Source: Zobellia galactanivorans
Lineage (GTDB): Bacteria > Bacteroidota > Bacteroidia > Flavobacteriales > Flavobacteriaceae
Assembly (NCBI RefSeq): GCF_000973105.1
Contig: NC_015844.1
Coordinates: forward strand, 3,158,501 to 3,222,500
DNA: 64,000 bases
Reading direction: 5' to 3'
Position 1 is the first letter of the stretch. Each line of letters begins with the position of its first letter. This document shows, one piece after another, positions 1 through 64,000 of this stretch. Made by a program: the position numbers and the translations under genes. The notes beneath the pieces were generated by a model. That model was not told the origin of the DNA. It was given only the letters and a program-made list of their open reading frames with translations, and did no database searches.

Positions 1-544
1 AGCTATATTGATTACTTGGAATTTCTTTAAACATGAAAGCTTCAAAAAATTCTTTTCCTAGCTTGTCCGAAGTTATTTCATTTTCATAAGACTCATTGTA
101 AGCTAACATTTCTTGGTTGCAAAGTAAAAGAAACTTAAAAATTGCTAAATAATCATCTGGGTAAAACTTAATTCCTGGCTTATTTTCAAATTCTAGCGTA
201 TCGCAAAATAGAATTTCGTTTAATGCATAGAGACAACTGGTTCTTGTGCTTAAAGTTACACCTCCTCCATAAGCATCAAAATGCTCTTTAAACTTTTCAA
301 TAAAAGCTCTACAATAGTCAATACCACGTGGTTCTTCATGAATATGATAAAGGGTGGTGATAATTTTAATTTGATTTTCAAATGAATAATTAAAATCTAA
401 GTCTAAAGGCTTTTTTAAAATATGGTTAATGGAAGAGAAAGATGCAATAAGTTCAACCCGAGGAATATGTTTGATTAGCTCAAATTTATCTGTAGGAATA
501 GGGTCGTTGAAAAAATCTTCGTACTTAAGTATTGTTCCTACCAT
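1..544 (-). CDS. Unknown protein, fourth gene of the hsd operon (3' end cut by window edge)
   Basis: A reading frame opens with ATG at 544 and stays open to the left edge, giving at least 181 residues. The ATG lies one base after the hsdS stop codon, so it is very probably cotranscribed and translationally coupled with hsdS. The visible part starts MVGTILKYEDFFND and looks soluble, mostly helical and rich in acidic and aromatic residues, with no signal peptide, membrane segment, Walker motif or nuclease motif that I recognise. By position it could be a restriction-associated accessory factor, such as an anti-restriction regulator or an abortive-infection protein. No family is recognised, and the C-terminus, where a catalytic motif might lie, is missing. 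Confidence 0.7.
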   Translation of the reverse strand, partial: MVGTILKYEDFFNDPIPTDKFELIKHIPRVELIASFSSINHILKKPLDLDFNYSFENQIKIITTLYHIHEEPRGIDYCRAFIEKFKEHFDAYGGGVTLSTRTSCLYALNEILFCDTLEFENKPGIKFYPDDYLAIFKFLLLCNQEMLAYNESYENEITSDKLGKEFFEAFMFKEIPSNQYS

Positions 545-545
545 C

Positions 546-1952
546 TTATTTAGCTTTAACCATCTTCAACCCCTCAATCTCCCTCAACAAATCTTTGGCA
601 TCACCATCTGTAGGTAATTGCTCTACAAGTTCCCCTTTAAAGGCTTTATGCAAAATGGCTTGGGGTAGCATATCAATTTTGGTTTTTAAGGCTTTATATC
701 TTTCTTCTATTTTATCTGCTTTGGCAAAAAGACTTTCTACACGTCGGACGATTTCCTTTTGTTCTCTTTGAGAAGGTATTGCAATTTCTAAAGTTTTTAT
801 TGTCGGTATTTTTATATTAGGCTGACCTCCACTGGCTTTTGCAATTTCTCTAAATCTATGTTTACTAAGTCTTAAATGATATTCAATATATTGGTTAGAT
901 ATTTCATTTGTAGAGTTTATTCCAATCATGCTATCAGGAAAATACATTTCTATTTTGTTTAACCCGGTATTTCCAATGGTTGCTCCAACTATAGCAATCA
1001 TAACTGTATTTCTGGGAAACGACTTACTAACTTTTTTACCATTCTCATTTAAGGTGTTAGAATATTTTTCATAATAGCCTCCTTCTCGCGGTAAATCGCC
1101 TATTTGGGAAAATGGATATGAACCATTAAAATATTTTGGATCATTCCGTGGACGTGCACTAAACTTACCTCTTGCAACTGAAGCATAATTTCCTAAAGCT
1201 GTAATCTTCCAACCTTTGAGATTTTCAGAATACGAAAACACACTTAATTCAACTGGCATTGATTCATTTTTAAGAATTACAGGTTCCAACTCCTTCCCCT
1301 TACGCCATTCCTCCGTCAACTTTCCAGTTACCGCTTGCGTCAACACCTGCTGCCGAAAATCTTTTAAAAGTTGGGGTATGTGCTCCAAGCTTTTTTGCAT
1401 GGTGGCTATCTGGGCCATTAAAACATCAACTTTAGCGACAATACGGTCTTGTTCGGCTAGAGGAGGGAGCGGAAATTGCATTTGCGTTATATATTCCTTA
1501 CGTATATTATTGATATTTACACCACCAGCTAGCTCCCTAATACTATCTCTATAAAATTTTGAGAGAAAGAAATTGGCAAAATACTTCTGATTAATTTTTT
1601 TATTGGCTCTTGCAAGCATTAAAAATGCGCCAAATGCTGTATTATGATAATTTTTTAAGGCAATACCTGCTTTTCCAATTAGTTTTTTACTACCTGTTGA
1701 ACCAACGATAACAACATCAGATTTCTTAATGAATTGATTTTCTTTTACCAATTTATTATTCACATATACTTCATCCTTTCCATTAACAATAAAACCGTTT
1801 TGTATATTTCCACCTCTAAGAATCAGAGTGTTAAATTCTTCGGATTTAACTTGACTTGCATTCGTTTTTTTATAAGAAACACCTCTTATTAAAACTGACA
1901 ATTCACCTAGATTTGATAAAACCCAATTTTCTGGCAATTCTTTTTCTATCAT
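546..1952 (-). CDS. hsdS: Type I restriction-modification specificity subunit HsdS
   Basis: HsdS recognises the DNA target for the HsdR-HsdM-HsdS complex. The 468-residue protein has the classical layout. A first target-recognition domain (about 1-165) is followed by a conserved central helical region (about 165-235, LPPLAEQDRIVAKVD and QVLTQAVTGKLTEEW). A second recognition domain follows (about 240-390), then a distal conserved helix repeating the central motif (REQKEIVRRVESLF, AILHKAFKGELVEQ). These helices set the spacing between the two half-sites. The ATG overlaps the hsdM stop by four bases (ATGA), indicating coupled translation. The recognition domains are clearly more AT-rich than the conserved helices, as expected when recognition domains are exchanged between alleles. 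The target sequence cannot be predicted from this. Confidence 0.95.
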   Translation of the reverse strand: MIEKELPENWVLSNLGELSVLIRGVSYKKTNASQVKSEEFNTLILRGGNIQNGFIVNGKDEVYVNNKLVKENQFIKKSDVVIVGSTGSKKLIGKAGIALKNYHNTAFGAFLMLARANKKINQKYFANFFLSKFYRDSIRELAGGVNINNIRKEYITQMQFPLPPLAEQDRIVAKVDVLMAQIATMQKSLEHIPQLLKDFRQQVLTQAVTGKLTEEWRKGKELEPVILKNESMPVELSVFSYSENLKGWKITALGNYASVARGKFSARPRNDPKYFNGSYPFSQIGDLPREGGYYEKYSNTLNENGKKVSKSFPRNTVMIAIVGATIGNTGLNKIEMYFPDSMIGINSTNEISNQYIEYHLRLSKHRFREIAKASGGQPNIKIPTIKTLEIAIPSQREQKEIVRRVESLFAKADKIEERYKALKTKIDMLPQAILHKAFKGELVEQLPTDGDAKDLLREIEGLKMVKAK

Positions 1953-3412
1953 GATCCTAATTCATTAATCATCTCCTGCAATTGTTCAGTAATGGTTTTC
2001 AATTCAGTTAAAGCCTCTTTGGCAATATCAATAGGTTCTCCCAAATCTTCCCCATTGCTTACACTATCATCGGCAATCAAACCTAAATCCAAGGAGTCGT
2101 TCTTTTTGGCAATGGTCTTGCGGTCTATGTACTGCCAGCGCTCGTTCGTCACCTTTTTTCGGGCGGTTTCATCAATGGTTCCGTCAAAATCGGTGGCTAA
2201 CTTCTCCGGTTTTATTCCTCCGGTATAGGCTTCAATAAATTCATTAAAGGCTGCTCGGGTAAATGGGGTTCGTTTTCCGTAATTGGGTACATTGGTCCGC
2301 ATGTCAAAAAACCACACCCCTTTGGTGTTTTTGGTTTCAGTAGTACCCCGGGTAAAAAAGAGTACGTTGGTTTTTACCCCTGCCGCATAGAAAATACCCG
2401 TAGGCAAGCGTAAAATGGTATGTAGGTTACATTTATCCATTAAATCTCGCCTAATCTTCTGCCCGTCACCATCTTCAAACAATACATTATCCGGTAACAC
2501 AACTGCAGCCCTCGCTTTACCATCTTTCTTTAAACTTCTATAAATATGTTGTAAGAAATTAAGTTGCTTGTTACTAGTGGGGTAGGTAAAATCATCGCGG
2601 GTAGGCCGTTCGCCTCCCTTTTTGGTGCCAAAAGGCGGGTTGGCCAATACCCCATCAAAATTTTTAAGCTCCTTGCCCATTTCGGTCAAGGTATCGCCTA
2701 AAATAATTTGGCTTTCCATACCGTGTAACCTTGCATTCATCAAGGCCAAGCGGTGGGCATCACCTACCAATTCCACCCCGCTAAAGGCTTTCTCTACTTG
2801 AAATTTTCGGCGCTTTTCATCCAGGTCAAAATAGTTGTCATGTTTGGTACGCAAGTATTCATCCGCAGAAATCATAAAGCCAAAAGTTCCTGCTGCAGGG
2901 TCGTTCCAACGTTCTCCCAATTTGGGAGATACGAGTTCTACCATTACGTTGATCAATGGTCGGGGAGTAAAATACTGGCCTGCACCGCTTTTCTTTTCCC
3001 CTGCATTCTTCTCCAATAGGCTTTCGTAAATATCGCCCATAACATCACGGTCCGTTTCCTCATACCAGTCCAAATCATCTATGGCCTGAACCAAGGTGTT
3101 GAAATTTACAGGCTTTCTAAGACTGGTGGAGGCATTGGCATAAATTTCCTTGATGCCGGCACTGGTCGTCTCATTACTTACTTCGGCCAAAAAACTACGG
3201 TAGCGTTGAAAGGCTTCAGCATTATCGGTTTCCTCCACAAAGGAACGCCAGCGGTACTGCTCGGGAATATGTTCTTCGAAACCTTTGACCTCGCTCAATT
3301 TCAAAAAGAGGATATAGGTAAGCTCGTTCAGGTACTGGTGATAGGTGACCCCATCGTCGCGTAGAACGTTACAAAGATTCCAAAGCTTATTGGCTATTTC
3401 ATCTGCACTCAT
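1949..3412 (-). CDS. hsdM: Type I restriction-modification DNA methyltransferase subunit HsdM
   Basis: This 487-residue N6-adenine methyltransferase forms the modification core with HsdS. An N-terminal helical HsdM_N domain (about 5-130) precedes the catalytic Rossmann domain. Visible landmarks are GAGQYFTPRPLINVMVEL (about 143-160), the SAM-binding motif I DPAAGTFGF (171-179) and the catalytic motif IV NPPF (258-261). Motif I is slightly atypical, since the usual form is DPACGTGGF, with Phe at the sixth-position Gly. The adenine-specific NPPF motif is intact. It sits 22 bases downstream of hsdR and overlaps hsdS by four bases, so the three genes form one operon in the order R-M-S. Confidence 0.95.
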   Translation of the reverse strand: MSADEIANKLWNLCNVLRDDGVTYHQYLNELTYILFLKLSEVKGFEEHIPEQYRWRSFVEETDNAEAFQRYRSFLAEVSNETTSAGIKEIYANASTSLRKPVNFNTLVQAIDDLDWYEETDRDVMGDIYESLLEKNAGEKKSGAGQYFTPRPLINVMVELVSPKLGERWNDPAAGTFGFMISADEYLRTKHDNYFDLDEKRRKFQVEKAFSGVELVGDAHRLALMNARLHGMESQIILGDTLTEMGKELKNFDGVLANPPFGTKKGGERPTRDDFTYPTSNKQLNFLQHIYRSLKKDGKARAAVVLPDNVLFEDGDGQKIRRDLMDKCNLHTILRLPTGIFYAAGVKTNVLFFTRGTTETKNTKGVWFFDMRTNVPNYGKRTPFTRAAFNEFIEAYTGGIKPEKLATDFDGTIDETARKKVTNERWQYIDRKTIAKKNDSLDLGLIADDSVSNGEDLGEPIDIAKEALTELKTITEQLQEMINELGS

Positions 3413-3434
3413 CTAATCTTTTATTTTTTATGGG

Positions 3435-6400
3435 TTAGGCAACGTACAAATTAGCGTTGATGGTCTCTAGAACATCGTCTAATTGTTGCTCAAATTGTTT
3501 GTTGATTCGGTCGTAACCACCTTCGCTCTTAAAAGGGTCTTTGTCCAAATCTTCTTTGGTGAGTACCGTTTCTGCCAGCAATTGCTTTTGAAAACGGTCT
3601 AACCACTTTTGCTGAATCTTGTTCCAAGGTTTCATGGCCCTTACTTTTTCGAAGGCCTTGTTTACCCTTTCTTCATGACCTATCAGGTCAACATCGAGGG
3701 TAAGCGTGCGAATATAGGCAATAATGTCTGCCGCAATATCTTGGTTTTTGGCATCGTGCCATGCGGCATTCAAGGTTTTGGCGTTAAAACCCTCTTGATC
3801 CAACAGCAACCGTAATTCCTTGAGCGATTTTCTGTCCAGGGTACTGGGTTTGGAAACGATTATCTTTAGGGCAGCTATTTTATTTTGGTTCTCCATCAAG
3901 AACTCTCTAAAGTTCTCTATATAATCTTCCGGCTTTTTGGCATTGCCATAGTCGCGTTCCGTACCGAGGTATCTGTCTTCATGGTCAGAAAGCAGTTGGT
4001 GCTTGGGTTTGTAGACTTTGGTGTCCAAATAATTCCAAAGTCCCTTAAATTCCTTTATAATAGCCTTTACTTCTTGGGCACTGGCTTCTTGTATGGCCTT
4101 GATTACTTCTTGAGGCTTTTTGCCCCCAGCCATATAAATAAATTCCTCAAGGCTGTTTTCCTCAATTTTACGGCGCTTCCTTTGAAGTTTGGCAACGAGC
4201 TGTTCCCCTTGCCTTTTGATCCGCTCATCTGAGTCAATGGCATCGAGTTCGTTGACCAACTGGGTAAAGGTAGTGGTCGGATTGGACACGGGTTTCATTT
4301 GGGTATAGTCCTGCAAGGCTTCATGTACCCGAACCGCATCGAATATTTTAAAATCCTCTTTGCCGATTTCATCGCATTTTCGAGTAGCACGACCTATCAT
4401 CTGTTCGTATAGGATTCGAGAGCCTACACGGCGCATAAACACCAAGTTGCAAATTTTTGGCACATCTATTCCTGTTGTCAACAAATCTACCGTAACGGCA
4501 ATATTCGGAAACTTCTCGTTTTTGAACTCCTTGGTCAATTGTTCCGGGTCGTAGGCTTTACCTGTTATTTTCTGAATAGCATTTTGAGGCACATCAAGGC
4601 CGATTTTCTCAAACTCTTCAAAAAGCATTTCCACGATCATATCCGCATGTGAATCTCGAACGGCAAAAATCAAGGTTTTCTCCTCGCTATCCGGGTCCAA
4701 ATGCTGAACCAATTCGCGTATTACCACTCTGTTAAATTCAGGTGTAATTACCAATTTGTTAAACTGTTCGATTTCGACCAAAAGGTCGTCTTCAAGCTCT
4801 GCCAGTTCCTCTATGCTATTGGTTTCCGGATTAAAGATTTTAGGGCGCTCACCTTTTTTCCAAAGAATGCCTTCTTCGCTTAAACGTGTTTTAATCCGGT
4901 ACGGAGGTTCATGATCGGCCAAAAACCCATCGATTACCGCCTGGCGATACGAATAGGAAAAAACAGGTTTGCCAAATATTTCGGTAGTATGCAATGCCGG
5001 AGTGGCAGTAAGACCGATAATATAAGCATTGAAATATTCAATGACCTTTTTGTACTGACTTACGTAATCATCTTGATTTTTGAACTCCAATTCCTCCTCA
5101 TCCAATTCCTTGTCAAGATTATAACCACGGTGGGCCTCATCAACAATAATGCAATCGTACGTATCTATTGAAAGTCCTTCATTTTCTCCGTAAAACAAAC
5201 GTTTGACCATACTTTGGACGGTCGCAAAATGTAAACGTGTTTCGGAATCCGGCACAATGGTCTTCACATAATCTACCTTGTACACTTCAGAAAATGTATT
5301 GATGCCTTCTATCTTATTATCGGTATAATTACCAAAAGCTTGTTGGGCCAATAGCCTTCTATCCGTTAAAAATAAAATGCGCTTAAATCTATTCGCTTTT
5401 ATAAGTCGATATGAAAGACCTATAACGGTTCTCGTCTTCCCAGTACCCGTAGCCATAACCACTAATGAGCGGTTCTCTTCATGGTTTTTACGAATGTTTC
5501 CTTCAACACTCTTAATGGCTTCTATTTGGTAGTCGCGAAGTCCTAGACCATTCTTGTCTTGCAGGTAATCATAATCGCTTTGTTCCAACTTTTTGTTCTC
5601 AGCCTCAATATTACGCTCATAAAGCTCAACTAATCCGTTCGGGGAGAACCAACCTCTTAAAGGGTAGGCCCTATTTCGTTCTTTGCGAACATCAAGGAAC
5701 CAAATACCACTCTTGGTCTTTATTTGTTCCAAGTACTCCCGACCATTGGTTGAGAACAAAAAAGGCACTTTATACTCTTGCCATTCCCCTAAAGTTTCAA
5801 AATTATCATCGGGTGTAATACGTTTCGCATAAATATCCGTTTGCCTAAGATCGGTAGAAATATCACTTGCGTATTTCTTGGCTTCTACAATACCGTAGAG
5901 CTTAGTACCGACAAACAAAGCATAGTCGGCCCATTTTCCATCACAAGGCCATTCGGCAATAGCCATATTCCGTCCTTTTTGGGGAAGCGTTTTATTCTTT
6001 TTGTAATTGAGGTTTAAGGTATCACATTCCCAACCCGCCTCTACTAATTTTGGGTCGATTAAGGTCAACCGTGTATCCTCTTCGCTAAGATCAAGGTTTT
6101 TCGCACGGGCATCACTGCGTTGTTTACGTGCCGTAACCTCCTCCTTGTTCTTATTGAGTTCGGCAATTTTGTTCTTATAATCAATTAACTCTTTAGAGAG
6201 TTTTTCCAATTTTTCAGAAAGTTCATCCGATGCCGTATCCTGTTTTTTAGGTAATGTATATGAGCTTGTTTCAATATAGTCTTGTTCATAAGTCTCATAA
6301 AACCATCTGGCCAATTGAAAACACTTCTTTAAGATAAAATGCGCTTCTTGAAAGGAACCTGTGCCATCATGACTGGCTTTATTTCCCGATTTCCGAATGG

Positions 6401-6650
6401 TATGAAGAATATTGGCAATAATATCAGGGGCAATATTGGCATTGGATAGCCTGTAAATTCTATCATTTTGAGTGCCTGTAAATTCGCCAAGTTCTTCAAA
6501 TTCCCAGACCAATTGGCTCAATTTTTCGGAAAACAACCTAGATTTTGAAAGTGAGGAACTAGGGTCTACGTATATAAGTTTCTCCGAAAGTTCGCTAATT
6601 GCGAATAGGTTTGGGTATTGTTGTTTTAAAAAGCTGAAATTCGTATTCAT
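3435..6650 (-). CDS. hsdR: Type I restriction endonuclease/translocase subunit HsdR
   Basis: This is the 1071-residue motor and nuclease subunit. In order: an N-terminal helical DUF4145-like domain (about 1-125, with RKSGNKASHDG), a coiled coil (about 140-180), and a PD-(D/E)xK nuclease domain with Asp242 and the Glu256-Ala-Lys258 triad. The SF2 helicase core follows, with Walker A TGTGKT (401-406), DEAH box (504-507), motif III GLTATP and motif VI QMIGRATR. An EcoEI-type C-terminal domain binds the methyltransferase. All catalytic motifs are present, so the enzyme should be active. It is first in the operon, and 310 AT-rich bases upstream must hold its promoter. The architecture fits the EcoEI (type IB) group; that subgroup call is from memory of domain order. 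Confidence 0.95.
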   Translation of the reverse strand: MNTNFSFLKQQYPNLFAISELSEKLIYVDPSSSLSKSRLFSEKLSQLVWEFEELGEFTGTQNDRIYRLSNANIAPDIIANILHTIRKSGNKASHDGTGSFQEAHFILKKCFQLARWFYETYEQDYIETSSYTLPKKQDTASDELSEKLEKLSKELIDYKNKIAELNKNKEEVTARKQRSDARAKNLDLSEEDTRLTLIDPKLVEAGWECDTLNLNYKKNKTLPQKGRNMAIAEWPCDGKWADYALFVGTKLYGIVEAKKYASDISTDLRQTDIYAKRITPDDNFETLGEWQEYKVPFLFSTNGREYLEQIKTKSGIWFLDVRKERNRAYPLRGWFSPNGLVELYERNIEAENKKLEQSDYDYLQDKNGLGLRDYQIEAIKSVEGNIRKNHEENRSLVVMATGTGKTRTVIGLSYRLIKANRFKRILFLTDRRLLAQQAFGNYTDNKIEGINTFSEVYKVDYVKTIVPDSETRLHFATVQSMVKRLFYGENEGLSIDTYDCIIVDEAHRGYNLDKELDEEELEFKNQDDYVSQYKKVIEYFNAYIIGLTATPALHTTEIFGKPVFSYSYRQAVIDGFLADHEPPYRIKTRLSEEGILWKKGERPKIFNPETNSIEELAELEDDLLVEIEQFNKLVITPEFNRVVIRELVQHLDPDSEEKTLIFAVRDSHADMIVEMLFEEFEKIGLDVPQNAIQKITGKAYDPEQLTKEFKNEKFPNIAVTVDLLTTGIDVPKICNLVFMRRVGSRILYEQMIGRATRKCDEIGKEDFKIFDAVRVHEALQDYTQMKPVSNPTTTFTQLVNELDAIDSDERIKRQGEQLVAKLQRKRRKIEENSLEEFIYMAGGKKPQEVIKAIQEASAQEVKAIIKEFKGLWNYLDTKVYKPKHQLLSDHEDRYLGTERDYGNAKKPEDYIENFREFLMENQNKIAALKIIVSKPSTLDRKSLKELRLLLDQEGFNAKTLNAAWHDAKNQDIAADIIAYIRTLTLDVDLIGHEERVNKAFEKVRAMKPWNKIQQKWLDRFQKQLLAETVLTKEDLDKDPFKSEGGYDRINKQFEQQLDDVLETINANLYVA

Positions 6651-6960
6651 TAAATTGGTTGGCAGTGAATTACTAAATCTTCATTTTGTATCGTCTTTGG
6701 GGGAATATTATTTTGTGAGAATAAATATACAATTCTATAATTATACAATTACATAATCTTATGTCTAGAGTTAGCCTTTTAATTTAGTTTAAGTTTTGAC
6801 CTTTATATATTATGATACATCATGAGTGATATTATCCGATTGCTCACAAGTTATACATTTATATGATTCTATAATTACAGAAATCCGTAGTCGCAATAGA
6901 GTTTGTATATTTAGGTAGTCATCTGAAGATAAATTGATATACATCATTTAAATTTAAAAA
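6651..6960. promoter_or_regulatory. AT-rich divergent intergenic region between hsdR and the antitoxin-like gene
   Basis: No gene is seen here. The region must carry promoters for hsdR (minus) and the ParD-like gene (plus). The 12-mer ATTCTATAATTA occurs twice, at 6732-6743 and 6866-6877, in a context suggesting an operator rather than chance, though the stretch is very AT-rich. No clear TAnnTTTG box could be assigned to either gene. Confidence 0.35.
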
Positions 6961-7194
6961 ATGAATATTGAATTAAAAGGGGAGGGCAAGGAGTATATAG
7001 AAAAATTAATATTATCGGGAGCTTATAGAAATATAGATGAAATAATACAAGATGCGCTTCAACTTCATGCGCATCACAGAGAAGGTTTAAAAAAGGGTCT
7101 ATTGGAAAAAATCAATAGTGGATGGAATGGCCCTGATAGTCAGAAATCAATTAACGATATTATCTCCGCAAAAAGAAATACAGAGGGTATTTGA
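6961..7194 (+). CDS. ParD/CopG-like ribbon-helix-helix antitoxin, apparently orphan
   Basis: The 77-residue protein resembles ParD-family antitoxins. A short N-terminal strand (MNIELKGEGKEYIEKLI) and the helix SGAYRNIDEIIQDALQLH form the ribbon-helix-helix DNA-binding fold, and a charged C-terminal tail would be the toxin-binding part. It is the only plus-strand gene in the island. ParD genes are normally followed within a few bases by a ParE toxin, but the next 300 bases contain no open frame of toxin length. It may therefore be an orphan antitoxin, a remnant of a decayed module, or a transcriptional regulator of neighbouring genes. The repeated 12-mer upstream could be its operator. Confidence 0.65.
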   Translation: MNIELKGEGKEYIEKLILSGAYRNIDEIIQDALQLHAHHREGLKKGLLEKINSGWNGPDSQKSINDIISAKRNTEGI

Positions 7195-7503
7195 TAGACA
7201 AAAGGTAATAGCTATAAATTATTCAATATGGGTTAGAATCTAAACCCAAATCTTACCAAAACTAATACTATGAAGTGCGAGGAAAGCTTAACGCATGGAA
7301 GCAAACAAAGATTTGAGATAAGGAATAAAATGACTTAACGAGAATTTTGTGCGGCTGAGAAAGATAAGATTTTTCGACATATATAGTTATCTCCGTCAAA
7401 CCTATCATAACATTCTACTTTAATAAGATTAAAATTATAATCTTTCAGCCTGCATTTTAATAGTCTTTCCATCAGTTTTTCTTACCTATATAACTTCATA
7501 TAT
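7195..7503. other. Intergenic region without a recognisable gene
   Basis: No open frame of note exists on either strand. A ParE toxin would be expected at the left end, just after the ParD-like stop, but every frame is closed by stops within about 15 codons. The region holds one copy of the 27-bp repeat (7348-7374), downstream of the unknown gene that ends at 7504. Confidence 0.6.
7348..7374. repeat. 27-bp direct repeat, copy 1
   Basis: This copy matches 8740-8766 at 24 of 27 positions, with core GCGGCTGAGAAA followed by ATAAGATTT. The two copies are in the same orientation and bracket the SRAP gene and the small gene downstream of it. The role is unknown; a recombination scar, a termination/processing signal or a protein-binding site are all possible. 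Confidence 0.7.
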
Positions 7504-7773
7504 CTATAATTTTCGAACGAGTTCCCAGCCCTCAAAAGGTATTCTTTGCATACCTAAAACGGTCATGAGCTTAAAGCTTCTTCCACTTGGATATGTATAA
7601 TGTAAATCTATATTACCTTCATCCCATTCTATGAAGAAACCATGCATCGTAATGGGTTTGCTCTGTGATAGTCCTGAATCTTTTAAGGCGCAATCATACC
7701 TTTCTTTGCCCAATTCTTTTAGAAGTAGCTTTATAACCTTTAAATCTGTATGACGGAAAACAACTTTGGACAT
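7504..7773 (-). CDS. Small unknown protein downstream of the SRAP gene
   Basis: An 89-residue protein starts with ATG at 7773 (MSKVVFRHTDLKVIKLLLKE). It appears soluble, with an N-terminal helix, then a probable beta-rich part (GFFIEWDEGNIDLHYTYPSGRSF) ending in WELVRKL. No family is recognised. It follows the SRAP gene by 73 bases on the same strand, and the pair is enclosed by two copies of a 27-bp repeat, so it may travel and act with the SRAP protein. Coding status rests on its start, its length in an AT-rich region and its plausible amino-acid composition. Confidence 0.6.
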   Translation of the reverse strand: MSKVVFRHTDLKVIKLLLKELGKERYDCALKDSGLSQSKPITMHGFFIEWDEGNIDLHYTYPSGRSFKLMTVLGMQRIPFEGWELVRKL

Positions 7774-7846
7774 AATCCAAAACTATGGAAAATATCCAAT
7801 TTAATGAATATGGGAGTTCGTTTTTTATTAACAAATTGAAAAATTA

Positions 7847-8569
7847 CTAGAATAAGCTGCCTTGCTCGTTTAGTTCTTGGTAATCAACCTTAGTTATAGC
7901 TAATGGGGTATTAGTGTCTATCTCTCTTTTATATAAATCTCTAGATACTGGATAAGCTTCTATCTCCTTCGTTGTAAAACCTACTTTGGTCAATTCCTTT
8001 ATCCCGTTGGGATTAAGATCGTGCCGTAACCAGTCAGATTCAAATTCAGTATCTAGAATTAAGGGTTGTCTTTTCTTTTTGTTGTGTATTTGTTCGAACT
8101 GTTCATTCGCCGGCATGGTCAAGATGGTACAGCTTAAAAACTCATTATCAATTTCGGTATACAGGCCAGCAAAGTAAAATAAAGAATCATCCATGTAATG
8201 GCAGAAGTAAGGATATGATTTGCCATTTACTTCATGTGGTTCATGAAACCCATCTGCTAGTATCAAACATCTTTTATCGGTTGTGGAATGCTTATAGGTA
8301 TTGGATGTTAATATGGTTTCCGATTTAGCGTTGAGCGTATTGTATTTTTTCTGGAATTCCGGTATATCCTTCATCCCAAATTGAGGAATCAAGCCCCACA
8401 TAGCAGGATAAATGTTTTCTGGCTCATCCATTTTGATAATATATAAATTTGGATGGGTAAAACCATTGGCACGGTAGTAAGGCTTATACTCAAAAGGAAC
8501 TTGAAAACTTTTTCTAGTCATCCTCTCAATTTCCTTTTCCTTTTTCCTTAATGTGGTTGAATAACACAT
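7847..8569 (-). CDS. SOS-response-associated peptidase (SRAP) family protein, YedK/HMCES-like
   Basis: SRAP proteins crosslink to abasic sites in single-stranded DNA through Cys2. The 240-residue protein begins MCYS, giving the required Cys2 after removal of Met1. It keeps the other active-site residues at matching positions: Asn80 in NAKSET, Glu110 in ADGFHE and His162 in IHNKKKRQ. E. coli YedK has Asn75, Glu105 and His160. Lys in NAKSET and His in GFHE are small departures from the usual NARSET and GFYE. On a mobilizable element it could protect single-stranded DNA made during transfer or replication, or defend against host base-excision attack; that role is inference. It starts about 200 bases after the zinc-ribbon gene, with a 27-bp repeat between them. 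Confidence 0.93.
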   Translation of the reverse strand: MCYSTTLRKKEKEIERMTRKSFQVPFEYKPYYRANGFTHPNLYIIKMDEPENIYPAMWGLIPQFGMKDIPEFQKKYNTLNAKSETILTSNTYKHSTTDKRCLILADGFHEPHEVNGKSYPYFCHYMDDSLFYFAGLYTEIDNEFLSCTILTMPANEQFEQIHNKKKRQPLILDTEFESDWLRHDLNPNGIKELTKVGFTTKEIEAYPVSRDLYKREIDTNTPLAITKVDYQELNEQGSLF

Positions 8570-8739
8570 GTTTAAATATAACTATAAATCAACAATCACA
8601 TATTTTTAAATATCACTTTATTGTAATATTATATTATAACATTTAAGGTTTATGTAAAAGTATTTTTAATACAAAATAACATTCATATTCTATATTTTTA
8701 AACCATGTCGTAGACCTGAATATTTTAATATAGCCTAAA

Positions 8740-8766
8740 TGCGCGGCTGAGAAATATAAGATTTCT
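8740..8766. repeat. 27-bp direct repeat, copy 2
   Basis: This copy lies directly beyond the stop codon of the zinc-ribbon gene (8776) and before the SRAP gene. It matches 7348-7374 with three mismatches. Read on the minus strand it contains a small perfect stem (AGAAAT, loop CTTAT, ATTTCT), which is weaker in copy 1, so it could act as a 3' processing or termination element. Confidence 0.7.
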
Positions 8767-8775
8767 GCAGTATAT

Positions 8776-9711
8776 CTAATATTTCCATTTTTTAGTTATA
8801 TCTCCAACGTGCAACGGGCCATCGGGCCTGTTTATGTTTTTAGACTTTAGAATATTATCCGAGGGGGTGATGGAAATCCAAGCATCACCATTTTCCCTGG
8901 GCCATACACTATACGCATAGGCGGTATTCGCTTTAATGAGAATATCCCTATCAAAAGTAACATCATTATAGAAAAGGGCATCATCTGGTGTCCTAACGTT
9001 TCTGTTTTTCACTAATCTAAACCCCATTTCAGGGTGTGCCGGGGAAGTGGATTGATTTGGTGGATTTTGGATACTTAATGAGCTCAAGTAGGATTGAATT
9101 CTTTCTTTTATTCCTTCAGGATGATAAAAATCAATTATATAGTTGTCTTTTTCTCTAAGTAGGTCTATCAATCCATGGTTGTCAGCTTTGTATAATATTC
9201 TCCAATTGTTTTTGTCATTTAGTTTATTCAGCCCGGCAATTAAATGTTTAATAGTTGGAGCTTCAAGCATTTTAAGAATCAGTAACAATTCCTCTGTACT
9301 GAAGTTTTTCCAAGATTGTTCAGAGAGAGCCTGTTCAAATTTTTTGGCTCTAGTCTCCGTAAGTTTAACCTCCATCAATTCCAGTCGTTTTTTTTCGAGT
9401 TCTTCTTTTTTCTTTACACAAGTATCACACTCCCATGAGGGGTTTAAATATCGTTTTGCTTGGGTTTGCGAATTGGTCTTTAGTTCATTTCTTGTTTTAC
9501 AAGAAGAGCATGTAACTGAAATAAGCAAATGGGCACATTCTTGCCCTATTTTAGAAATTTTAAGGGTTGAAAATGGCATGTTTTTGGCGATTTCAGAGGG
9601 TTTTTCTTGGAATAAACCATCTTTTATCAGCCAGTATCGGTTAGTGATTTCAAGTTCTTCAGATGATAAATCATCTTCAAATACTACTTCTATCTGGTAT
9701 TTTTCTTCCAT
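8776..9711 (-). CDS. Zinc-ribbon, coiled-coil protein of unknown function
   Basis: The 311-residue protein starts at ATG 9711 (MEEKYQIEV). A longer frame to 9777 would need a TTG start inside the hairpin element and is unlikely. Two CxxC pairs, CSSC and CDTC about 30 residues apart (about residues 68-100), form a probable zinc ribbon. A charged coiled coil follows (KKKEELEKKRLELMEVKLTE), then a helical middle. A C-terminal part of about 90 residues (DDALFYNDVTFDRDILIKAN, WPRENGDAWISIT) looks like a compact beta domain. There is no signal peptide or membrane segment, and I recognise no family. Its start codon directly follows a run of seven T and a long hairpin, so the upstream element may control it or be its RNA partner. 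Confidence 0.75.
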   Translation of the reverse strand: MEEKYQIEVVFEDDLSSEELEITNRYWLIKDGLFQEKPSEIAKNMPFSTLKISKIGQECAHLLISVTCSSCKTRNELKTNSQTQAKRYLNPSWECDTCVKKKEELEKKRLELMEVKLTETRAKKFEQALSEQSWKNFSTEELLLILKMLEAPTIKHLIAGLNKLNDKNNWRILYKADNHGLIDLLREKDNYIIDFYHPEGIKERIQSYLSSLSIQNPPNQSTSPAHPEMGFRLVKNRNVRTPDDALFYNDVTFDRDILIKANTAYAYSVWPRENGDAWISITPSDNILKSKNINRPDGPLHVGDITKKWKY

Positions 9712-9737
9712 AAAAAAAGCGTGGAACTGAACCTGAA

Positions 9738-9851
9738 GGAACCAGAGGTATCGCCAGACACCCAGACTACCAAACAAGAACAGCCCACGCAGAACGTGGG
9801 CGTCTTGGCTTTGATATTGGTAGTCCTTAAAACTGGCGATTTTCTAGTCCC
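9738..9851 (-). ncRNA. Long hairpin element, candidate structured RNA or leader of the zinc-ribbon gene
   Basis: Nested pairing spans 114 bases: 9738-9746 with 9843-9851, 9750-9757 with 9833-9840, 9765-9773 with 9817-9825, 9774-9778 with 9803-9807, and a terminal 7-bp stem 9783-9789 with 9795-9801. That is about 38 pairs. In the outermost helix two positions pair as G-U only if the minus strand is the RNA; on the plus strand they would be A-C mismatches. This favours a minus-strand transcript. It is more GC-rich than its flanks. On the minus strand, CCACGC then TTTTTTT follows immediately before the ATG at 9711. That CCACGC can pair alternatively with GCGTGG in the apical stem, the logic of an attenuator. 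Alternatives are an origin of transfer, a partition site or a single-strand origin of the plasmid. Confidence 0.6.
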
Positions 9852-9855
9852 AAAT

Positions 9856-9874
9856 CAAAAGCTAAACGCTTTTG
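9856..9874 (+). terminator. Terminator-like hairpin beside the long hairpin element
   Basis: A perfect 7-bp stem, CAAAAGC with GCTTTTG around loop TAAAC, is followed on the plus strand by TATTTTATG. It could terminate a plus-strand transcript of the hairpin element, or form the 5' end of the structure on the minus strand. The T tract is interrupted, so termination strength is uncertain. Confidence 0.4.
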
Positions 9875-9950
9875 TATTTTATGATTTTATATGTTCCTTA
9901 TAAAAGTGTTTATTATTAATCGTTCAAATTTAAATAAAGGAATCCAAATT

Positions 9951-10184
9951 CTACCTCGATTTGTTTAGGTAATTAAGAATGCTTTCGTTGATGATAGCTT
10001 TAAGGCTTTTGTCATCTTCGATTGCTCTAGATTTTAATTGTTTTAAAATGGTCTTATCAATGTAAAAGGAAAATTGTTTTTCGTTATTCGATTGTACTTT
10101 TTCAGGAACAATTTTTTGAATGGTTTTCTTAGGTTGGGAAGCCCTTGCTTGGGCTATCAAACTATCAAATTCTGATTTTGCCAT
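9951..10184 (-). CDS. Ribbon-helix-helix protein, probable ParB-like partner of ParA
   Basis: A 77-residue protein starts at ATG 10184. It has a basic, flexible N-terminus (SLIAQARASQPKKTIQK) and a C-terminal ribbon-helix-helix segment: the strand KQFSFYIDKTILKQL, then helices around RAIEDDKSLKAIINESILNYL. Small RHH proteins encoded just after a short ParA are typical centromere-binding partners of type Ib plasmid partition systems. The gene begins 51 bases after the parA stop, on the same strand. Its flexible N-terminus would stimulate the ParA ATPase and the RHH part would bind the centromere and its own promoter. The centromere site itself is not identified; the hairpin element just downstream is one candidate. 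Confidence 0.75.
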   Translation of the reverse strand: MAKSEFDSLIAQARASQPKKTIQKIVPEKVQSNNEKQFSFYIDKTILKQLKSRAIEDDKSLKAIINESILNYLNKSR

Positions 10185-10234
10185 AGTATGGTTTTATTAT
10201 GATTACACAGTTCTATATTTATATAATTATAGAT

Positions 10235-10819
10235 TTATATAAGTGAAGTCAAAACTTCTTTTGTTAAGCTATCCATTTGTTTTTGTGCCTTATTGTTTTC
10301 TAAAACCCCCTGTAATAAGGTAGATCTAGTGAATGCCACTAGGTCGCTAATTTTAGTCTGGGCTATTTTTATCTGAAACGTCGATAGGCTTTTAAGAATA
10401 TCGTCGGTAAGAGTGGTATTTGGCTTAATCATGTTTAGGACAATCATACTATTAGTTTTTTTTCCTTGCTCTGCTATTAGGCTGATAGTGCTATCAATCG
10501 CTAAAAGATCCAGGATGCCGGCTTTAGTTGGAATCAAAATTAAATCCGCTACTTGTAGTAATGATTTTAGTTGTTTTGATAGATACGGAGGGGTGTCAAC
10601 AAAAACAAAATCCAATTCTTGGTTTTCAGTTAAGATATTTTGATTCGTAGTTATTTCAAAGCACTCTACCATTTTGGAAATTTGAGCCAAACTTCCTTGA
10701 ACATCCATGTCCAAAATAGCAACCTTTGAATGTTCACTTAAATTTTGTGCCAAATTAAAAGTCAAGGTGCTTTTACCTACTCCACCTTTTTGATGGGTAA
10801 TTAGTATAATTTTTGCCAT
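10235..10819 (-). CDS. parA: ParA-family partition ATPase
   Basis: This 194-residue ATPase positions plasmid copies before division. The deviant Walker A motif KGGVGKST lies at residues 11-18 within MAKIILITHQKGGVGKSTLT. Walker A' is seen as VAILDMDVQGSLAQ, and Walker B as LDFVFVDTPPYL. The protein lacks the N-terminal DNA-binding domain of large ParA proteins, so it is of the short type Ib kind that pairs with an RHH partner, and the next gene encodes one. It follows the one-TM protein gene by two bases in a tight operon with the mobilization genes. Retaining a partition system in an integrated element suggests that it can exist as a free plasmid or did so recently. Confidence 0.92.
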   Translation of the reverse strand: MAKIILITHQKGGVGKSTLTFNLAQNLSEHSKVAILDMDVQGSLAQISKMVECFEITTNQNILTENQELDFVFVDTPPYLSKQLKSLLQVADLILIPTKAGILDLLAIDSTISLIAEQGKKTNSMIVLNMIKPNTTLTDDILKSLSTFQIKIAQTKISDLVAFTRSTLLQGVLENNKAQKQMDSLTKEVLTSLI

Positions 10820-10821
10820 AC

Positions 10822-11271
10822 CTAGTTTCTATTTGTGTTCCATTTTAAGTATTTATCCTTGGCCTCCGGATACTCTTCAAAAAAATTTTTAAAGTGATGC
10901 ATTGCTTCTTTTTGACCTTTTTCATAATAGTTAAAGTTAGCGTCAGAGCTTACCTTTATCTCGTAAATTGAATAGCTCACTAAACAAAAGGTGAATAGTA
11001 ATACGGAACTTAGTAGTACTAGTAACCATCTTGGATAATGGTTTGACTTGGACAGATTTTTAGTTAATTGCGAAATTTTAGTATGTTGTTCTCTAAGAAC
11101 TATGTCTTGGCTCTTTACAAACGAATTCAAAACTGAACTCATTTCGGTCATATCTGGTGATAGCTGAGTCATTTTAAGTTCATGGGAGAGATGCTTCATT
11201 TTTTCCAGTTGTAGCTTGAAATCGCTTAATTCCTCTACTAGTAATTCCGCTATGTCGTCAATTTTTGCCAT
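10822..11271 (-). CDS. Mobilization-operon protein with one transmembrane helix, function unknown
   Basis: The 149-residue protein has a helical, coiled-coil-prone N-terminal half (residues 1-78). A single hydrophobic segment follows (about 82-103, WLLVLLSSVLLFTFCLVSYS), then a short charged C-terminal domain (GQKEAMHHFKNFFEEYPEAK). It is squeezed between the relaxase gene and parA with 2-base gaps. Membrane-anchored helical proteins in this position are common in Bacteroidota mobilization operons and may tether the relaxase complex to the host transfer channel. That role is inferred from context only. Confidence 0.75.
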   Translation of the reverse strand: MAKIDDIAELLVEELSDFKLQLEKMKHLSHELKMTQLSPDMTEMSSVLNSFVKSQDIVLREQHTKISQLTKNLSKSNHYPRWLLVLLSSVLLFTFCLVSYSIYEIKVSSDANFNYYEKGQKEAMHHFKNFFEEYPEAKDKYLKWNTNRN

Positions 11272-11273
11272 GG

Positions 11274-12125
11274 TTATATACTTAGTCCTTTGTTAGTTAT
11301 TTGTTGATTGGATTGCTGTTTAGTATTTGCAATGAAATTTGCACCTAATTCAACCACTTTGTTTGAAATTAGAGTCGTCTTGCTTCCATTCTGCAGTATA
11401 TGGCCATTCCCCGCTATAGCATTGGTAATTTTGCCACCACTCATGGACCGATGTATTTCACTGCCTTTTAAGCTGATGTTTTTATATTTGAATCTGAATC
11501 CTTGAAGTTTATTACTCTTGTTGATACTAGGAATTACATCAATACCTCTCAGTTTCATCTTTTTTATATAATCATCAAGGGTTTTAGGCGAGTTTTTTCT
11601 TAGTACATGTTCGCTTAAATTGTGTATTTCTCTTCTTATTTGTTTGAGAGAATTAAGCTTTTCCACTTGAATTTCTTGAGCGGTTTTTAAATTCATTTCT
11701 AATGCAACCTGTCTAGCTGCTTCGATGCTTCGTTTTCCTATAAATCCATCAGGATAGGCTTTACCCTTAAAATCAATTCTATTTACGTACAAATGAATAT
11801 GGGTGTGTGCTTTGTCCTTATGAACAAAAGCTACTGCTTGACGATTGTTCAAATTCATTCGAGCTAGAAACTTTTTTGCTATGTCACCGAGATTTTTCTT
11901 TTTTAATTTTTTGCCATCTTCTATGGTTGGACTTAAGACAAAGCTGAGAGTATTCTTTTTGCAATTTTCATTCATGTCCTGAATGATGTGAAATTCCCTG
12001 GTTAGCTCTTCTGGGGTATTGCCGGCTAGATATTCTTTTAAAACTACGATAGCGCTTTTTTCTTGGTTCCATCCATACGCCATAGAGGCACTAGTATGTG
12101 AGATGGATTTTCCTTTACCGATCAT
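11274..12125 (-). CDS. mobA: Relaxase / mobilization nuclease (HUH family)
   Basis: The relaxase nicks the origin of transfer and pilots the single strand into the recipient. The 283-residue protein has the metal-binding histidine cluster H102-K-D104-x-x-H107-T-H109-I-H111 followed by LYVNRID, the hallmark of the Relaxase (MobA/VirD2, MOBP-like) domain. The catalytic tyrosine is probably Tyr17 in SMAYGWN. At 283 residues it is little more than the nuclease domain, with no helicase or primase fused, as is usual for mobilizable rather than self-conjugative elements. The start overlaps the upstream mobC-like stop by four bases. No coupling protein or type IV secretion genes are present, so transfer would depend on a helper element. 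Confidence 0.92.
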   Translation of the reverse strand: MIGKGKSISHTSASMAYGWNQEKSAIVVLKEYLAGNTPEELTREFHIIQDMNENCKKNTLSFVLSPTIEDGKKLKKKNLGDIAKKFLARMNLNNRQAVAFVHKDKAHTHIHLYVNRIDFKGKAYPDGFIGKRSIEAARQVALEMNLKTAQEIQVEKLNSLKQIRREIHNLSEHVLRKNSPKTLDDYIKKMKLRGIDVIPSINKSNKLQGFRFKYKNISLKGSEIHRSMSGGKITNAIAGNGHILQNGSKTTLISNKVVELGANFIANTKQQSNQQITNKGLSI

Positions 12126-12532
12126 TTTTTGAAATTGTTTAAGTGTTCTCTAATTTCTTTGGCCAATGCATAAACCTCGGAAGTCAATTTTGGATTTTGT
12201 TTTCTGTACATATTACCTATCAAAGTGAAATTCCGGCTATAGGTAGAAAGCATTTTGTAGACTTCAATTTCTTCATCTGTAAGGCGTGCAGTAATTTCTT
12301 TATTAAATGCTGCTCTAAAACAAAATTCACTGAGGGAGAGTCCCGATTTTTTAGCTCTTATTTTCAATAGCTTTTTCTCGTAAATCGTACTTCTGAACTT
12401 GGTGACAACTCTTTCTTTTTTCTTCATTGGTTCTTTTTTTATTTTGCGACCATCGGGAGAAAAATCAAGATTGTGGGCCCAGCACACACATCTTGAACTC
12501 TTACTCAAAATCATTTTTTTATTTTTGCTCAA
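12122..12532 (-). CDS. mobC: MobC-like relaxosome accessory protein
   Basis: The 136-residue protein is basic, with a lysine-rich N-terminus (KKEPMKKKERVVTKFRST). A ribbon-helix-helix-like segment follows (KKLLKIRAKKSGLSLSEFCF), then the C-terminal helices typical of MobC/BmgB proteins that bind the origin of transfer and help the relaxase nick. It overlaps the relaxase gene by four bases downstream and the primase gene by fourteen bases upstream, a strongly coupled arrangement. The nearby origin of transfer is not obvious; it is usually close to mobC. The first two cysteines (CVCW) near residue 15 are probably incidental. Confidence 0.8.
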   Translation of the reverse strand: MSKNKKMILSKSSRCVCWAHNLDFSPDGRKIKKEPMKKKERVVTKFRSTIYEKKLLKIRAKKSGLSLSEFCFRAAFNKEITARLTDEEIEVYKMLSTYSRNFTLIGNMYRKQNPKLTSEVYALAKEIREHLNNFKK

Positions 12533-13352
12533 CCCACCATTCGTTCAAGTCATTATAGCCTTGGTAAAAACTTGAACAGTCATGATAATTGAGTTCTTTG
12601 GTTACGAATTTTTCAGTGATTGTACGGCCTGTTTCATCTTGGTCTAAATAGAGATTTATGGTGTTGTACTTGTCTGCATAAGCATTTAATTTGCTAGCGA
12701 AAGAACAAGAATTTAGGATTAATAAGTCCGCCTTTTGTAATATTGAACTATCTAGCGATATTAAAGAGAGCATATCAAACATACCCTCAGTAACCACCAG
12801 AGAATTATGTCCATTTTGAATCAATGAGATATCCTTAGGTGAAGAACCTGATTTGAAGTATTTATTTCTCAGATCATATCCTCCGGAAATGTTCTCAACA
12901 CCTATTGAAAAATATTCTTTTGAATGATTTGAATAGTGTACTTCTTTACATATTTTTCTCGCAATTTTTAAAGGTATTCTCCTTTGATTTAAATAAGCTA
13001 TAAGTCCTAAATGCTGAATATCAATTACAGAAGTAATATTTATTTTGGTATCGTATATGTGTTTAAAACTTGGTTGCTGGTGAAAAGAGAAGGTGTCGCT
13101 TGAAAGTTTTTGCAAAACTTCGGAAATAGAACACCTGTAAAATTTTTGCAAAAAATCAATTATTGTGCCACGGGAGCCTGTACCATAATCGTACCAGCAG
13201 TTTTTATTAGTATTAATTTTAAACGAAGCAATTTTTTCTCCTCGAAATGGCGATATGTACCATTTGTCATATCCCCTTGTCTTTTGAGGTTCAAAGCCAA
13301 GTTTTTTTAAATATGAAACCATGTCTATTTTTTTAGCTTTTTGGCAATTCAT
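12519..13352 (-). CDS. Plasmid primase-like protein (DnaG-type CHC2-like and Toprim domains)
   Basis: The 277-residue protein has an N-terminal segment resembling the DnaG zinc-binding domain (WYISPFRGEKIASFKINT, then WYDYGTGSRGTIIDFL). A Toprim fold follows, with the conserved glutamate in LVVTEGMFDML (about residue 195) and the acidic motif LYLDQDETGR (about 235-244). The canonical CHC2 zinc cysteines are missing, although the surrounding fold signature persists. Such short primases are common on Bacteroidota mobilizable elements and prime replication of the transferred strand or of the plasmid. The gene overlaps the mobC-like gene by fourteen bases. A typical DnaG would also carry a helicase-binding domain, which is absent. 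Confidence 0.85.
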   Translation of the reverse strand: MNCQKAKKIDMVSYLKKLGFEPQKTRGYDKWYISPFRGEKIASFKINTNKNCWYDYGTGSRGTIIDFLQKFYRCSISEVLQKLSSDTFSFHQQPSFKHIYDTKINITSVIDIQHLGLIAYLNQRRIPLKIARKICKEVHYSNHSKEYFSIGVENISGGYDLRNKYFKSGSSPKDISLIQNGHNSLVVTEGMFDMLSLISLDSSILQKADLLILNSCSFASKLNAYADKYNTINLYLDQDETGRTITEKFVTKELNYHDCSSFYQGYNDLNEWWVEQK

Positions 13353-13479
13353 TTCTTTTATTTTTGACTAGCAAATATTTATTGCTGTTTTAACTTCTGT
13401 TTTTTTCCATTTTCATTTTTTTACAGTAGTATTTTAGTATGCTCTGAAGCCTTTATGTCAATGGGCTCACAGATAAATG

Positions 13480-13727
13480 TATGAGGGTGTGTCCTTAACG
13501 AAAAGTGAGGGTGCATCCTTAATGAAGGGGGAGGGTGTATCCTTAATAGGTGAGGGTACATCCTTAATGAGTGAGGTAAAATTTTGCTGATTTTTATCAA
13601 AAGTGAGGGTGCATCCTTAATTGGTGAGGGTACATCCTTAATAAGTGAGTGCATATCCTTAATAGGTGAGGGTACATCCTTAATAGGTGAGGTTGTATCC
13701 TTAATAAGTGAGTGATGAATAAGTATT
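13480..13727. repeat. Iteron array: nine 21-bp direct repeats, probable plasmid origin
   Basis: The consensus is RGTGAGGGTRCATCCTTAATA. Well-formed copies start at about 13480, 13504, 13528, 13549, 13602, 13623, 13644, 13665 and 13686, with degenerate copies at 13570 and 13707. From 13602 the period is exactly 21 bp, two helical turns. Between the two blocks the copy at 13570-13600 is replaced by AT-rich sequence, a possible unwinding site. The array lies just downstream of the initiator gene. Iterons of about 20 bp beside a Rep_3 gene are the usual origin of theta-replicating plasmids. Confidence 0.88.
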
Positions 13728-13749
13728 TCAGTTTTTACCAAAGTTGTAA

Positions 13750-14841
13750 TCATGATATTTTATTTAGCTCCTTAAATAGATTCTTATATAAAAAACCTGA
13801 TATGTTTTTTATTTCGCTCTGTTTAACTTTATCGTAATATTTCGCGGTTTGATTTTGGCCGAATGTACTTCTCTGGATGTTTTCCATCCATCTTTTTTTC
13901 ATCTCCCCTGAACCAATTCTATTAATTAAATAAATGACTTGAGTTTCATCTAGTCCAAGTCCTTTGAAAAACTCTAAGCAGCTTAGCTCTTCTTTGTTGA
14001 GCTCATGCTTTAAAGGTTTAAATCGAAATTCAATATGAGATATTCTTCTACCTTTTTTAAATTTTCTATTTATTCTTAATTCTTTAATATCCTTACATTT
14101 TTCTGAGTTTATCCATTGAATTGCTGGCTTTAGGAAGTCTCTTTCGAAATAGCTAAACTTGGGTTGTTTGTCTTTAAACTCATAGTTTTTTTCAGGGATA
14201 AAAATAAGTTTGAGCTGGTCTTCAGGGGTTAGAGTTGTTTTCAATTCTTTGTCTATGATTTCTATATATCCTAAAATCATTTTAAGCTCTATTACGGCTA
14301 TTATGCAAAATCCGGTATTCTTAAATTGTGATAGTATTTCGTAAAATTTTTTTCGTCTTGCTCCCCGAATTTTGAATACAGAGTTTTCAATTTGCGTAAA
14401 TCCATTTTGTTTTTGAACTTTTCCTACGGGTGTTATTTCATTGATGTACTGAATAAGTTTTTCTTTATAGAAGAAGATTTTTCCAAAACGAGCTAATTCT
14501 ATCTTTAACGTATCAGGACTGTCAGGATCTACTTGAACATTGTCCACGATATTAAATGCGATAAAAGACCTCTCAATCTTATTGTAAAAAGCTCCTCCCA
14601 CATTTTTAACTTCATTAGTAAATTTGTAAAATTCAGAAAATGAATATGTGTCGTTTTTTGAAGTGCTTTTTGCATCAATATAATCGTTGAGTGAAATTTT
14701 AATAACACTTTTGGGTTTGCCAAAAAAATCTATTTTACTTTGAATTAGATAAACAATGTCCTTATGTATTTCTTTATCTAACTTGAAAAGACTTCTAGTA
14801 AAAAAGTTTGCTTGATTAAGCTGCTTATTTCGTAATTCCAT
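13750..14841 (-). CDS. rep: Rep_3-type plasmid replication initiator
   Basis: The 363-residue protein starts at ATG 14841 (MELRNKQLNQANFFTRSLF) and shows the two-winged-helix layout of iteron-binding initiators. The first winged helix covers about 15-150 (HKDIVYLIQSKID, SFSEFYKFTNEV). The second covers about 160-300 (ARRKKFYEILSQFKNTGF, FERDFLKPAIQWINSEKCKD, the latter typical of the Rep_3 DNA-contact helix). A C-terminal extension of about 60 residues is specific to this protein. The 21-bp iteron array directly after the gene supports the assignment. Initiators of this type bind iterons as monomers and repress their own promoter as dimers. Integration would leave this origin silent or under host control. 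Confidence 0.88.
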   Translation of the reverse strand: MELRNKQLNQANFFTRSLFKLDKEIHKDIVYLIQSKIDFFGKPKSVIKISLNDYIDAKSTSKNDTYSFSEFYKFTNEVKNVGGAFYNKIERSFIAFNIVDNVQVDPDSPDTLKIELARFGKIFFYKEKLIQYINEITPVGKVQKQNGFTQIENSVFKIRGARRKKFYEILSQFKNTGFCIIAVIELKMILGYIEIIDKELKTTLTPEDQLKLIFIPEKNYEFKDKQPKFSYFERDFLKPAIQWINSEKCKDIKELRINRKFKKGRRISHIEFRFKPLKHELNKEELSCLEFFKGLGLDETQVIYLINRIGSGEMKKRWMENIQRSTFGQNQTAKYYDKVKQSEIKNISGFLYKNLFKELNKIS

Positions 14842-14924
14842 GCTCTTAAAATGAAATATTTTATTGGCTAAGAATCAGTTTTCTATGCTTTAGTTGATAT
14901 TCAATTGAGCATAAAACAACTGAT

Positions 14925-15215
14925 TTATGCTCTTCTTTTGTACTTAAATTGTTTGATGGAGTTGTCCTCGTTGAAAATCTGGAAGTGATGAATCAACTTT
15001 TTTGCAGGTCCGAAATCTTCAGCTTCAATCCATCCATACTTTATATAGTTATCAATAGATTGAACAGAGCTTCGACATATGTCCGCTGCTTCTTGTCTGG
15101 TGTAGTACTTTGTAGAATAATCTTCTTTAGGAGCATTTTTAATCTCCAAAACTAGTTCTGTAAGTTTAGCTAGTTTATTGTGAATACTTAGAAAGGGATC
15201 TGTGTAGGTGCTCAT
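14925..15215 (-). CDS. Small helix-turn-helix DNA-binding protein (HTH_17 / excisionase-like)
   Basis: The start is taken at ATG 15215 (MSTYTDPFLSIHNKLAKL), giving 96 residues; the longer frame begins at a TTG. A helical N-terminus (LAKLTELVLEIKN) precedes a MerR/excisionase-type helix-turn-helix, YYTRQEAADICRSSVQSIDN. The sequence then continues with YIKYGWIEAEDFG, where the last part usually forms the wing and recognises the substrate name position. Proteins of this type in Bacteroidota mobile elements sit upstream of the initiator gene and act as excisionase or replication/mobilization regulator. It lies 83 bases before the rep start on the same strand. With no integrase visible, its role in excision cannot be confirmed. 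Confidence 0.8.
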   Translation of the reverse strand: MSTYTDPFLSIHNKLAKLTELVLEIKNAPKEDYSTKYYTRQEAADICRSSVQSIDNYIKYGWIEAEDFGPAKKLIHHFQIFNEDNSIKQFKYKRRA

Positions 15216-15288
15216 ATTTACATGTTTTAGAATTCGATATCCCAAAACTGCAAATAAGTAATATTTACATGCCTGACATGGCTTACAA

Positions 15289-16161
15289 TTAAATGTTTTT
15301 TTTCATAAACTGCTTTAATTCAATGTAAAAGTCAGTTGATTTTAAATCATCAATACCGTTGTCCAGAATATATTCCTTTTTAAAATCATTCCAGTTTTGG
15401 CGCTTAATTGGTTTTGAATCTAGAAAGAATTGACGATTGATTGATTCATAATAATATCCATTCAACCTGGCAGAATATTTTGATGTTTTAATTATTTCCT
15501 CAAAGAAACATACGATAAAAATAAACCACGTTTGTTTTTCGGATGGAATAGTGTCTTTTGGAGTTTTAAGAGAAGAATACTTGAACTGTCTGTGTTCTGG
15601 AATGTAGTTTTCAAAATTTGGCAATTTCATTAGTAAGCTCTCAAAAAGTTCAAGGTTGGGTTTTCTTACCTTATTAGATAATCGCTTATTCGAAATATCT
15701 GTTTTGATTAAATCTTGTTTTAAATTTTCTTCAGGTAATGTTAAGTGATTTTTATGTGGTTTCCCGTTCTGTATTTTTATCTCGTTAATTTTATTTGGAA
15801 TACATTCTGATTTGTGGAAAAAGCTCTTAGTGCTGAGTTTACGAATACTGATAATTAAGCCAATTGTAGATATTATAACTATTACTGTGGTCGAGCAATA
15901 AGTAAAGACTACATTTTCAATCGAACTATTAATTAAGCATTTGTAAAGAAATAACGGGCATAGAAAAAAAACTACTGTTAATAAAATGCGCAAGTTATCA
16001 GTCGGCTTATGGAGGACAGGAGCATTTTGAGTATACTGAGTATTGTTATTGTAAAAAGCAAAAAGTGGAACTAATCTAAAGCTTATTCGTTTAGAAAATA
16101 TATAAGCATGACAAAGAGATAAAGTGAAAAGTAACGCAATTTGTACAATGAGGTAATTCAT
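15289..16161 (-). CDS. Membrane protein of unknown function at the ssrA end of the island
   Basis: The 290-residue protein starts at ATG 16161. The N-terminal half has three hydrophobic segments (about residues 3-22, 58-77 and 84-106), and the C-terminal half is soluble and charged. The soluble part contains the blocks LESLLMKLPNFENYIPEHRQ, IFIVCFFEEIIKTSKYS and NGYYYESINRQFFL, ending in a short helical tail. No family is recognised. It is the gene nearest to ssrA and the first of the island's minus-strand series, directly before the HTH gene. Its low GC and lack of similarity to the chromosomal genes support membership of the island. A role in element maintenance or replication control is possible but unsupported. 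Confidence 0.7.
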   Translation of the reverse strand: MNYLIVQIALLFTLSLCHAYIFSKRISFRLVPLFAFYNNNTQYTQNAPVLHKPTDNLRILLTVVFFLCPLFLYKCLINSSIENVVFTYCSTTVIVIISTIGLIISIRKLSTKSFFHKSECIPNKINEIKIQNGKPHKNHLTLPEENLKQDLIKTDISNKRLSNKVRKPNLELFESLLMKLPNFENYIPEHRQFKYSSLKTPKDTIPSEKQTWFIFIVCFFEEIIKTSKYSARLNGYYYESINRQFFLDSKPIKRQNWNDFKKEYILDNGIDDLKSTDFYIELKQFMKKNI

Positions 16162-16267
16162 AATCTTAGCATTATTTAGTAGTAATTACCCTAAAAATAC
16201 TAATTTCGAAAATAGAAACAACTTATTGAAATTGAATGGCATTGTCAACGATTCTGTCAACGCAAAA

Positions 16268-16304
16268 TAAAAAACCCCGTAAACAAAGGGTTTACAGGGT
16301 TTAA
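16268..16304 (-). terminator. Terminator of ssrA
   Basis: Read on the minus strand, AACCCTGTAAA pairs with TTTACGGGGTT (one G-U pair) across a short loop and is followed by a run of T. This is a strong intrinsic terminator just beyond the tmRNA 3' end. The plus-strand side is also T-containing, so it may insulate the island as well. Confidence 0.85.
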
Positions 16305-16307
16305 GTG

Positions 16308-16703
16308 TGGAGCCGGAGGGATTCGAACCCTCGTCCAAACAAGCAATAACAGAGCTTTCTACATGTTTAGTTTCCGCTTGGTTTTCGATGTATACCTGAC
16401 CGGAAACGGCCTAATATACACTTAGCTTCTTAAGGTTTTGGTGCCACTACCGAAGCAATAGTGGCCTTATGTTGACTTTTCTGGTGCCTCTAGATGAACC
16501 GCCGCCAACAAGGGCTGTTCAGAGACATCTCGCTTTCCGACCTGGTCGGAACGAGGCTAAATCCTACTATAATTCAGATTAAGCGGCAAGAGCGTAATTA
16601 TTTTCGCCAATTAAAAGTGTGAAGTATGATATTAACGAGCTGTACCCCAGCGCTCGACATGCTTACAATGCCATTGGTCTCGCTGTCAAAACCAGTCGGC
16701 CCC
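16308..16703 (-). ncRNA. ssrA: Transfer-messenger RNA (tmRNA)
   Basis: The RNA rescues stalled ribosomes and tags truncated proteins for degradation, together with SmpB. The 5' end GGGGCCGA (from 16703) pairs with the 3' end CGGCTCCA (to 16308) to form the tRNA-like acceptor stem. A T-arm with GGTTCGAATCC is clear near the 3' end. An internal frame encodes the tag GENNYALAA followed by TAA, typical of Bacteroidota. The length of about 396 nt is in the normal range. CCA is not fully encoded after the discriminator A. The 3' end is the boundary between AT-rich island and chromosome, and ssrA 3' ends are common integration targets. Confidence 0.97.
16579..16608 (-). other. tmRNA tag-peptide reading frame
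   Basis: The resume codon GGC starts the frame GGC-GAA-AAT-AAT-TAC-GCT-CTT-GCC-GCT-TAA, giving the proteolysis tag GENNYALAA. The C-terminal ALAA is the degron recognised by ClpXP-type proteases. Confidence 0.95.
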
Positions 16704-16714
16704 GTAATGAGACA

Positions 16715-16774
16715 GCAAATCTCCGATTTGCGTAGTCGAATTGCGTCCCGACCTAGTATTACGAGCGTCGGGAC
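16715..16774. repeat. Two inverted repeats immediately upstream of ssrA
   Basis: A 7-bp inverted repeat GCAAATC/GATTTGC (16715-16721 and 16725-16731, 3-base loop) lies 12 bases before the tmRNA 5' end. An 8-bp repeat GTCCCGAC/GTCGGGAC (16745-16752 and 16767-16774) lies further upstream. Both are perfect. They could be part of precursor processing, an operator of the ssrA promoter, or a terminator-like structure on the plus strand, where T-rich sequence follows the second one. Confidence 0.5.
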
Positions 16775-16808
16775 CTTATTTACTATTATTTTTTCAAAGA
16801 ACTACTTT

Positions 16809-16923
16809 GGCGTTTCCCTTTTTCGCTTTCGGCTCAAAAGGGGCGGGCTATCCGCTTTTACTCCTCGGCCCAATTCGCAAAAGCCAATAGGGCCTGTGGG
16901 GTAACCGCTACTATCCCTAACGC
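16809..16923 (-). ncRNA. Candidate structured RNA upstream of ssrA (recurrent flavobacterial motif)
   Basis: Read on the minus strand the segment opens with GCGTTAGGGATAG and contains GCGGATAGCCCG, ending AAACGCC. The ends pair (GCGTT with AACGC), and two internal hairpins form (GGCCC with GGGCC; CCCTTTT with its complement at 16816-16842), giving a multi-branch junction. I recall intergenic elements with the same GTTAGGGATAG...GGATAGCCCG signature in many Flavobacteria; whether this is the Rfam Flavo-1 motif I cannot confirm here. Its function is unknown. It overlaps the 3' part of a 50-codon frame. Confidence 0.55.
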
Positions 16924-17010
16924 AAAAAATCCACTAGGGAAAAAACCACCACGGTCGGCAAAGATACCCCAAAAAGTATTCCAAAAAAAGTTTTGATAGG
17001 CTTCAATCAT
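16858..17010 (-). CDS. Possible 50-residue hydrophobic protein
   Basis: ATG at 17010 opens a frame of 50 codons ending TAA at 16858. It reads MIEAYQNFFWNTFWGIF, then a glycine/phenylalanine-rich hydrophobic stretch FFPSGFFALGIVAVT. The second half runs into the structured RNA element, which argues that only the first 30 codons or so could be constrained. It is divergent from the dehydrogenase-like gene at 17056. It could be a small membrane peptide, a decayed gene end, or simply a non-coding frame. Confidence 0.25.
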   Translation of the reverse strand: MIEAYQNFFWNTFWGIFADRGGFFPSGFFALGIVAVTPQALLAFANWAEE

Positions 17011-17055
17011 AAGTTACATTTGAAACCGTAGTTGACCAATAAGTTATAAAAGCCC

Positions 17056-18261
17056 ATGATCATGAAGTTCGGAATCATTCGAGAGCGTAAAAATCCGCCC
17101 GATCGCCGTGTGGTACTATCGCCCCAGGCCTGCCAAAAAGTCCTGGCCCAACACCCCAAAGCCCAAATTGTCGTAGAACCTTCACCTATCCGCATTTTTT
17201 CCGATGACGATTATAGGGCCCAAGGCATCGAGGTAGCTTCCAAAATGGAAGAATGCGACGTGCTTCTGGGCGTAAAGGAAGTACCCATCAACCATTTGAT
17301 TCCCAATAAAAAATACTTCTTCTTTTCCCATACCATCAAACAACAGCCCTACAATAAAGACTTGCTTCGGGCCGTACTCGAAAAGAACATAGAACTCTAC
17401 GACCATGAGGTCATTATCAATGCCAAAGAACAACGCCTAGTGGCCTTCGGTCGCTATGCCGGTATTGTCGGGGCGTATAACGGACTCCGTACATACGGGC
17501 TCAAATACGACCTGTATCAACTGCCCAAGGCCGAAAACTTGGCCAATCAGCAAGAACTGATCCAAGAACTGAATAAAATACAGCTGCCCAACATCAAGAT
17601 CATCTTGACGGGTAGGGGCAGGGTCGGCAACGGCGCACGGGAAATGCTCGATGCCATGAATATCAGAAAAGTAAACGTTACCCAATATCTGGAAGAAACT
17701 TTTAAAGAACCGGTGTATTGCCAGATAGATGCTTCCGATTACAACAAACGTAAAGATGGGGTACGGGGCAATAAGGCCGACTTTTTTGCCCATCCCGAAG
17801 AATACAAAAGTAACTTTTACCGGTTTGCACGGGTTTCCGATTTTTTTATTGCCGGACACTTTTACGGTCAGGGGGCACCCTATCTTTTTACCCGTGAAGA
17901 TGCCAAGAAAGGTGATTTTAAAATAAGGGTAGTCGCCGATATAAGCTGCGATATCGATGGGCCCGTGGCTACCACCATCAGACCTTCGACCATTGCGGAC
18001 CCCATCTATGGCTACGATCCCGTTTCGGAGTCTGAAACCGACTTTAAAAACGAATCGGCCATAGCGGTTATGGCCGTTGATAACTTGCCCTGCGAAATTC
18101 CACAAGATGCTAGCGAAGGCTTTGGGCAGGCATTTATAAAAAACGTGATTCCCGCCTTTTTCAATGGAGATAAAGATGGCGTCTTAGAACGGGCAAGAAT
18201 GACGAAAAACGGAAAGCTTACCGCGCGTTACGCCTATTTGTCCGATTACGTGTCGCACTGA
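17056..18261 (+). CDS. NAD(P)-dependent saccharopine/alanine-dehydrogenase-like oxidoreductase
   Basis: The 401-residue protein belongs to the alanine dehydrogenase / pyridine-nucleotide transhydrogenase / saccharopine dehydrogenase (Lys1-type) superfamily. The N-terminal domain has the family opening KFGIIRERKNPPDRRVVLSP and the catalytic-site region FFSHTIKQQPYN. The dinucleotide-binding segment IILTGRGRVGNGAREMLD (about 178-195) carries a GxGxxG-like loop, and VVADISCDIDGPVATTIRPS is the conserved late motif. Bacteroidota homologues are usually annotated only as NAD(P)-dependent oxidoreductase, so the substrate (saccharopine, lysine, alanine or another amino acid) is undetermined. ATG codons at 17056 and 17062 are both possible; the second gives the more family-like MKFGIIRER start. 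Confidence 0.8.
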   Translation: MIMKFGIIRERKNPPDRRVVLSPQACQKVLAQHPKAQIVVEPSPIRIFSDDDYRAQGIEVASKMEECDVLLGVKEVPINHLIPNKKYFFFSHTIKQQPYNKDLLRAVLEKNIELYDHEVIINAKEQRLVAFGRYAGIVGAYNGLRTYGLKYDLYQLPKAENLANQQELIQELNKIQLPNIKIILTGRGRVGNGAREMLDAMNIRKVNVTQYLEETFKEPVYCQIDASDYNKRKDGVRGNKADFFAHPEEYKSNFYRFARVSDFFIAGHFYGQGAPYLFTREDAKKGDFKIRVVADISCDIDGPVATTIRPSTIADPIYGYDPVSESETDFKNESAIAVMAVDNLPCEIPQDASEGFGQAFIKNVIPAFFNGDKDGVLERARMTKNGKLTARYAYLSDYVSH

Positions 18262-18343
18262 TCCAAGAATTAAAAGGTCTTCCTTTGTCGTTGCGGTCTC
18301 TACGAAAATCACAAATCGGCATGGCGCCCATGGTAAAAAAGGA

Positions 18344-19456
18344 CTAATCGATGACGATCTTCCACTCAATGATCGGTTGTTGTCTCGGTGCGGTAAAACA
18401 ACCCAAGGCCTTCAGCTTTAAAACGATTTCGGTCTTGGTATCCAAGGTTTTTACCAACAATCGCTTGGTTTCACCGGCCGGTATTTCAAACACTGGCGAA
18501 CTGTCATAAAAGCTGTATTCCATTTGGTTCTCAAAAAGCAGGTCGCTGCTACTGATGTTTTTTAACTGAAGTTCCAGTACTTGCGATTTTGAACGGTATT
18601 CCGCTTTACCGATCGCTATACTTTTCTGTAGTAAAGGCTTTAGGTATTCGGCCTTGCCCACCATAAGGTCGTTGTAAACGGCAACGGTTCTACCCGCGAA
18701 TAGGGCTTCCTTTAGGCCTTCCATGGTCTTGTCTTCGGCAAAGACCAAGGTAATGGGCCTATGGTTTCCTTTTTCGGTATAGTCCCAATCAATGAGTCCG
18801 TGAATATCACTGGTGCCCATAATGGTCAGATCGTTTTCCAAGGCCAAGGTCAAGGCTTCCTCTGAATAATCTACGGTATTTATGACCTCAATACCATGTA
18901 GTTCGCCCTTCTTGATGCGTTTTTCCTGAAAGTCGCTTAAGATTGGGGTGCCTTTAGGACTTTGGGCGTACCACGCAGGGTGGTTCCAAAAGACAAAGGC
19001 TCCTTGTTTTTTGGCTTCGGAAAAGGCTTTTTCGGCCTTGTCTACATTCAATTGGTTGGCATCCTTTATAAATATCGCATTGTTATGGCCCACGGGAGCC
19101 GAACGGGTGATTTCGGAACCGTGTACAATCAATAGATTGTGTGATTTGGCTTCGGCCAAGGCCAGGGCGTAAGAACGGTTCCGGTCGGGGTGTGGAATAT
19201 CTTCTTTATGGGGTTGGTATTCCAGGTGTTCGGTCAGTGATATGGCATCTAGGTTTTCCCTTAGGGCCTCCTGTACGCGAATGGTCGGCCACACCTTTCC
19301 ATCCGAAAAAACGGTGTGCTGGTGCAAATCGGTCTTTAGCGTTTTGTAACCCTCGATATCCGGATAGCTCATAGGTTTTGCCCCGGCGTGCGAATGTGTT
19401 TGCGAATAGCTTTGTTGAAATATAATCAGAAGGATTACAAGGGCCCGTTTTTTCAT
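18344..19456 (-). CDS. Secreted PHP-superfamily phosphoesterase (Sb-PDE-like)
   Basis: The 370-residue protein has a Sec signal peptide (KKRALVILLIIFQQSYSQ) and a PHP metal-dependent phosphoesterase domain. Metal ligands are visible in DLHQHTVFSDG (about 43-53), LTEHLEY, HGSEITRS, FWNHPAWY and GTSDIHG, in family order. The C-terminal 90 residues form a beta-rich domain. The closest named group I recall is the Sb-PDE family of phosphodiesterases, active in the periplasm. Histidinol phosphatase and polymerase PHP domains share the fold, but signal peptide and length argue against them. It is convergent with the upstream oxidoreductase gene, with 82 bases between, and stands alone. Confidence 0.8.
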   Translation of the reverse strand: MKKRALVILLIIFQQSYSQTHSHAGAKPMSYPDIEGYKTLKTDLHQHTVFSDGKVWPTIRVQEALRENLDAISLTEHLEYQPHKEDIPHPDRNRSYALALAEAKSHNLLIVHGSEITRSAPVGHNNAIFIKDANQLNVDKAEKAFSEAKKQGAFVFWNHPAWYAQSPKGTPILSDFQEKRIKKGELHGIEVINTVDYSEEALTLALENDLTIMGTSDIHGLIDWDYTEKGNHRPITLVFAEDKTMEGLKEALFAGRTVAVYNDLMVGKAEYLKPLLQKSIAIGKAEYRSKSQVLELQLKNISSSDLLFENQMEYSFYDSSPVFEIPAGETKRLLVKTLDTKTEIVLKLKALGCFTAPRQQPIIEWKIVID

Positions 19457-19524
19457 GGTGTGGATTTATGTTGCTAAATTATACAACAAGAATCGGAACC
19501 TATTACCTCTAGTATTAAGTAAAC

Positions 19525-20196
19525 TTAAACTTTCGGGTTGCTTACGGTTAAGGTGCCATGGCCCCGTAAAAACGGCTTAAGCGCCCAGAACGAGACCCAA
19601 ATAAAACTTCCGAAACCAAAAATCCATAACCAGGCATCGACTAAGAACAAGGAGTTAAAAAGGCTTTCGGCCAAGACCAAGGGCTTGGTGACAATGTCCC
19701 ACGAGTTAAAACGTAGAAAGCGGCCCAGAAAAATGCCATACCCGCTCAGCAAGCTCACAAAAAGTAGGATGGCGTTGGCCAGAACGGGGTGGTTTCTTTT
19801 TCTTAGATAGCTGAAAACATCCATCATAGAGAGCACGCCTAATATCAATCCGTTTAGCGAAAAAACAAAAAACAACAAAAGGTCGAGCCAAAAGGTAGGC
19901 CTAGCAGAGTCTAAATGCACAAAGTCGGTAATGATATAGGGGCTGTTGGGCAAAAAAAGTACCCATAGGAACAAGATAACAATACGTAAGGCCCTTGATT
20001 TTTGTACCTGTACATTGAAAAGGAATTGCTTCGATAAAAAAAGGGGAACGAGGGCCAAAAAAAGGTTCCACAACAAAAAGGTAAAGTCGATAGATTGGGT
20101 CCAATATACCCTTAGGGCTAAAAGTGCCGTACCCAATGCCGTCAGTAAGAGGAGTTTTTTGTGGAACAGATTGTTTTTTAAAGCGCTGGGAATCAT
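19525..20196 (-). CDS. DUF1361 integral membrane protein
   Basis: The 223-residue protein has about six hydrophobic segments. It carries the two signatures of DUF1361: LFLPNSPYIITDFVHL (about 99-114) and GRFLRFNSWDIV (about 158-169). The function of the family is unknown. It lies alone between the PHP gene (69 bases away, same strand) and the divergent DUF1801 gene. The start ATG 20196 is the only plausible one, preceding a short basic N-terminus and the first membrane helix. Confidence 0.85.
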   Translation of the reverse strand: MIPSALKNNLFHKKLLLLTALGTALLALRVYWTQSIDFTFLLWNLFLALVPLFLSKQFLFNVQVQKSRALRIVILFLWVLFLPNSPYIITDFVHLDSARPTFWLDLLLFFVFSLNGLILGVLSMMDVFSYLRKRNHPVLANAILLFVSLLSGYGIFLGRFLRFNSWDIVTKPLVLAESLFNSLFLVDAWLWIFGFGSFIWVSFWALKPFLRGHGTLTVSNPKV

Positions 20197-20274
20197 GGAA
20201 TAAAAAAGGGATTTAGTCTATGTTATAGAACGGGAGGGAACTATATTTGTTGTTGATACTACGAATTTTAGCCC

Positions 20275-20634
20275 ATGAACCCTGCAGAAAACTACATCCT
20301 CGATCAGCCGGAACCCTTTAGGGGTATTTTGTTGCATTTGCAATCGGTCATTGAGCGAACCGTTCCCGATGTCGATTTAAAGTTCAAATATAAAATTCCC
20401 TTCTATTATATCAATGGAAGTCCCTTTTGTTATTTGAACCAAAGCAAAAATTATATTGATCTGGGGTTTTGGAAGGCGGCCCACCTGACCGTTCACCAAG
20501 AACTTATGATTACCGAGGGGCGCAAAGTCATGAAGTCCTTGCGCTATACTTCATTGGAAAGTGTTAACGATTCCGTGCTTACGGAAGTCCTAAAGGAAGC
20601 ATACGCCGTACGCAACGCTAAATTTTATAGGTGA
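20275..20634 (+). CDS. DUF1801 (YdhG-like) domain protein
   Basis: The 119-residue protein is a small cytosolic domain of the DUF1801/YdhG fold. The opening is ENYILDQPEPFRGILLHLQS, the core is DLKFKYKIPFYYINGSPFCY, and ILDLGFWK-like sequence (NYIDLGFWKAAHL) follows at mid-length. Homologues include iron-chaperone-like and heat-stress proteins of uncertain role. The gene is convergent with the PepSY protein gene; their stop codons lie side by side at 20634/20635. Confidence 0.85.
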   Translation: MNPAENYILDQPEPFRGILLHLQSVIERTVPDVDLKFKYKIPFYYINGSPFCYLNQSKNYIDLGFWKAAHLTVHQELMITEGRKVMKSLRYTSLESVNDSVLTEVLKEAYAVRNAKFYR

Positions 20635-22224
20635 TCAGCCTACCGAAATGGTTTTGGTTTTCGCTTTTTTGAGATGGGCTTTTTTTGGTTTTTGTCTTGA
20701 TTTCATATAGACCCATAGCCCTGCAGTCGATAGGAAAATCCATAGTAAATCGACCAGTAGAATATCATGTTTTCCCTCGGCCATGGCGACCCAGGGCCAA
20801 TTGCCCGAAACCATACCGTTGGTTATGGGAACAAAGAATCCTAAAATGCTTCCCCATAACAAACAATACCTATGGGTGAGGCCGTTGTTTTTCCTTAAGA
20901 TAAAATAAACCGATAAAAGCAACCATCCTAAGAAATAGCAGTAATAGATCATTGTTTTTCCTTCGGCATCAAAGGCCTTTACCATAATAAAAGTGAAGGC
21001 GGTTATAGGATACATACTTAGGCAAATGGCCAAATAGTAGCGTACCACGCCTTCGTTAAAATGTCTTTTCTTTTCCGGAAGGTTCTTTTTGTCGCGGGCC
21101 GTAAGCCATATTAAAACTCCCGAGATGATCACAAAACAGGAAACCAGTCCTAAAATAAATGAAATCACCCTTAGGCCATAGCCGGCATAGTCGCCAAAAT
21201 GAAGCCTGAAGAGCATGTTCTTTACCCCGTCTAGATACGAGCTGGTGCCCGTGGGATCTTTGACTACCGTACTACTTCCGTCGAGGGCTTTGTAAATAAT
21301 GTGGCCGACGCCGTTTAGTTTGCTCTTATAGTCCATTTGCCCGTTTACCGAAACCTGCATGTTGGTGTCGCCATAGTTGAAAATATGTACTTCGGTGACC
21401 ATGAAATCCTTCCATTTCTCTTGGGTTTCGGCTATGAGCCCGTCAATATTCGGAATGTGCCGTAAGGGCTTATGGTCGGCTTCAAATACGGGATGGCCGT
21501 ATTCTAGTTCCTCATACATTTTTGTTTGGTCTCCCTTATAGAGGGTGAGTACACTGGGGGCCACTACTATGAGCTTCAACATAAAAAAAGCCCCGGTTAC
21601 CGCATAGACCAGTTGAAAGGGCAGGCCAATGACACCAAGGGCCGTATGGGCGTCGGTCCACAGTGTTTTCATCTTGGCCCATGGCCTGAAAAGATAAAAG
21701 TTCGGAATGATTTTTTTCCAGTGAACGATTATGCCCGTAACGATAGCAAAGAGAAAAAAGAAAGCCACAAAACCTGAAAGGTAATACCCGAAAGGATAGG
21801 GGATTTGCGCAAAGAAATGCAGGCGGTACAAGAATTCACCTAATGAATAGTTACCGATATAATCGGTTGTACCCAGATCATGGGTGTCTAAATAAAAAAA
21901 TGCCCTGGCCCTTTCGGTCTCAGACAACAGGGTGTCTTTTGAAGCCCCTAGGTTTACACTTATTTTGCGTTCGTTGTAATAGTGCCGAAATTCAATGTCC
22001 CTGCCTTGTAGAGGTTTTTCGGAGGCCAGACTGTCGAGAACGGGGCTGATCGGTACCGATATTTTGTCTTTGATGCTTACTTTATGGCCGCGTTGCCAAT
22101 TGGCAATCTCGTCCCTGAAAAATGAAAAGGACCCCGCAAAAAAAATGACGTAAAGCGCTACACTGATAACTATGCCGCTCACCGTATGGGTGTGAAGTAA
22201 AATGTTGTAAGTTCTTTGGCCCAT
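20635..22224 (-). CDS. PepSY-associated TM domain protein of the iron-uptake cluster
   Basis: The start is taken at ATG 22224 (MGQRTYNILLHTHTVSG), giving 529 residues. The longer frame to 22362 overlaps the upstream gene and lacks homologous look. The protein shows the PepSY_TM pattern. The N-terminal helix contains HTHTVSGIVISVALYVIFFA, the second one HWKKIIPNF, and WTDAHTALGVIGLPFQL starts the third. Periplasmic PepSY portions and further helices follow, with a C-terminal hydrophobic half. Such proteins are often encoded with siderophore receptors and are thought to be inner-membrane ferric-siderophore reductases, as known for FoxB/FpvG types. It begins five bases after the DUF3649-like gene, so the two are coupled. 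Confidence 0.88.
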   Translation of the reverse strand: MGQRTYNILLHTHTVSGIVISVALYVIFFAGSFSFFRDEIANWQRGHKVSIKDKISVPISPVLDSLASEKPLQGRDIEFRHYYNERKISVNLGASKDTLLSETERARAFFYLDTHDLGTTDYIGNYSLGEFLYRLHFFAQIPYPFGYYLSGFVAFFFLFAIVTGIIVHWKKIIPNFYLFRPWAKMKTLWTDAHTALGVIGLPFQLVYAVTGAFFMLKLIVVAPSVLTLYKGDQTKMYEELEYGHPVFEADHKPLRHIPNIDGLIAETQEKWKDFMVTEVHIFNYGDTNMQVSVNGQMDYKSKLNGVGHIIYKALDGSSTVVKDPTGTSSYLDGVKNMLFRLHFGDYAGYGLRVISFILGLVSCFVIISGVLIWLTARDKKNLPEKKRHFNEGVVRYYLAICLSMYPITAFTFIMVKAFDAEGKTMIYYCYFLGWLLLSVYFILRKNNGLTHRYCLLWGSILGFFVPITNGMVSGNWPWVAMAEGKHDILLVDLLWIFLSTAGLWVYMKSRQKPKKAHLKKAKTKTISVG

Positions 22225-22229
22225 AAATT

Positions 22230-22532
22230 TTATGTAGTTAGGGGGTAAAGCGACTGCCCTATGTAGATGGCAACACCGCAAATAAGAATAATGATGAGGT
22301 ATAATCCCCATAGCTTCCAGCCGTTCTTGGCCAAAAAACCCAAGATCATCAAGGCCGCCCACAACAGGAATAAGGTATAGCTAGCGGTAATAAGCACGGT
22401 GGCCCGGTCTAGCCATGCGGCCAAGGCCAAATGGAATAGAACGGAAACAAGATAGCCCCCGAGAATGGCAGCGCTTATCTTGGCGAATCGCTGCCATTTG
22501 GATGTAGTGAGGTATTTGGGGTTTGCCGGCAT
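22230..22532 (-). CDS. Small membrane protein, DUF3649-like (iron-uptake associated)
   Basis: The 100-residue protein has three membrane helices. The pattern FAKISAAILGGYLVSVLFHL, LFLLWAALMILGF and KNGWKLWGLYL matches what I recall of DUF3649 'iron uptake proteins', which sit between a DUF3325 protein and a PepSY protein in siderophore clusters of other phyla. The same gene order is present here. It ends five bases before the PepSY protein start and begins four bases after the upstream gene. The family assignment is by pattern and context, not by search. Confidence 0.7.
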   Translation of the reverse strand: MPANPKYLTTSKWQRFAKISAAILGGYLVSVLFHLALAAWLDRATVLITASYTLFLLWAALMILGFLAKNGWKLWGLYLIIILICGVAIYIGQSLYPLTT

Positions 22533-22536
22533 CGGG

Positions 22537-22869
22537 TTAAAAGATTAGTAATTCTAGACAGAATGAAATTGAAAACAAGGCCAGCAGGCCCCATCTTCCG
22601 ATGACCCGTAAGGGGGTGATGCATATGGTAAGGCTTCCAATGGTCATCAACATGATCGATCCAAGTAAAAGTCCTGCTCCCCAACCGTATTGGATACCCG
22701 TACTAAGAAGGGAAAGAACCACAAGGGAACTTCCTGCGGCCTTAGCGGTCAACTTGTGTTGTTGTACCCATGTGATTCCCAACATTTGTTGGTTGTGGGG
22801 CATCCTTTCGGAAGAGGCGTACAATTGAAAAAAACCTAGGAAAAAGAGTAGACTCAATAAAGTAATCAT
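22537..22869 (-). CDS. Small membrane protein, DUF3325-like (iron-uptake associated)
   Basis: The 110-residue protein has three or four hydrophobic segments: an N-terminal helix (ITLLSLLFFLGFFQLYASSE), then KAAGSSLVVLSLL, then two C-terminal helices ending IGRWGLLALFSISFCLELL. In other phyla DUF3325 proteins share the short HNQ-type motif after the first helix, here MPHNQQMLG, and neighbour TonB receptors and PepSY proteins. It is nine bases downstream of the DUF4198 gene and four bases upstream of the DUF3649-like gene, so it belongs to the same operon. Its biochemical function is unknown. Confidence 0.65.
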   Translation of the reverse strand: MITLLSLLFFLGFFQLYASSERMPHNQQMLGITWVQQHKLTAKAAGSSLVVLSLLSTGIQYGWGAGLLLGSIMLMTIGSLTICITPLRVIGRWGLLALFSISFCLELLIF

Positions 22870-22878
22870 AGTTTTTGG

Positions 22879-23616
22879 CTATTGTTTTTTTAGGGGAATA
22901 CAATAGGTGGCACAATGCCAAATGAATTCGTAATCAAGGCCCTTGTACGTTCCGGGTACGGTTTCGTTATAGGTGGCCTCGACCGTATATTTTGTGGGCC
23001 ATGGCAGTTGAAATGAGATCTTTCCGTCTTGGTCCGTGCTCAGTTTTTTTGACCATAGATCGGAGACAAAGATGCTTACTTCGTTTTCGGCCAAAGGCTT
23101 GCCCTTGAAAAGTAATTGAAGGCTGACTTCCTTCGAAACCCCATATGGATCAGGACTGACATCTATAATTTCAATACCGTCTACATTGGTTTTGGCAATT
23201 GCAGCGGGTTTTTTGTCCACAACAACTTTGGCCTTGGCGTGGTATTGTGGCTTGAATATGCCAAAATCGTACTGGGTAAAGTCCAATACCTTCATATCCT
23301 TATTGTCCAATGCCAAGGTGTAGGTGCCTTTTTGGTTAGGGGTAAAACTGGCCGCGTAAAAGTCGTCTTTGGCGGAAATCGGCAGGGTGGTTTTGGTACC
23401 GTCGGGAGCGATCAGCCATAAGCTAAAGTTGCTTACGCCCTTAAAAGCGTCTCCCTGAACTTTTTCAATAACACCATAGGTGTATTCCCCGAAGCGCACT
23501 TTTATCTGGTGCTCTTGGTTCAATTGCCCCTGTGGTGCGGCTTCGATCCATAAATAGTGCGAAAAGATAGGGGAGGTCGATAAAAGCAATACGAGTAAGG
23601 TGATGATTTTTTTCAT
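22879..23616 (-). CDS. Periplasmic DUF4198 protein of the iron-uptake cluster
   Basis: The 245-residue protein has a signal peptide (KKIITLLVLLLSTSPIFS) followed at once by HYLWIEAAP, the opening typical of DUF4198 proteins. Two Ig-like beta domains follow; the second contains PDPYGVSKEVSLQLLFKGKP and VSIFVSDLWSKKLSTDQDGK. The family is often linked to transition-metal import (nickel/cobalt NikM relatives, iron clusters). His20 just after cleavage and the His/Cys pair near the end (WHCATYC) could bind metal. It lies between the TonB receptor and the small membrane proteins on the same strand. Confidence 0.85.
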   Translation of the reverse strand: MKKIITLLVLLLSTSPIFSHYLWIEAAPQGQLNQEHQIKVRFGEYTYGVIEKVQGDAFKGVSNFSLWLIAPDGTKTTLPISAKDDFYAASFTPNQKGTYTLALDNKDMKVLDFTQYDFGIFKPQYHAKAKVVVDKKPAAIAKTNVDGIEIIDVSPDPYGVSKEVSLQLLFKGKPLAENEVSIFVSDLWSKKLSTDQDGKISFQLPWPTKYTVEATYNETVPGTYKGLDYEFIWHCATYCIPLKKQ

Positions 23617-23706
23617 TTTTATAGGGATTAAAGATTACAAGAAAAAGGGATAAAGTGCCCTTGACGAAAATCACGTTCAAGGGCACTGCAAACAAACTAA
23701 CTCAAC

Positions 23707-26052
23707 TCAAAAAAGCTTGTAGCTTACCGTAAGGCGTCCATTGATACCGGGTTCTGATTGCCAGTATAGATAGGTGCCATAGTTAGAACCGGAATACAGA
23801 TATTCATCCAATAGGTTGTTGATGTTCAGTTGAACCTTCAATTTGTTGTTTTTCCACGATAGTGCCCCGTCCAATCTGAAGTAATCGGGCAAGTCGGTTT
23901 GGTTGTCCGCACCCCATGACCATGACGAACGGTCAACTTGGTATTGGTAACCCAGTGAAATACCGAAACCCTTTAAGGAAGAAGAGGTATTGAACTGGTA
24001 GTTCAACCAGCCATTGGTTACATGCTTGGCATAGCCGGCCATTCTCTTACCGATGTTTTCGGCGTTGGTGTCTTCCGTTATCTCAACATGGGTATTGGCG
24101 TAATTGAGCACCACGTTCAGTTCAGGGCTTACTTGGCCTTGGAGGTCAAATTCGATTCCCTTGGATTGTATCTCGCCCAGTTGAATGGAGAAATTGGGAT
24201 TTTCCGGGTCGCCGACCAATACATTTTGTTTGGTTATTTGGTAGGCCCCTAGCGAAGTTTTTAGCCTTCCGTCAAAAAACGACTTTTTAAGTCCCCCTTC
24301 AATATCAATGGCATCTACGGGGTCAAAGGTTTCACCTGAAAAGCTTACGCCGCTTTGGCCGATAAAAGATTGGTCGTAAAGGCCGTATGCGGCAAGTGTT
24401 GGTAGAATGTCGATGCTTATTCCGGCCCGAGGGGTGAATTTTTGGTCTTGTTCGTCTTTGCCTTCGGTGGCCAGTTGGGTATATCTTCCGGCAAGGGTCA
24501 GGCGAATTCGGTTATCGAGAAACCCGATTTCATCTTGGACGTAATAGGCCTTTGTAATCGCCCCATACATATAGGGTTGCCCGCCATTTCTGTTTTGTAA
24601 GGCCAATGAGCGGTCAAAACTGGGCGATGGGGTATTGTCATAAACCGGATTGTAGATATTGAAAGGTGTAGCCGTGTCGATATCGAAAGCTTGGTAAAAA
24701 TCGGCTAGGTAATGTTTTTGGGTGTAATCGAAGCCCCCTAGAACCGAGTGGTTTATGGCCCCTGTTTTAAAATCGCCATAAAGGTAGGCCTGAAAGTATT
24801 TGCCGGTAGAGAGGGCGTCCCAAAGGCTAATATATCGGTGGGTGTCACCATTTTCCGCTATATCCCTTAGCCAAAAGGAATTGCCTTCCTGGTCATAACG
24901 CAAATAGGCAAATTGACTTTCTATGGTCCAATGGTCCGATAGGTTGTGACTGAGGTTGGTGAAGAAGGTTACTTCTTGAATATCGGTTACCGGATAATTG
25001 TTGTCGGTAAATTTAAAGTTACGGTCAAGGCTTGCATAACCATCTGGGGTAGGGGCAAAGACGTAAGACGAGCCGATAAAGCTTTCCGCCTGTTGTAAGT
25101 TCAATTCGGTGGTAATAATGGTTTTGTCGGAAAAGCGATAGCTTAACGAGGGCGCAATACCATAGCGTGATGCATCTTCGTTACCTCGGTGCGAATCGGA
25201 GGTTTGGTACATGCCGTTCAAACGGAACAATAATTTTTCGTCGTCGGTCAGTTTGCCTCCTAGGTCTATCGTTCCGCGATAGTTGTCGAAGCTTCCGGCA
25301 GTAAATGACAACTCGGCAATTTTACTGGCGGTGGGCTTTTTGGTGACTACATTGTAAAATCCACCAGGCTCGCCCGCCGACATCATAAAACCGGCAGGGC
25401 CTTTTACAAATTCTATACGGTCTACCGTATTCATGTCTTCCGATAAAGGTCCCCAAGTGTCTTGGACGTTAATACCGTTCCTGAATGCGGGCAAACGAAA
25501 CCCCCTCATATTGACACGGGCAAAATGCCCCCAGTGTTCGATCATGGTCACACCGCTGACATTTCTGATCACGCCTTCCATAATATTGGTGGCCTGTTGA
25601 TCTTTTAGTAACTCGGAGTTAATGACCTGTATGTTTTGAGGTAGTTTGGCGAGTTCGGTTTTCAATCGCAATGAAGTGGAAGGTTCGCGGTTAATGTATT
25701 TGTTATTGCCATTACCGTTGACAACTACCTCGTCCAATGACTCTACCAATTCTTCCAAAACGATTTTTGGCAAGGAGGTCGTCGTGTTCGCTTGTATAGT
25801 GATGTTCTTTTTGAAGGTTTGGTAGCCTAGTTCCGATATCTTTAAAGTATAGCCTCCTGAAGGGATGTCTTTTAGAACAAAATGACCGTTGATGTCAGAT
25901 GTAGTGCCGTAGTTTGTTTTCACGAGTGTCACATGGGCATAAGGCAAGGGGGTTCCGTCGCTCACGCTAAGGGTTCCTTCTAGGGAACCGGTTTGGGCAA
26001 ATGCTCCAAAGGTTAAGGTGAGGAATAATTGGAGCATGTAAATCTTTTTCAT
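23707..26052 (-). CDS. TonB-dependent siderophore receptor
   Basis: The 781-residue outer-membrane receptor has a signal peptide, then a CarboxypepD_reg-like domain (about 22-110, GSLEGTLSVSDGTPLPYAHV). A plug domain follows (about 125-260, LPQNIQVINSELLKDQQATN, VDRIEFVKGPAGFM, GGFYNVVTKKP), then a 22-strand barrel ending in the terminal phenylalanine (LTVSYKLF). The plug is of the FhuA/FpvA (siderophore) type. The neighbours (DUF4198, DUF3325-like, DUF3649-like, PepSY) form a ferric-siderophore uptake and reduction unit. A divergent AraC regulator begins 69 bases away across a shared promoter region with a 13-bp palindrome. The siderophore itself is unknown; no biosynthesis genes are nearby. 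Confidence 0.93.
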   Translation of the reverse strand: MKKIYMLQLFLTLTFGAFAQTGSLEGTLSVSDGTPLPYAHVTLVKTNYGTTSDINGHFVLKDIPSGGYTLKISELGYQTFKKNITIQANTTTSLPKIVLEELVESLDEVVVNGNGNNKYINREPSTSLRLKTELAKLPQNIQVINSELLKDQQATNIMEGVIRNVSGVTMIEHWGHFARVNMRGFRLPAFRNGINVQDTWGPLSEDMNTVDRIEFVKGPAGFMMSAGEPGGFYNVVTKKPTASKIAELSFTAGSFDNYRGTIDLGGKLTDDEKLLFRLNGMYQTSDSHRGNEDASRYGIAPSLSYRFSDKTIITTELNLQQAESFIGSSYVFAPTPDGYASLDRNFKFTDNNYPVTDIQEVTFFTNLSHNLSDHWTIESQFAYLRYDQEGNSFWLRDIAENGDTHRYISLWDALSTGKYFQAYLYGDFKTGAINHSVLGGFDYTQKHYLADFYQAFDIDTATPFNIYNPVYDNTPSPSFDRSLALQNRNGGQPYMYGAITKAYYVQDEIGFLDNRIRLTLAGRYTQLATEGKDEQDQKFTPRAGISIDILPTLAAYGLYDQSFIGQSGVSFSGETFDPVDAIDIEGGLKKSFFDGRLKTSLGAYQITKQNVLVGDPENPNFSIQLGEIQSKGIEFDLQGQVSPELNVVLNYANTHVEITEDTNAENIGKRMAGYAKHVTNGWLNYQFNTSSSLKGFGISLGYQYQVDRSSWSWGADNQTDLPDYFRLDGALSWKNNKLKVQLNINNLLDEYLYSGSNYGTYLYWQSEPGINGRLTVSYKLF

Positions 26053-26069
26053 AAAATATTGCTATTTAA

Positions 26070-26100
26070 ATTTAGTCTAAATAAATTTGATGCAAATGTA
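26070..26100. promoter_or_regulatory. Divergent overlapping promoters with a palindromic operator
   Basis: A perfect 13-bp palindrome ATTTAGTCTAAAT lies at 26070-26082. Immediately right of it are two Bacteroidota -7 boxes, TAAATTTG on the plus strand (26082-26089, for the AraC gene) and TACATTTG on the minus strand (26093-26100, for the TonB receptor). The palindrome overlaps the expected start of the receptor transcript, the classical position for an iron-dependent repressor. It resembles DtxR/IdeR-type boxes I recall ahead of flavobacterial iron genes, but the repressor is not identified. Confidence 0.65.
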
Positions 26101-26121
26101 AGTTGTGAAATTGTATAAGGA

Positions 26122-27123
26122 ATGACGCCAAATGGAGAAAAAAAGACGCGATTTGCCAACTGTGAAATTTTGCCGAAAAACCTCGATTCGGAGGCTAAGA
26201 TGGCGGCTTATCTGACGGGGGATAAAGAGGGTTGTACGCTGTGTGGTGTTCGGCTTTGGAAGGCTTATATCAAGGCTGAATTTGGTGTGGGGCGGATAAG
26301 TTGTAAAACCTTTCCGGACTTTTCGGTGGTCATTGCGCGTTGTAAATTCATGAAAGATGTGATCTGCTACCCGAAGCAAAATGGGAAAGGTATACGTCTT
26401 TCGTTTTTGTTAAAAGGACAAAAGATCTTTTCGGAACCCACATGGCATGAAGATTTCTACCAAGAAGGTCATGATTGCTATATGACCTGCTTTCAGAATT
26501 TTGAAGGTTTTGTGCGTATTGCCGGAAACAAGAATTATAAAGAAATAGTGGTTTTATTGTCTCGATCGTTTTTAGAGGATAACGAGTTTTTAAAGGATGA
26601 GGCCTTTACGGTGTTTCGGGACAAGGTGCGTATGGTGCCCATTACACCCAGTATACAGGCGACTTTAAAGGTGTTGGAGTCACATCAAATAAAGGGGCCA
26701 GCCGATAGGCTTTTTCTAAAAGCCAAGGTTTTGGAACTATTGGCCGAACAGTTCAACAATTACACACGCTTCCGCTCCCTTCCTGAAACCCCAAGGGTGG
26801 GGGAGTCCCTTAAAAAAGTATATGCGGTGAAGCAACATTTGGAAAACAACCTTCACAAAAACTTTTCGGTACAGGAACTGTGCAAGATCTTCGGGTTGAA
26901 CGGGCAAAGCTTGAAAGCCGATTTTAAACGGATTTTCGGAGCCTCGGTCACGGTCTATGTTCAGGCCAAAAAAATGGAAAAGGCACAGATGCTTTTAGAT
27001 AATACCGAACTTATGGTCTATGAGGTAGCCGAAGAGGTAGGGTATAAAAACGCAACCCATTTCAGTGCGGCCTTTAAACGTCATTTCGGAAAGACTCCCA
27101 AGCAATACAAGAATGTAGTTTAG
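26122..27123 (+). CDS. AraC-family transcriptional regulator of the siderophore receptor
   Basis: The 333-residue protein has a variable N-terminal half and a C-terminal AraC double helix-turn-helix. The latter runs LENNLHKNFSVQELCKIFGL, FKRIFGASVTVYVQAKKMEK and VAEEVGYKNATHFSAAFKRH, ending in FGKTPKQYKN. It lies divergent to the TonB receptor gene with promoters overlapping at one palindrome. AraC regulators in this position (PchR/YbtA type) are typically activated by the ferric siderophore and switch on the receptor operon. That role is inferred from the arrangement. The gene is convergent with kdsA, whose stop lies 12 bases beyond. Confidence 0.9.
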   Translation: MTPNGEKKTRFANCEILPKNLDSEAKMAAYLTGDKEGCTLCGVRLWKAYIKAEFGVGRISCKTFPDFSVVIARCKFMKDVICYPKQNGKGIRLSFLLKGQKIFSEPTWHEDFYQEGHDCYMTCFQNFEGFVRIAGNKNYKEIVVLLSRSFLEDNEFLKDEAFTVFRDKVRMVPITPSIQATLKVLESHQIKGPADRLFLKAKVLELLAEQFNNYTRFRSLPETPRVGESLKKVYAVKQHLENNLHKNFSVQELCKIFGLNGQSLKADFKRIFGASVTVYVQAKKMEKAQMLLDNTELMVYEVAEEVGYKNATHFSAAFKRHFGKTPKQYKNVV

Positions 27124-27134
27124 ATCAACTGGAT

Positions 27135-27956
27135 CTACTGCAAGCCGTTTATCGTTTTTCTAATAGCTGTCAAATCGGTCAACAATTTTTTCATTAGCCC
27201 TAAATCTAGCATATTGGCACCATCACTTTTTGCATTAGCGCAATCAAAATGTGTTTCTATAAAAAGACCATCTACCCCAGCTGCAATTCCTGCTCTTGCC
27301 ATGGTACCTATTAATGAAGGTCTACCGCCCGTTACTCCTGAAGATTGGTTTGGTTGTTGTAACGAATGGGTTACATCCAGCACAACAGGAGCAAATTGTT
27401 TCATGGTGGGTACTCCTCTAAAATCAACGATCATATCTTGATAGCCGAACATGGTGCCACGATCGGTAATAATAGCTTGTTGGTTACCTGTTTCGGTAAC
27501 TTTATTAACCGCGTGTTTCATGCTTTCCGGACTCATGAATTGTCCTTTTTTGATGTTCACGGTTTTTCCTGTATTCGCAGCAGCAACTACTAAATCCGTT
27601 TGTCGGGCTAAAAAAGCAGGAATTTGTAATACATCTACGTATTCAGCAGCCATAACAGCATCTTGTTCCGTATGAATATCGGTAACCGTAGGTACTTGAA
27701 AAGTTTCAGAAACTTTCCTTAATATCCTTAAAGCTTTTTCATCCCCAATACCTGTAAAAGAGTCAAGCCTACTTCTATTTGCTTTTTTGAAACTGCCTTT
27801 AAATACATATGGAATTTTTAAATCGCTGGTAATTGTTACGACATGTTCTGCAATGCGCAGCGCCATATCTTCACCTTCTATGGCACAAGGGCCAGCAAGT
27901 AAAAAAAAGTTATTGCTATCAGTATGTTTTATTTGAGGAATTAAGGATAAGTCCAT
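27135..27956 (-). CDS. kdsA: 2-dehydro-3-deoxyphosphooctonate aldolase (KDO-8-phosphate synthase)
   Basis: This enzyme condenses phosphoenolpyruvate with arabinose 5-phosphate to KDO-8-phosphate for lipopolysaccharide core synthesis. ATG 27956 (MDLSLIPQIKHTDSNNF) gives 273 residues, the normal length; an upstream TTG is rejected because it falls within the promoter. Family motifs are FFLLAGPCAIEGE, VFKGSFKKANRSR, LDSFTGIGDEKAL, PTVTDIHTEQD, QIPAFLARQTDL, KKGQFMSPE and FIETHFDCANAKSDG. A TATCTTTG -7 box lies 19 bases upstream of the ATG, implying a short leader. The metal-dependent class is suggested by the Cys in AGPCAIEG, but that is not proven. Confidence 0.96.
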   Translation of the reverse strand: MDLSLIPQIKHTDSNNFFLLAGPCAIEGEDMALRIAEHVVTITSDLKIPYVFKGSFKKANRSRLDSFTGIGDEKALRILRKVSETFQVPTVTDIHTEQDAVMAAEYVDVLQIPAFLARQTDLVVAAANTGKTVNIKKGQFMSPESMKHAVNKVTETGNQQAIITDRGTMFGYQDMIVDFRGVPTMKQFAPVVLDVTHSLQQPNQSSGVTGGRPSLIGTMARAGIAAGVDGLFIETHFDCANAKSDGANMLDLGLMKKLLTDLTAIRKTINGLQ

Positions 27957-27974
27957 TCGTCGAAAATTTTTGAG

Positions 27975-27982
27975 CAAAGATA
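27975..27982 (-). promoter_or_regulatory. -7 promoter box of kdsA
   Basis: TATCTTTG on the minus strand matches the Bacteroidota TAnnTTTG consensus. Transcription would start near 27968, about 12 bases before the ATG at 27956, which supports that start codon over the TTG at 27977. Confidence 0.6.
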
Positions 27983-28039
27983 CTATTTTATGGGGCTAAC
28001 TGTTGTCTTTACATAAGATTGTATAAAAACCAAATCTAC

Positions 28040-28606
28040 ATGTATCTTAAACAATGCCTATCCTTGTTTTTACTGCTGTTACTCATTTGCCAAGCCAATG
28101 CCCAATTCGGCAAAAATTGTGAATTGAGACAAATGAAAGTCAATCTATTAAACCCTGGTTTTGAGTATGAAATGGCACTAGGAACCAATACTACTTTTGA
28201 TTTAAAAGTAGGTATGCAAGTAGGTTTAGATCCTTTAAAAGCTAATGTTTACGAGGAATTAGGTTTTTTTCCTGCCGTTGCCGGTCAGTATCGGTATTAC
28301 TATAACTTTGAAAAAAGGCAACAAAATAGAAGGCAGATTTATGGTAACTCAGCAAATTATGTGGCTCCAGCCGTTGCGGCTTTTTTTCCGGGTTCTAGAA
28401 CAATTGGTGGTGAAGAGGTAAAAGGCGCTTTCGGTTATGCGGGTTTGGTAACAGGTTTACAGCGCAGCTATAATTCAGGATTCAATTTTTCTGTGGATGT
28501 TGGTGCGGCTTATTACACGGGGCAGTTTGAAGATGGAATTTATCCGGTGGCTAATTTGAGTATCGGTTGGATACTTAGCGAAAAACGATGGTGTGTAGGG
28601 CGTTAG
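28040..28606 (+). CDS. Secreted beta-barrel-like protein, paralogue 1 of a tandem pair
   Basis: ATG 28040 (MYLKQCLSLFLLLLLICQANA) gives 188 residues with a clear signal peptide; a TTG seven codons earlier is rejected. The mature part alternates polar and hydrophobic residues like a small outer-membrane barrel (LNPGFEYEMALGTNTTFDLK, AVAGQYRYYYNFEKR, SGFNFSVDVGAAYYTG) and ends in a strand, NLSIGWILSEKRW. It shares the blocks YEKALGRNTT/YEMALGTNTT, QYRYYYN/QLRYYYN, SGNSGNY/YGNSANY and GLQRSY/GLQRTY with the next gene, so the two arose by tandem duplication. Similar proteins are annotated as DUF3575-like or hypothetical; the role is unknown. Confidence 0.75.
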   Translation: MYLKQCLSLFLLLLLICQANAQFGKNCELRQMKVNLLNPGFEYEMALGTNTTFDLKVGMQVGLDPLKANVYEELGFFPAVAGQYRYYYNFEKRQQNRRQIYGNSANYVAPAVAAFFPGSRTIGGEEVKGAFGYAGLVTGLQRSYNSGFNFSVDVGAAYYTGQFEDGIYPVANLSIGWILSEKRWCVGR

Positions 28607-28727
28607 TATGTGTTTTTTATTGCGAATAAGTCGAGTTGTTTTTTTCTTACAAATTGTTTAGAAAAAAATGAATTTTAGGCTTGATATTTGATGATTGTTC
28701 AGGAGTACTTAACACCTGAGTCAACTT

Positions 28728-29267
28728 ATGAAAAACACTGGAATCCTACTCGTTCTTTTTACGTTTACAATTTTTACGAATGCGCAGAACCAAAATAATG
28801 TTGAAGACCATCAAGTACAATTGGGTTTGCCTATGCCTGCCATTCTATACGAAAAGGCACTGGGCCGGAATACAACCGCTACCATGGAGTTTGTTACGGG
28901 CTTTGGTCTGAGGGGCTGTAGTGGTTGTGATACCGACTTTGGTATTTATCCGGTTCTTAGGGGGCAGCTCCGCTATTATTACAATATGGACCGGCGGTTG
29001 GATAAGGGTAAAAATATCTCGGGCAATTCGGGAAACTATATCGCCATACTGTTGGCCTATCAAGATAAAAATCCCCTGATCGGCAATTTGATGTTGTCGG
29101 AAAGTGTTTTGGGCGTTGGTCCGGTCTATGGTTTGCAACGCACCTATAGACGTGGTTTCTTCTACCGTTTGGAAGGTGGTGTGGGCTATTCACAAACTCA
29201 AGATGACGGTGGTTTTGCATTGCTTTTGGCGGCACGTGTGGGTTGGGCGTTTGGAAAACGGCGTTGA
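28728..29267 (+). CDS. Secreted beta-barrel-like protein, paralogue 2 of a tandem pair
   Basis: The 179-residue protein has a signal peptide (KNTGILLVLFTFTIFTNA) and the same architecture as the preceding gene. Blocks are PAILYEKALGRNTTATMEF, VLRGQLRYYYNMDRRLDKGK, ISGNSGNYIAILLAY, GPVYGLQRTYRRGFFYRLEG and a last strand LAARVGWAFGKRR. It differs by a CSGC motif in the first extracellular-like loop (LRGCSGCDTDFG), which may form a disulfide. The codon usage is more GC-rich than that of its neighbour, hinting that the copies diverged in tempo or that one was acquired separately. Function unknown; an outer-membrane location is likely. Confidence 0.75.
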   Translation: MKNTGILLVLFTFTIFTNAQNQNNVEDHQVQLGLPMPAILYEKALGRNTTATMEFVTGFGLRGCSGCDTDFGIYPVLRGQLRYYYNMDRRLDKGKNISGNSGNYIAILLAYQDKNPLIGNLMLSESVLGVGPVYGLQRTYRRGFFYRLEGGVGYSQTQDDGGFALLLAARVGWAFGKRR

Positions 29268-29381
29268 TCGGCATTCCACTTTTTTACACCCCCTTTTTAC
29301 CTTGAAAAGGGCAGTGCCTAAAGCTTCTGAGCCTATTTGGGGTGAACTTGCTAGAAATCAACAAGATAAAAATAACATAAG

Positions 29382-29416
29382 TTTGTGTTATCCGCAGAAA
29401 AATAGCAGTATCTTTG
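29382..29416 (+). promoter_or_regulatory. Promoter of typA
   Basis: TTTG at 29382-29385 and TATCTTTG at 29409-29416 are spaced by 23 bases, matching the Bacteroidota -33/-7 pattern. Transcription would start about 35 bases before the typA ATG. Confidence 0.55.
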
Positions 29417-29457
29417 CACGCTCAAAATAGCGGCGGACTGCTATTAAATAATTACAT

Positions 29458-31257
29458 ATGTCAATAACTAAAAACATTGCGATCATCGCACACGTAGACC
29501 ACGGTAAAACAACCTTGGTAGATAAAATTATGTATCACTGTCAATTGTTTCGCGAGAACCAAAATACAGGAGACCTAATTTTGGATAATAACGATTTGGA
29601 ACGCGAACGTGGTATTACCATTACTTCAAAGAACGTTTCCGTAGTTTATAAAGGTACCAAGATCAATATAATCGATACCCCTGGTCACGCCGATTTTGGT
29701 GGTGAAGTAGAGCGTGTTCTCAACATGGCCGATGGTGTGCTATTGTTGGTAGATGCTTTTGAAGGTCCTATGCCCCAAACGCGTTTTGTATTGCAAAAGG
29801 CTATTGACCTAGGTCTGAAACCTTGTGTGGTAATCAATAAAGTAGATAAAGAAAACTGTACCCCGGAAGAAGTTCACGAAAAGGTATTTGATCTTATGTT
29901 CGAATTGGGTGCGGAAGAATGGCAGTTAGATTTCCCTACCGTTTACGGTTCGGCAAAGAATAACTGGATGAGTGACGATTGGCAGAATGAGACTGAAAAC
30001 ATCGAGCCGCTTCTAGATATGGTCATTGAGCATATTCCTACCTTTGAACCGAAAGAGGGTAATACACAAATGTTGATTACTTCTTTGGATTTCTCTTCCT
30101 TTACGGGCCGTATCGCCATCGGAAGATTACAAAGGGGGAGCTTGAAGGAAGGACAGCAAATTGCCCTGGTTAAAAGGGATGGGTCTATCGTAAAATCAAA
30201 AATAAAAGAGCTTTTTACCTTTGAAGGCCTAGGAAGGCTTAAGGTTCAGGAAGTCGTTACCGGTGATATCTGTGCGATTACAGGTATTGAAGGTTTTGAA
30301 ATCGGTGATACCGTTGCCGATATAGAAAACCCTGAAGGGTTAAAGACCATTGCTATCGATGAGCCAACGATGAGTATGTTGTTTACCATTAACGACAGCC
30401 CATTTTTTGGTAAGGATGGTAAATTCGTAACTTCAAGACATATCAAGGAGCGCTTGGAGCGTGAACTTGAAAAGAACTTGGCCTTGCGTGTCAACGAGAC
30501 CGATAGTGCCGATAAATTTTTGGTTTTCGGTCGAGGGGTATTGCACCTTTCCGTATTGATCGAGACTATGCGTCGTGAAGGTTACGAACTTCAAATCGGT
30601 CAGCCACAGGTTATCATTAAAGAAATCGATGGTGTTAAATGTGAGCCGGTAGAATCGTTGACCATCGACTTGCCCGAAGAAGTATCGGGCAGGGCCGTTG
30701 AAATGGTTTCCATAAGAAAGGGTGAGATGACCAGTATGGAAGCGAAAGGCGAACGTATGATCTGTGAGTTCTTGATTCCTTCAAGAGGTATCATCGGTCT
30801 TCGTAACCAATTGTTGACCGCTACTGCGGGTGAAGCTATTATGGCCCACCGATTTTTGGAGTACCAACCGATGAAAGGTGATATTCCACAACGTCAGAAC
30901 GGTTCCTTGGTTTCTATGGAGAACGGAAAAGCTATTCCTTATTCTATCGATAAGCTTCAGGATCGTGGTAAGTTTTTCGTCGATCCGGGTGAAGATATTT
31001 ACGAAGGACAGGTTATTGGTGAAAATTCCCGTGGTGATGATATGACGGTGAACATTACAAAGACCAAAAAACTTTCCAACGTACGTTCATCAGGTGCGGA
31101 CGATAAAGCTAAGATTGTTCCTGCTATCAAATTCTCATTGGAGGAGGCCTTGGAATATATTCAGAAAGATGAGTATGTTGAGGTAACACCGAACTTCCTG
31201 CGACTCAGAAAGATATATCTGAAGGAAGTTGATCGGAAAAGAAATAAAATTGCATAA
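29458..31257 (+). CDS. typA: Ribosome-associated GTPase TypA/BipA
   Basis: The 599-residue translational GTPase acts on the ribosome under stress and in late large-subunit assembly. G1 is [14 protein letters not shown] (about 11-24), the switch region [15 protein letters not shown]3 [12 protein letters not shown] and G4 NKVDKE. EF-G-like domains II, III and V follow. The typical TypA C-terminal domain contains [20 protein letters not shown] and is followed by [20 protein letters not shown]. Length and motif order are complete. It stands alone behind its own promoter, with an intrinsic terminator directly after. Confidence 0.97.
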
Positions 31258-31261
31258 TATG

Positions 31262-31294
31262 AAAGCCCTGAATTGTTGTTCAGGGCTTTTTTTT
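31262..31294 (+). terminator. Terminator of typA
   Basis: AAGCCCTGAA pairs with TTCAGGGCTT around the loop TTGTTG and is followed by a run of nine T. It is a textbook intrinsic terminator five bases after the typA stop. Confidence 0.95.
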
Positions 31295-31350
31295 TACCTT
31301 TTTTGAAAGGAGGGGTAAATTTGGGCGACTATAGCTTTTAATCTAAAATA

Positions 31351-32268
31351 ATGTCTATGAAATTAAATGTTCGAATAGCAGGATTTTTATTGGCGGGCCT
31401 TTTATTATCGGCCTGTAACGAGAAACCGAAGGCCAAGAAGGAAGTGGTGGATACGGCCAAGGAAGAAAAGGTAGTCGATTATACCATACCCGAGGCTTGG
31501 ATCAACAAGCGCGTGGAAAAGGCTAAGGCCAAACTTGAAAAAACAGATGCGGGCAAAGTGGTCTGGGCAGCTATGGAAGCTCATGGCGGACTCAAAAACT
31601 GGTACGGTAACGGGGCTTTGGCCTTTCGTTTTAATTACCAGCCCTTAGACGGGAGTACACAACGCGACAGTTATCAGGTGGTAGATGTATGGCGCAATAA
31701 GGCCGTGCACACCAGTGCCGTCGATAGTACCGCAAAATTCGGTTGGGATGGGGCCACCGCTTGGGTGCAGGCCAAAGATTCTACGGCCTTTGCCTATGAT
31801 ACCCGATTTTGGGCACTGACTCCCCTTTACCTTTTCGGACATCCGTTTGTCTTGGATGGAGAGGGAGTACACCTAGAGTTACTGCCCGAAACAAAGTATA
31901 AGAACAAAGTGAACGAGGTGGTAAAAGTAACTTTTGCCGAAGGTACGGGAGATGCTCCGGATGATTATTACATTCTACAGTTCGATAAAGAAACACATTT
32001 GTTGACGGCCAATCGCTATATCGTTTCCTATCCGGCCTATTTTAAGGATGGTGGGCACAACCCTGAAAAATTCATGGAAGTAGGGGAGTTGGTCAATGTA
32101 AGCGGGGTATTGTTGCCTAAGGAACTCAAAACCCATTGGACGGTTAAAGGGGGTATGCCCGGCGAATATATCACTCAAATCGATATCACCGATATTCATT
32201 TTGTAAAGGATATCGACAAGGACTTCTTCGAGGTTCCGGAAGATGCAAAAATTATAAAAGGCCTTTGA
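31351..32268 (+). CDS. Lipoprotein, DUF6503-like
   Basis: ATG 31351 gives 305 residues; ATG 31357 is an alternative start. The signal peptide ends in the lipobox LLLSAC, so Cys is lipidated and the protein is membrane-anchored, probably in the outer membrane. After a Lys/Glu-rich linker (KPKAKKEVVDTAKEEKVVDY), the domain opens with VVWAAMEAHGGLKNWYG, which I recall from DUF6503 proteins of Bacteroidota. The beta-rich remainder resembles LolA/LolB-like lipid-carrier folds (FWALTPLYLFGHPFVLDGEG, PDDYYILQFDKETHLLTANR). The function is unknown. An intrinsic terminator overlaps the stop codon. Confidence 0.75.
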   Translation: MSMKLNVRIAGFLLAGLLLSACNEKPKAKKEVVDTAKEEKVVDYTIPEAWINKRVEKAKAKLEKTDAGKVVWAAMEAHGGLKNWYGNGALAFRFNYQPLDGSTQRDSYQVVDVWRNKAVHTSAVDSTAKFGWDGATAWVQAKDSTAFAYDTRFWALTPLYLFGHPFVLDGEGVHLELLPETKYKNKVNEVVKVTFAEGTGDAPDDYYILQFDKETHLLTANRYIVSYPAYFKDGGHNPEKFMEVGELVNVSGVLLPKELKTHWTVKGGMPGEYITQIDITDIHFVKDIDKDFFEVPEDAKIIKGL

Positions 32269-32286
32269 TCAAGGCCTTTTTTTTTG
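32257..32286 (+). terminator. Terminator overlapping the end of the DUF6503-like gene
   Basis: AAAGGCCTT and AAGGCCTTT form a near-perfect stem around TGATC, where TGA is the stop codon, followed by eight or more T. The stop lies inside the loop. Confidence 0.9.
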
Positions 32287-32305
32287 TCTAATAGGGTTGT
32301 GCGTT

Positions 32306-33055
32306 TTAGTGTTTGGGCACCGTATGAAAGGCTGCGGCAGCCGCACCTATAATACCGGCATGGTTCTGTAGCTCCGCAGGAATGACCGGAGTTTCTATGG
32401 TTATGCACTCCTTGAACTGGTCAAAATCTTTAGATGCGCCCCCACCGATAAGAATGGTGTCGGGAGCTACCAGCAATTCAACATATTTTAAGAACTTGTT
32501 GAAACGCTTTCCCCATTTTTTATAGGATAGTCCTTCTCGGTCTTTGGCGGATCCTGCGGCCCAAAGCTCTATTTTTTTGTATTTTTTATAAGGAATTTGT
32601 CCTAGTTCAAAATTAGGGATCAACCTGCCGTCTAAAAAAGCACCGCTACCAAGGCCGGTACCAATGGTGATCATAATGACCAAGCCTTGCATGCCTTTTC
32701 CTATACCGTAGTTCATACAGGCATAGCCTGCAATATCGGCATCGTTTACTACGGTAAAATCCAATCCGGTTTTTTCTTCGAAGAGTTTTTCAACATTGAC
32801 GTTCAACCAACTTTTATGAAGGTTTCCAGGGGATTTACAGATTCCTTTTTTGATTACGGTCGGAAAACCGCAACCTACTTTTCCTTTGTAATCGAAATGG
32901 GCTACGATTTGAGCGATAACGTTGGCCATGTCTTCGGGCTTGCGTCCGACAGGCGTAGGTATACGATGGCGTTCAGAAACCAATTTGCCGGTTTCTATGT
33001 TCACTAAGGCACCTTTTATGCCCGAACCACCTACATCTATACCAAGAACTTCCAT
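32306..33055 (-). CDS. ppgK: ROK-family polyphosphate glucokinase-like protein
   Basis: ATG 33055 gives 249 residues; the longer frame begins at TTG 33085. Glucose is phosphorylated with polyphosphate or ATP. Motifs are the phosphate-binding DVGGSGIKG (7-15), the PPGK-typical CGFPTVIKKGICKSPGNLHK, the catalytic Asp in VVNDADIAGYACM, ITIGTGLGSGAFLDG and PNFELGQIPYK, and LVAPDTILIGGGASKDF near the C-terminus. A 249-residue ROK with CGFPTVIKKG fits strictly or dual-specific polyphosphate glucokinases better than ATP glucokinases, which are longer. The donor cannot be settled from sequence. The gene is convergent with the upstream lipoprotein gene. Confidence 0.85.
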   Translation of the reverse strand: MEVLGIDVGGSGIKGALVNIETGKLVSERHRIPTPVGRKPEDMANVIAQIVAHFDYKGKVGCGFPTVIKKGICKSPGNLHKSWLNVNVEKLFEEKTGLDFTVVNDADIAGYACMNYGIGKGMQGLVIMITIGTGLGSGAFLDGRLIPNFELGQIPYKKYKKIELWAAGSAKDREGLSYKKWGKRFNKFLKYVELLVAPDTILIGGGASKDFDQFKECITIETPVIPAELQNHAGIIGAAAAAFHTVPKH

Positions 33056-33135
33056 TATTTGTTTTTTTAGATTATTTGGGGGCAAAGTAACAAAAAGTTT
33101 TGAGAGTAATCGAAGGATCGGGCCGTGTAACCGAT

Positions 33136-34614
33136 TTATTCGGAAGCATTGTACAGTCCGGTATCGCCTTTGTTCAAAAGCGGCATCAATTCTTTTACGG
33201 TATTGGGCTTTTTATCGGCTATATTTTTGTTCTCTATGGCATTGCCCTTGTGATGGTCATATAGTTCAATGACAGGTTGGTCCTTTCTAAAATACTTGGT
33301 CAGCCTATAATCTTTGGTACGCATCGAAATCCCGTTTCTGAAATAGCTGTAGGCTACCTCTTCGGTATCGGGAATATTATATTTTATGTGCTTTTCAAAA
33401 CTTTCGCCATCGGTCGGTTTTATTTGGTCGATACCGCACATATCCAAAAGGGTAGGGTAAATGTCCACACTTTCGACAATGGCACGTACTTTTTTCGCTT
33501 TGTGTTGAGGTAGGGGGGAGTTAATGATGAGCGTGCTCTTCAGGGCGTTTTCAAAAAGCGTGTGTTTGCCCCAAACCCGCTGGTCTCCCAAATGCCAACC
33601 GTGGTCGCCCCAGATAACGATAATGGTATTTTTGTCGAGTTCCAGGGCTTTCAATTCTTGATAGAGTTTGCCGATTTGGGCATCGATGTAGCTGATAGAA
33701 GCTAGGTAGCCGTGTCTCAGTTTTCGGGCATAGGCATCCGATACCTGTGTATCGAGGCCTGCCTTTTCTTCGCCAAGGGCGTATTGGTTGAACTCGCCAC
33801 TGCCATGCAGGCTTTTTAAGTTGACGTTTTCAGGGATATCCGGATTTGGGGATAAGGGAATTTTATTTTCATCATAAAGGTCCCAATATTTTTTGGGGGC
33901 ATTAAAAGGAAGGTGGGGCTTGAAAAAACCTACGCCCATAAAAAAGGGTTGGCCCTTCTTTTTTAATTCCTTCAATTTTGAAATGGCAAGATCGGCCGTT
34001 AGACCATCGGGATAGCCCTGGTCATCGGTTTCACCGGCTTCGTAAGGCTTTACCTGTTTTTTTAGGCTTTGCCTGTTCTCTCCGTTCGCATAGGCAAAAA
34101 AGGAATTCCAGCCGGTTTTCCATTTGCCCGGGTTAAAAAGAAGTTCGCTCCAGCTATGGGGAAGTTCCCTCTGCTCTGAGGGTTGCGCTTCGTAGCCGTA
34201 AACGAGTCCGTCTGCCGAATGGCTGATCTTCCCGATTCCTACGGTATGGTATCCGTCTTGTTTGAATCTATGGATAAAAGTTTCCGGAGTCTCTTTTTCA
34301 GGTTGTCCTGAAATTTCCTCAACAATGGAATTATTCGATAGGTGGATGGGTTTTGAAGGGCGCATACCCGTAAGTATAGCGTGCCTTGATGCGCCACAGG
34401 TAGGTACTTGAACATAGTGATTGGTAAATAGGGCCCCGGTTTTGGCCAAGGCATCTATATGGGGCGATTTTACATAGTGTTTTCCGTAGGCACCCAGTTC
34501 GGTGCGGAGGTCATCTACGCAGATGAACAATACATTGGGTCTGTCTTGGGTTTGGGCCGATAGGTGGTTGGAAAGGCCCAATACGAGATACAGGGCGGTA
34601 AAATATCTGAACAT
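33136..34614 (-). CDS. Secreted sulfatase (iduronate-2-sulfatase-like, family S1_7 type)
   Basis: The 492-residue protein has a signal peptide (MFRYFTALYLVLGLSNHLSA) and a type I sulfatase domain. The catalytic Cys73 sits in CGASR, converted to formylglycine by the maturation enzyme. Metal ligands are expected in FICVDDLRTELGAYG and in VIWGDHGWHLGDQ. The C-terminal subdomain contains IVESVDIYPTLLDMCGID. The region KTGALFTNHYVQVPTCGAS is of the iduronate-2-sulfatase-like group used on algal or animal sulfated glycans. Residues in the active-site loop fit the canonical C-x-A/P-S-R motif. No glycoside hydrolase or SusCD pair is adjacent, so it is an orphan. The specificity subfamily is a guess. 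Confidence 0.9.
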   Translation of the reverse strand: MFRYFTALYLVLGLSNHLSAQTQDRPNVLFICVDDLRTELGAYGKHYVKSPHIDALAKTGALFTNHYVQVPTCGASRHAILTGMRPSKPIHLSNNSIVEEISGQPEKETPETFIHRFKQDGYHTVGIGKISHSADGLVYGYEAQPSEQRELPHSWSELLFNPGKWKTGWNSFFAYANGENRQSLKKQVKPYEAGETDDQGYPDGLTADLAISKLKELKKKGQPFFMGVGFFKPHLPFNAPKKYWDLYDENKIPLSPNPDIPENVNLKSLHGSGEFNQYALGEEKAGLDTQVSDAYARKLRHGYLASISYIDAQIGKLYQELKALELDKNTIIVIWGDHGWHLGDQRVWGKHTLFENALKSTLIINSPLPQHKAKKVRAIVESVDIYPTLLDMCGIDQIKPTDGESFEKHIKYNIPDTEEVAYSYFRNGISMRTKDYRLTKYFRKDQPVIELYDHHKGNAIENKNIADKKPNTVKELMPLLNKGDTGLYNASE

Positions 34615-34653
34615 TAGAACGGGTTTGGTGAATGCGAACTAAAGATACAGATT

Positions 34654-35469
34654 TTAGGCAAGCTCACCGTTCTGGTGCAGAATATCAAAGATCAATTGGT
34701 CTACCTCACTCAATTGATGTTTGTCCTCATAGCTTAGCCAAGCTATTTGGTTGGTTTTTGGGTCGGTATAAGGTTCGCCTTTGTATTGGGCGGTATAGCA
34801 GGTCATTCGCGATAAAATACCCGGTTTCTTGCCTTTGGCTTGGGCTTCGAAGATTCCAACGAATTGCATAGAGGGCATGTCAATTTCTATATTGAGGATG
34901 CGCTTGGTGTTCTTGGCTAGGGTTAGGGCGTCGGTCTCGCCTATGGTGCGTATTCCTTTGGGAATAAAATAAAAGTCCTCGTCCGCCTTTTTTAAGCAAA
35001 GTATCTGTCCGTCTTCAATATGTATCCACCCCAGATGGTCTATTATATTTTCGGAAGGCTCAACATAATAGTCGATGGAGTTCAGGGAGTGGTTGGGGTC
35101 TATGGTATCGAGAATTTTGTCGATGAGTTTTCCGGGAGCGGTGAGGGTGCCCAACTTTTTGTTACGGCCCAAGGCACTCGAAATGGTTTCGTCCCTATTG
35201 CCGAATTTATAGCCGTTCTCATTCGTCCAAAGAAGGTTCAGAACATGTTGCATCATAACATTGCCCAGTTGGTCAATGGAAATGGCAATTTTCAATAAGT
35301 ATTCGCCAATGCCTTTTGCCCCTCGGGTGAACAGGCTGTGAAATATACCGTATATAAAGCCGATCGGACCGGTAATGAAAAGTAAAATAATGGAAATCAG
35401 GAAGAGCAGTGCCCCGATAAAAGGGTTCGTTGGCTTATCGGGTCTGTAGGTTTGCTTTTTTAAAATCAT
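34654..35469 (-). CDS. Membrane protein fused to a degenerate Nudix domain
   Basis: The 271-residue protein has an N-terminal hydrophobic hairpin (about residues 17-43, ALLFLISIILLFITGPIGFI), a linker with helices (about 50-140) and a C-terminal Nudix-fold domain (about 145-265). The Nudix box G172-x5-E178-x7-REUxEE is degenerate: the sequence at 186-191 is KNTKRI, so the essential glutamates are lost. Catalysis of nucleoside-diphosphate hydrolysis is therefore unlikely, and a ligand-sensing or scaffolding role is more plausible. The surrounding motifs WIHIEDGQILCLKK and FYFIPKGIRTIGE keep the fold. The gene lies downstream of the EEP gene on the same strand, 93 bases away, and convergent to none. 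Confidence 0.75.
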   Translation of the reverse strand: MILKKQTYRPDKPTNPFIGALLFLISIILLFITGPIGFIYGIFHSLFTRGAKGIGEYLLKIAISIDQLGNVMMQHVLNLLWTNENGYKFGNRDETISSALGRNKKLGTLTAPGKLIDKILDTIDPNHSLNSIDYYVEPSENIIDHLGWIHIEDGQILCLKKADEDFYFIPKGIRTIGETDALTLAKNTKRILNIEIDMPSMQFVGIFEAQAKGKKPGILSRMTCYTAQYKGEPYTDPKTNQIAWLSYEDKHQLSEVDQLIFDILHQNGELA

Positions 35470-35562
35470 GATGTAGGCTTGTGGCCGCCAAAACGGCTAA
35501 TCTTTAATTCGGTTTTAAATATACCGGTTTCGGTGGATTACAGCATGTTTTATAAGCGGTTC

Positions 35563-36648
35563 TCAGTAGTTAAGTCTTAATTTTAAGGGAAGGTGGTCGG
35601 AACAGCCCTTGGGTACATAGTTGGGCTTTTTGGATTTGTATTGAAAGGATCTAGGCCTCCCACTAGACGTTGCCAAAGTACGGTCGTCGATGATATCGAA
35701 GGTGTCTATGTCAGCGCTAATTCCATTGCCTGACAAGAATCCGCGGCTTACTACGAGCTGGTCTAACATTTGATAGCGGTTGGCGAACACCGTGCCGTCG
35801 AACAATCCGCTTAAAAAATAAGTACCCGTATTTCCCGATGACGATTTGTTGAGGAGGGTAGTGCTGAGGTTGTACAAAAAAGTCTCCCTACTCCGATACT
35901 GATAGGTGTGTACAAATTTGTCAAAATCATTGGTGGCCCCCTTTACCTTGTCGAGGTCCCTAGAAGCTTTTAAATGCTGTACCACACTACGGTCAAAAGG
36001 TTCGTCGTTAAAATCGCCCACTACGAGCACCTTTCCTTCCCATTTGGCTTGAACGGCGGCCAGGTCGTTGTTGGCCTGGAGCGTTTCATAGGTCGTTGAA
36101 TCTACCTTGGTATGGGCTTCCACCAAAAAAGCGATATGCTCGGCCACGGCAATACGTAAGGGTTCCGAATGATATTGTCCCCTACTTCGCGAAGGCCAGT
36201 GAGAGGCAATGACCACAAATTCTTCGTTTGTGGCATTGATTTTAAAGACCACTTCAAAAATATCACGGGTACGGTACCTCAGGTGAACGAGATGTGAGGT
36301 TCTTGAGACTACCGTAAGTTTATCTGGGTTATAGGCCATGGCCACATCAATGCCTCTGAGGTCACTTGTTCCCGAGGCATCGAATACCACTTTGAGGTGG
36401 TTCATGCCGGCTTCGTCGAGCAAACTTTGTAGTAGGGTATCCTTTTCTATTTCGCAAACGGTCAACAGGTCGATCTGTTCATTGGGCCAGATGAGATTTA
36501 ATCCTTCGGCCAGGCGCTCTTTTTTGATGTCGAAGACAGCATCGGTCCAACCTTCTGCAGGCGTAAAACTAAAATCGTTCGAAATCGGGTCGTCATCGGT
36601 ATCGAAAAAGTTCTGAAGGTTCCACCAGGCGAAATTGATATGGGGCAT
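35563..36648 (-). CDS. Endonuclease/exonuclease/phosphatase (EEP) family protein
   Basis: The 361-residue protein has the EEP fold. The catalytic signature VVGDFNDEPFDRSVVQ (about 220-235), the opening FAWWNLQNFFDT, the motif VIASHWPSRSRGQYHSEPLR (about 146-165) and the closing CSDHLPLKLRL with the catalytic His are present in the right order. No signal peptide is seen, so it probably acts in the cytosol on nucleic acid or a phosphodiester. The closest label is endonuclease/exonuclease/phosphatase, with the substrate unknown. It starts at ATG 36648 and ends close to the membrane-Nudix gene. Confidence 0.88.
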   Translation of the reverse strand: MPHINFAWWNLQNFFDTDDDPISNDFSFTPAEGWTDAVFDIKKERLAEGLNLIWPNEQIDLLTVCEIEKDTLLQSLLDEAGMNHLKVVFDASGTSDLRGIDVAMAYNPDKLTVVSRTSHLVHLRYRTRDIFEVVFKINATNEEFVVIASHWPSRSRGQYHSEPLRIAVAEHIAFLVEAHTKVDSTTYETLQANNDLAAVQAKWEGKVLVVGDFNDEPFDRSVVQHLKASRDLDKVKGATNDFDKFVHTYQYRSRETFLYNLSTTLLNKSSSGNTGTYFLSGLFDGTVFANRYQMLDQLVVSRGFLSGNGISADIDTFDIIDDRTLATSSGRPRSFQYKSKKPNYVPKGCSDHLPLKLRLNY

Positions 36649-36806
36649 AACATTTAGGTTTTAGAAAGTAAATTAGCAAATGGCCATGCCCCGCACCCTA
36701 AGGATGCCAAAAGCAGACTTCTTTCCTAAAGTTATGAAAACAGGGGGCCTCGTACCCTGTAGTTTTGTAAGGATATGGTGATTTTATGTGTAGTTGGTAG
36801 ACGGGG

Positions 36807-37490
36807 CTATACGGCTCGCTGTACGACCTCGAAGATTTTATTCCCGTCGCACTTCAGGGTTTTGGACGGATATTTTAGAATTAGGGCATAATCGTGCGTG
36901 GCCATCAAAATGGAACGGCCCGATTTATGGATTTCCTGCAATACTTTCATGACCTCTACGCTGGTCTGTGGATCTAGGTTTCCGGTAGGTTCGTCGGCCA
37001 AGATAAGCTCGGGATCGTTTAATAGGGCCCTGGCGATGGCCACACGTTGTTGCTCCCCGCCCGACAGCTGGTGGGGAAACTTGAAGCCTTTGGTCTTCAT
37101 ACCTACTTTGTTGAGTACCTCCTCGATCTTTTGGTTCATTTTATGGGAGTCTTTCCAGCCTGTGGCCTTGAGTACAAAATGAAGGTTTTTGTTGATATTC
37201 CTATCGGGCAACAGTTTAAAGTCTTGAAAGACGATGCCTATCTTGCGCCGCAGGTACGGAATTTCTTTTTCGCGCAATTTGGTGAGGTCGAAACCAACGA
37301 TGCTTCCAGTGCCTTGTTTCAGGGGAAGGTCACCGTAGAGGGTCTTCATAAAGCTGCTTTTTCCGCTTCCTGTCTTTCCTATCAAATAAACGAATTCGCC
37401 CTTTCTTACATCAAGGGTCACTTCGTTCAGTACAAGACTGTCCTTTTGAAAAATAGCTGCATCCTTAAGCTCTAAAATCGTTTCTGACAT
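36807..37490 (-). CDS. ftsE: FtsE-like ABC transporter ATPase
   Basis: The 227-residue ATPase has Walker [11 protein letters not shown], the Q-loop [11 protein letters not shown], the ABC signature [16 protein letters not shown], Walker [14 protein letters not shown] and the H-loop TH in [26 protein letters not shown] and the compact size are characteristic of FtsE, which with FtsX recruits peptidoglycan hydrolases during division. ftsX is not beside it here, which is common in Bacteroidota. The other possibility is a MacB/LolD-type ATPase, but the KLLPDRNIN motif speaks for FtsE. Confidence 0.85.
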
Positions 37491-37787
37491 ATGTAGGGGT
37501 ACCGGTTTTTAAGTTTAATTTTGTTAATCAATCGTTAAAGGGTCTTATCGTGCCTTTCAAATCTCGAACTTTGATTTTTTAACGTTGATATAAAAGTAAT
37601 AAGTTAATCACGAACCTATGTCAGTCGTTGCCAAAATCTTTTTCTTTGGTCTGTTTTTTGATGTGGCTTTAGATCAATTGATGGGGTATGCTTAAATCAG
37701 GGGAAAACAGAAGCATCGCATACTTAGATGCAATATTCAACGTTATTAATTTAATTAACGGTAATACATATTTCTAGTTAGAACACT

Positions 37788-40700
37788 ATGCTAAAAAAAA
37801 TCACCGCTTTTATCCCTGCTTTTCTGGGAATGGTTTCTATGGGAGTCGCCCAAGAAACTAAAATTTACACTCACGATCAAAAAGAATATCAAGATGCCCT
37901 GGCGCTCTACAACAATGAGCAATACCAAGCGGCACAATCTATCTTTGCAAAGGTCAAGGAAAATACCGATAACCTAGAGACCAAGGCTAACAGTGCCTAT
38001 TATGAGGCCAATGCGGCGGTGCGTTTGAACCAGCTCGGGGCCGATAGGTTGATGGAAGATTTCGTGGCCAATTATCCTACCTCCACAAAAAGGAACTCTG
38101 CTTATGTGGATGTGGCCGAGTATTATTTTGAAACTGGAAAATATCCGTATGCCCTGAAATGGTACAATAAGGTCGATCAAGGGGCGCTGTCCCGAAAAGA
38201 GATGGACAAGTTCAATTTCAATTATGGGTATTCCCTTTTTTCCTCCGGAAAACAAAAACAGGCTGAAAGCTATCTTCAGAAAGTTGAAAATTCACCCGTC
38301 TACGGATCTCAGGCCAAGTATTACATGGGGTATATAGCCTATCAGCAAGATGATTACGATACGGCCAACCAACGTTTTGACCAGATTCAAGATCCTGAAA
38401 TTCTTGAGGAAAAGATGGATTATTATCAGGCCGATATGAACTTTAAGCTGGGCAAGTTCGATCAGGCCATTGCTTTGGCAAAGAAACAAATGGCCAAGGG
38501 CGACCGTAAGGAAAAATCGGAACTCAGCAAGATCATAGGGGAGAGTTATTTTAATTTAAAGGACTATGCCAGTGCAGTCCCCTACCTTGAGGATTACAAA
38601 GGAAAAAAAGGAAAATGGAGCAATACCGATTACTACCTTTTGGGATATTCATACTACAAGCAGGGCGACTATGCCAATGCGGTACAACAGTTCAATAAAA
38701 TCATAGGGGGTACCAACAGTGTTTCCCAAAACGCCTACTACCACTTGGCGGAGTGTTATTTAAAATTAGATAAAAAACAGGAAGCCCTCAATGCGTTTAG
38801 AAACGCTTCCCAAATGGATTTCTCGCAAGAGATCCAAAAGGATGCCTATTTGAACTATGCCCGTTTGAGTTATGAAGTGGGAAATGCCTATGAGCCCGTT
38901 CCCCAAGTTATTACCGATTATTTGGATAAATATCCCGACAGTGCCCACAGGGAAGAGATGCAAGAGCTTTTGGTAGACTCGTATATTACTTCCAAGAACT
39001 TTGCGGGGGCGATGGAGCTGCTTGAGAAAAATAAAAACTACGCCAGCAAGGCTACCTATCAAAAAGTAGCGTATTACCGTGGTATAGAATTGTTCATGAA
39101 CGGTGATTACCAAGCTGCGGCCGAGAACTTAGGAAAATCATTGGCGAGTGCCGAAGACAATCTTTTTAGGGCCAAGGCCAATTATTGGAAAGCCGAGGCG
39201 GAGTATGCCCTCAATAACTATGGCGATGCCTTGGTAGACTATATCCAATTTCAACAAAATCCGGCGGCGAAATCGACCGAAGAATATAAGGAGCTCGATT
39301 ATAATTTGGCATACACCTACTTCAAGTTGAAGGATTATGGTAATGCCATATCGTACTTCGGTAATTTTACGAGTACGGGATCCAAGGATACACAGAAACT
39401 ATATGATGGTTACTTGCGTTTAGGCGATAGTTATTTCGTAACGAGTAAATATTGGCCGGCCATTGAAACCTACAACAAGGCCCTTTCCCTATCCGGACCG
39501 GAAAAAGATTATGCTGCGTACCAAAAAGGGATCAGCTATGGTTTTGTAGATCGACGCGATACCAAGATCGAAGAGTTGCGAAGGTTTGTTTCGGCCTATC
39601 CGAAATCAAGCTTGAAGGATGATGCCCTCTTTGAGTTGGCCAATACCTTGATCTCTACGGGGCAGGAACAGCAGGGACTTCAGACCTACCAACGTTTGAT
39701 CAACGAATACAAGGGGAGCTCGTTGGTGCCACAGGCCATGATGCGCCAAGGTTTGGTTCATTATAACGCCAACCGAAACGAACAGGCCTTGACCGAATTT
39801 AAGTCCGTTGTACATAACTTTCCCAATACCCAAGAAGCGATTCAGGCCGTGGCCACCGCTAAGTTGATCTATGTAGATTTAGGTCGGGTAGATGAGTATG
39901 GCGAATGGGTACAAAAACTCGATTTTGTTGAGGTGAGCGATAGTGAACTCGATAATGCCACTTTTGAGTCTGCCGATAAACAGAATATGGAAGGCAAAAA
40001 AGATGCGGCCATAAAAGGCTATGAAAGCTATATCAAACAATTCCCTAACGGTTTGCATTCGGTTAAGGCCAACTTTAATCTGGCCCAACTCTATTTTGCA
40101 AAGGGCGAAAAGGAGAAGGCATTACCTTACTACATTTTCGTTGCCGATAAATTGGGCAGTGAGTTTGCAGAGCAGTCCTTGACCAGGGTTTGTGAAATCT
40201 ATATCGGAAAACAAGACTATGCAACGGCATTGCCTTATCTACAGCGTTTGGAAAGCCAAGCCGACATTCAGCAGAACCGAACCTTTGCCCAGTCGAACCT
40301 TATGAAGGGCTACTACGAGCAAAAGGATTACGATAAAACTTTAGACTATGCGGAAAAGGTTTTGGCCACGCCGATCATCGATAACCGCATCAAAAGTGAT
40401 GCACAGATCATGATAGCGCGTTCGGCCATTGCCACGGGCGATGAGGGCAAGGCTGAACAGGCCTACGCCGATGTGTTGAAAATAGCCTCGGGGGCGACGG
40501 CGGCCGAAGCACTTTATTACGATGCCTATTTTAAGAGCAAGGCCCAAGATTATGAGAACTCGAACATATCCGTCCAGAAATTGGCGAAAGACTATTCGGG
40601 CTATAAGGAATGGGGTGGAAAAGGCTTGATTATTATGGCCAAGAACTTCTATGCCTTGGGAGATGCATATCAGGCGACCTATATTTTAGACAGCGTAATC

Positions 40701-40805
40701 GGCAACTTCGGCCAGTATGCTGAAATTGTGTCGGAGGCCAAAAGTGAATTATCGATCATCAAAGCCAAGGAGGCCAAGAGCAATTCATCAGTGAGAACCG
40801 ATTGA
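37788..40805 (+). CDS. Large exported TPR protein
   Basis: The 1005-residue protein has a signal peptide (KKITAFIPAFLGMVSMGVA) and about twenty tetratricopeptide-type repeats covering most of the length. Examples are EYQDALALYNNEQYQAAQSI, YKQGDYANAVQQFNKII, NEQALTEFKSVVHNFPNT and KQDYATALPYLQRLE. It resembles the CpoB/YbgF-type repeat proteins and is predicted to be periplasmic. The stop overlaps the next gene's possible TTG start, and that gene encodes an outer-membrane barrel; the order TPR protein then barrel recurs in Bacteroidota, suggesting a joint envelope function. The C-terminus is short and hydrophilic. No enzymatic domain is seen. Confidence 0.88.
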   Translation: MLKKITAFIPAFLGMVSMGVAQETKIYTHDQKEYQDALALYNNEQYQAAQSIFAKVKENTDNLETKANSAYYEANAAVRLNQLGADRLMEDFVANYPTSTKRNSAYVDVAEYYFETGKYPYALKWYNKVDQGALSRKEMDKFNFNYGYSLFSSGKQKQAESYLQKVENSPVYGSQAKYYMGYIAYQQDDYDTANQRFDQIQDPEILEEKMDYYQADMNFKLGKFDQAIALAKKQMAKGDRKEKSELSKIIGESYFNLKDYASAVPYLEDYKGKKGKWSNTDYYLLGYSYYKQGDYANAVQQFNKIIGGTNSVSQNAYYHLAECYLKLDKKQEALNAFRNASQMDFSQEIQKDAYLNYARLSYEVGNAYEPVPQVITDYLDKYPDSAHREEMQELLVDSYITSKNFAGAMELLEKNKNYASKATYQKVAYYRGIELFMNGDYQAAAENLGKSLASAEDNLFRAKANYWKAEAEYALNNYGDALVDYIQFQQNPAAKSTEEYKELDYNLAYTYFKLKDYGNAISYFGNFTSTGSKDTQKLYDGYLRLGDSYFVTSKYWPAIETYNKALSLSGPEKDYAAYQKGISYGFVDRRDTKIEELRRFVSAYPKSSLKDDALFELANTLISTGQEQQGLQTYQRLINEYKGSSLVPQAMMRQGLVHYNANRNEQALTEFKSVVHNFPNTQEAIQAVATAKLIYVDLGRVDEYGEWVQKLDFVEVSDSELDNATFESADKQNMEGKKDAAIKGYESYIKQFPNGLHSVKANFNLAQLYFAKGEKEKALPYYIFVADKLGSEFAEQSLTRVCEIYIGKQDYATALPYLQRLESQADIQQNRTFAQSNLMKGYYEQKDYDKTLDYAEKVLATPIIDNRIKSDAQIMIARSAIATGDEGKAEQAYADVLKIASGATAAEALYYDAYFKSKAQDYENSNISVQKLAKDYSGYKEWGGKGLIIMAKNFYALGDAYQATYILDSVIGNFGQYAEIVSEAKSELSIIKAKEAKSNSSVRTD

Positions 40806-40903
40806 AATTGAAAATAGATTTAACACGATTGAAAATTGAATTTGAACGGGGCCTTATAGAACCGGTTTCGTTTTACAGGTGTAAATTCAAAAAAGAACAC
40901 AGA

Positions 40904-42658
40904 ATGCACAAACATATAAAGCTTAGCCTTATTTTTCTTACCGGTGTCTTTCAATTTGCCATAGCGCAAGAAGAGGAAAAAGACGATATAGGTACTGAAA
41001 CCGTTACCGTTACCAAGGCCTATACGCCAACGATCAACGATGCCTTTAAAATCAAGACCATGCCCAATCTCAATGATTCCATCGTCTTGCAAAAGAAAAA
41101 GATAAACTATAGTATTTTTTCGGTTCCGGTGGCTTCGACCTTTACCCCGGCCAAGGGTAAGGCTTCTGCCGTAAAGAAAACCCCGCCGCCCGTATTGTAC
41201 AATTCATATGCTTCGGCCGGTGTGGGCAACCCTGCCAATTTAATGGGAAAGTTTTACACCAGTAGGACTATCGACCGCGAGTCTGGTTACACATTGGGCT
41301 TGGGGCATAATTCTTCCCGTGGCGATATTGATGGTGTGGCCCTAGACAATATTTATTCGAATACTGAATTGGATGCCAGTTATACCAAACGCGATAGCGA
41401 TTTTGATTGGGGCGTGAACATTGGGGCGCAGCATCAATTGTACAATTGGTACGGTATTCCCGATGCTACTTTTACCAAAGAAGAGGTAGAGGCCATCGAT
41501 GAACGTCAAAATTATTATATGGCCGAAGCATCGGGGCACATTAATGTCGAGGATTCGTACTTTGAAAATGCAAAACTAGAGTACCGAAGGTTTTGGGATG
41601 CCGTGAAATCCGGTGAAAACAGGGCCGTTCTCAAAACGGGCTTTTCATTTCCCGTGGCCGAGGAAAACCTAGGAATCAAAGCTAAGGTCGATTATGTGAG
41701 CGGTAGTTTCGAAAATTCCAGTCTTAATAATCCCGTCAATACGCCCGGAATAGATTACAGTAACCTCCAAGTAGGTATTAGCCCGAGCTTGGCATTGGCC
41801 AACGAGGATTTTTCCTTGAACCTAGGGGTGAACCTTGTGTATGGCCTTGATATGGAAAACAGCGATGGTAATTTTTATATCTATCCCGCGGTTACCGCAT
41901 CGTACAGATTGTTGGATGATATGGCCATATTGTATGGTGGGGTAGAGGGAGATTTGATGCAAAACTCCTATTTTGGTTTTGTGGAAGACAACCCCTACGT
42001 GTCGCCAAGTTTGACCATTGTTCCTACCGATAAGCAGTATGATGCCTATGTAGGTCTAAAAGGCCAGATTTTGCCTAATTTGAGCTATAACGCAAAACTG
42101 AGTTATACTACCGAAAACAGAAAGGCGCTCTATAAACTCAACCCTAGAAACGATGCAAGAACGGATGAAAAAGGATACTACTACAGTAACTCGTTCGAGG
42201 TGTTCTATGATGATGTCAAGACCATTGGGGCTTTTGGGGAATTGAATGTTGATGTGAACCGTAACTTTACCTTGGGGGTCAATGTAGAATACTTTAATTA
42301 TAACACCGAAACCGATAACCCCGCTTGGAACTTGCCCAATCTCACCAGTTCGCTGTTTATGGATTATCAAATCGGCGAAAAATGGTATGCAGGTGCAAAC
42401 TTGTTTTATGTAGGCGAAAGGGATGATGTCGCTACCATTGCTACGGCCAGTGGCAACCCTGCCGACTTTTTCGCGACCCCTATCACATTAGATGGATATT
42501 TTGATGCGAATTTTCACGTCGGATACCGATGGAACGACCAACTTTCCTTCTTCTTGAAGGTGGCGAATATTGCCAATAATAATTACCAGCGTTGGGCGAA
42601 CTATCCCGTTCAGGGATTGCAGGTTATGGGCGGATTGACCTATAAATTCGATTTGTAA
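40904..42658 (+). CDS. TonB-dependent-receptor-like outer-membrane beta barrel
   Basis: ATG 40904 (MHKHIKLSLIFLTGVFQFA) gives 584 residues with a signal peptide; a TTG frame extension of 34 codons is rejected. An N-terminal segment (GTETVTVTKAYTPTINDAFK) is followed by a proline-rich linker (TPAKGKASAVKKTPPPVLYN). A barrel follows, with alternating strands such as LNLGVNLVYGLDMENSDGNF, IYPAVTASYRLLDDMAILYG and FTLGVNVEYFNYNTETDN, closing with VMGGLTYKFDL. There is no plug domain, so it is a channel-like or scaffold barrel rather than a full receptor. It follows the TPR gene by 98 bases on the same strand and is probably cotranscribed. Confidence 0.8.
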   Translation: MHKHIKLSLIFLTGVFQFAIAQEEEKDDIGTETVTVTKAYTPTINDAFKIKTMPNLNDSIVLQKKKINYSIFSVPVASTFTPAKGKASAVKKTPPPVLYNSYASAGVGNPANLMGKFYTSRTIDRESGYTLGLGHNSSRGDIDGVALDNIYSNTELDASYTKRDSDFDWGVNIGAQHQLYNWYGIPDATFTKEEVEAIDERQNYYMAEASGHINVEDSYFENAKLEYRRFWDAVKSGENRAVLKTGFSFPVAEENLGIKAKVDYVSGSFENSSLNNPVNTPGIDYSNLQVGISPSLALANEDFSLNLGVNLVYGLDMENSDGNFYIYPAVTASYRLLDDMAILYGGVEGDLMQNSYFGFVEDNPYVSPSLTIVPTDKQYDAYVGLKGQILPNLSYNAKLSYTTENRKALYKLNPRNDARTDEKGYYYSNSFEVFYDDVKTIGAFGELNVDVNRNFTLGVNVEYFNYNTETDNPAWNLPNLTSSLFMDYQIGEKWYAGANLFYVGERDDVATIATASGNPADFFATPITLDGYFDANFHVGYRWNDQLSFFLKVANIANNNYQRWANYPVQGLQVMGGLTYKFDL

Positions 42659-42723
42659 TCCGTTTGTGAAATGGGGTAAAGTGTATTCGACCGATTTTTT
42701 TTAGGCTCTCGTCTATGGACCGC

Positions 42724-42752
42724 TTTGGTTCATACCAGATTAGCTACTTTTG
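42724..42752 (+). promoter_or_regulatory. Promoter of the di-heme lipoprotein gene
   Basis: TTTG at 42724-42727 and TACTTTTG at 42745-42752 are spaced by 17 bases, fitting the Bacteroidota pattern. Transcription would begin about 20 bases before the ATG at 42779. Confidence 0.5.
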
Positions 42753-42778
42753 GTAGTATTGCTTAAAGAAAATTGAAC

Positions 42779-44257
42779 ATGCTCCGCAACCACTTCAGTA
42801 AATCGATAGCTCCGTACGCTATTTCGGCTTTTTCTAATTTTTCCTTTAAAAGGAAAGTGGCCCGTTTGGGTAGTCTGGCTTTGGTGGTGGTGCTTGCCGC
42901 TTGTGGCTCCGATGATACGACGACTACTTCCGATATCGATACCGATGGCGATGGTATTTCGGATCAAAATGAACTTCTCGACGGCAGTAGTAAGAGCAAT
43001 CCTTGTGATCCCGAACAGGGAGCGGGTTATACGGGTTACGATGCCAATAATAGTATTTGGTTGAGTGGCGATTGTGATACTGATGGAATTACGAATGCCG
43101 ATGAACTGGCCAATGGTACGGATCCCTATGTGAACGAAATTACCGATAGCGATGGTGATGGGGTTCTTGATTTTCAGGAAGACCTTGACGGAACCGATAA
43201 AAACGACCCTTGTGATCCCGTGCAAAATGAAGATTATACCGGTTACAATGCGGCACATGCCATATGGAAGAATGCCGACTGCGATAATGATGGTGTAAAT
43301 AACGGTGATGAGGCTACGTCGGGTAGCAATCCCTACTTGTACGATACGGTATATGCCGTTGCCGATTTTCTTCCGACCTTGGCTGACTTAAAAATATTTA
43401 GGGGCAACCCAGCGGATTTGATTCCCAATAATACTTCATACGAATACAGCTTGAGTACGCCGCTGTATACCGATTACGCCCAGAAATTCCGGACCATATC
43501 GCTTCCTGAAGGGGGGCAAATGACCTACAATGGGGAGGGCCTTTTGGTATTTCCGGATAGTACCGTAATCAGTAAGACCTTCTTCTATTATAATGATGAA
43601 AGAGACCCATCCCTAGGAAAAAAAATAATTGAAACGCGTGTATTGATCAAGGTCAATGGTGCTTGGAGCATGGGTAATTACCTATGGAACGAAGACCAGA
43701 CCGAAGCTGTTTTAAGTGTTGAGGCCCCCACGGTACAAATAAGTTGGATCGATAGTGCGGGAGCGAACCAATCCGTAGGGTATACGGTGCCGTTTTCGGT
43801 CAATTGTACCCAGTGTCATGGCCTGAACAGTATTACTGTGCCTATTGGTCCGAAAGCGAGAAATTTGAACTTTGTTTACAAGGGTAAAAACCAACTACAG
43901 AATTTTATTGATAAAGGCCTGCTTTCTGGGGCACCTTCGGTTACGGAAATCGAAAGGCTTCCCGATTGGATCGATGATTCTTTTACGCTTGAGGAGCGTG
44001 CCAAGGCGTATATGGACGTCAATTGTGCACATTGCCACCAGCCAGGGGGATACCATCCCTCAAATGAGGGACTTCGACCTGATCTGAGATATGAGGCCTC
44101 CTATGCGGAAAGCCATATCGAAGATTTCAAAGAAGATATCCGGTCCCGTGTGGGAACCGATCCCGGTTATGGTCCGTCAATGCCGCTTGTAGGGGTTTCC
44201 GAATTGCATACGGAAGGCGTAGACCTCATACAGGCCTATATAGACTCATTGGACTAA
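42779..44257 (+). CDS. Di-heme cytochrome-c-like lipoprotein with calcium-binding TSP3 repeats
   Basis: ATG 42779 gives 492 residues (TTG 42773 is less likely). A long basic N-region leads to the lipobox VVLAAC (Cys about residue 45), so it is a lipoprotein. Thrombospondin-type-3 repeats with DTDGDGISDQNEL, DSDGDGVLDFQEDL and DCDNDGVNNGDE bind calcium (about 55-190). A distinct beta-rich middle part follows (about 200-330). The C-terminal part has two heme-binding CxxCH motifs, CTQCH (343-347) and CAHCH (416-420). The second lies in a segment found in Planctomycete/Bacteroidota cytochromes (AKAYMDVNCAHCHQPGGYHP). It is probably an outer-membrane or surface electron-transfer protein. Partner enzymes are not adjacent. 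Confidence 0.85.
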   Translation: MLRNHFSKSIAPYAISAFSNFSFKRKVARLGSLALVVVLAACGSDDTTTTSDIDTDGDGISDQNELLDGSSKSNPCDPEQGAGYTGYDANNSIWLSGDCDTDGITNADELANGTDPYVNEITDSDGDGVLDFQEDLDGTDKNDPCDPVQNEDYTGYNAAHAIWKNADCDNDGVNNGDEATSGSNPYLYDTVYAVADFLPTLADLKIFRGNPADLIPNNTSYEYSLSTPLYTDYAQKFRTISLPEGGQMTYNGEGLLVFPDSTVISKTFFYYNDERDPSLGKKIIETRVLIKVNGAWSMGNYLWNEDQTEAVLSVEAPTVQISWIDSAGANQSVGYTVPFSVNCTQCHGLNSITVPIGPKARNLNFVYKGKNQLQNFIDKGLLSGAPSVTEIERLPDWIDDSFTLEERAKAYMDVNCAHCHQPGGYHPSNEGLRPDLRYEASYAESHIEDFKEDIRSRVGTDPGYGPSMPLVGVSELHTEGVDLIQAYIDSLD

Positions 44258-44358
44258 AATAGCTTTGTCGCTTGCCGTGTATGGGCAACGTATTTTTGGG
44301 ACGTCTAAATCCACTACTTTTTATTTTTCTATTTTAGGGTGGATTTAAATGCGCTAAA

Positions 44359-45480
44359 ATGGCCCGATTTTCAGTAAGGCAGATGATTTTTCTTTGGCTT
44401 GGGGTGTGTATTTCGCTCCCTGTACGGTCGCAAAATTTGGTTCCTAATCCAAGTTTTGAAAGCTTTCTGCACTGCCCAGGCCACCTCGGTAACTTTAGTA
44501 CGGATGTAGAAGGTTGGTCAACGCCCACTGCCGGCTCCACCGATTATTTTAATAGCTGTAGCCTAGAAATGGGGACCCCTAAGAACTTTAATGGGGTGCA
44601 ACCTGCAAACTTCGGAAAAGGTTATGCCGGACTTTATTTGTTCGCGCCCGATGACTACAGGGAATATTTTCAGGTCGAATTGACCGAGACCTTGCGCAAA
44701 GGGACTAGGTATCAGGTCTCCTTCTATGTGAGCCTGGCCGAACGTTCCGATTTTGCCGTCAAGGAATTCGGGGTGCTTTTCTCGAACAACAAAATAGCGC
44801 TTCCTATAAAAAAGGAACTTTCTAAAAAACGCTTGTACCAGCAAAAGAACAACGTCTATAACTATCTCGAAATTGGCTATTCCAATTTTTATTCCGATAC
44901 CCAAGATTGGGTATTGGTGCATACACGGTTTGAGGCAAAAGGCTCCGAGAAGTACTTGGTCATGGGGAACTTTAAGGATAATTCCCGAACTCGACTTTTT
45001 CAGACGAAGCGAAATGCCAAACAAGGGGCGTATTACTATGTCGATATGGTAGAAGTTGTGGAAGACCAAAGCGATGAGGTAAAAGCGGATGCCCCTATTG
45101 TGGGTAGGGCATCAAAACCTTTTGAACTGGATAAGACCCATGTCTTTGAAGACGTACTCTTTACCTTTGATAAGGCTACCTTGCTTGAAACGGCCAAGGT
45201 AGAGGTGGATAGAATTTATTCCTTCCTATCTGAACATAAAAATTTGAATATTTCAATAAATGGCTACACCGATACCGTGGGAAACGAAAAATACAATCGA
45301 TCTTTGTCGGAAAGGCGTGCCAAGGCAGTGGCCGATTACCTCCTTCGGTTGGGACTCGAAAAAAATCGGGTGGCTTGGAAGGGGCATGGGGGTAAGCGGC
45401 CCATTGCCAGTAACGCTACGGCCCAAGGGAGGAAACGGAACAGAAGGGTCGAATTTGTTATCAGCGGCCCCAAGCCTTGA
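44359..45480 (+). CDS. OmpA-family protein with an N-terminal domain of unknown binding function
   Basis: The 373-residue protein has a signal peptide (MARFSVRQMIFLWLGVCISL) and an N-terminal beta-sandwich of about 220 residues opening NLVPNPSFESF. That opening occurs in many Bacteroidota surface proteins with a galactose-binding-like or CBM-like fold. The C-terminal 110 residues form an OmpA peptidoglycan-binding domain: INGYTDTVGNEKYNRSLSER, RAKAVADYLLRLGLEKNR and the final ATAQGRKRNRRVEF. Anchoring to the cell wall with an outward-facing sandwich is likely. It follows the di-heme gene by 101 bases on the same strand. A lipobox is absent. Confidence 0.88.
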   Translation: MARFSVRQMIFLWLGVCISLPVRSQNLVPNPSFESFLHCPGHLGNFSTDVEGWSTPTAGSTDYFNSCSLEMGTPKNFNGVQPANFGKGYAGLYLFAPDDYREYFQVELTETLRKGTRYQVSFYVSLAERSDFAVKEFGVLFSNNKIALPIKKELSKKRLYQQKNNVYNYLEIGYSNFYSDTQDWVLVHTRFEAKGSEKYLVMGNFKDNSRTRLFQTKRNAKQGAYYYVDMVEVVEDQSDEVKADAPIVGRASKPFELDKTHVFEDVLFTFDKATLLETAKVEVDRIYSFLSEHKNLNISINGYTDTVGNEKYNRSLSERRAKAVADYLLRLGLEKNRVAWKGHGGKRPIASNATAQGRKRNRRVEFVISGPKP

Positions 45481-45494
45481 TTTATACTTTTTTT

Positions 45495-46283
45495 CTAATA
45501 ATCGGAATAGTCGGTGGGGTAGAGCAGCATAATATCGGCCTTGCTCACATTGTTCTGATATTTTGGTTCTGCCTTTAGTTTTAGCCATTTTTCAGCGGTT
45601 CTAAAAGCGTCCCAATGGGCATCCCTTGATTCCATATCCTTGAAAGTGGTCATGTACATAAGGTTGGGCATACGGTCGCCCGACAGAACTTCGGCATAAA
45701 ACACGGCATTGAAGCCCAAAGATTCGAAAAGTTCCACTTCCCCTCCGGCATTGAACATATCCACCTTGTTTTGATATAAGGCCTCGGTAGCCGATTCGTA
45801 GCTCCTTAGTTCATATACCCGTTCTTTTTTGGGGCCGGTGATTTCTGTCGCCTTCATCGTCGGCATTTTGGAAAAGGCCTTCATTAAGGTAGAGGAGATA
45901 CGTTCGTATGGTGCGTTGTCGTGGGAGGCATTTATGTAGTTGGCACCTGCCGAGATATAGCTTTTGTCTTGGGCGATCATAGCGTCTAAGGTCAAAAATT
46001 GCTCAAGGGAATCAAAAGGTATCAGTACATATATTTTATGATCGGAACCTTCTTTGTTGGGAATAGGTTTGAAGGCCCCTACGTTTTCGATTCCGCTTCT
46101 CTTCAAGGCGGGCAAGTAGGCTTCTTTTAAATATTGGTCGACTACTTTTTCTTGATGGCTGTCCTTTAGAAAATAGGTTTTTAATTGATAAAATTGGAGG
46201 TCTTGCCCTTGGGCCTGCTCTGAAAAGGCAAACACAAAAATTAAAATGGTCGTTACAAAAAATGTGTTTACCGATTTTTTCAT
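45495..46283 (-). CDS. Exported NIPSNAP-domain protein
   Basis: The 262-residue protein has a signal peptide (KKSVNTFFVTTILIFVFAFS) and two NIPSNAP (dimeric alpha-beta barrel) domains. The first has FYQLKTYFLKDSHQEKVVDQ and the second VYELRSYESATEALYQNKVD with FNAVFYAEVLSGDRMPNLMY. The function of the family is unknown. It is convergent with the OmpA-family gene, with 14 bases between the stops, and divergent from the NYN gene. Secreted NIPSNAP proteins are common in Bacteroidota. Confidence 0.88.
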   Translation of the reverse strand: MKKSVNTFFVTTILIFVFAFSEQAQGQDLQFYQLKTYFLKDSHQEKVVDQYLKEAYLPALKRSGIENVGAFKPIPNKEGSDHKIYVLIPFDSLEQFLTLDAMIAQDKSYISAGANYINASHDNAPYERISSTLMKAFSKMPTMKATEITGPKKERVYELRSYESATEALYQNKVDMFNAGGEVELFESLGFNAVFYAEVLSGDRMPNLMYMTTFKDMESRDAHWDAFRTAEKWLKLKAEPKYQNNVSKADIMLLYPTDYSDY

Positions 46284-46441
46284 GATGGAGGTGTATATGG
46301 TGTTGAATGTACCAAATCTAACAAAGAACCCCTTTAAAACCTAATTAAGGACAAGATGAGGGGCAATTCGTTTACGCCCTTCTTTCGATGTGGCATTGTC
46401 TCGTTTTTTTGAAAGAATCGATGTATCTTGCAATAAAGAAA

Positions 46442-47212
46442 ATGAATATGGATTTAAATCTTGCGGTACTTATAGATGGTGATAATATTCCTTCGGCCTA
46501 TGTTAAGGAAATGATGGAGGAAATTGCCAAATACGGAAACCCCACGATAAAACGTATTTACGGGGATTGGACGAACCCACGTCTTGGAAAGTGGAAAAAC
46601 GTGCTTTTGGAAAATGCCATAACCCCCATTCAACAGTATGGCTATACCCAAGGCAAAAACGCCACCGATTCGGCTATGATCATTGACGCCATGGATATTT
46701 TGTATTCGGGCAAGGTCAATGGTTTCTGTCTCGTGAGCAGTGATAGCGATTTTACGCGTTTGGCTACGCGATTGCGCGAAGCGGGAATGCAGGTTTTTGG
46801 TATTGGGGAAAAGAAAACCCCCAATCCCTTTATTGTGGCCTGTGATAAGTTTATCTACATAGAGATCCTTAAAAAGGATGAAGAGGAAGAAGATAACGCC
46901 GTCAGTGCCAAAAATCAAAAAACGGCAAAGAGTAATGTCGATAGGATAACGGCCAAGGAAATACGCTTGATCGCCTCTACCATAGACGATGTGGCCGATG
47001 ATGATGGCTGGGCCTTTTTGGGCGATGTGGGCAGTCTTTTGCAGAAAAAACAACCGAATTTCGATTCGAGAAACTATGGTTTTCAAAAGTTGACCCCATT
47101 GATAAGCTCCATAAAATCAATAGAAGTGGAGCGACGCGAAGATTCCAAAGGGCGTAAAAAACTCATTTACGTGAAAATGGCCGAAAAGCCTAAATCGCGA
47201 TCTGCAAAATAA
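46442..47212 (+). CDS. NYN-domain (PIN-like) ribonuclease-like protein with a C-terminal OST-HTH domain
   Basis: ATG 46442 (MNMDLNLAVLIDGDN) gives 256 residues; an earlier ATG at 46388 would add 18 residues that look non-homologous. The N-terminal NYN domain (about 4-145) has the acidic PIN-like centre: LIDGDNIPSAY, NATDSAMIIDAMDIL and LVSSDSDFTRLATRLREAGM. The C-terminal part (about 175-250, IRLIASTIDDVADDDGWAFL, LTPLISSIKSIEVE) is an OST-HTH/LOTUS domain. This architecture is that of LabA/YlaK-type RNA-binding nucleases. The substrate is unknown. Confidence 0.85.
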   Translation: MNMDLNLAVLIDGDNIPSAYVKEMMEEIAKYGNPTIKRIYGDWTNPRLGKWKNVLLENAITPIQQYGYTQGKNATDSAMIIDAMDILYSGKVNGFCLVSSDSDFTRLATRLREAGMQVFGIGEKKTPNPFIVACDKFIYIEILKKDEEEEDNAVSAKNQKTAKSNVDRITAKEIRLIASTIDDVADDDGWAFLGDVGSLLQKKQPNFDSRNYGFQKLTPLISSIKSIEVERREDSKGRKKLIYVKMAEKPKSRSAK

Positions 47213-47278
47213 TAAGGACCATATGTTCGTTTTAGTTAGATAAGCCCGTTTTAGAATGGGGCCTAACGAAATTCATCC

Positions 47279-47710
47279 ATGGAAGATATGAGAATTATAA
47301 AAAAAAATCTGTTTGCCCTATTGGCCGGTGCTATGCTTGTACCTACCTTAAGTGTGGCCCATCCTACAATTGTTGACGAAGCGATGGAAATCATGGTTTC
47401 TTCGGTGCAAGAAAATGGAATTTACGGTAGATGGGGATATACCGCAGAAAGTGCTCCTGAACAATATCGTAGGGGAGGACTCGCCATTTTTGAGGAAAAC
47501 GGACAGAACAAGGTAGTGGTCAAGTTTGAGGAAGCCGATGTTTTTGGTCAAAATGTGAAGGTGTCGGGAAATACCATTCGTTTTAAGTTCACTTATGAAG
47601 GTGCTACTTTTGATGTGGAACTCACCGTAAAAGGAGATACCTTGACCGGTAACTATACTTCCCCTGATGGCACGTATAGCATAAAGGCCGATAGGTTGAA
47701 AGTGATGTAA
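47279..47710 (+). CDS. Small exported protein of unknown function
   Basis: The 143-residue protein has a signal peptide (MRIIKKNLFALLAGAMLVPT region). ATG 47279 and ATG 47288 are both possible, the second giving the cleaner signal. The mature part has a small beta-rich fold, with GIYGRWGYTAESAPEQYRRG, VVVKFEEADVFGQNVKVSGN and LTVKGDTLTGNYTSPDGTYS, reminiscent of lipocalin-like proteins. I recognise no named family. It precedes the YtcJ-like amidohydrolase by 75 bases on the same strand. Confidence 0.65.
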   Translation: MEDMRIIKKNLFALLAGAMLVPTLSVAHPTIVDEAMEIMVSSVQENGIYGRWGYTAESAPEQYRRGGLAIFEENGQNKVVVKFEEADVFGQNVKVSGNTIRFKFTYEGATFDVELTVKGDTLTGNYTSPDGTYSIKADRLKVM

Positions 47711-47785
47711 GTTCTCTCGAATTTTAAGTGACCTAGGAGTAAACCGAATAATGTGTACATTTAGAGGGTTAAAACACACTGGGTT

Positions 47786-49405
47786 ATGAAAAATATATTG
47801 CTTTTGGTATGTCTATGTCTTCTGGCGTTCCAACCTGCCAAGGATAAAGTGGATTTAATTGTTGTCAATGCCAATGTCTATACGGTAGATAGTGGATTTA
47901 CCAAGGCCGAAGCCTTTGCCGTGCAAAACGGAAAATTCATAGCCGTAGGAACTTCTGCGGAAATCCAAGCAAAATATACATCCGATAATATAGTAAATGC
48001 CCAAGGGAAAACGATAACTCCCGGGCTTATTGATGCCCATTGTCATTTTTTCGGATTAGGGCAAAAACAACAGGTGGTCGATTTGACCGGTACCAAGAGC
48101 TATAATGAGGTGCTTGAAAGCGTCAAGGCCTTTCAGGAAAGCCAGCCGAAAGATTTTATTCTAGGGAGTGGATGGGACCAAAATGATTGGGAAGTAAAGG
48201 AATTTCCGACCAAGGAAAAACTAGATGCCCTGTTTCCCGATACCCCTGTGGCCTTAGTACGAATCGATGGGCACGCGCTCTTGGTCAACCAAAAGGCATT
48301 GGATAGGGCGGGCATTGGTGTTGATACCAAGGTCGAAGGCGGTGAAATTGTTAAACAAGACGGGAAGTTGACAGGTGTGTTGGTCGACAACCCTATGGAT
48401 ATGGTCTATGCCGTAATCCCCGGTGGGGATCGGGCCAGCCAAACCAAGGCCCTAAAAGACGCCGAACGTATTTGTTTGGATTATGGTCTTACCACGGTAA
48501 ACGATGCGGGACTTGATCGGTCGACTATAGAACTCATCGACAGTCTTCATCAGACCGGAGACCTGTCCATTCGGGTATATGCTATGGTAGGCGCATGGGA
48601 AAGTAACTTAGAGTACTATCTAAAACGCAAACCCTATAAGACCGAACGTTTGAATGTGCGCTCGGTAAAAGTATATGGTGATGGGGCCTTGGGCTCGAGG
48701 GGTGCCGCTTTGCGGGAACCTTACTCCGATATGCCCGGTCATTTTGGGGCCATGGTTACACCGGTGTCCCAAATAGAGGATCTTGCCCAATCTATTGCCA
48801 AAACCGATTTCCAGATGAACACCCATGCTATTGGCGATTCGGCCAACGTGGTGGTTTTAAGGGCTTATGAAAAAGCGCTGAAAGGCCAGAAAAATAGGCG
48901 CTGGAAGGTAGAACACGCACAGATTATATCTCCTGAAAATTTCGATTATTTTAAGAACGGCATTATTCCTTCCGTACAACCTACGCACGCTACCAGTGAT
49001 ATGTACTGGGCTAAGGATAGAATTGGGGAGGAACGCGAAAAAGGGGCGTATGCCTATAAGACCTTGTTGGATAAAGCGGGAACCATTGCCCTAGGTACCG
49101 ATTTTCCCGTGGAACAGGTGAATCCCCTTCTTACCTTCTATGCTGCGGTGGCCCGAAAAGATTTGGAGGATTACCCCAAGGGGGGCTATCGGATAAAAGA
49201 AGCCTTGACCCGAGAGGAAACCCTAAAGGGAATGACCCTATGGGCGGCCTACTCCAACTTTGAGGAAGATGAGAAGGGTAGTGTAGAAGTGGGGAAGTTT
49301 GCCGATTTTGTCGTCTATAGCGATAATCTTATGGAAGTACCCATAGAAAAAGTACCGGAAATCAAGGTGGAACAGACCTTTGTGAACGGAAAACGACTAC
49401 ATTAA
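47786..49405 (+). CDS. Exported YtcJ-like amidohydrolase
   Basis: The 539-residue metal-dependent hydrolase has an N-terminal signal-like hydrophobic segment (KNILLLVCLCLLAFQ). Domain order is a beta-sandwich (VDLIVVNANVYTVD), the metal HxH in TPGLIDAHCHFFG (about 76-80), SVKVYGDGALGSRGAALREP, MNTHAIGDSANVVVLRAYE, WKVEHAQIISPENF, PSVQPTHATSDMYWAKDRIG and LGTDFPVEQVNPLLTFYAAV. This order is that of the YtcJ/Amidohydro_3 group. Substrate is unknown; most annotations say amidohydrolase only. It is followed by a strong terminator shared with the convergent DUF2911 gene. Confidence 0.9.
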   Translation: MKNILLLVCLCLLAFQPAKDKVDLIVVNANVYTVDSGFTKAEAFAVQNGKFIAVGTSAEIQAKYTSDNIVNAQGKTITPGLIDAHCHFFGLGQKQQVVDLTGTKSYNEVLESVKAFQESQPKDFILGSGWDQNDWEVKEFPTKEKLDALFPDTPVALVRIDGHALLVNQKALDRAGIGVDTKVEGGEIVKQDGKLTGVLVDNPMDMVYAVIPGGDRASQTKALKDAERICLDYGLTTVNDAGLDRSTIELIDSLHQTGDLSIRVYAMVGAWESNLEYYLKRKPYKTERLNVRSVKVYGDGALGSRGAALREPYSDMPGHFGAMVTPVSQIEDLAQSIAKTDFQMNTHAIGDSANVVVLRAYEKALKGQKNRRWKVEHAQIISPENFDYFKNGIIPSVQPTHATSDMYWAKDRIGEEREKGAYAYKTLLDKAGTIALGTDFPVEQVNPLLTFYAAVARKDLEDYPKGGYRIKEALTREETLKGMTLWAAYSNFEEDEKGSVEVGKFADFVVYSDNLMEVPIEKVPEIKVEQTFVNGKRLH

Positions 49406-49410
49406 AAACA

Positions 49411-49442
49411 AAAAAGCCGAAGTAATTTACTTCGGCTTTTCT
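49411..49442. terminator. Bidirectional terminator between the amidohydrolase and DUF2911 genes
   Basis: AAAAAGCCGAAGTAA pairs with TTACTTCGGCTTTT. The stem is flanked by A-rich and T-rich arms, so it works for both convergent transcripts. Confidence 0.9.
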
Positions 49443-49463
49443 TATTATAGGGTTCAGGTGCAA

Positions 49464-50012
49464 TTACATTTTTGCTGCGGCGATCGGAACGGCCACTCGG
49501 ATTTTGTCCCAGCCCATTACCATTTCAAAACCAGCTCCCGCTTCTTTGAAGGCGATGGAGAATTCTTCCAAGGAATTCGAATCTTTCGAACTAGGTGCCT
49601 TAACACGTGCAACATCGGCACTTTCATCATACGAATAGGAACCCCATTGATTCAAGTTTTTGTTCAAAATAACGGTCCATTCGCTTTCCCCGGGTATGGT
49701 AAAGATGGAATAAGATCCCGCTTTGATTTGTTTTCCGCCAAAAACTACGTCGGTGTAGAAGGTGATTTCCGCTGCTTCATTGGCACCGGTGCGCCATACT
49801 TTTCCTGCAGGGGCAAGTTCAGATAGCGAACGACCCTTTAGCTGTGGGCGGCTGTAGATGATACGTACCGTTTTTTCGGAAACCTTGTAATCGGTAGGGT
49901 AAGAAGCCATATCCATCGGGCTTTTGTCCAACCCACTGAATTTCTGTGCGATAGCATCGGTTGAAACGGTCATCGTAAGGGCCATAAAGGCTACAAAAAG
50001 TGCTTTTTTCAT
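49464..50012 (-). CDS. Exported DUF2911 protein
   Basis: The 182-residue protein has a signal peptide (KKALFVAFMALTMTVSTDAI) and a single DUF2911 domain. It opens with VSEKTVRIIYSRPQLKGRSL, then ELAPAGKVWRTGANEAAEIT, IKAGSYSIFTIPGESEWTVI and LNQWGSYSYDESADVARVKA, the signature of this Bacteroidota-specific family. Its function is unknown; a beta-sandwich in the periplasm is likely. It is divergent from asnB across 239 bases. Confidence 0.93.
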   Translation of the reverse strand: MKKALFVAFMALTMTVSTDAIAQKFSGLDKSPMDMASYPTDYKVSEKTVRIIYSRPQLKGRSLSELAPAGKVWRTGANEAAEITFYTDVVFGGKQIKAGSYSIFTIPGESEWTVILNKNLNQWGSYSYDESADVARVKAPSSKDSNSLEEFSIAFKEAGAGFEMVMGWDKIRVAVPIAAAKM

Positions 50013-50151
50013 AATTGTGTTTGTTTTGTGATAAATCTAATTAGTATTCAAGGTAAAATCAATTAAAAAGTCGTTAAAATTGGTAGTACTTACAGAAAAG
50101 ATGATTTTTAAAGGAAATCGGCCAAAAGAATAATATAATTGAGTTGAAATG

Positions 50152-50159
50152 TATTTTTG
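50152..50159 (+). promoter_or_regulatory. Possible -7 box upstream of asnB
   Basis: TATTTTTG matches TAnnTTTG. A second candidate is less well placed, so the box is uncertain. The leader before the ATG at 50252 would be about 85 bases. Confidence 0.35.
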
Positions 50160-50251
50160 TGTGTTAATATGAAATCATTAGTGGTGTTTGTGTTTTATAA
50201 ATGAAAGTTTAGTTGCATTTTTGCTTTCAAATTAGAAATAAACAAAGCGTT

Positions 50252-51916
50252 ATGTGTGGAATTGTATGTGCATTTGATTTAAAGGAAAGTTCAGATGTTT
50301 TAAGGCCCCAGTTGTTGGAGATGTCTAAGAAAATTCGTCACCGTGGCCCGGACTGGAGTGGTATTTACGCAGATGAGAAGGCCATATTGGCCCATGAGCG
50401 TCTGGCCATTGTTGATCCAGCTTCAGGTAAGCAACCCTTGTTCAGTGAAGATAATAAATTGGTTTTGGCCGCTAACGGCGAAATCTATAACCATAGGGAA
50501 TTGCGAAAGCAATTCGACGGAAAGTATAATTTTCAGACCGAATCCGATTGTGAGGTGATTTTGGCCCTTTACCAAGAAAAGGGAGCCGATTTCCTTGATG
50601 AGATGAACGGTATATTTGGTTTTGCCATCTACGACACCGAGAACGATTCTTATTTTGTGGCCCGTGACCATATGGGAATTATTCCATTGTATATCGGATG
50701 GGATCAGAACGGTACTTTCTATGTAGCTTCGGAATTGAAAGCTTTGGAAGGCACCTGCACCAAAATAGAACTCTTTCCTCCAGGACATTATTTGAGCAGT
50801 GAAGATGGGGAGTTCAAAAGATGGTATTCAAGGGACTGGATGGAGTACGATGCCGTAAAGGAAAATGAAACAAGCATTCAAGAGATCAAGGAAGCCTTGG
50901 AAGCGGCGGTACACCGTCAGTTAATGTCCGATGTGCCTTATGGTGTGTTGTTGTCGGGGGGGCTTGATTCCTCGGTTACTTCGGCCATTGCCAAAAAATA
51001 CGCTCAGAAACGTATCGAGTCCGGTGACACTACCGATGCTTGGTGGCCTCAGTTGCATTCGTTCTCCGTAGGTCTTGAAGGTTCCCCTGACTTGGCGGCC
51101 GCCCAAAAAGTGGCGGACCATATCGGTACGGTACACCACGAGATCAAATTTACCATTCAAGAAGGCTTAGATGCTATCAAGGATGTGGTCTATAACTTAG
51201 AGACCTATGACATAACTACCATTAGGGCCTCTACACCTATGTACCTTATGGCTAGGGTAATCAAGTCTATGGGGATAAAAATGGTGCTTTCCGGCGAAGG
51301 GGCCGATGAACTTTTCGGAGGATACCTTTACTTTCACAAGGCGCCGAACGACAAAGAATTTCATGAGGAAACGGTACGTAAGCTAAGCAAATTGCATATG
51401 TACGATTGTCTCCGTGCCAACAAATCGCTTGCGGCATGGGGTATTGAGGGCCGTGTGCCCTTCTTGGACAAAGAATTTATAGATGTAGCCATGCGTATCA
51501 ACCCTAAAGACAAGATGATCAATGGCGAACGTATGGAGAAATGGGTGGTGAGAAAGGCTTTTGAGGATATGCTTCCCGAAAGCGTGGCATGGCGTCAAAA
51601 AGAACAGTTTTCAGACGGTGTAGGGTACAGTTGGATCGATACCTTAAAGGAAATCGTGAACGAAGAAGTGACCGATGAACAATTGGCCAACGCCAAGTTC
51701 CGTTTCCCTGTCCAAACCCCGACTTCGAAAGAGGAATTCTACTACCGTTCTATTTTTGAATCGCACTTTCCATCCGATGCAGCTGCCCTATGTGTTCCTC
51801 AGGAAGCCTCGGTGGCCTGTAGCACGCAAATTGCCCTTGAGTGGGATGAAGCTTTTAAAAACATGAACGATCCATCCGGTAGGGCCGTGGCAAACGTTCA
51901 CGATGACGCCTATTAG
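50252..51916 (+). CDS. asnB: Asparagine synthase (glutamine-hydrolysing)
   Basis: Asparagine is made from aspartate, glutamine and ATP. ATG 50252 gives MCGIVCAFDL with Cys2 as the nucleophile after Met removal, so the 13-codon longer frame is rejected. The class II glutaminase domain (about 1-200) includes KIRHRGPDWSGIY, AHERLAIVDP, NGEIYNH and RDHMGIIPLYIG. The synthetase domain (about 210-520) includes the PP-loop LLSGGLDSSVT, TIRASTPMYLMARVI, LSGEGADELFGGY and VEGRVPFLDKEF-like IEGRVPFLDKEFID. The length of 554 residues is normal. It is followed by an intrinsic terminator at 51957. Confidence 0.97.
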   Translation: MCGIVCAFDLKESSDVLRPQLLEMSKKIRHRGPDWSGIYADEKAILAHERLAIVDPASGKQPLFSEDNKLVLAANGEIYNHRELRKQFDGKYNFQTESDCEVILALYQEKGADFLDEMNGIFGFAIYDTENDSYFVARDHMGIIPLYIGWDQNGTFYVASELKALEGTCTKIELFPPGHYLSSEDGEFKRWYSRDWMEYDAVKENETSIQEIKEALEAAVHRQLMSDVPYGVLLSGGLDSSVTSAIAKKYAQKRIESGDTTDAWWPQLHSFSVGLEGSPDLAAAQKVADHIGTVHHEIKFTIQEGLDAIKDVVYNLETYDITTIRASTPMYLMARVIKSMGIKMVLSGEGADELFGGYLYFHKAPNDKEFHEETVRKLSKLHMYDCLRANKSLAAWGIEGRVPFLDKEFIDVAMRINPKDKMINGERMEKWVVRKAFEDMLPESVAWRQKEQFSDGVGYSWIDTLKEIVNEEVTDEQLANAKFRFPVQTPTSKEEFYYRSIFESHFPSDAAALCVPQEASVACSTQIALEWDEAFKNMNDPSGRAVANVHDDAY

Positions 51917-51956
51917 AAGGGATTAGAACAATAATCGTTTAATTAGCTAGGAAATC

Positions 51957-51992
51957 GACCTGCTGCGCTATAAATGCCGGCAGGTCTTTTTA
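51957..51992 (+). terminator. Terminator of asnB
   Basis: GACCTGC pairs with GCAGGTC across a 16-base loop and is followed by TTTTTATTT. Confidence 0.8.
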
Positions 51993-52148
51993 TTTACGGT
52001 TATATGTCCGGCAGGGACAGATCTTGGTCTAAGGGGCGCAAAAGATGAGGCCTGTGGGGAGTGTTCGAAACCTTCATTTCTTCGGTTTTAATCAGGGAAA
52101 CATAGGCTTTAGAACCATATAGTTCAAGGCGGTTTTCCCTAATTGTAA

Positions 52149-52228
52149 TTTTCCACAATCTTTGTTGATAACTTAGGGGTTATAACTGTGTCATAACCCT
52201 ATATTCTATGGGGTTTTGCGTATATTTG
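52149..52228 (+). promoter_or_regulatory. gyrB upstream region: DnaA-box-like sites, inverted repeat and -7 box
   Basis: Two sites with one mismatch to TTATCCACA lie in opposite orientations, TTTTCCACA at 52149-52157 and TGTTGATAA at 52163-52171. A perfect 7-bp inverted repeat GGGTTAT/ATAACCC (52177-52183, 52193-52199) follows. The -7 box TATATTTG at 52221-52228 then leads to the gyrB ATG 41 bases on. The rest of the 352-base interval (51993-52148) holds no gene that I can see. The sites may be a DnaA- or supercoiling-linked control of gyrB. Confidence 0.5.
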
Positions 52229-52253
52229 TGAGATTGCCAAAAATTAAGTTTAA

Positions 52254-54221
<1,968 letters not shown>

Positions 54222-54249
54222 GAATTCGGTTTCTTTTACAACAAATATT

Positions 54250-54269
54250 CGTCCGCCAATTGGCGGACG
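54250..54269 (+). terminator. Perfect palindrome after gyrB, possible terminator
   Basis: The 20-base stretch is a perfect inverted repeat, GC-rich, 28 bases after the gyrB stop. Only a weak T run (CTGTTTT) follows, so it may also be a protein-binding or messenger-stabilising site. Confidence 0.55.
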
Positions 54270-54602
54270 AACTGTTTTAGGGGTATTGCCATACTCCTAA
54301 AACCTTGGATGCGATTTTGGGGTCCCCTTACCTTGTTCGTTCTGCTGTATGGAAAAAAAGGATGGGGTTTTAGGAAGTTTACCGATGATGTGACGGCATT
54401 ACCTTCGTTCGGTAGGGGGTAACATGCCTTGAGGCTTTCTCGAGTTATTGGGGCGGCTATTTATTGTCGCAGGCTTGTGTTCTTGTGGCTTACCATGGCG
54501 GCCTCCGTCTTATGATTATGGGTTATGGACTCGAATATGGGTGGGCCCATCGTTTGTCAGCTGTGCGGATATTTCGGTCGAAGCGGAAAGTAAGGATGTT
54601 AA

Positions 54603-54634
54603 AAAAGCCATATTCATTTAAGAATATGGCTTTT
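54603..54634 (-). terminator. Terminator of the lipocalin-like lipoprotein gene
   Basis: AAAAGCCATATTC pairs perfectly with GAATATGGCTTTT around a six-base loop. The minus-strand reading ends in a run of six T, so it serves the minus-strand gene that stops at 54660. Confidence 0.92.
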
Positions 54635-54659
54635 GCGTATTTGAAACCTAGTAAAATTG

Positions 54660-55034
54660 TTATTCCCGAACGGCTATTACGTTGCCGATGGCATCGGCCA
54701 AGGTATTGCCTTCTTCCGAAGATTTCATCGAAAGCACTTGGTCCTCCATGTCCGTTCCAGGATAAGATATAATGTATTTGTCATTCTCGTAGCTCCATTT
54801 AAAATCGGTCTTAAAAGTGATGCTGCCGTTTATTTTTCGGTGGTATCGACCTAAGTAGGCGTCGTTGAATATCCATTCTTTTCGTACGGTTTGTGACTTT
54901 GCGGTGGTACTGGCCGGAGCCACTTCAATATCTGACCAAATACCGATTACGGGATTGTCGTTTTCGGGAATCCGTGAGCAGTTGCTGACGAGAATGATGG
55001 CTATTATTGATAATAATGAAAAGACTTTTTTCAT
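54660..55034 (-). CDS. Small lipoprotein, lipocalin-like
   Basis: The 124-residue protein has a signal with the lipobox IILVSNCS (Cys about residue 19), so it is a lipoprotein. The mature part has a short lipocalin-like set: PVIGIWSDIEVAPASTT, VRKEWIFNDAYLGRYHRKIN, SITFKTDFKWSYENDKYIIS, then VLSMKSSEEG. This follows a pattern common in Bacteroidota lipocalin-like domains. No specific function is known. It is a single gene between gyrB and mdh, running opposite to both. Confidence 0.7.
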   Translation of the reverse strand: MKKVFSLLSIIAIILVSNCSRIPENDNPVIGIWSDIEVAPASTTAKSQTVRKEWIFNDAYLGRYHRKINGSITFKTDFKWSYENDKYIISYPGTDMEDQVLSMKSSEEGNTLADAIGNVIAVRE

Positions 55035-55387
55035 TGTGATGTTTTTTTTGGTGATTAGGGGATTTTATACTTTAAGAACGGCCAATTGCAAACTCCTATT
55101 GCTATAATTCGACGTATGGCAACAAAAGGCTTTATTCTTCGTTAAAGCGCATTTAATTTTAACAGGAGTGCATTTCACCGAGTATTTCGTCGAAGATATT
55201 TCTGCCATTTAACCTACTTTTCACGGTAGTTTTCTTTTCAGATTGTTTATTTTTGGAAACCCTTTTGAAAATTTGGTTTCTAATCGGTCTAAATCGGTTC
55301 TTTGACAGCTAATGTCAGGTGTAATTGGTTTGGTATCAAATCAAAAGGTCGAAAAAAAAGTCTTTAATAATAAATAAACCATAACAA
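55035..55387. other. Intergenic region upstream of mdh
   Basis: No gene is recognised. The interval separates the minus-strand lipoprotein gene from mdh and must contain both promoters. TTGACAGCTAATGTCA at 55299-55314 contains an interrupted inverted repeat (TGACA...TGTCA) about 75 bases before the mdh ATG. No TAnnTTTG box was clearly placed. Confidence 0.4.
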
Positions 55388-56314
55388 ATGAAAGTTACCG
55401 TAGTAGGGGCAGGAGCAGTAGGTGCAAGCTGTGCCGAGTATATAGCCATTAAAAATTTTGCATCTGAGGTGGTCTTGTTGGATATCAAGGAAGGATACGC
55501 TGAAGGTAAGGCAATGGACTTGATGCAAACCGCATCGTTAAACGGTTTCGATACCAAAATTACAGGTGTAACCAGTGATTATTCTAAAACGGCCAATAGT
55601 GATATTGCCGTAATTACTTCCGGTATCCCGAGAAAACCAGGGATGACCCGTGAAGAATTGATAGGGATCAATGCAGGGATCGTAAAAACGGTGTCGGCCA
55701 ACCTTGTCGAGCATTCACCTAATGTGACTTTGATCGTGGTAAGTAATCCTATGGATACTATGACTTATTTGGTACACAAGACTACAAGTCTTCCAAAGAA
55801 TAAAATTATAGGTATGGGCGGTGCTTTGGATAGCGCGCGTTTTAAATACCGTTTGGCCGAAGCATTGGAAGCTCCGATTTCCGATGTTGATGGTATGGTA
55901 ATAGGTGGGCACAGTGATACGGGTATGGTTCCGTTGACTTCGCACGCTACAAGAAACAGTATCCGTGTTTCCGAATTCTTGTCTGAAGACCGTTTACAAC
56001 AGGTGGCCGAAGATACTAAGGTCGGTGGGGCCACTTTGACGAAGTTGTTGGGTACGAGTGCATGGTATGCACCAGGTGCTGCCGTTTCTGGGCTTGTACA
56101 GGCTATTGCTTGTGATCAGAAAAAGATTTTCCCATGTTCTACCTTATTGGAAGGTGAATACGACCTTAACGATATCTGTATAGGTGTACCTGTTGTTTTG
56201 GGTAAAAACGGTATCGAAAAAATAGTCGATATTCCTTTAAGCGAAGCTGAAAAGGCGAAAATGCAGGAAAGCGCGGCAGGTGTTAAAAAGACCAACGGGC
56301 TTTTAGAATTATAG
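55388..56314 (+). CDS. mdh: Malate dehydrogenase
   Basis: This 308-residue NAD-dependent enzyme interconverts malate and oxaloacetate in the citric acid cycle. The Rossmann motif VTVVGAGAVGASCAEYI opens the protein. ITSGIPRKPGMTREELIGIN carries the substrate-binding arginines and the mobile loop. VSNPMDTMTYLVHKTT, GGALDSARFKYRLAEAL and the catalytic histidine in IGGHSDTGMVPLTSHAT follow in family order. It resembles the LDH-like MDH group (Aquifex/Bacteroidota type). An intrinsic terminator follows the gene. Confidence 0.96.
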   Translation: MKVTVVGAGAVGASCAEYIAIKNFASEVVLLDIKEGYAEGKAMDLMQTASLNGFDTKITGVTSDYSKTANSDIAVITSGIPRKPGMTREELIGINAGIVKTVSANLVEHSPNVTLIVVSNPMDTMTYLVHKTTSLPKNKIIGMGGALDSARFKYRLAEALEAPISDVDGMVIGGHSDTGMVPLTSHATRNSIRVSEFLSEDRLQQVAEDTKVGGATLTKLLGTSAWYAPGAAVSGLVQAIACDQKKIFPCSTLLEGEYDLNDICIGVPVVLGKNGIEKIVDIPLSEAEKAKMQESAAGVKKTNGLLEL

Positions 56315-56336
56315 TCGCTCAGTCCTATGAAACTCT

Positions 56337-56380
56337 AACATCTGTTCCAGAAATATTTCCGGGGCAGATGTTTTCATTTT
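56337..56380 (+). terminator. Terminator of mdh
   Basis: AACATCTG pairs with CAGATGTT and the stem extends inward through TTCC/GGGG with wobble pairs, followed by TTTTCATTTT. Confidence 0.8.
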
Positions 56381-56398
56381 ACAATAACTCTAAATATA

Positions 56399-56430
56399 TT
56401 GTCAATTCCTATGGGAAAATCATATATTTG
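56399..56430 (+). promoter_or_regulatory. Promoter of secDF
   Basis: TTGT at 56399 and TATATTTG at 56423-56430 are spaced by about 20 bases, a good match to the Bacteroidota pattern. Transcription would start about 34 bases before the ATG. Confidence 0.65.
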
Positions 56431-56470
56431 CACGCTGTTATAAAAAGCACGCAATTAATTCACATAACCA

Positions 56471-59452
56471 ATGCAGAATAAAGGACTTATTAAGCTTTTT
56501 GCCCTACTCTTTGGGCTAGTAAGTATCTATCAGCTATCCTATACTTTTATAGGTGGTAAGGTAGAAAACGAGGCAAAAAGGTATGCGGAAAGCCGCATTT
56601 CAGATGCTGAAGAGAATTATGTTTCCAAACGTGAAGCATTAGAAGCTAGGTATTTAGACTCGATCGGAGATCAGTCGATACTTGGTTTTACCAATTATAA
56701 CGAAGCTAAGAAAAAAGAGCTGAACAAAGGGCTTGACCTTAAAGGGGGGATTAACGTAACCTTGCAGATTTCCGTTAAGGATATCTTGAAAGGGTTGGCG
56801 AACAATACCAAAAACCCCGTGTTCAACAAGGCATTGGCTGACGCTGAAGCGGCTTCCAAAAACAGTGACGATACATTTATCGAGCTTTTTTTCAATGCAT
56901 TTGACAAAATAAAGGGTGATACAAAACTAGCGTCTCCCGATATTTTTGCGAATAAAGAGTTGAGCGGCGAGGTTAATTTTCAAATGACCGATGATGAGGT
57001 TAAGCCTATCATCCGAAGAAAAATTGACGAATCTATCGTATCGGCTTTTGAAGTACTTCGTGAGCGTATCGATGGTTTTGGTGTAACACAGCCCAATATT
57101 CAACGTGAGGGTAATTCAGGACGTATTTTGGTGGAATTGCCAGGTGCCAGGGATATCGCCCGTGCACAAGACTTGTTGTCCAGTACGGCACAACTTGAGT
57201 TCTGGGAAACCTACCAACCTAACGACCCTGAGCTACAAGGCTTCTTTTTTCAGGCTAACGAAAAGCTAAAATCATTGGTCGATACCGATGAGGCTGACGA
57301 ACCTGTTAAAAAGGAATCTGAACTTGATTCACTTCTTTCCGACGTTTCCCAAGATTCATTGGATATTGCCGGTCAGCGTAATCCCTTGTTCGATAAATTC
57401 CAATTAGGGGCGCCTAGCTATGCTGTTGGTGTTGCCGCTATTCAAGATACGGCCGAAATCGGTTCTTACCTAAGAATGAAAGAAATTAGGAGATTGCTAC
57501 CTGCTAGTATGCAATTTGCCAAGTTTTTATGGGAGCGACCTACCGAAGGTTCTGAAATAGTTGAACTGTATGCCTTAAAGTCAAACAGGGACGGTACTCC
57601 AAGAATCAGTGGTGATGTTGTGAACGATGCACGTGATGAGTTCGTGAACGGGAAGCCTGCGGTTACTATGAGCATGAATACCAAAGGTGCAAAGGAGTGG
57701 GAGAAACTTACGGGTGATGCCTATAATAACAGAACCGGTATTGCCATTGTATTGGATAATAAAGTATATACAGCCCCTGGTGTTTCCTCAGGACCTATAT
57801 CAGGAGGTCGTTCTGAGATTACGGGTACCTTTACGGTTAACGAAACAAAGGATATTGCCAACGTATTACGTGCTGGTAAATTACCGGCATCGGCTGAGAT
57901 CATTCAGTCAGAGGTGGTAGGTCCATCTTTGGGTCAAGAAGCTATTGACAGTGGTTTTATGTCGTTTATGATCGCCATGGCCATTGTATTGGTCTGGATG
58001 GTTTTCTACTATGGTAAGGCCGGTGGTTTTGCCGATATAGCCTTGTTGTTGAACATTCTATTGATTTTCGGGGTCTTGACCAGCTTAAGTGCGGTATTGA
58101 CTTTGCCGGGTATCGCCGGTATCGTTCTTACCATTGGTATGTCGGTGGATGCGAACGTACTGATCTTTGAACGTATAAAAGAAGAGTTGGCTAAAGGAAA
58201 AGGAAAGTCCTTGGCCGTAGCCGATGGTTTTGGCAATGCGCTTTCTTCTATTCTCGATGCTAACATTACCACGGGTCTTACTGCAATTATCCTTTTTATC
58301 TTCGGATCAGGTCCGATCAAGGGTTTTGCAACAACCTTACTTATTGGTATCGTAACTTCATTGTTTACCGCCATATTTATCACTCGTCTATTGGTAGACT
58401 GGTATATTGACGGTAAAGGACGTACACTTGAGTTCTCAACTGGATTGACAAAAAATCTTTTCAAGAATATCAATATCGATTTTCTTTCCAAAAGAAAGAT
58501 GGCCTATATCTTGTCTGCTATATTGGTAGGGGTAAGCGTTTTCACTTTATTGACCAACGGATTACAGCAAGGGGTCGATTTTATAGGGGGACGTTCGTAT
58601 CAAGTGCGTTTTGAGCAGGCGGTTAGCGCTTCTGAAATCGCTTCCGAACTGAACGATGTCTTTGGTAGTGGAACAAATGTAAAAACATTTGGTGATGCCA
58701 ACCAGATCAAGATAACCACACCTTACAAAGTAGATGTAGAGGGTATTGAAGTAGATAACGAGATTCAGAATAAATTGTATACCGCCTTGCAGAAATACCT
58801 TCCAGACGGTATTAGCGAGCAGAGCTTTAAAATTGGTTCTGGTGATAAATCCATAGGTATTTTACAATCTGTAAAGGTTGGGCCTACTATCGCCGATGAT
58901 ATTAAGAATAACGCTTTCTTGGCCATTTTGGGCTCTTTGGCGGTAGTGTTCTTGTATATCTTGTTCCGTTTCCGTAAATGGCAATTCTCTTTAGGAGCGG
59001 TAGCGGCAGTGTTTCACGATGTTATGATCGTATTGGGGATCTTCTCGTTATTCGGTACGGTTATGCCGTTCAACATGGAAATCGACCAAGCCTTCATTGC
59101 GGCCATATTGACCGTAATCGGATACTCCTTGAACGATACCGTGGTTGTTTTTGACCGTATTCGTGAGATTATAGGAGAGCGAGGATGGCGTGGAGGCGAC
59201 AATATCAATTTGGCCCTTAACAGTACATTGAGCCGTACGTTGAATACGTCTTTGACTACCTTGGTAGTATTGTTGGCCATATTCACCTTCGGAGGGGAAT
59301 CGCTTAGAGGATTTATGTTCGCTATGATAATAGGTATTATTGTAGGTACATATTCTTCATTGTTCATCGCTACGCCGGTGATGTATGACACATTGAACAA
59401 AACTGCAAGGGCAGGTGGCCTGGTTAAGGATGATGCCGAGGCAGAAAAATAA
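56471..59452 (+). CDS. secDF: Fused protein translocase subunits SecD and SecF
   Basis: The 993-residue protein uses the proton gradient to complete export through SecYEG. The SecD half has the opening GLDLKGGINVTLQISVKDIL, FEVLRERIDGFGVTQPNIQR, the periplasmic head with two P1-like domains, and NTKGAKEWEKLTGDAYNNR. The membrane domain has SMSVDANVLIFERIKEELA. The SecF half begins near residue 665 (NINIDFLSKRKMAYILSAIL) and carries QQGVDFIGGRSYQVRFE and VIGYSLNDTVVVFDRIREII. Fused SecDF is typical of Bacteroidota. In-frame continuity across both halves is intact. Confidence 0.97.
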   Translation: MQNKGLIKLFALLFGLVSIYQLSYTFIGGKVENEAKRYAESRISDAEENYVSKREALEARYLDSIGDQSILGFTNYNEAKKKELNKGLDLKGGINVTLQISVKDILKGLANNTKNPVFNKALADAEAASKNSDDTFIELFFNAFDKIKGDTKLASPDIFANKELSGEVNFQMTDDEVKPIIRRKIDESIVSAFEVLRERIDGFGVTQPNIQREGNSGRILVELPGARDIARAQDLLSSTAQLEFWETYQPNDPELQGFFFQANEKLKSLVDTDEADEPVKKESELDSLLSDVSQDSLDIAGQRNPLFDKFQLGAPSYAVGVAAIQDTAEIGSYLRMKEIRRLLPASMQFAKFLWERPTEGSEIVELYALKSNRDGTPRISGDVVNDARDEFVNGKPAVTMSMNTKGAKEWEKLTGDAYNNRTGIAIVLDNKVYTAPGVSSGPISGGRSEITGTFTVNETKDIANVLRAGKLPASAEIIQSEVVGPSLGQEAIDSGFMSFMIAMAIVLVWMVFYYGKAGGFADIALLLNILLIFGVLTSLSAVLTLPGIAGIVLTIGMSVDANVLIFERIKEELAKGKGKSLAVADGFGNALSSILDANITTGLTAIILFIFGSGPIKGFATTLLIGIVTSLFTAIFITRLLVDWYIDGKGRTLEFSTGLTKNLFKNINIDFLSKRKMAYILSAILVGVSVFTLLTNGLQQGVDFIGGRSYQVRFEQAVSASEIASELNDVFGSGTNVKTFGDANQIKITTPYKVDVEGIEVDNEIQNKLYTALQKYLPDGISEQSFKIGSGDKSIGILQSVKVGPTIADDIKNNAFLAILGSLAVVFLYILFRFRKWQFSLGAVAAVFHDVMIVLGIFSLFGTVMPFNMEIDQAFIAAILTVIGYSLNDTVVVFDRIREIIGERGWRGGDNINLALNSTLSRTLNTSLTTLVVLLAIFTFGGESLRGFMFAMIIGIIVGTYSSLFIATPVMYDTLNKTARAGGLVKDDAEAEK

Positions 59453-59498
59453 ATTTCTCTATATTTGAGGAGTTAAGAACTAACTAACTCAATTGATT

Positions 59499-59533
59499 AT
59501 AAAAGCCGTTCGCTACTGCAAACGGCTTTTGTA
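59499..59533. terminator. Terminator between secDF and the two-domain ABC ATPase gene
   Basis: AAAAGCCGTT pairs with AACGGCTTTT, flanked by A and T runs on both arms, so it can end both convergent transcripts. Confidence 0.9.
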
Positions 59534-59573
59534 TTTATAGGAATTTTTTCGGGTAATGGAGAGGGAGTTGGTT

Positions 59574-60815
59574 TTAAGAAGTCAGTATGCGACCTGTTGA
59601 TCCGGTCTCCGATTTTTCCAACTGATAGATGAATTCGGCTTCTAGTCCGGGTTCTTTTCGGTGCGAGACAAAAATGACCGTAGTATTGCTCTCGTTGGCG
59701 AATTTATTCACCAAGGCTACAAAAAGGGCGGCACTTTCATCGTCGAGACCCGCGGTAGGTTCGTCGAGAATAAGTAACGGAGGGTGTTTGATCATAGCCC
59801 TGGCGCACATAATCAATCGTTTTTGCCCCATTGATAGGTCGTGAAAAAGTTGGTCTTTCATATGCCATAACCCAATAAGTTGTAACCATTCCTTTGCCAC
59901 GCGCAACTGCGCTTCGGTGGGTTGTACGTACAGCCCGATAGAATCGTTAAGGCCCGATATGATCATATGGTTGATTGAATGGTAGCCGGTAAATTTATCG
60001 GTCATGGAGGGCGTAAAATACCCTATGCGCTTTTTAATTTCCCAAACGCTTTCCCCGGTGCCCTTCTTACGGCCGAAAATATAGAGTTCTTGTCCGTATC
60101 CTTTTGGGTTTTCCCCGGTTATCATTGATAATATGGTAGTTTTTCCACTACCGTTACGGCCTCGTAGTTCCCAGAATTCCCCTTTTTTGATTTGCCAATC
60201 GATATCGCGTAAAATGGGTTTTTCACTATAGGTCACCCCGACGCCTTTTAATTCGATCAATGTTTCGCCTTCGATTTCGTACGAATCGATGGGTAGGGGA
60301 ATGTCATCGGCAAAAACTTGTTTTTCCTGCTGCTTCAATAGGGTCTCTAGGGTCTCGCTAAAAACCAGATCCTTGCCTTCGAGTTTGGCGAAGGTGTTGG
60401 CAAAGGGCAATAAGTCCGTTTTACGGCTTAATAATTGGATCATTGGGGTATCTGCCGAAACTTCCTTCAGCTTCGTTTTGAGGTCTTCTTGCGCAGTGGT
60501 ATCGAGGTTGTCGAAGGGGTTGTCTAGAATGATAAAATCGGGTTGGGTGCTGAGAATGTGTTTCAATAAAGCTTTTTTCTGTTCACCACTAGACATCGAT
60601 TTTAAACTTTGCGAGGTATCCGAGGTGATTATCTTGCTGCCATGACGGTCTTCCTTGTCGATAAAACGCTCGACGGCCAATTTCGATAAAAGGCTTCCTT
60701 CGAGGTGTTTTAGTTCGTTAAAACCCTTAGGAAGCGGTCCTTCGAGTAGGCTATCGATCAATTCTTCTTTTTGGGAGGTGTTGCCGGTAAATATGGCCCA
60801 GTGTTTCTGTGTCAT
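59574..60815 (-). CDS. Two-domain ABC ATPase (ModF-like), first domain degenerate
   Basis: The 413-residue protein has two nucleotide-binding domains and no membrane segment. The second (about 185-405) is complete: Walker A GRNGSGKTTIL, Q-loop region IGYFTPSMTDKF, signature LSMGQKRLIMCARAM, Walker B LLILDEPTAGLDD. The first (about 1-170) keeps the signature (SMSSGEQKKALLKHIL) and Walker B (DFIILDNPFDNLD). Its Walker A site (FTGNTSQKEELI) lacks the GKS/T, so it probably does not bind ATP normally. The layout resembles ModF (YlbM-type photorepair/molybdenum-linked ATPases) rather than ribosome-associated ABC-F proteins. The role is unknown; no transporter is beside it. Confidence 0.8.
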   Translation of the reverse strand: MTQKHWAIFTGNTSQKEELIDSLLEGPLPKGFNELKHLEGSLLSKLAVERFIDKEDRHGSKIITSDTSQSLKSMSSGEQKKALLKHILSTQPDFIILDNPFDNLDTTAQEDLKTKLKEVSADTPMIQLLSRKTDLLPFANTFAKLEGKDLVFSETLETLLKQQEKQVFADDIPLPIDSYEIEGETLIELKGVGVTYSEKPILRDIDWQIKKGEFWELRGRNGSGKTTILSMITGENPKGYGQELYIFGRKKGTGESVWEIKKRIGYFTPSMTDKFTGYHSINHMIISGLNDSIGLYVQPTEAQLRVAKEWLQLIGLWHMKDQLFHDLSMGQKRLIMCARAMIKHPPLLILDEPTAGLDDESAALFVALVNKFANESNTTVIFVSHRKEPGLEAEFIYQLEKSETGSTGRILTS

Positions 60816-60926
60816 AATTGCACTCTAAAAATATATACGGGGTTATTATGGTATGTCGTAGTTTTCTTTAAATACATGCCATTGTTAATAGCTACTTTTT
60901 GGGAAGGTATGTTGTTTACATGAATT

Positions 60927-61187
60927 ATGGAAATTATTTATTCGGTAAGTTGGTGTTCTTGCTCTCAAGTATTGAATATAATCCTGTCTTACAAACATAG
61001 AGCTTTGAAGTCAATATTTAGACGGTATGGAATATCCAATTTTATTAATACGGAGAACGTTCAGCTTCGGAATGTCACGCAACTTCTAAAGGAGGCCCCT
61101 TCTCCTGAAAAACCAGAAAACCTGGTCATAAGACATGCTTATTCTCTACTTGTGAAGTATAAGAATATTAGGAAGTATATAAGTTAA
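60927..61187 (+). CDS. Possible small protein, unknown
   Basis: An 86-codon frame starts at ATG 60927 in an AT-rich interval. The N-terminal MEIIYSVSWCSCSQVLNIIL looks unlike a signal peptide, and the rest is helical and basic (YKHRALKSIFRRYGI, LVIRHAYSLLVKYKNIRKYI). No family is recognised. No convincing promoter or ribosome-binding site was found. It could be a small real gene or a chance frame. Confidence 0.3.
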   Translation: MEIIYSVSWCSCSQVLNIILSYKHRALKSIFRRYGISNFINTENVQLRNVTQLLKEAPSPEKPENLVIRHAYSLLVKYKNIRKYIS

Positions 61188-61397
61188 GAATATTCCTTTA
61201 ATTTAAAATGGATATCAAAAATTTTATGTCGGGTTTTTGAGTTTATTCCAAGTTATTTTTTATTTACAAATTATAGTATATCATTGAATTAGACCAGCCA
61301 AGAAGGATTTAAATAATCTTCCTCTTGATATAATATTTTTAAAAGGAATAATTGAATATTCTAAATCTTAATTAAGACGTATGCCTTACTATGTGCA

Positions 61398-64000
61398 CTA
61401 TCTAGGAATACTGTTACTCCTCATAGTTTCAGTAATTGTTTTACCTCCGCCAAAGAAATTTATCGTTGCTACACTATTAGGGTCGTTACCTGTACTATGA
61501 TTTCCAGTGACTTTGATACTACCTGAAGATGGAAGAGTAAATGAAGCAGTTTCAGAACTGTTATAAAAACAACCACCCGCTTGTGCACCGGTGCCACATA
61601 CCGTCCAATTAAAACGGCTTCCACTGCTTAGATTAGCACCTCCATTACCTGTAACACTTATGCTAACGGTAACACTGAGATTGGCCGGTCCACTTAATGT
61701 TCCTGTACTGAGATCCCATGTTAATTCATTAGGGTAAATCGTTATTATAATCGTTTTAGAATCTTCTGCACCATTGCTATCAGTAACTGTTAAAGTAACA
61801 GTAAAGGTACCTGGGGCAACATATTGATAGGTATCATTTGCTAATGTACTTGTCGCTCCGGGCTCACCAAAATCCCATAAATAGCTCAAGGTATCGGTAT
61901 CACCAAAATCTGGATCATCAGATGTGTCGCCTGTAAATTTCACCGTCAATCCGGGTGCTCCACTGGTGAAATCGGCCGAAGCCTGTGCTGTAGGTTTTCG
62001 ATTTGCTATCGTTACCTCAAGGGCCGTGGAGCCCGATACACTAGAACCGTCCGTTGCCGTAGCAATAATGTTCGTATTGCCGTCGGATACCGCGGTAACC
62101 AAACCTGTAGTCGCGTTGACCGTTGCCACGGACGTGTCACTGGAGGTCCAGGTCACCGTCCGATTGTCCGCGTCGATCGGAAGTACATCCGCGCTGAACT
62201 GTTCCGTCTCATTATCCGGGATACTAGACCTGTCGCTCGAGACCGTTATGTTAGTGACCAACTTTGGGGAGGCCGTTACCTGAAGTGGGGCCGTACCCGT
62301 TACGCCTGAACCATCGGTCGCCGTAGCAATAATGTTCGTATTGCCGTCGGATACCGCGGTGACCAGACCTGTAGTCGCGTTGACCGTTGCCACGGACGTG
62401 TCACTGGAGGTCCAGCTTACCGCCCGATTGTCCGCGTCGATCGGAAGTACATCCGCGCTGAACTGTTCCGTCTCATTATCCGGGATACTAGACCTGTCGC
62501 TCGAGACCGTTATGTTAGTGACCAACTTTGGGGAGGCCGTTACCTGAAGTGGGGCCGTACCCGTTACGCCTGAACCATCGGTCGCCGTAGCAATAATGTT
62601 CGTATTGCCGTCGGATACCGCGGTGACCAGACCTGTAGTCGCGTTGACCGTTGCCACGGACGTGTCACTGGAGGTCCAGCTTACCGCCCGATTGTCCGCG
62701 TCGATCGGAAGTACATCCGCGCTGAACTGTTCCGTCTCATTATCCAGGATACTAGACCTGTCGCTCGAGACCGTTATGTTAGTGACCAACTTTGGGGAGG
62801 CCGTTACCTGAAGTGGGGCCGTACCCGTTACGCCTGAACCATCGGTCGCCGTAGCAATAATGTTCGTATTGCCGTCGGATACCGCGGTAACCAGACCTGT
62901 AGTCGCGTTGACCGTTGCCACGGACGTGTCACTGGAGGTCCAGGTCACCGTCCGATTGTCCGCGTCGATCGGAAGTACATCCGCGCTGAACTGTTCCGTC
63001 TCATTATCCGGGATACTAGACCTGTCGCTCGAGACCGTTATGTTAGTGACCAACTTTGGGGAGGCCGTTACCTGAAGTGGGGCCGTACCCGTTACGCCTG
63101 AACCATCGGTCGCCGTAGCAATAATGTTCGTATTGCCGTCGGATACCGCGGTGACCAGACCTGTAGTCGCGTTGACCGTTGCCACGGACGTGTCACTGGA
63201 GGTCCAGCTTACCGCCCGATTGTCCGCGTCGATCGGAAGTACATCCGCACTGAACTGTTCCGTCTCATTATCCGGGATACTAGACCTGACGCTCGAGACC
63301 GTTATGCCCGTGACGGGCGCCTCCGTTTCCAAAATCGATACCGTAACGGTTGCAAAAGCGTCATTGCCCACGTTACCGTCGTTAATGGTATAACCGAACG
63401 TGGCATCCCCGGTATAATCACCGGAACTGGTGAATACGATTTCCTGTCCTTCGATTGTAAACGAACCTGCATTTATGGGCTGTACGCCAAGAACACCGGA
63501 TATTACCAGGTCGGAGTTTGGATTATCAACATCTGAATCGTTATCGATGACATTGATGCGTACGGTTTCTCCCAATTCTACTGCGGCTCTATCGTCATTG
63601 GCAACGGGGGGCTGGTTTGCGGCAACGTCAACGTTCACGGTCCAGACCTGTGGGTTACCGTTCTCGGCGGTCACCGTATAGTTCACGGGCTGGCTGAAAT
63701 CCTGTTGCGAGGCCGGACCGGGTTCAATATTGGCCCCAGTGGAAATATCCAATTGGGAGGGAACTACGTTCAGGTCCGTTCCGTTCGGTACGTTCACCGT
63801 TATGGTATGGTTCACATCGTTTATGGCCACACTGTTCTGAACGGGCAGCGCAAAACCCGTTATCGCGTTGTCACTTCCCGTTGGCTGGGATACGGTCACG
63901 TTCACCGTCCATACCTGCGGCGTTCCCGTCTCGGGGCTCACCGTATAGGTAACGGCCCCTGAGAAGTCCCGGACCTGGCCGATGGCCGGTGCTACGGTCG
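61398..64000 (-). CDS. Giant surface protein with tandem Ig-like repeats, C-terminal part (5' end beyond window)
   Basis: The minus-strand frame is open through the right edge and ends at TAG 61398, giving at least 866 residues. The visible order starts with two DUF5018-like repeats with TVSPETGTPQVWTVNV and AENGNPQVWTVNVDV. A cadherin-like/VCBS-type domain follows (PPVANDDRAAVELGETVRIN). Next come five BIG_2-type Ig repeats of 88 residues, a PKD domain (ASADFTSGAPGLTVKFTGDT, YLWDFGEPGATSTL) and a unique 110-residue C-terminus with a CGTGAQAGGCF motif. The C-terminal end does not show a type IX secretion signal that I recognise. A cell-surface adhesin role is likely. The DNA of the five Ig repeats is nearly identical. 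Confidence 0.85.
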   Translation of the reverse strand, partial: TVAPAIGQVRDFSGAVTYTVSPETGTPQVWTVNVTVSQPTGSDNAITGFALPVQNSVAINDVNHTITVNVPNGTDLNVVPSQLDISTGANIEPGPASQQDFSQPVNYTVTAENGNPQVWTVNVDVAANQPPVANDDRAAVELGETVRINVIDNDSDVDNPNSDLVISGVLGVQPINAGSFTIEGQEIVFTSSGDYTGDATFGYTINDGNVGNDAFATVTVSILETEAPVTGITVSSVRSSIPDNETEQFSADVLPIDADNRAVSWTSSDTSVATVNATTGLVTAVSDGNTNIIATATDGSGVTGTAPLQVTASPKLVTNITVSSDRSSIPDNETEQFSADVLPIDADNRTVTWTSSDTSVATVNATTGLVTAVSDGNTNIIATATDGSGVTGTAPLQVTASPKLVTNITVSSDRSSILDNETEQFSADVLPIDADNRAVSWTSSDTSVATVNATTGLVTAVSDGNTNIIATATDGSGVTGTAPLQVTASPKLVTNITVSSDRSSIPDNETEQFSADVLPIDADNRAVSWTSSDTSVATVNATTGLVTAVSDGNTNIIATATDGSGVTGTAPLQVTASPKLVTNITVSSDRSSIPDNETEQFSADVLPIDADNRTVTWTSSDTSVATVNATTGLVTAVSDGNTNIIATATDGSSVSGSTALEVTIANRKPTAQASADFTSGAPGLTVKFTGDTSDDPDFGDTDTLSYLWDFGEPGATSTLANDTYQYVAPGTFTVTLTVTDSNGAEDSKTIIITIYPNELTWDLSTGTLSGPANLSVTVSISVTGNGGANLSSGSRFNWTVCGTGAQAGGCFYNSSETASFTLPSSGSIKVTGNHSTGNDPNSVATINFFGGGKTITETMRSNSIPR
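62020..63310. repeat. Five near-identical 264-bp tandem repeats inside the surface protein gene
   Basis: The 14-mer ATGTTCGTATTGCC recurs at 62068, 62332, 62596, 62860 and 63124, exactly 264 bp apart, with nearly all intervening bases identical. Copies differ at a few codons, for example RAVSW versus RTVTW at one site and Pro versus Leu in SSIPD/SSILD. The array is in frame (88 codons), so copy number can vary without breaking the gene. Confidence 0.95.

Follow-up and report, generated by a model that had tools for sequence, protein, structure and literature searches.

Hairpin arms as a proposed boundary element beside an SRAP gene and a small gene with an SOS operator in a mobilizable element of Zobellia galactanivorans

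Two 27-bp direct repeats in the chromosome of Zobellia galactanivorans enclose a gene of the SRAP (YedK/HMCES) family and a gene for a protein of 89 amino acids, here called u89. We addressed what these repeats mark, and why the two genes lie together, by analyzing the window, that is, the whole stretch of 64,000 nucleotides around them, and by comparing it with related genomes. We proposed, with a probability of about 0.6, that the region carries, as exchangeable cargo, an SOS-inducible module for lesion tolerance, that the repeats are 3' arms of a hairpin boundary element, and that the arm edge is the joint of the cargo.

The carrier element at ssrA

The first-pass annotation had taken the carrier for a mobilizable plasmid, which was wrong: the contig is the chromosome, of 5,521,712 bases, and the SRAP-u89 region is an integrated mobilizable element at ssrA, the tmRNA gene. 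The following features concern the carrier.

6961-7194, plus strand: ParD-like antitoxin (TIGR02606, 37.9 bits, below the curated cut-off of 46.2)
8776-9711, minus strand: up333, 311 amino acids from ATG, function-unassigned, part of the exchanged region
10235-14841, minus strand: element backbone (ParA, DUF6730, relaxase, NikA-like, primase-like, a small ORF and Rep3-like)
16306-16319, plus strand: right att repeat TGTGGAGCCGGAGG, at the tmRNA 3' end

The tmRNA lies at 16307-16703, and its 3' end is the right end of the element. The left att copy, consisting of 14 bp of the tmRNA end, was found outside the window (L015:14907), beyond a tyrosine integrase (PF00589) that lies 3.7-4.9 kb to the left of the window; from this position of the left copy, the element is about 21.4 kb long. 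Type I restriction genes are also inside it. An integrase, a relaxase and att repeats at a tRNA or tmRNA gene, by which integrative mobilizable elements are recognized, were thus all found. The element resembles the integrative mobilizable elements at ssrA in its tyrosine integrase, relaxase, NikA-like gene and 14-bp repeat at the tmRNA 3' end; it differs from them in having Rep3 and ParA genes of plasmid type together with a repeat array, and in having its cargo edges marked by a hairpin (hairpin B, below). The same element was observed in another genome of the genus (G764), also at the tmRNA. The up333 protein showed 44-45% identity to its relatives in G764 and in a further genus genome, G774, and most neighboring element genes of G764 showed at least 90%.

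Several smaller features were observed along the element. The ParD-like antitoxin has no recognized ParE-like neighbor, and a relative at 82% lies by the hairpin unit in G764. An array of repeats of about 21 bp (13474-13712), similar to plasmid iterons, is located just 3' of the Rep3-like gene (13750-14841) and within the small ORF (13421-13753). AT-rich repeats at 6726-6892 and 10204-10244, one of which adjoins the gene downstream of ParA, may be bound by a protein for partition or copy control. A strong stem-loop with arms GCCCACG and CGTGGGC around the loop CAGAA (9783-9801) lies between up333 and the gene at 9951-10184 and is conserved in G764.

Hairpin arms mark the edges of the cargo

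The repeats and the elements around them are as follows.

7232-7374, plus strand: conserved unit of about 143 bp, with motif A at about 7245-7282 followed by hairpin B
7287-7368, plus strand: hairpin B, 82 nt, imperfect (covariance model R1, 102 bits)
7348-7374, plus strand: repeat copy 1, the 3' arm of hairpin B plus 6 bp
7374-7375, no strand: breakpoint at which the repeat meets the u82 remnant, placed to within one or two bases
7374-7499, minus strand: u82 remnant, limited to the first 42 codons and interrupted in frame by a stop at codon 6
8740-8766, plus strand: repeat copy 2, a lone arm, 171 bp upstream of the SRAP start and immediately 3' of the up333 gene

The repeat pair is present as annotated, with 24 of 27 bases identical and with the SRAP gene (7847-8569, minus strand) and the 89-residue gene (7504-7773, minus strand) between the copies. 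By chance none was expected: the repeat had no match in 100 dinucleotide shuffles of the 64-kb window, and none of 100 Markov copies of the 3-kb region held such a pair. The genome search that the first-pass annotation suggested returned only the two window copies at up to three mismatches, and the reversed pattern returned none. The two are not equal elements, however, because copy 1 is only the end of the conserved unit of about 143 bp; in addition, copy 2 gave no match to covariance model R1.

The conserved unit was common to four sites in three genomes of the genus and was found, whole or in pieces, in 30 of 397 genomes of the family; the three SRAP-side repeat copies have a common core and the SRAP upstream region. 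Across 14 sequences, 95.3% of the cells in the hairpin B alignment paired, and 7 of 20 pairs were altered on both sides. Neither the pairing nor the count of changes on both sides was reached by any of 500 shuffles, which do not keep the relatedness of the sequences, and the alignment under test had itself supplied part of the structure, the outer stem of which was added by hand. Alignment A2 excluded L078 and L083, each with half of the motif, and the second copy in L073. When folded as single-strand DNA, the window's own unit was no better than shuffles (z of -0.13 and 0.10); hairpin B therefore rests on covariation and not on energy. With model R1, 27 sites were detected in 19 of 149 sampled Flavobacteriaceae genomes, usually one per genome. 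Covariation, recurrence, differing cargo past the arm, and homology that ends at its outer edge (see below) support the hairpin arms as a boundary element.

Several familiar explanations of the repeats were rejected. That they are transcript-end signals, as had been suggested, is contradicted by the terminator search, in which neither repeat had a terminator-like site or any excess over shuffles. A XerCD/dif module was also dropped: a dif-like 28-mer gave at least 106 matches compared with 196 for the reversed control, and the repeats were not among the matches listed. At the gathering score, Rfam recognized only the tmRNA in the window, with hairpin B unmatched, and across 13 loci (E up to 1) only a tRNA; a known RNA family for hairpin B was ruled out on this basis. 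A search of the literature by titles and abstract starts, covering few subscription papers, returned none treating hairpin B or u89.

The contents between the arms differed among the three elements. Between the arms of G774 lie SRAP, u89, an 82-amino-acid gene (u82) and other genes, over about 5.2 kb. In G764, a degenerate arm is followed by an SRAP pseudogene, about 12 kb of unrelated genes and a full unit; this full unit is in turn followed by a second SRAP gene with ImuB-like and DnaE-like genes and by another full unit. Relatives of u82 lie after u89 in G774 and Kriegella, and in G764 ahead of the ImuB-like and DnaE-like genes, behind two GGA-N5-TCC boxes. In one stretch of G764 (L045:5294-9796), two hairpin units flank genes for SRAP and for DnaE-like, Y-polymerase-like and u82-like proteins, and the u82-like gene is preceded by two GGA-N5-TCC boxes.

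The u82 remnant located the joint. It was 82% identical to the DNA of G774 over 136 bp, and the homology ended at 7375, beside the repeat; the arm edge is therefore a breakpoint. Since the u82 gene of G774 has no arm at that point, the joint was not made by arm-to-arm homology. In addition, the flanks of seven repeat copies fell into two kinds on the left and six on the right, with the right flanks diverging at the arm edge. Both observations count against a doubtful, if still serious, possibility, namely that the arms are ordinary short homologies, that the cargo is exchanged by RecA among related elements, and that the hairpin, conserved between genes as an RNA or a repeat, serves some other purpose. 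Such an exchange would be in keeping with the flanking element genes of G764, which at 90-100% identity are similar enough for homologous exchange, with the lack of any recombinase so far tied to hairpin B, and with a hairpin that is mostly single-copy per genome, unlike a busy cassette system. In the exchangeable-cargo reading that we prefer, the outer arm edge would be the joining point for gain and loss of cargo, and homologous recombination between arms is possible for some events.

The discrete nature of the unit suggested another alternative, a small non-autonomous insertion element (MITE-like) that landed beside the cargo by chance, with one end in u82 and with the SRAP-side arm as a partial copy. 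We considered this somewhat unlikely. The unit does occur as a discrete segment of about 143 bp at differing places, twice each in G764 and G746, and its right edge is joined to the interior of a gene, as expected of an insertion; however, most genomes hold one copy, and the remainder of u82 is absent beyond the unit, where tblastn matched residues 1-42 only. In G746 (L096:4805-9745), a full hairpin unit lies near a large ORF whose start, by eye, reads like Cas9.

We then asked how far the cassette proposed by the first-pass annotation could be upheld. The repeats do mark cargo edges, as seen from the differing contents of three elements and the u82 homology that ends at copy 1. An excisable unit found no support in this genus: the 25-base core of the repeat occurred in three of nine genomes, the same three that carry the relaxase of the element, and all three keep SRAP or an SRAP pseudogene between the arms. 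The empty locus with a single copy that had been suggested as a check was not found among these nine genomes. What came closest to filled and empty sites was observed in other genera, where a further hairpin, C, often lies beyond hairpin B. In a table of 35 hairpin sites, from which sites re-met through overlapping loci were excluded, 15 held B and C at a distance of 38-175 bp and no intervening ORF of 60 amino acids, several of these being at one chromosomal spot and not independent, and two more held them 410 and 524 bp apart, likewise without such an ORF. Two pairs enclosed genes, namely SRAP-UmuC-UmuD in G107 and a SocA-like gene with its neighbor in G028. A second arm replaced C at two sites, the window and G774, and the remaining 14 had no second site within the stretch searched, which was short for some. 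A recurring island spot was also observed in other Flavobacteriaceae (L127-L129, L092 and L094), where hairpins B and C lie beside DUF6266 and similar function-unassigned genes.

These arrangements invited comparison with integrons. Hairpin B resembles attC in being an imperfect single-strand hairpin, with a folding energy in the window unit that is not significant in itself, and it shares with integron cassettes the position 3' of cargo genes, variable cargo and, in G019, arrays of small genes. It differs from them in being usually a single copy per genome and in lacking the R-box pair: RYYYAAC and GTTRRRY were paired in none of the 14 hairpin rows on either strand, and integron attC sites were rejected accordingly. 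We tentatively raise the unlikely idea that Flavobacteriaceae have an undescribed system of cassette exchange for which hairpins B and C are the recombination sites. In such a system, the folded strand would be cut at the outer edge of the 3' arm and incoming DNA would be joined to it, as in integrons but with other sites and another enzyme, and the cargo would include SRAP-u89-u82 and UmuDC-SRAP. A covarying hairpin that is unmatched in Rfam and borders differing cargo within a large family of marine bacteria may explain how such modules are traded by mobile elements.

The SRAP-u89 pair and its SOS operator

The cargo of the window consists of the following features.

7504-7773, minus strand: u89, 89 amino acids, a small and new family
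7778-7785, minus strand: TAGTTTTG, which we take to fit the Bacteroidetes -7 element TAnnTTTG
7787-7797, minus strand: SOS operator GGATATTTTCC (GGA-N5-TCC), at -24 to -14 of u89, between SRAP and u89
7847-8569, minus strand: SRAP (YedK/HMCES family), 240 amino acids (PF02586, E 1.3e-40)

Transcription of u89 would start at or next to its ATG. The GGA-N5-TCC sequence was present upstream of u89 at all 16 loci, in 14 of them exactly and in two with one mismatch, compared with a chance rate of 0.00055 per shuffled 60-bp stretch. It stood exactly at -24 in 13 of the 16; the exceptions were L018 (-29), L019 (-37 and -18) and L031 (-23 of an assumed start). L031, in which the u89 frame is interrupted, was counted for the operator and excluded from structure prediction, and L029, the same locus as L018, was counted once. 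With at most one mismatch, the combined operator-promoter pattern had four matches in the genome. Two are at the u89 genes; a third lies between a radical-SAM gene and the gene of an HTH-S24 repressor of 254 amino acids (L135:610-1374, about G000:C1:5,190,031-5,190,795), and the fourth is at another radical-SAM gene, taken for SplB-like. At three mismatches the count was 123 compared with 93 for the control, so only the top matches are informative. GGA-N5-TCC is a published operator of the Flavobacteriaceae SOS repressor (PMC8565304). The accessible text of that study describes a Bacteroidetes SOS regulon with which the present genome shares the operator, as well as the operator-promoter pattern at the HTH-S24 repressor promoter and radical-SAM genes; u89 is not named in that part of the text. 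The u89 gene is thus very likely an SOS gene, and we propose it as a new SOS family, whose operator and promoter match the pattern as well as does the SOS repressor's own promoter region.

The neighbors of u89 are consistent across loci. It lies beside SRAP or umuDC at 12 of 16: SRAP is upstream on the same strand at five (the window, L017, L018, L019 and L058) and divergent at one (L027), and umuD and umuC follow u89 at six, all in Maribacter, with a Pfam check in L021 only. The other four had neither within the stretch covered. Many u89 loci come from the one genus Maribacter and are not independent; the genome collection held 12 loci, 10 of them Maribacter. In the family sample, u89 was found in 3 of 149 genomes; a phylum sample of 395 genomes returned its own genome only, and phages, plasmids and viral contigs had no match. 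The host genome has a second SRAP-u89 pair (G000:C1:5299227-5300233; L017:9221-10233), which has the SOS operator but no arms and adjoins a ChlI/Mg-chelatase-like gene ending early in its domain, which suggests an island at this locus. The arms are likewise absent from the pairs at L018 and L019, and none was found at up to six mismatches in L017-L031; the repeat is therefore not part of the SRAP-u89 pair itself. The suggestion that the small gene may be a partner gained support from the adjacency to SRAP or umuDC and from the operator at every locus, and u89 is probably a functional partner.

The SRAP protein itself is likely active. PF02586 covers residues 1-212 at 139.7 bits, compared with a cut-off of 27.1, and the residues of the cross-linking site (Cys2 with a conserved Asn, Glu and His), whose roles are given in the accessible part of PMC9436759, were invariant in all eight aligned proteins. 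In its domain, catalytic residues, and UmuDC and ImuB-like or DnaE-like neighbors, it agrees with the SRAP family in SOS neighborhoods as far as PMC3765255 is available to us. The window SRAP differs in being paired with u89, which lies downstream of it under its own SOS operator and is not among the neighbors described in that portion of the paper.

The SOS control of u89 and its link with error-prone polymerases point to DNA-damage tolerance as the role of the pair. In the proposed module, the gene for SRAP, which would shield abasic sites, precedes that for the small protein u89, which has an SOS operator and promoter to itself. Upon DNA damage, a LexA-like repressor would leave GGA-N5-TCC and u89 would be made; the protein may then work with SRAP or with error-prone polymerases, so that an abasic or blocked template is tolerated. 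Because u89 is tied to abasic-site shielding and to error-prone polymerases, a role as a damage-inducible partner of SRAP is testable. An alternative, in line with the guarding of the transfer strand proposed at first pass, is that SRAP-u89 mainly protects the transferred single strand of the element during conjugation. The element does have relaxase and NikA-like genes, and abasic sites in single-stranded DNA are the target of SRAP (PMC9436759, as accessible to us); yet u89 also heads umuDC operons in Maribacter under an SOS operator, and SRAP-u89 also occurs in the islands L017-L019, leaving their transfer-gene content aside. We regarded transfer-strand protection as decidedly improbable.

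Counting against the proposed module, no SOS operator was detected within 200 bp of the window SRAP or at the UmuD start of L127, and among seven SRAP starts examined only L027 had one. In another genome (L179 of G010), an SRAP gene with four GGA-N5-TCC boxes within 150 bp upstream was observed; some SRAP genes of the family may thus be SOS-controlled themselves.

The u89 protein was unmatched in Pfam, NCBIfam, PHROGs and PADLOC, and 2 of 12 relatives touched PSP1 at E 0.057. Its fold was predicted with a pLDDT of 82; Foldseek returned best E values of 1.6 (PDB) and 0.54 (BFVD), and VIA-align a best Z of 3.5, with many sliding-clamp rows at Z 2.0-2.5 that are too weak for use. A missing structural match does not mean a new fold. 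Where SRAP lies directly upstream of u89, four of the five proteins have QGSLF or QGTLF at the C terminus, L017 being the one without, and we take these ends to resemble the beta-clamp-binding motif. A QxxLF end occurred in 3 of 29 ORFs central in the sampled loci, several of them not SRAP and one the window's own, and three more fit a looser pattern, compared with 2 of 661 other ORFs.
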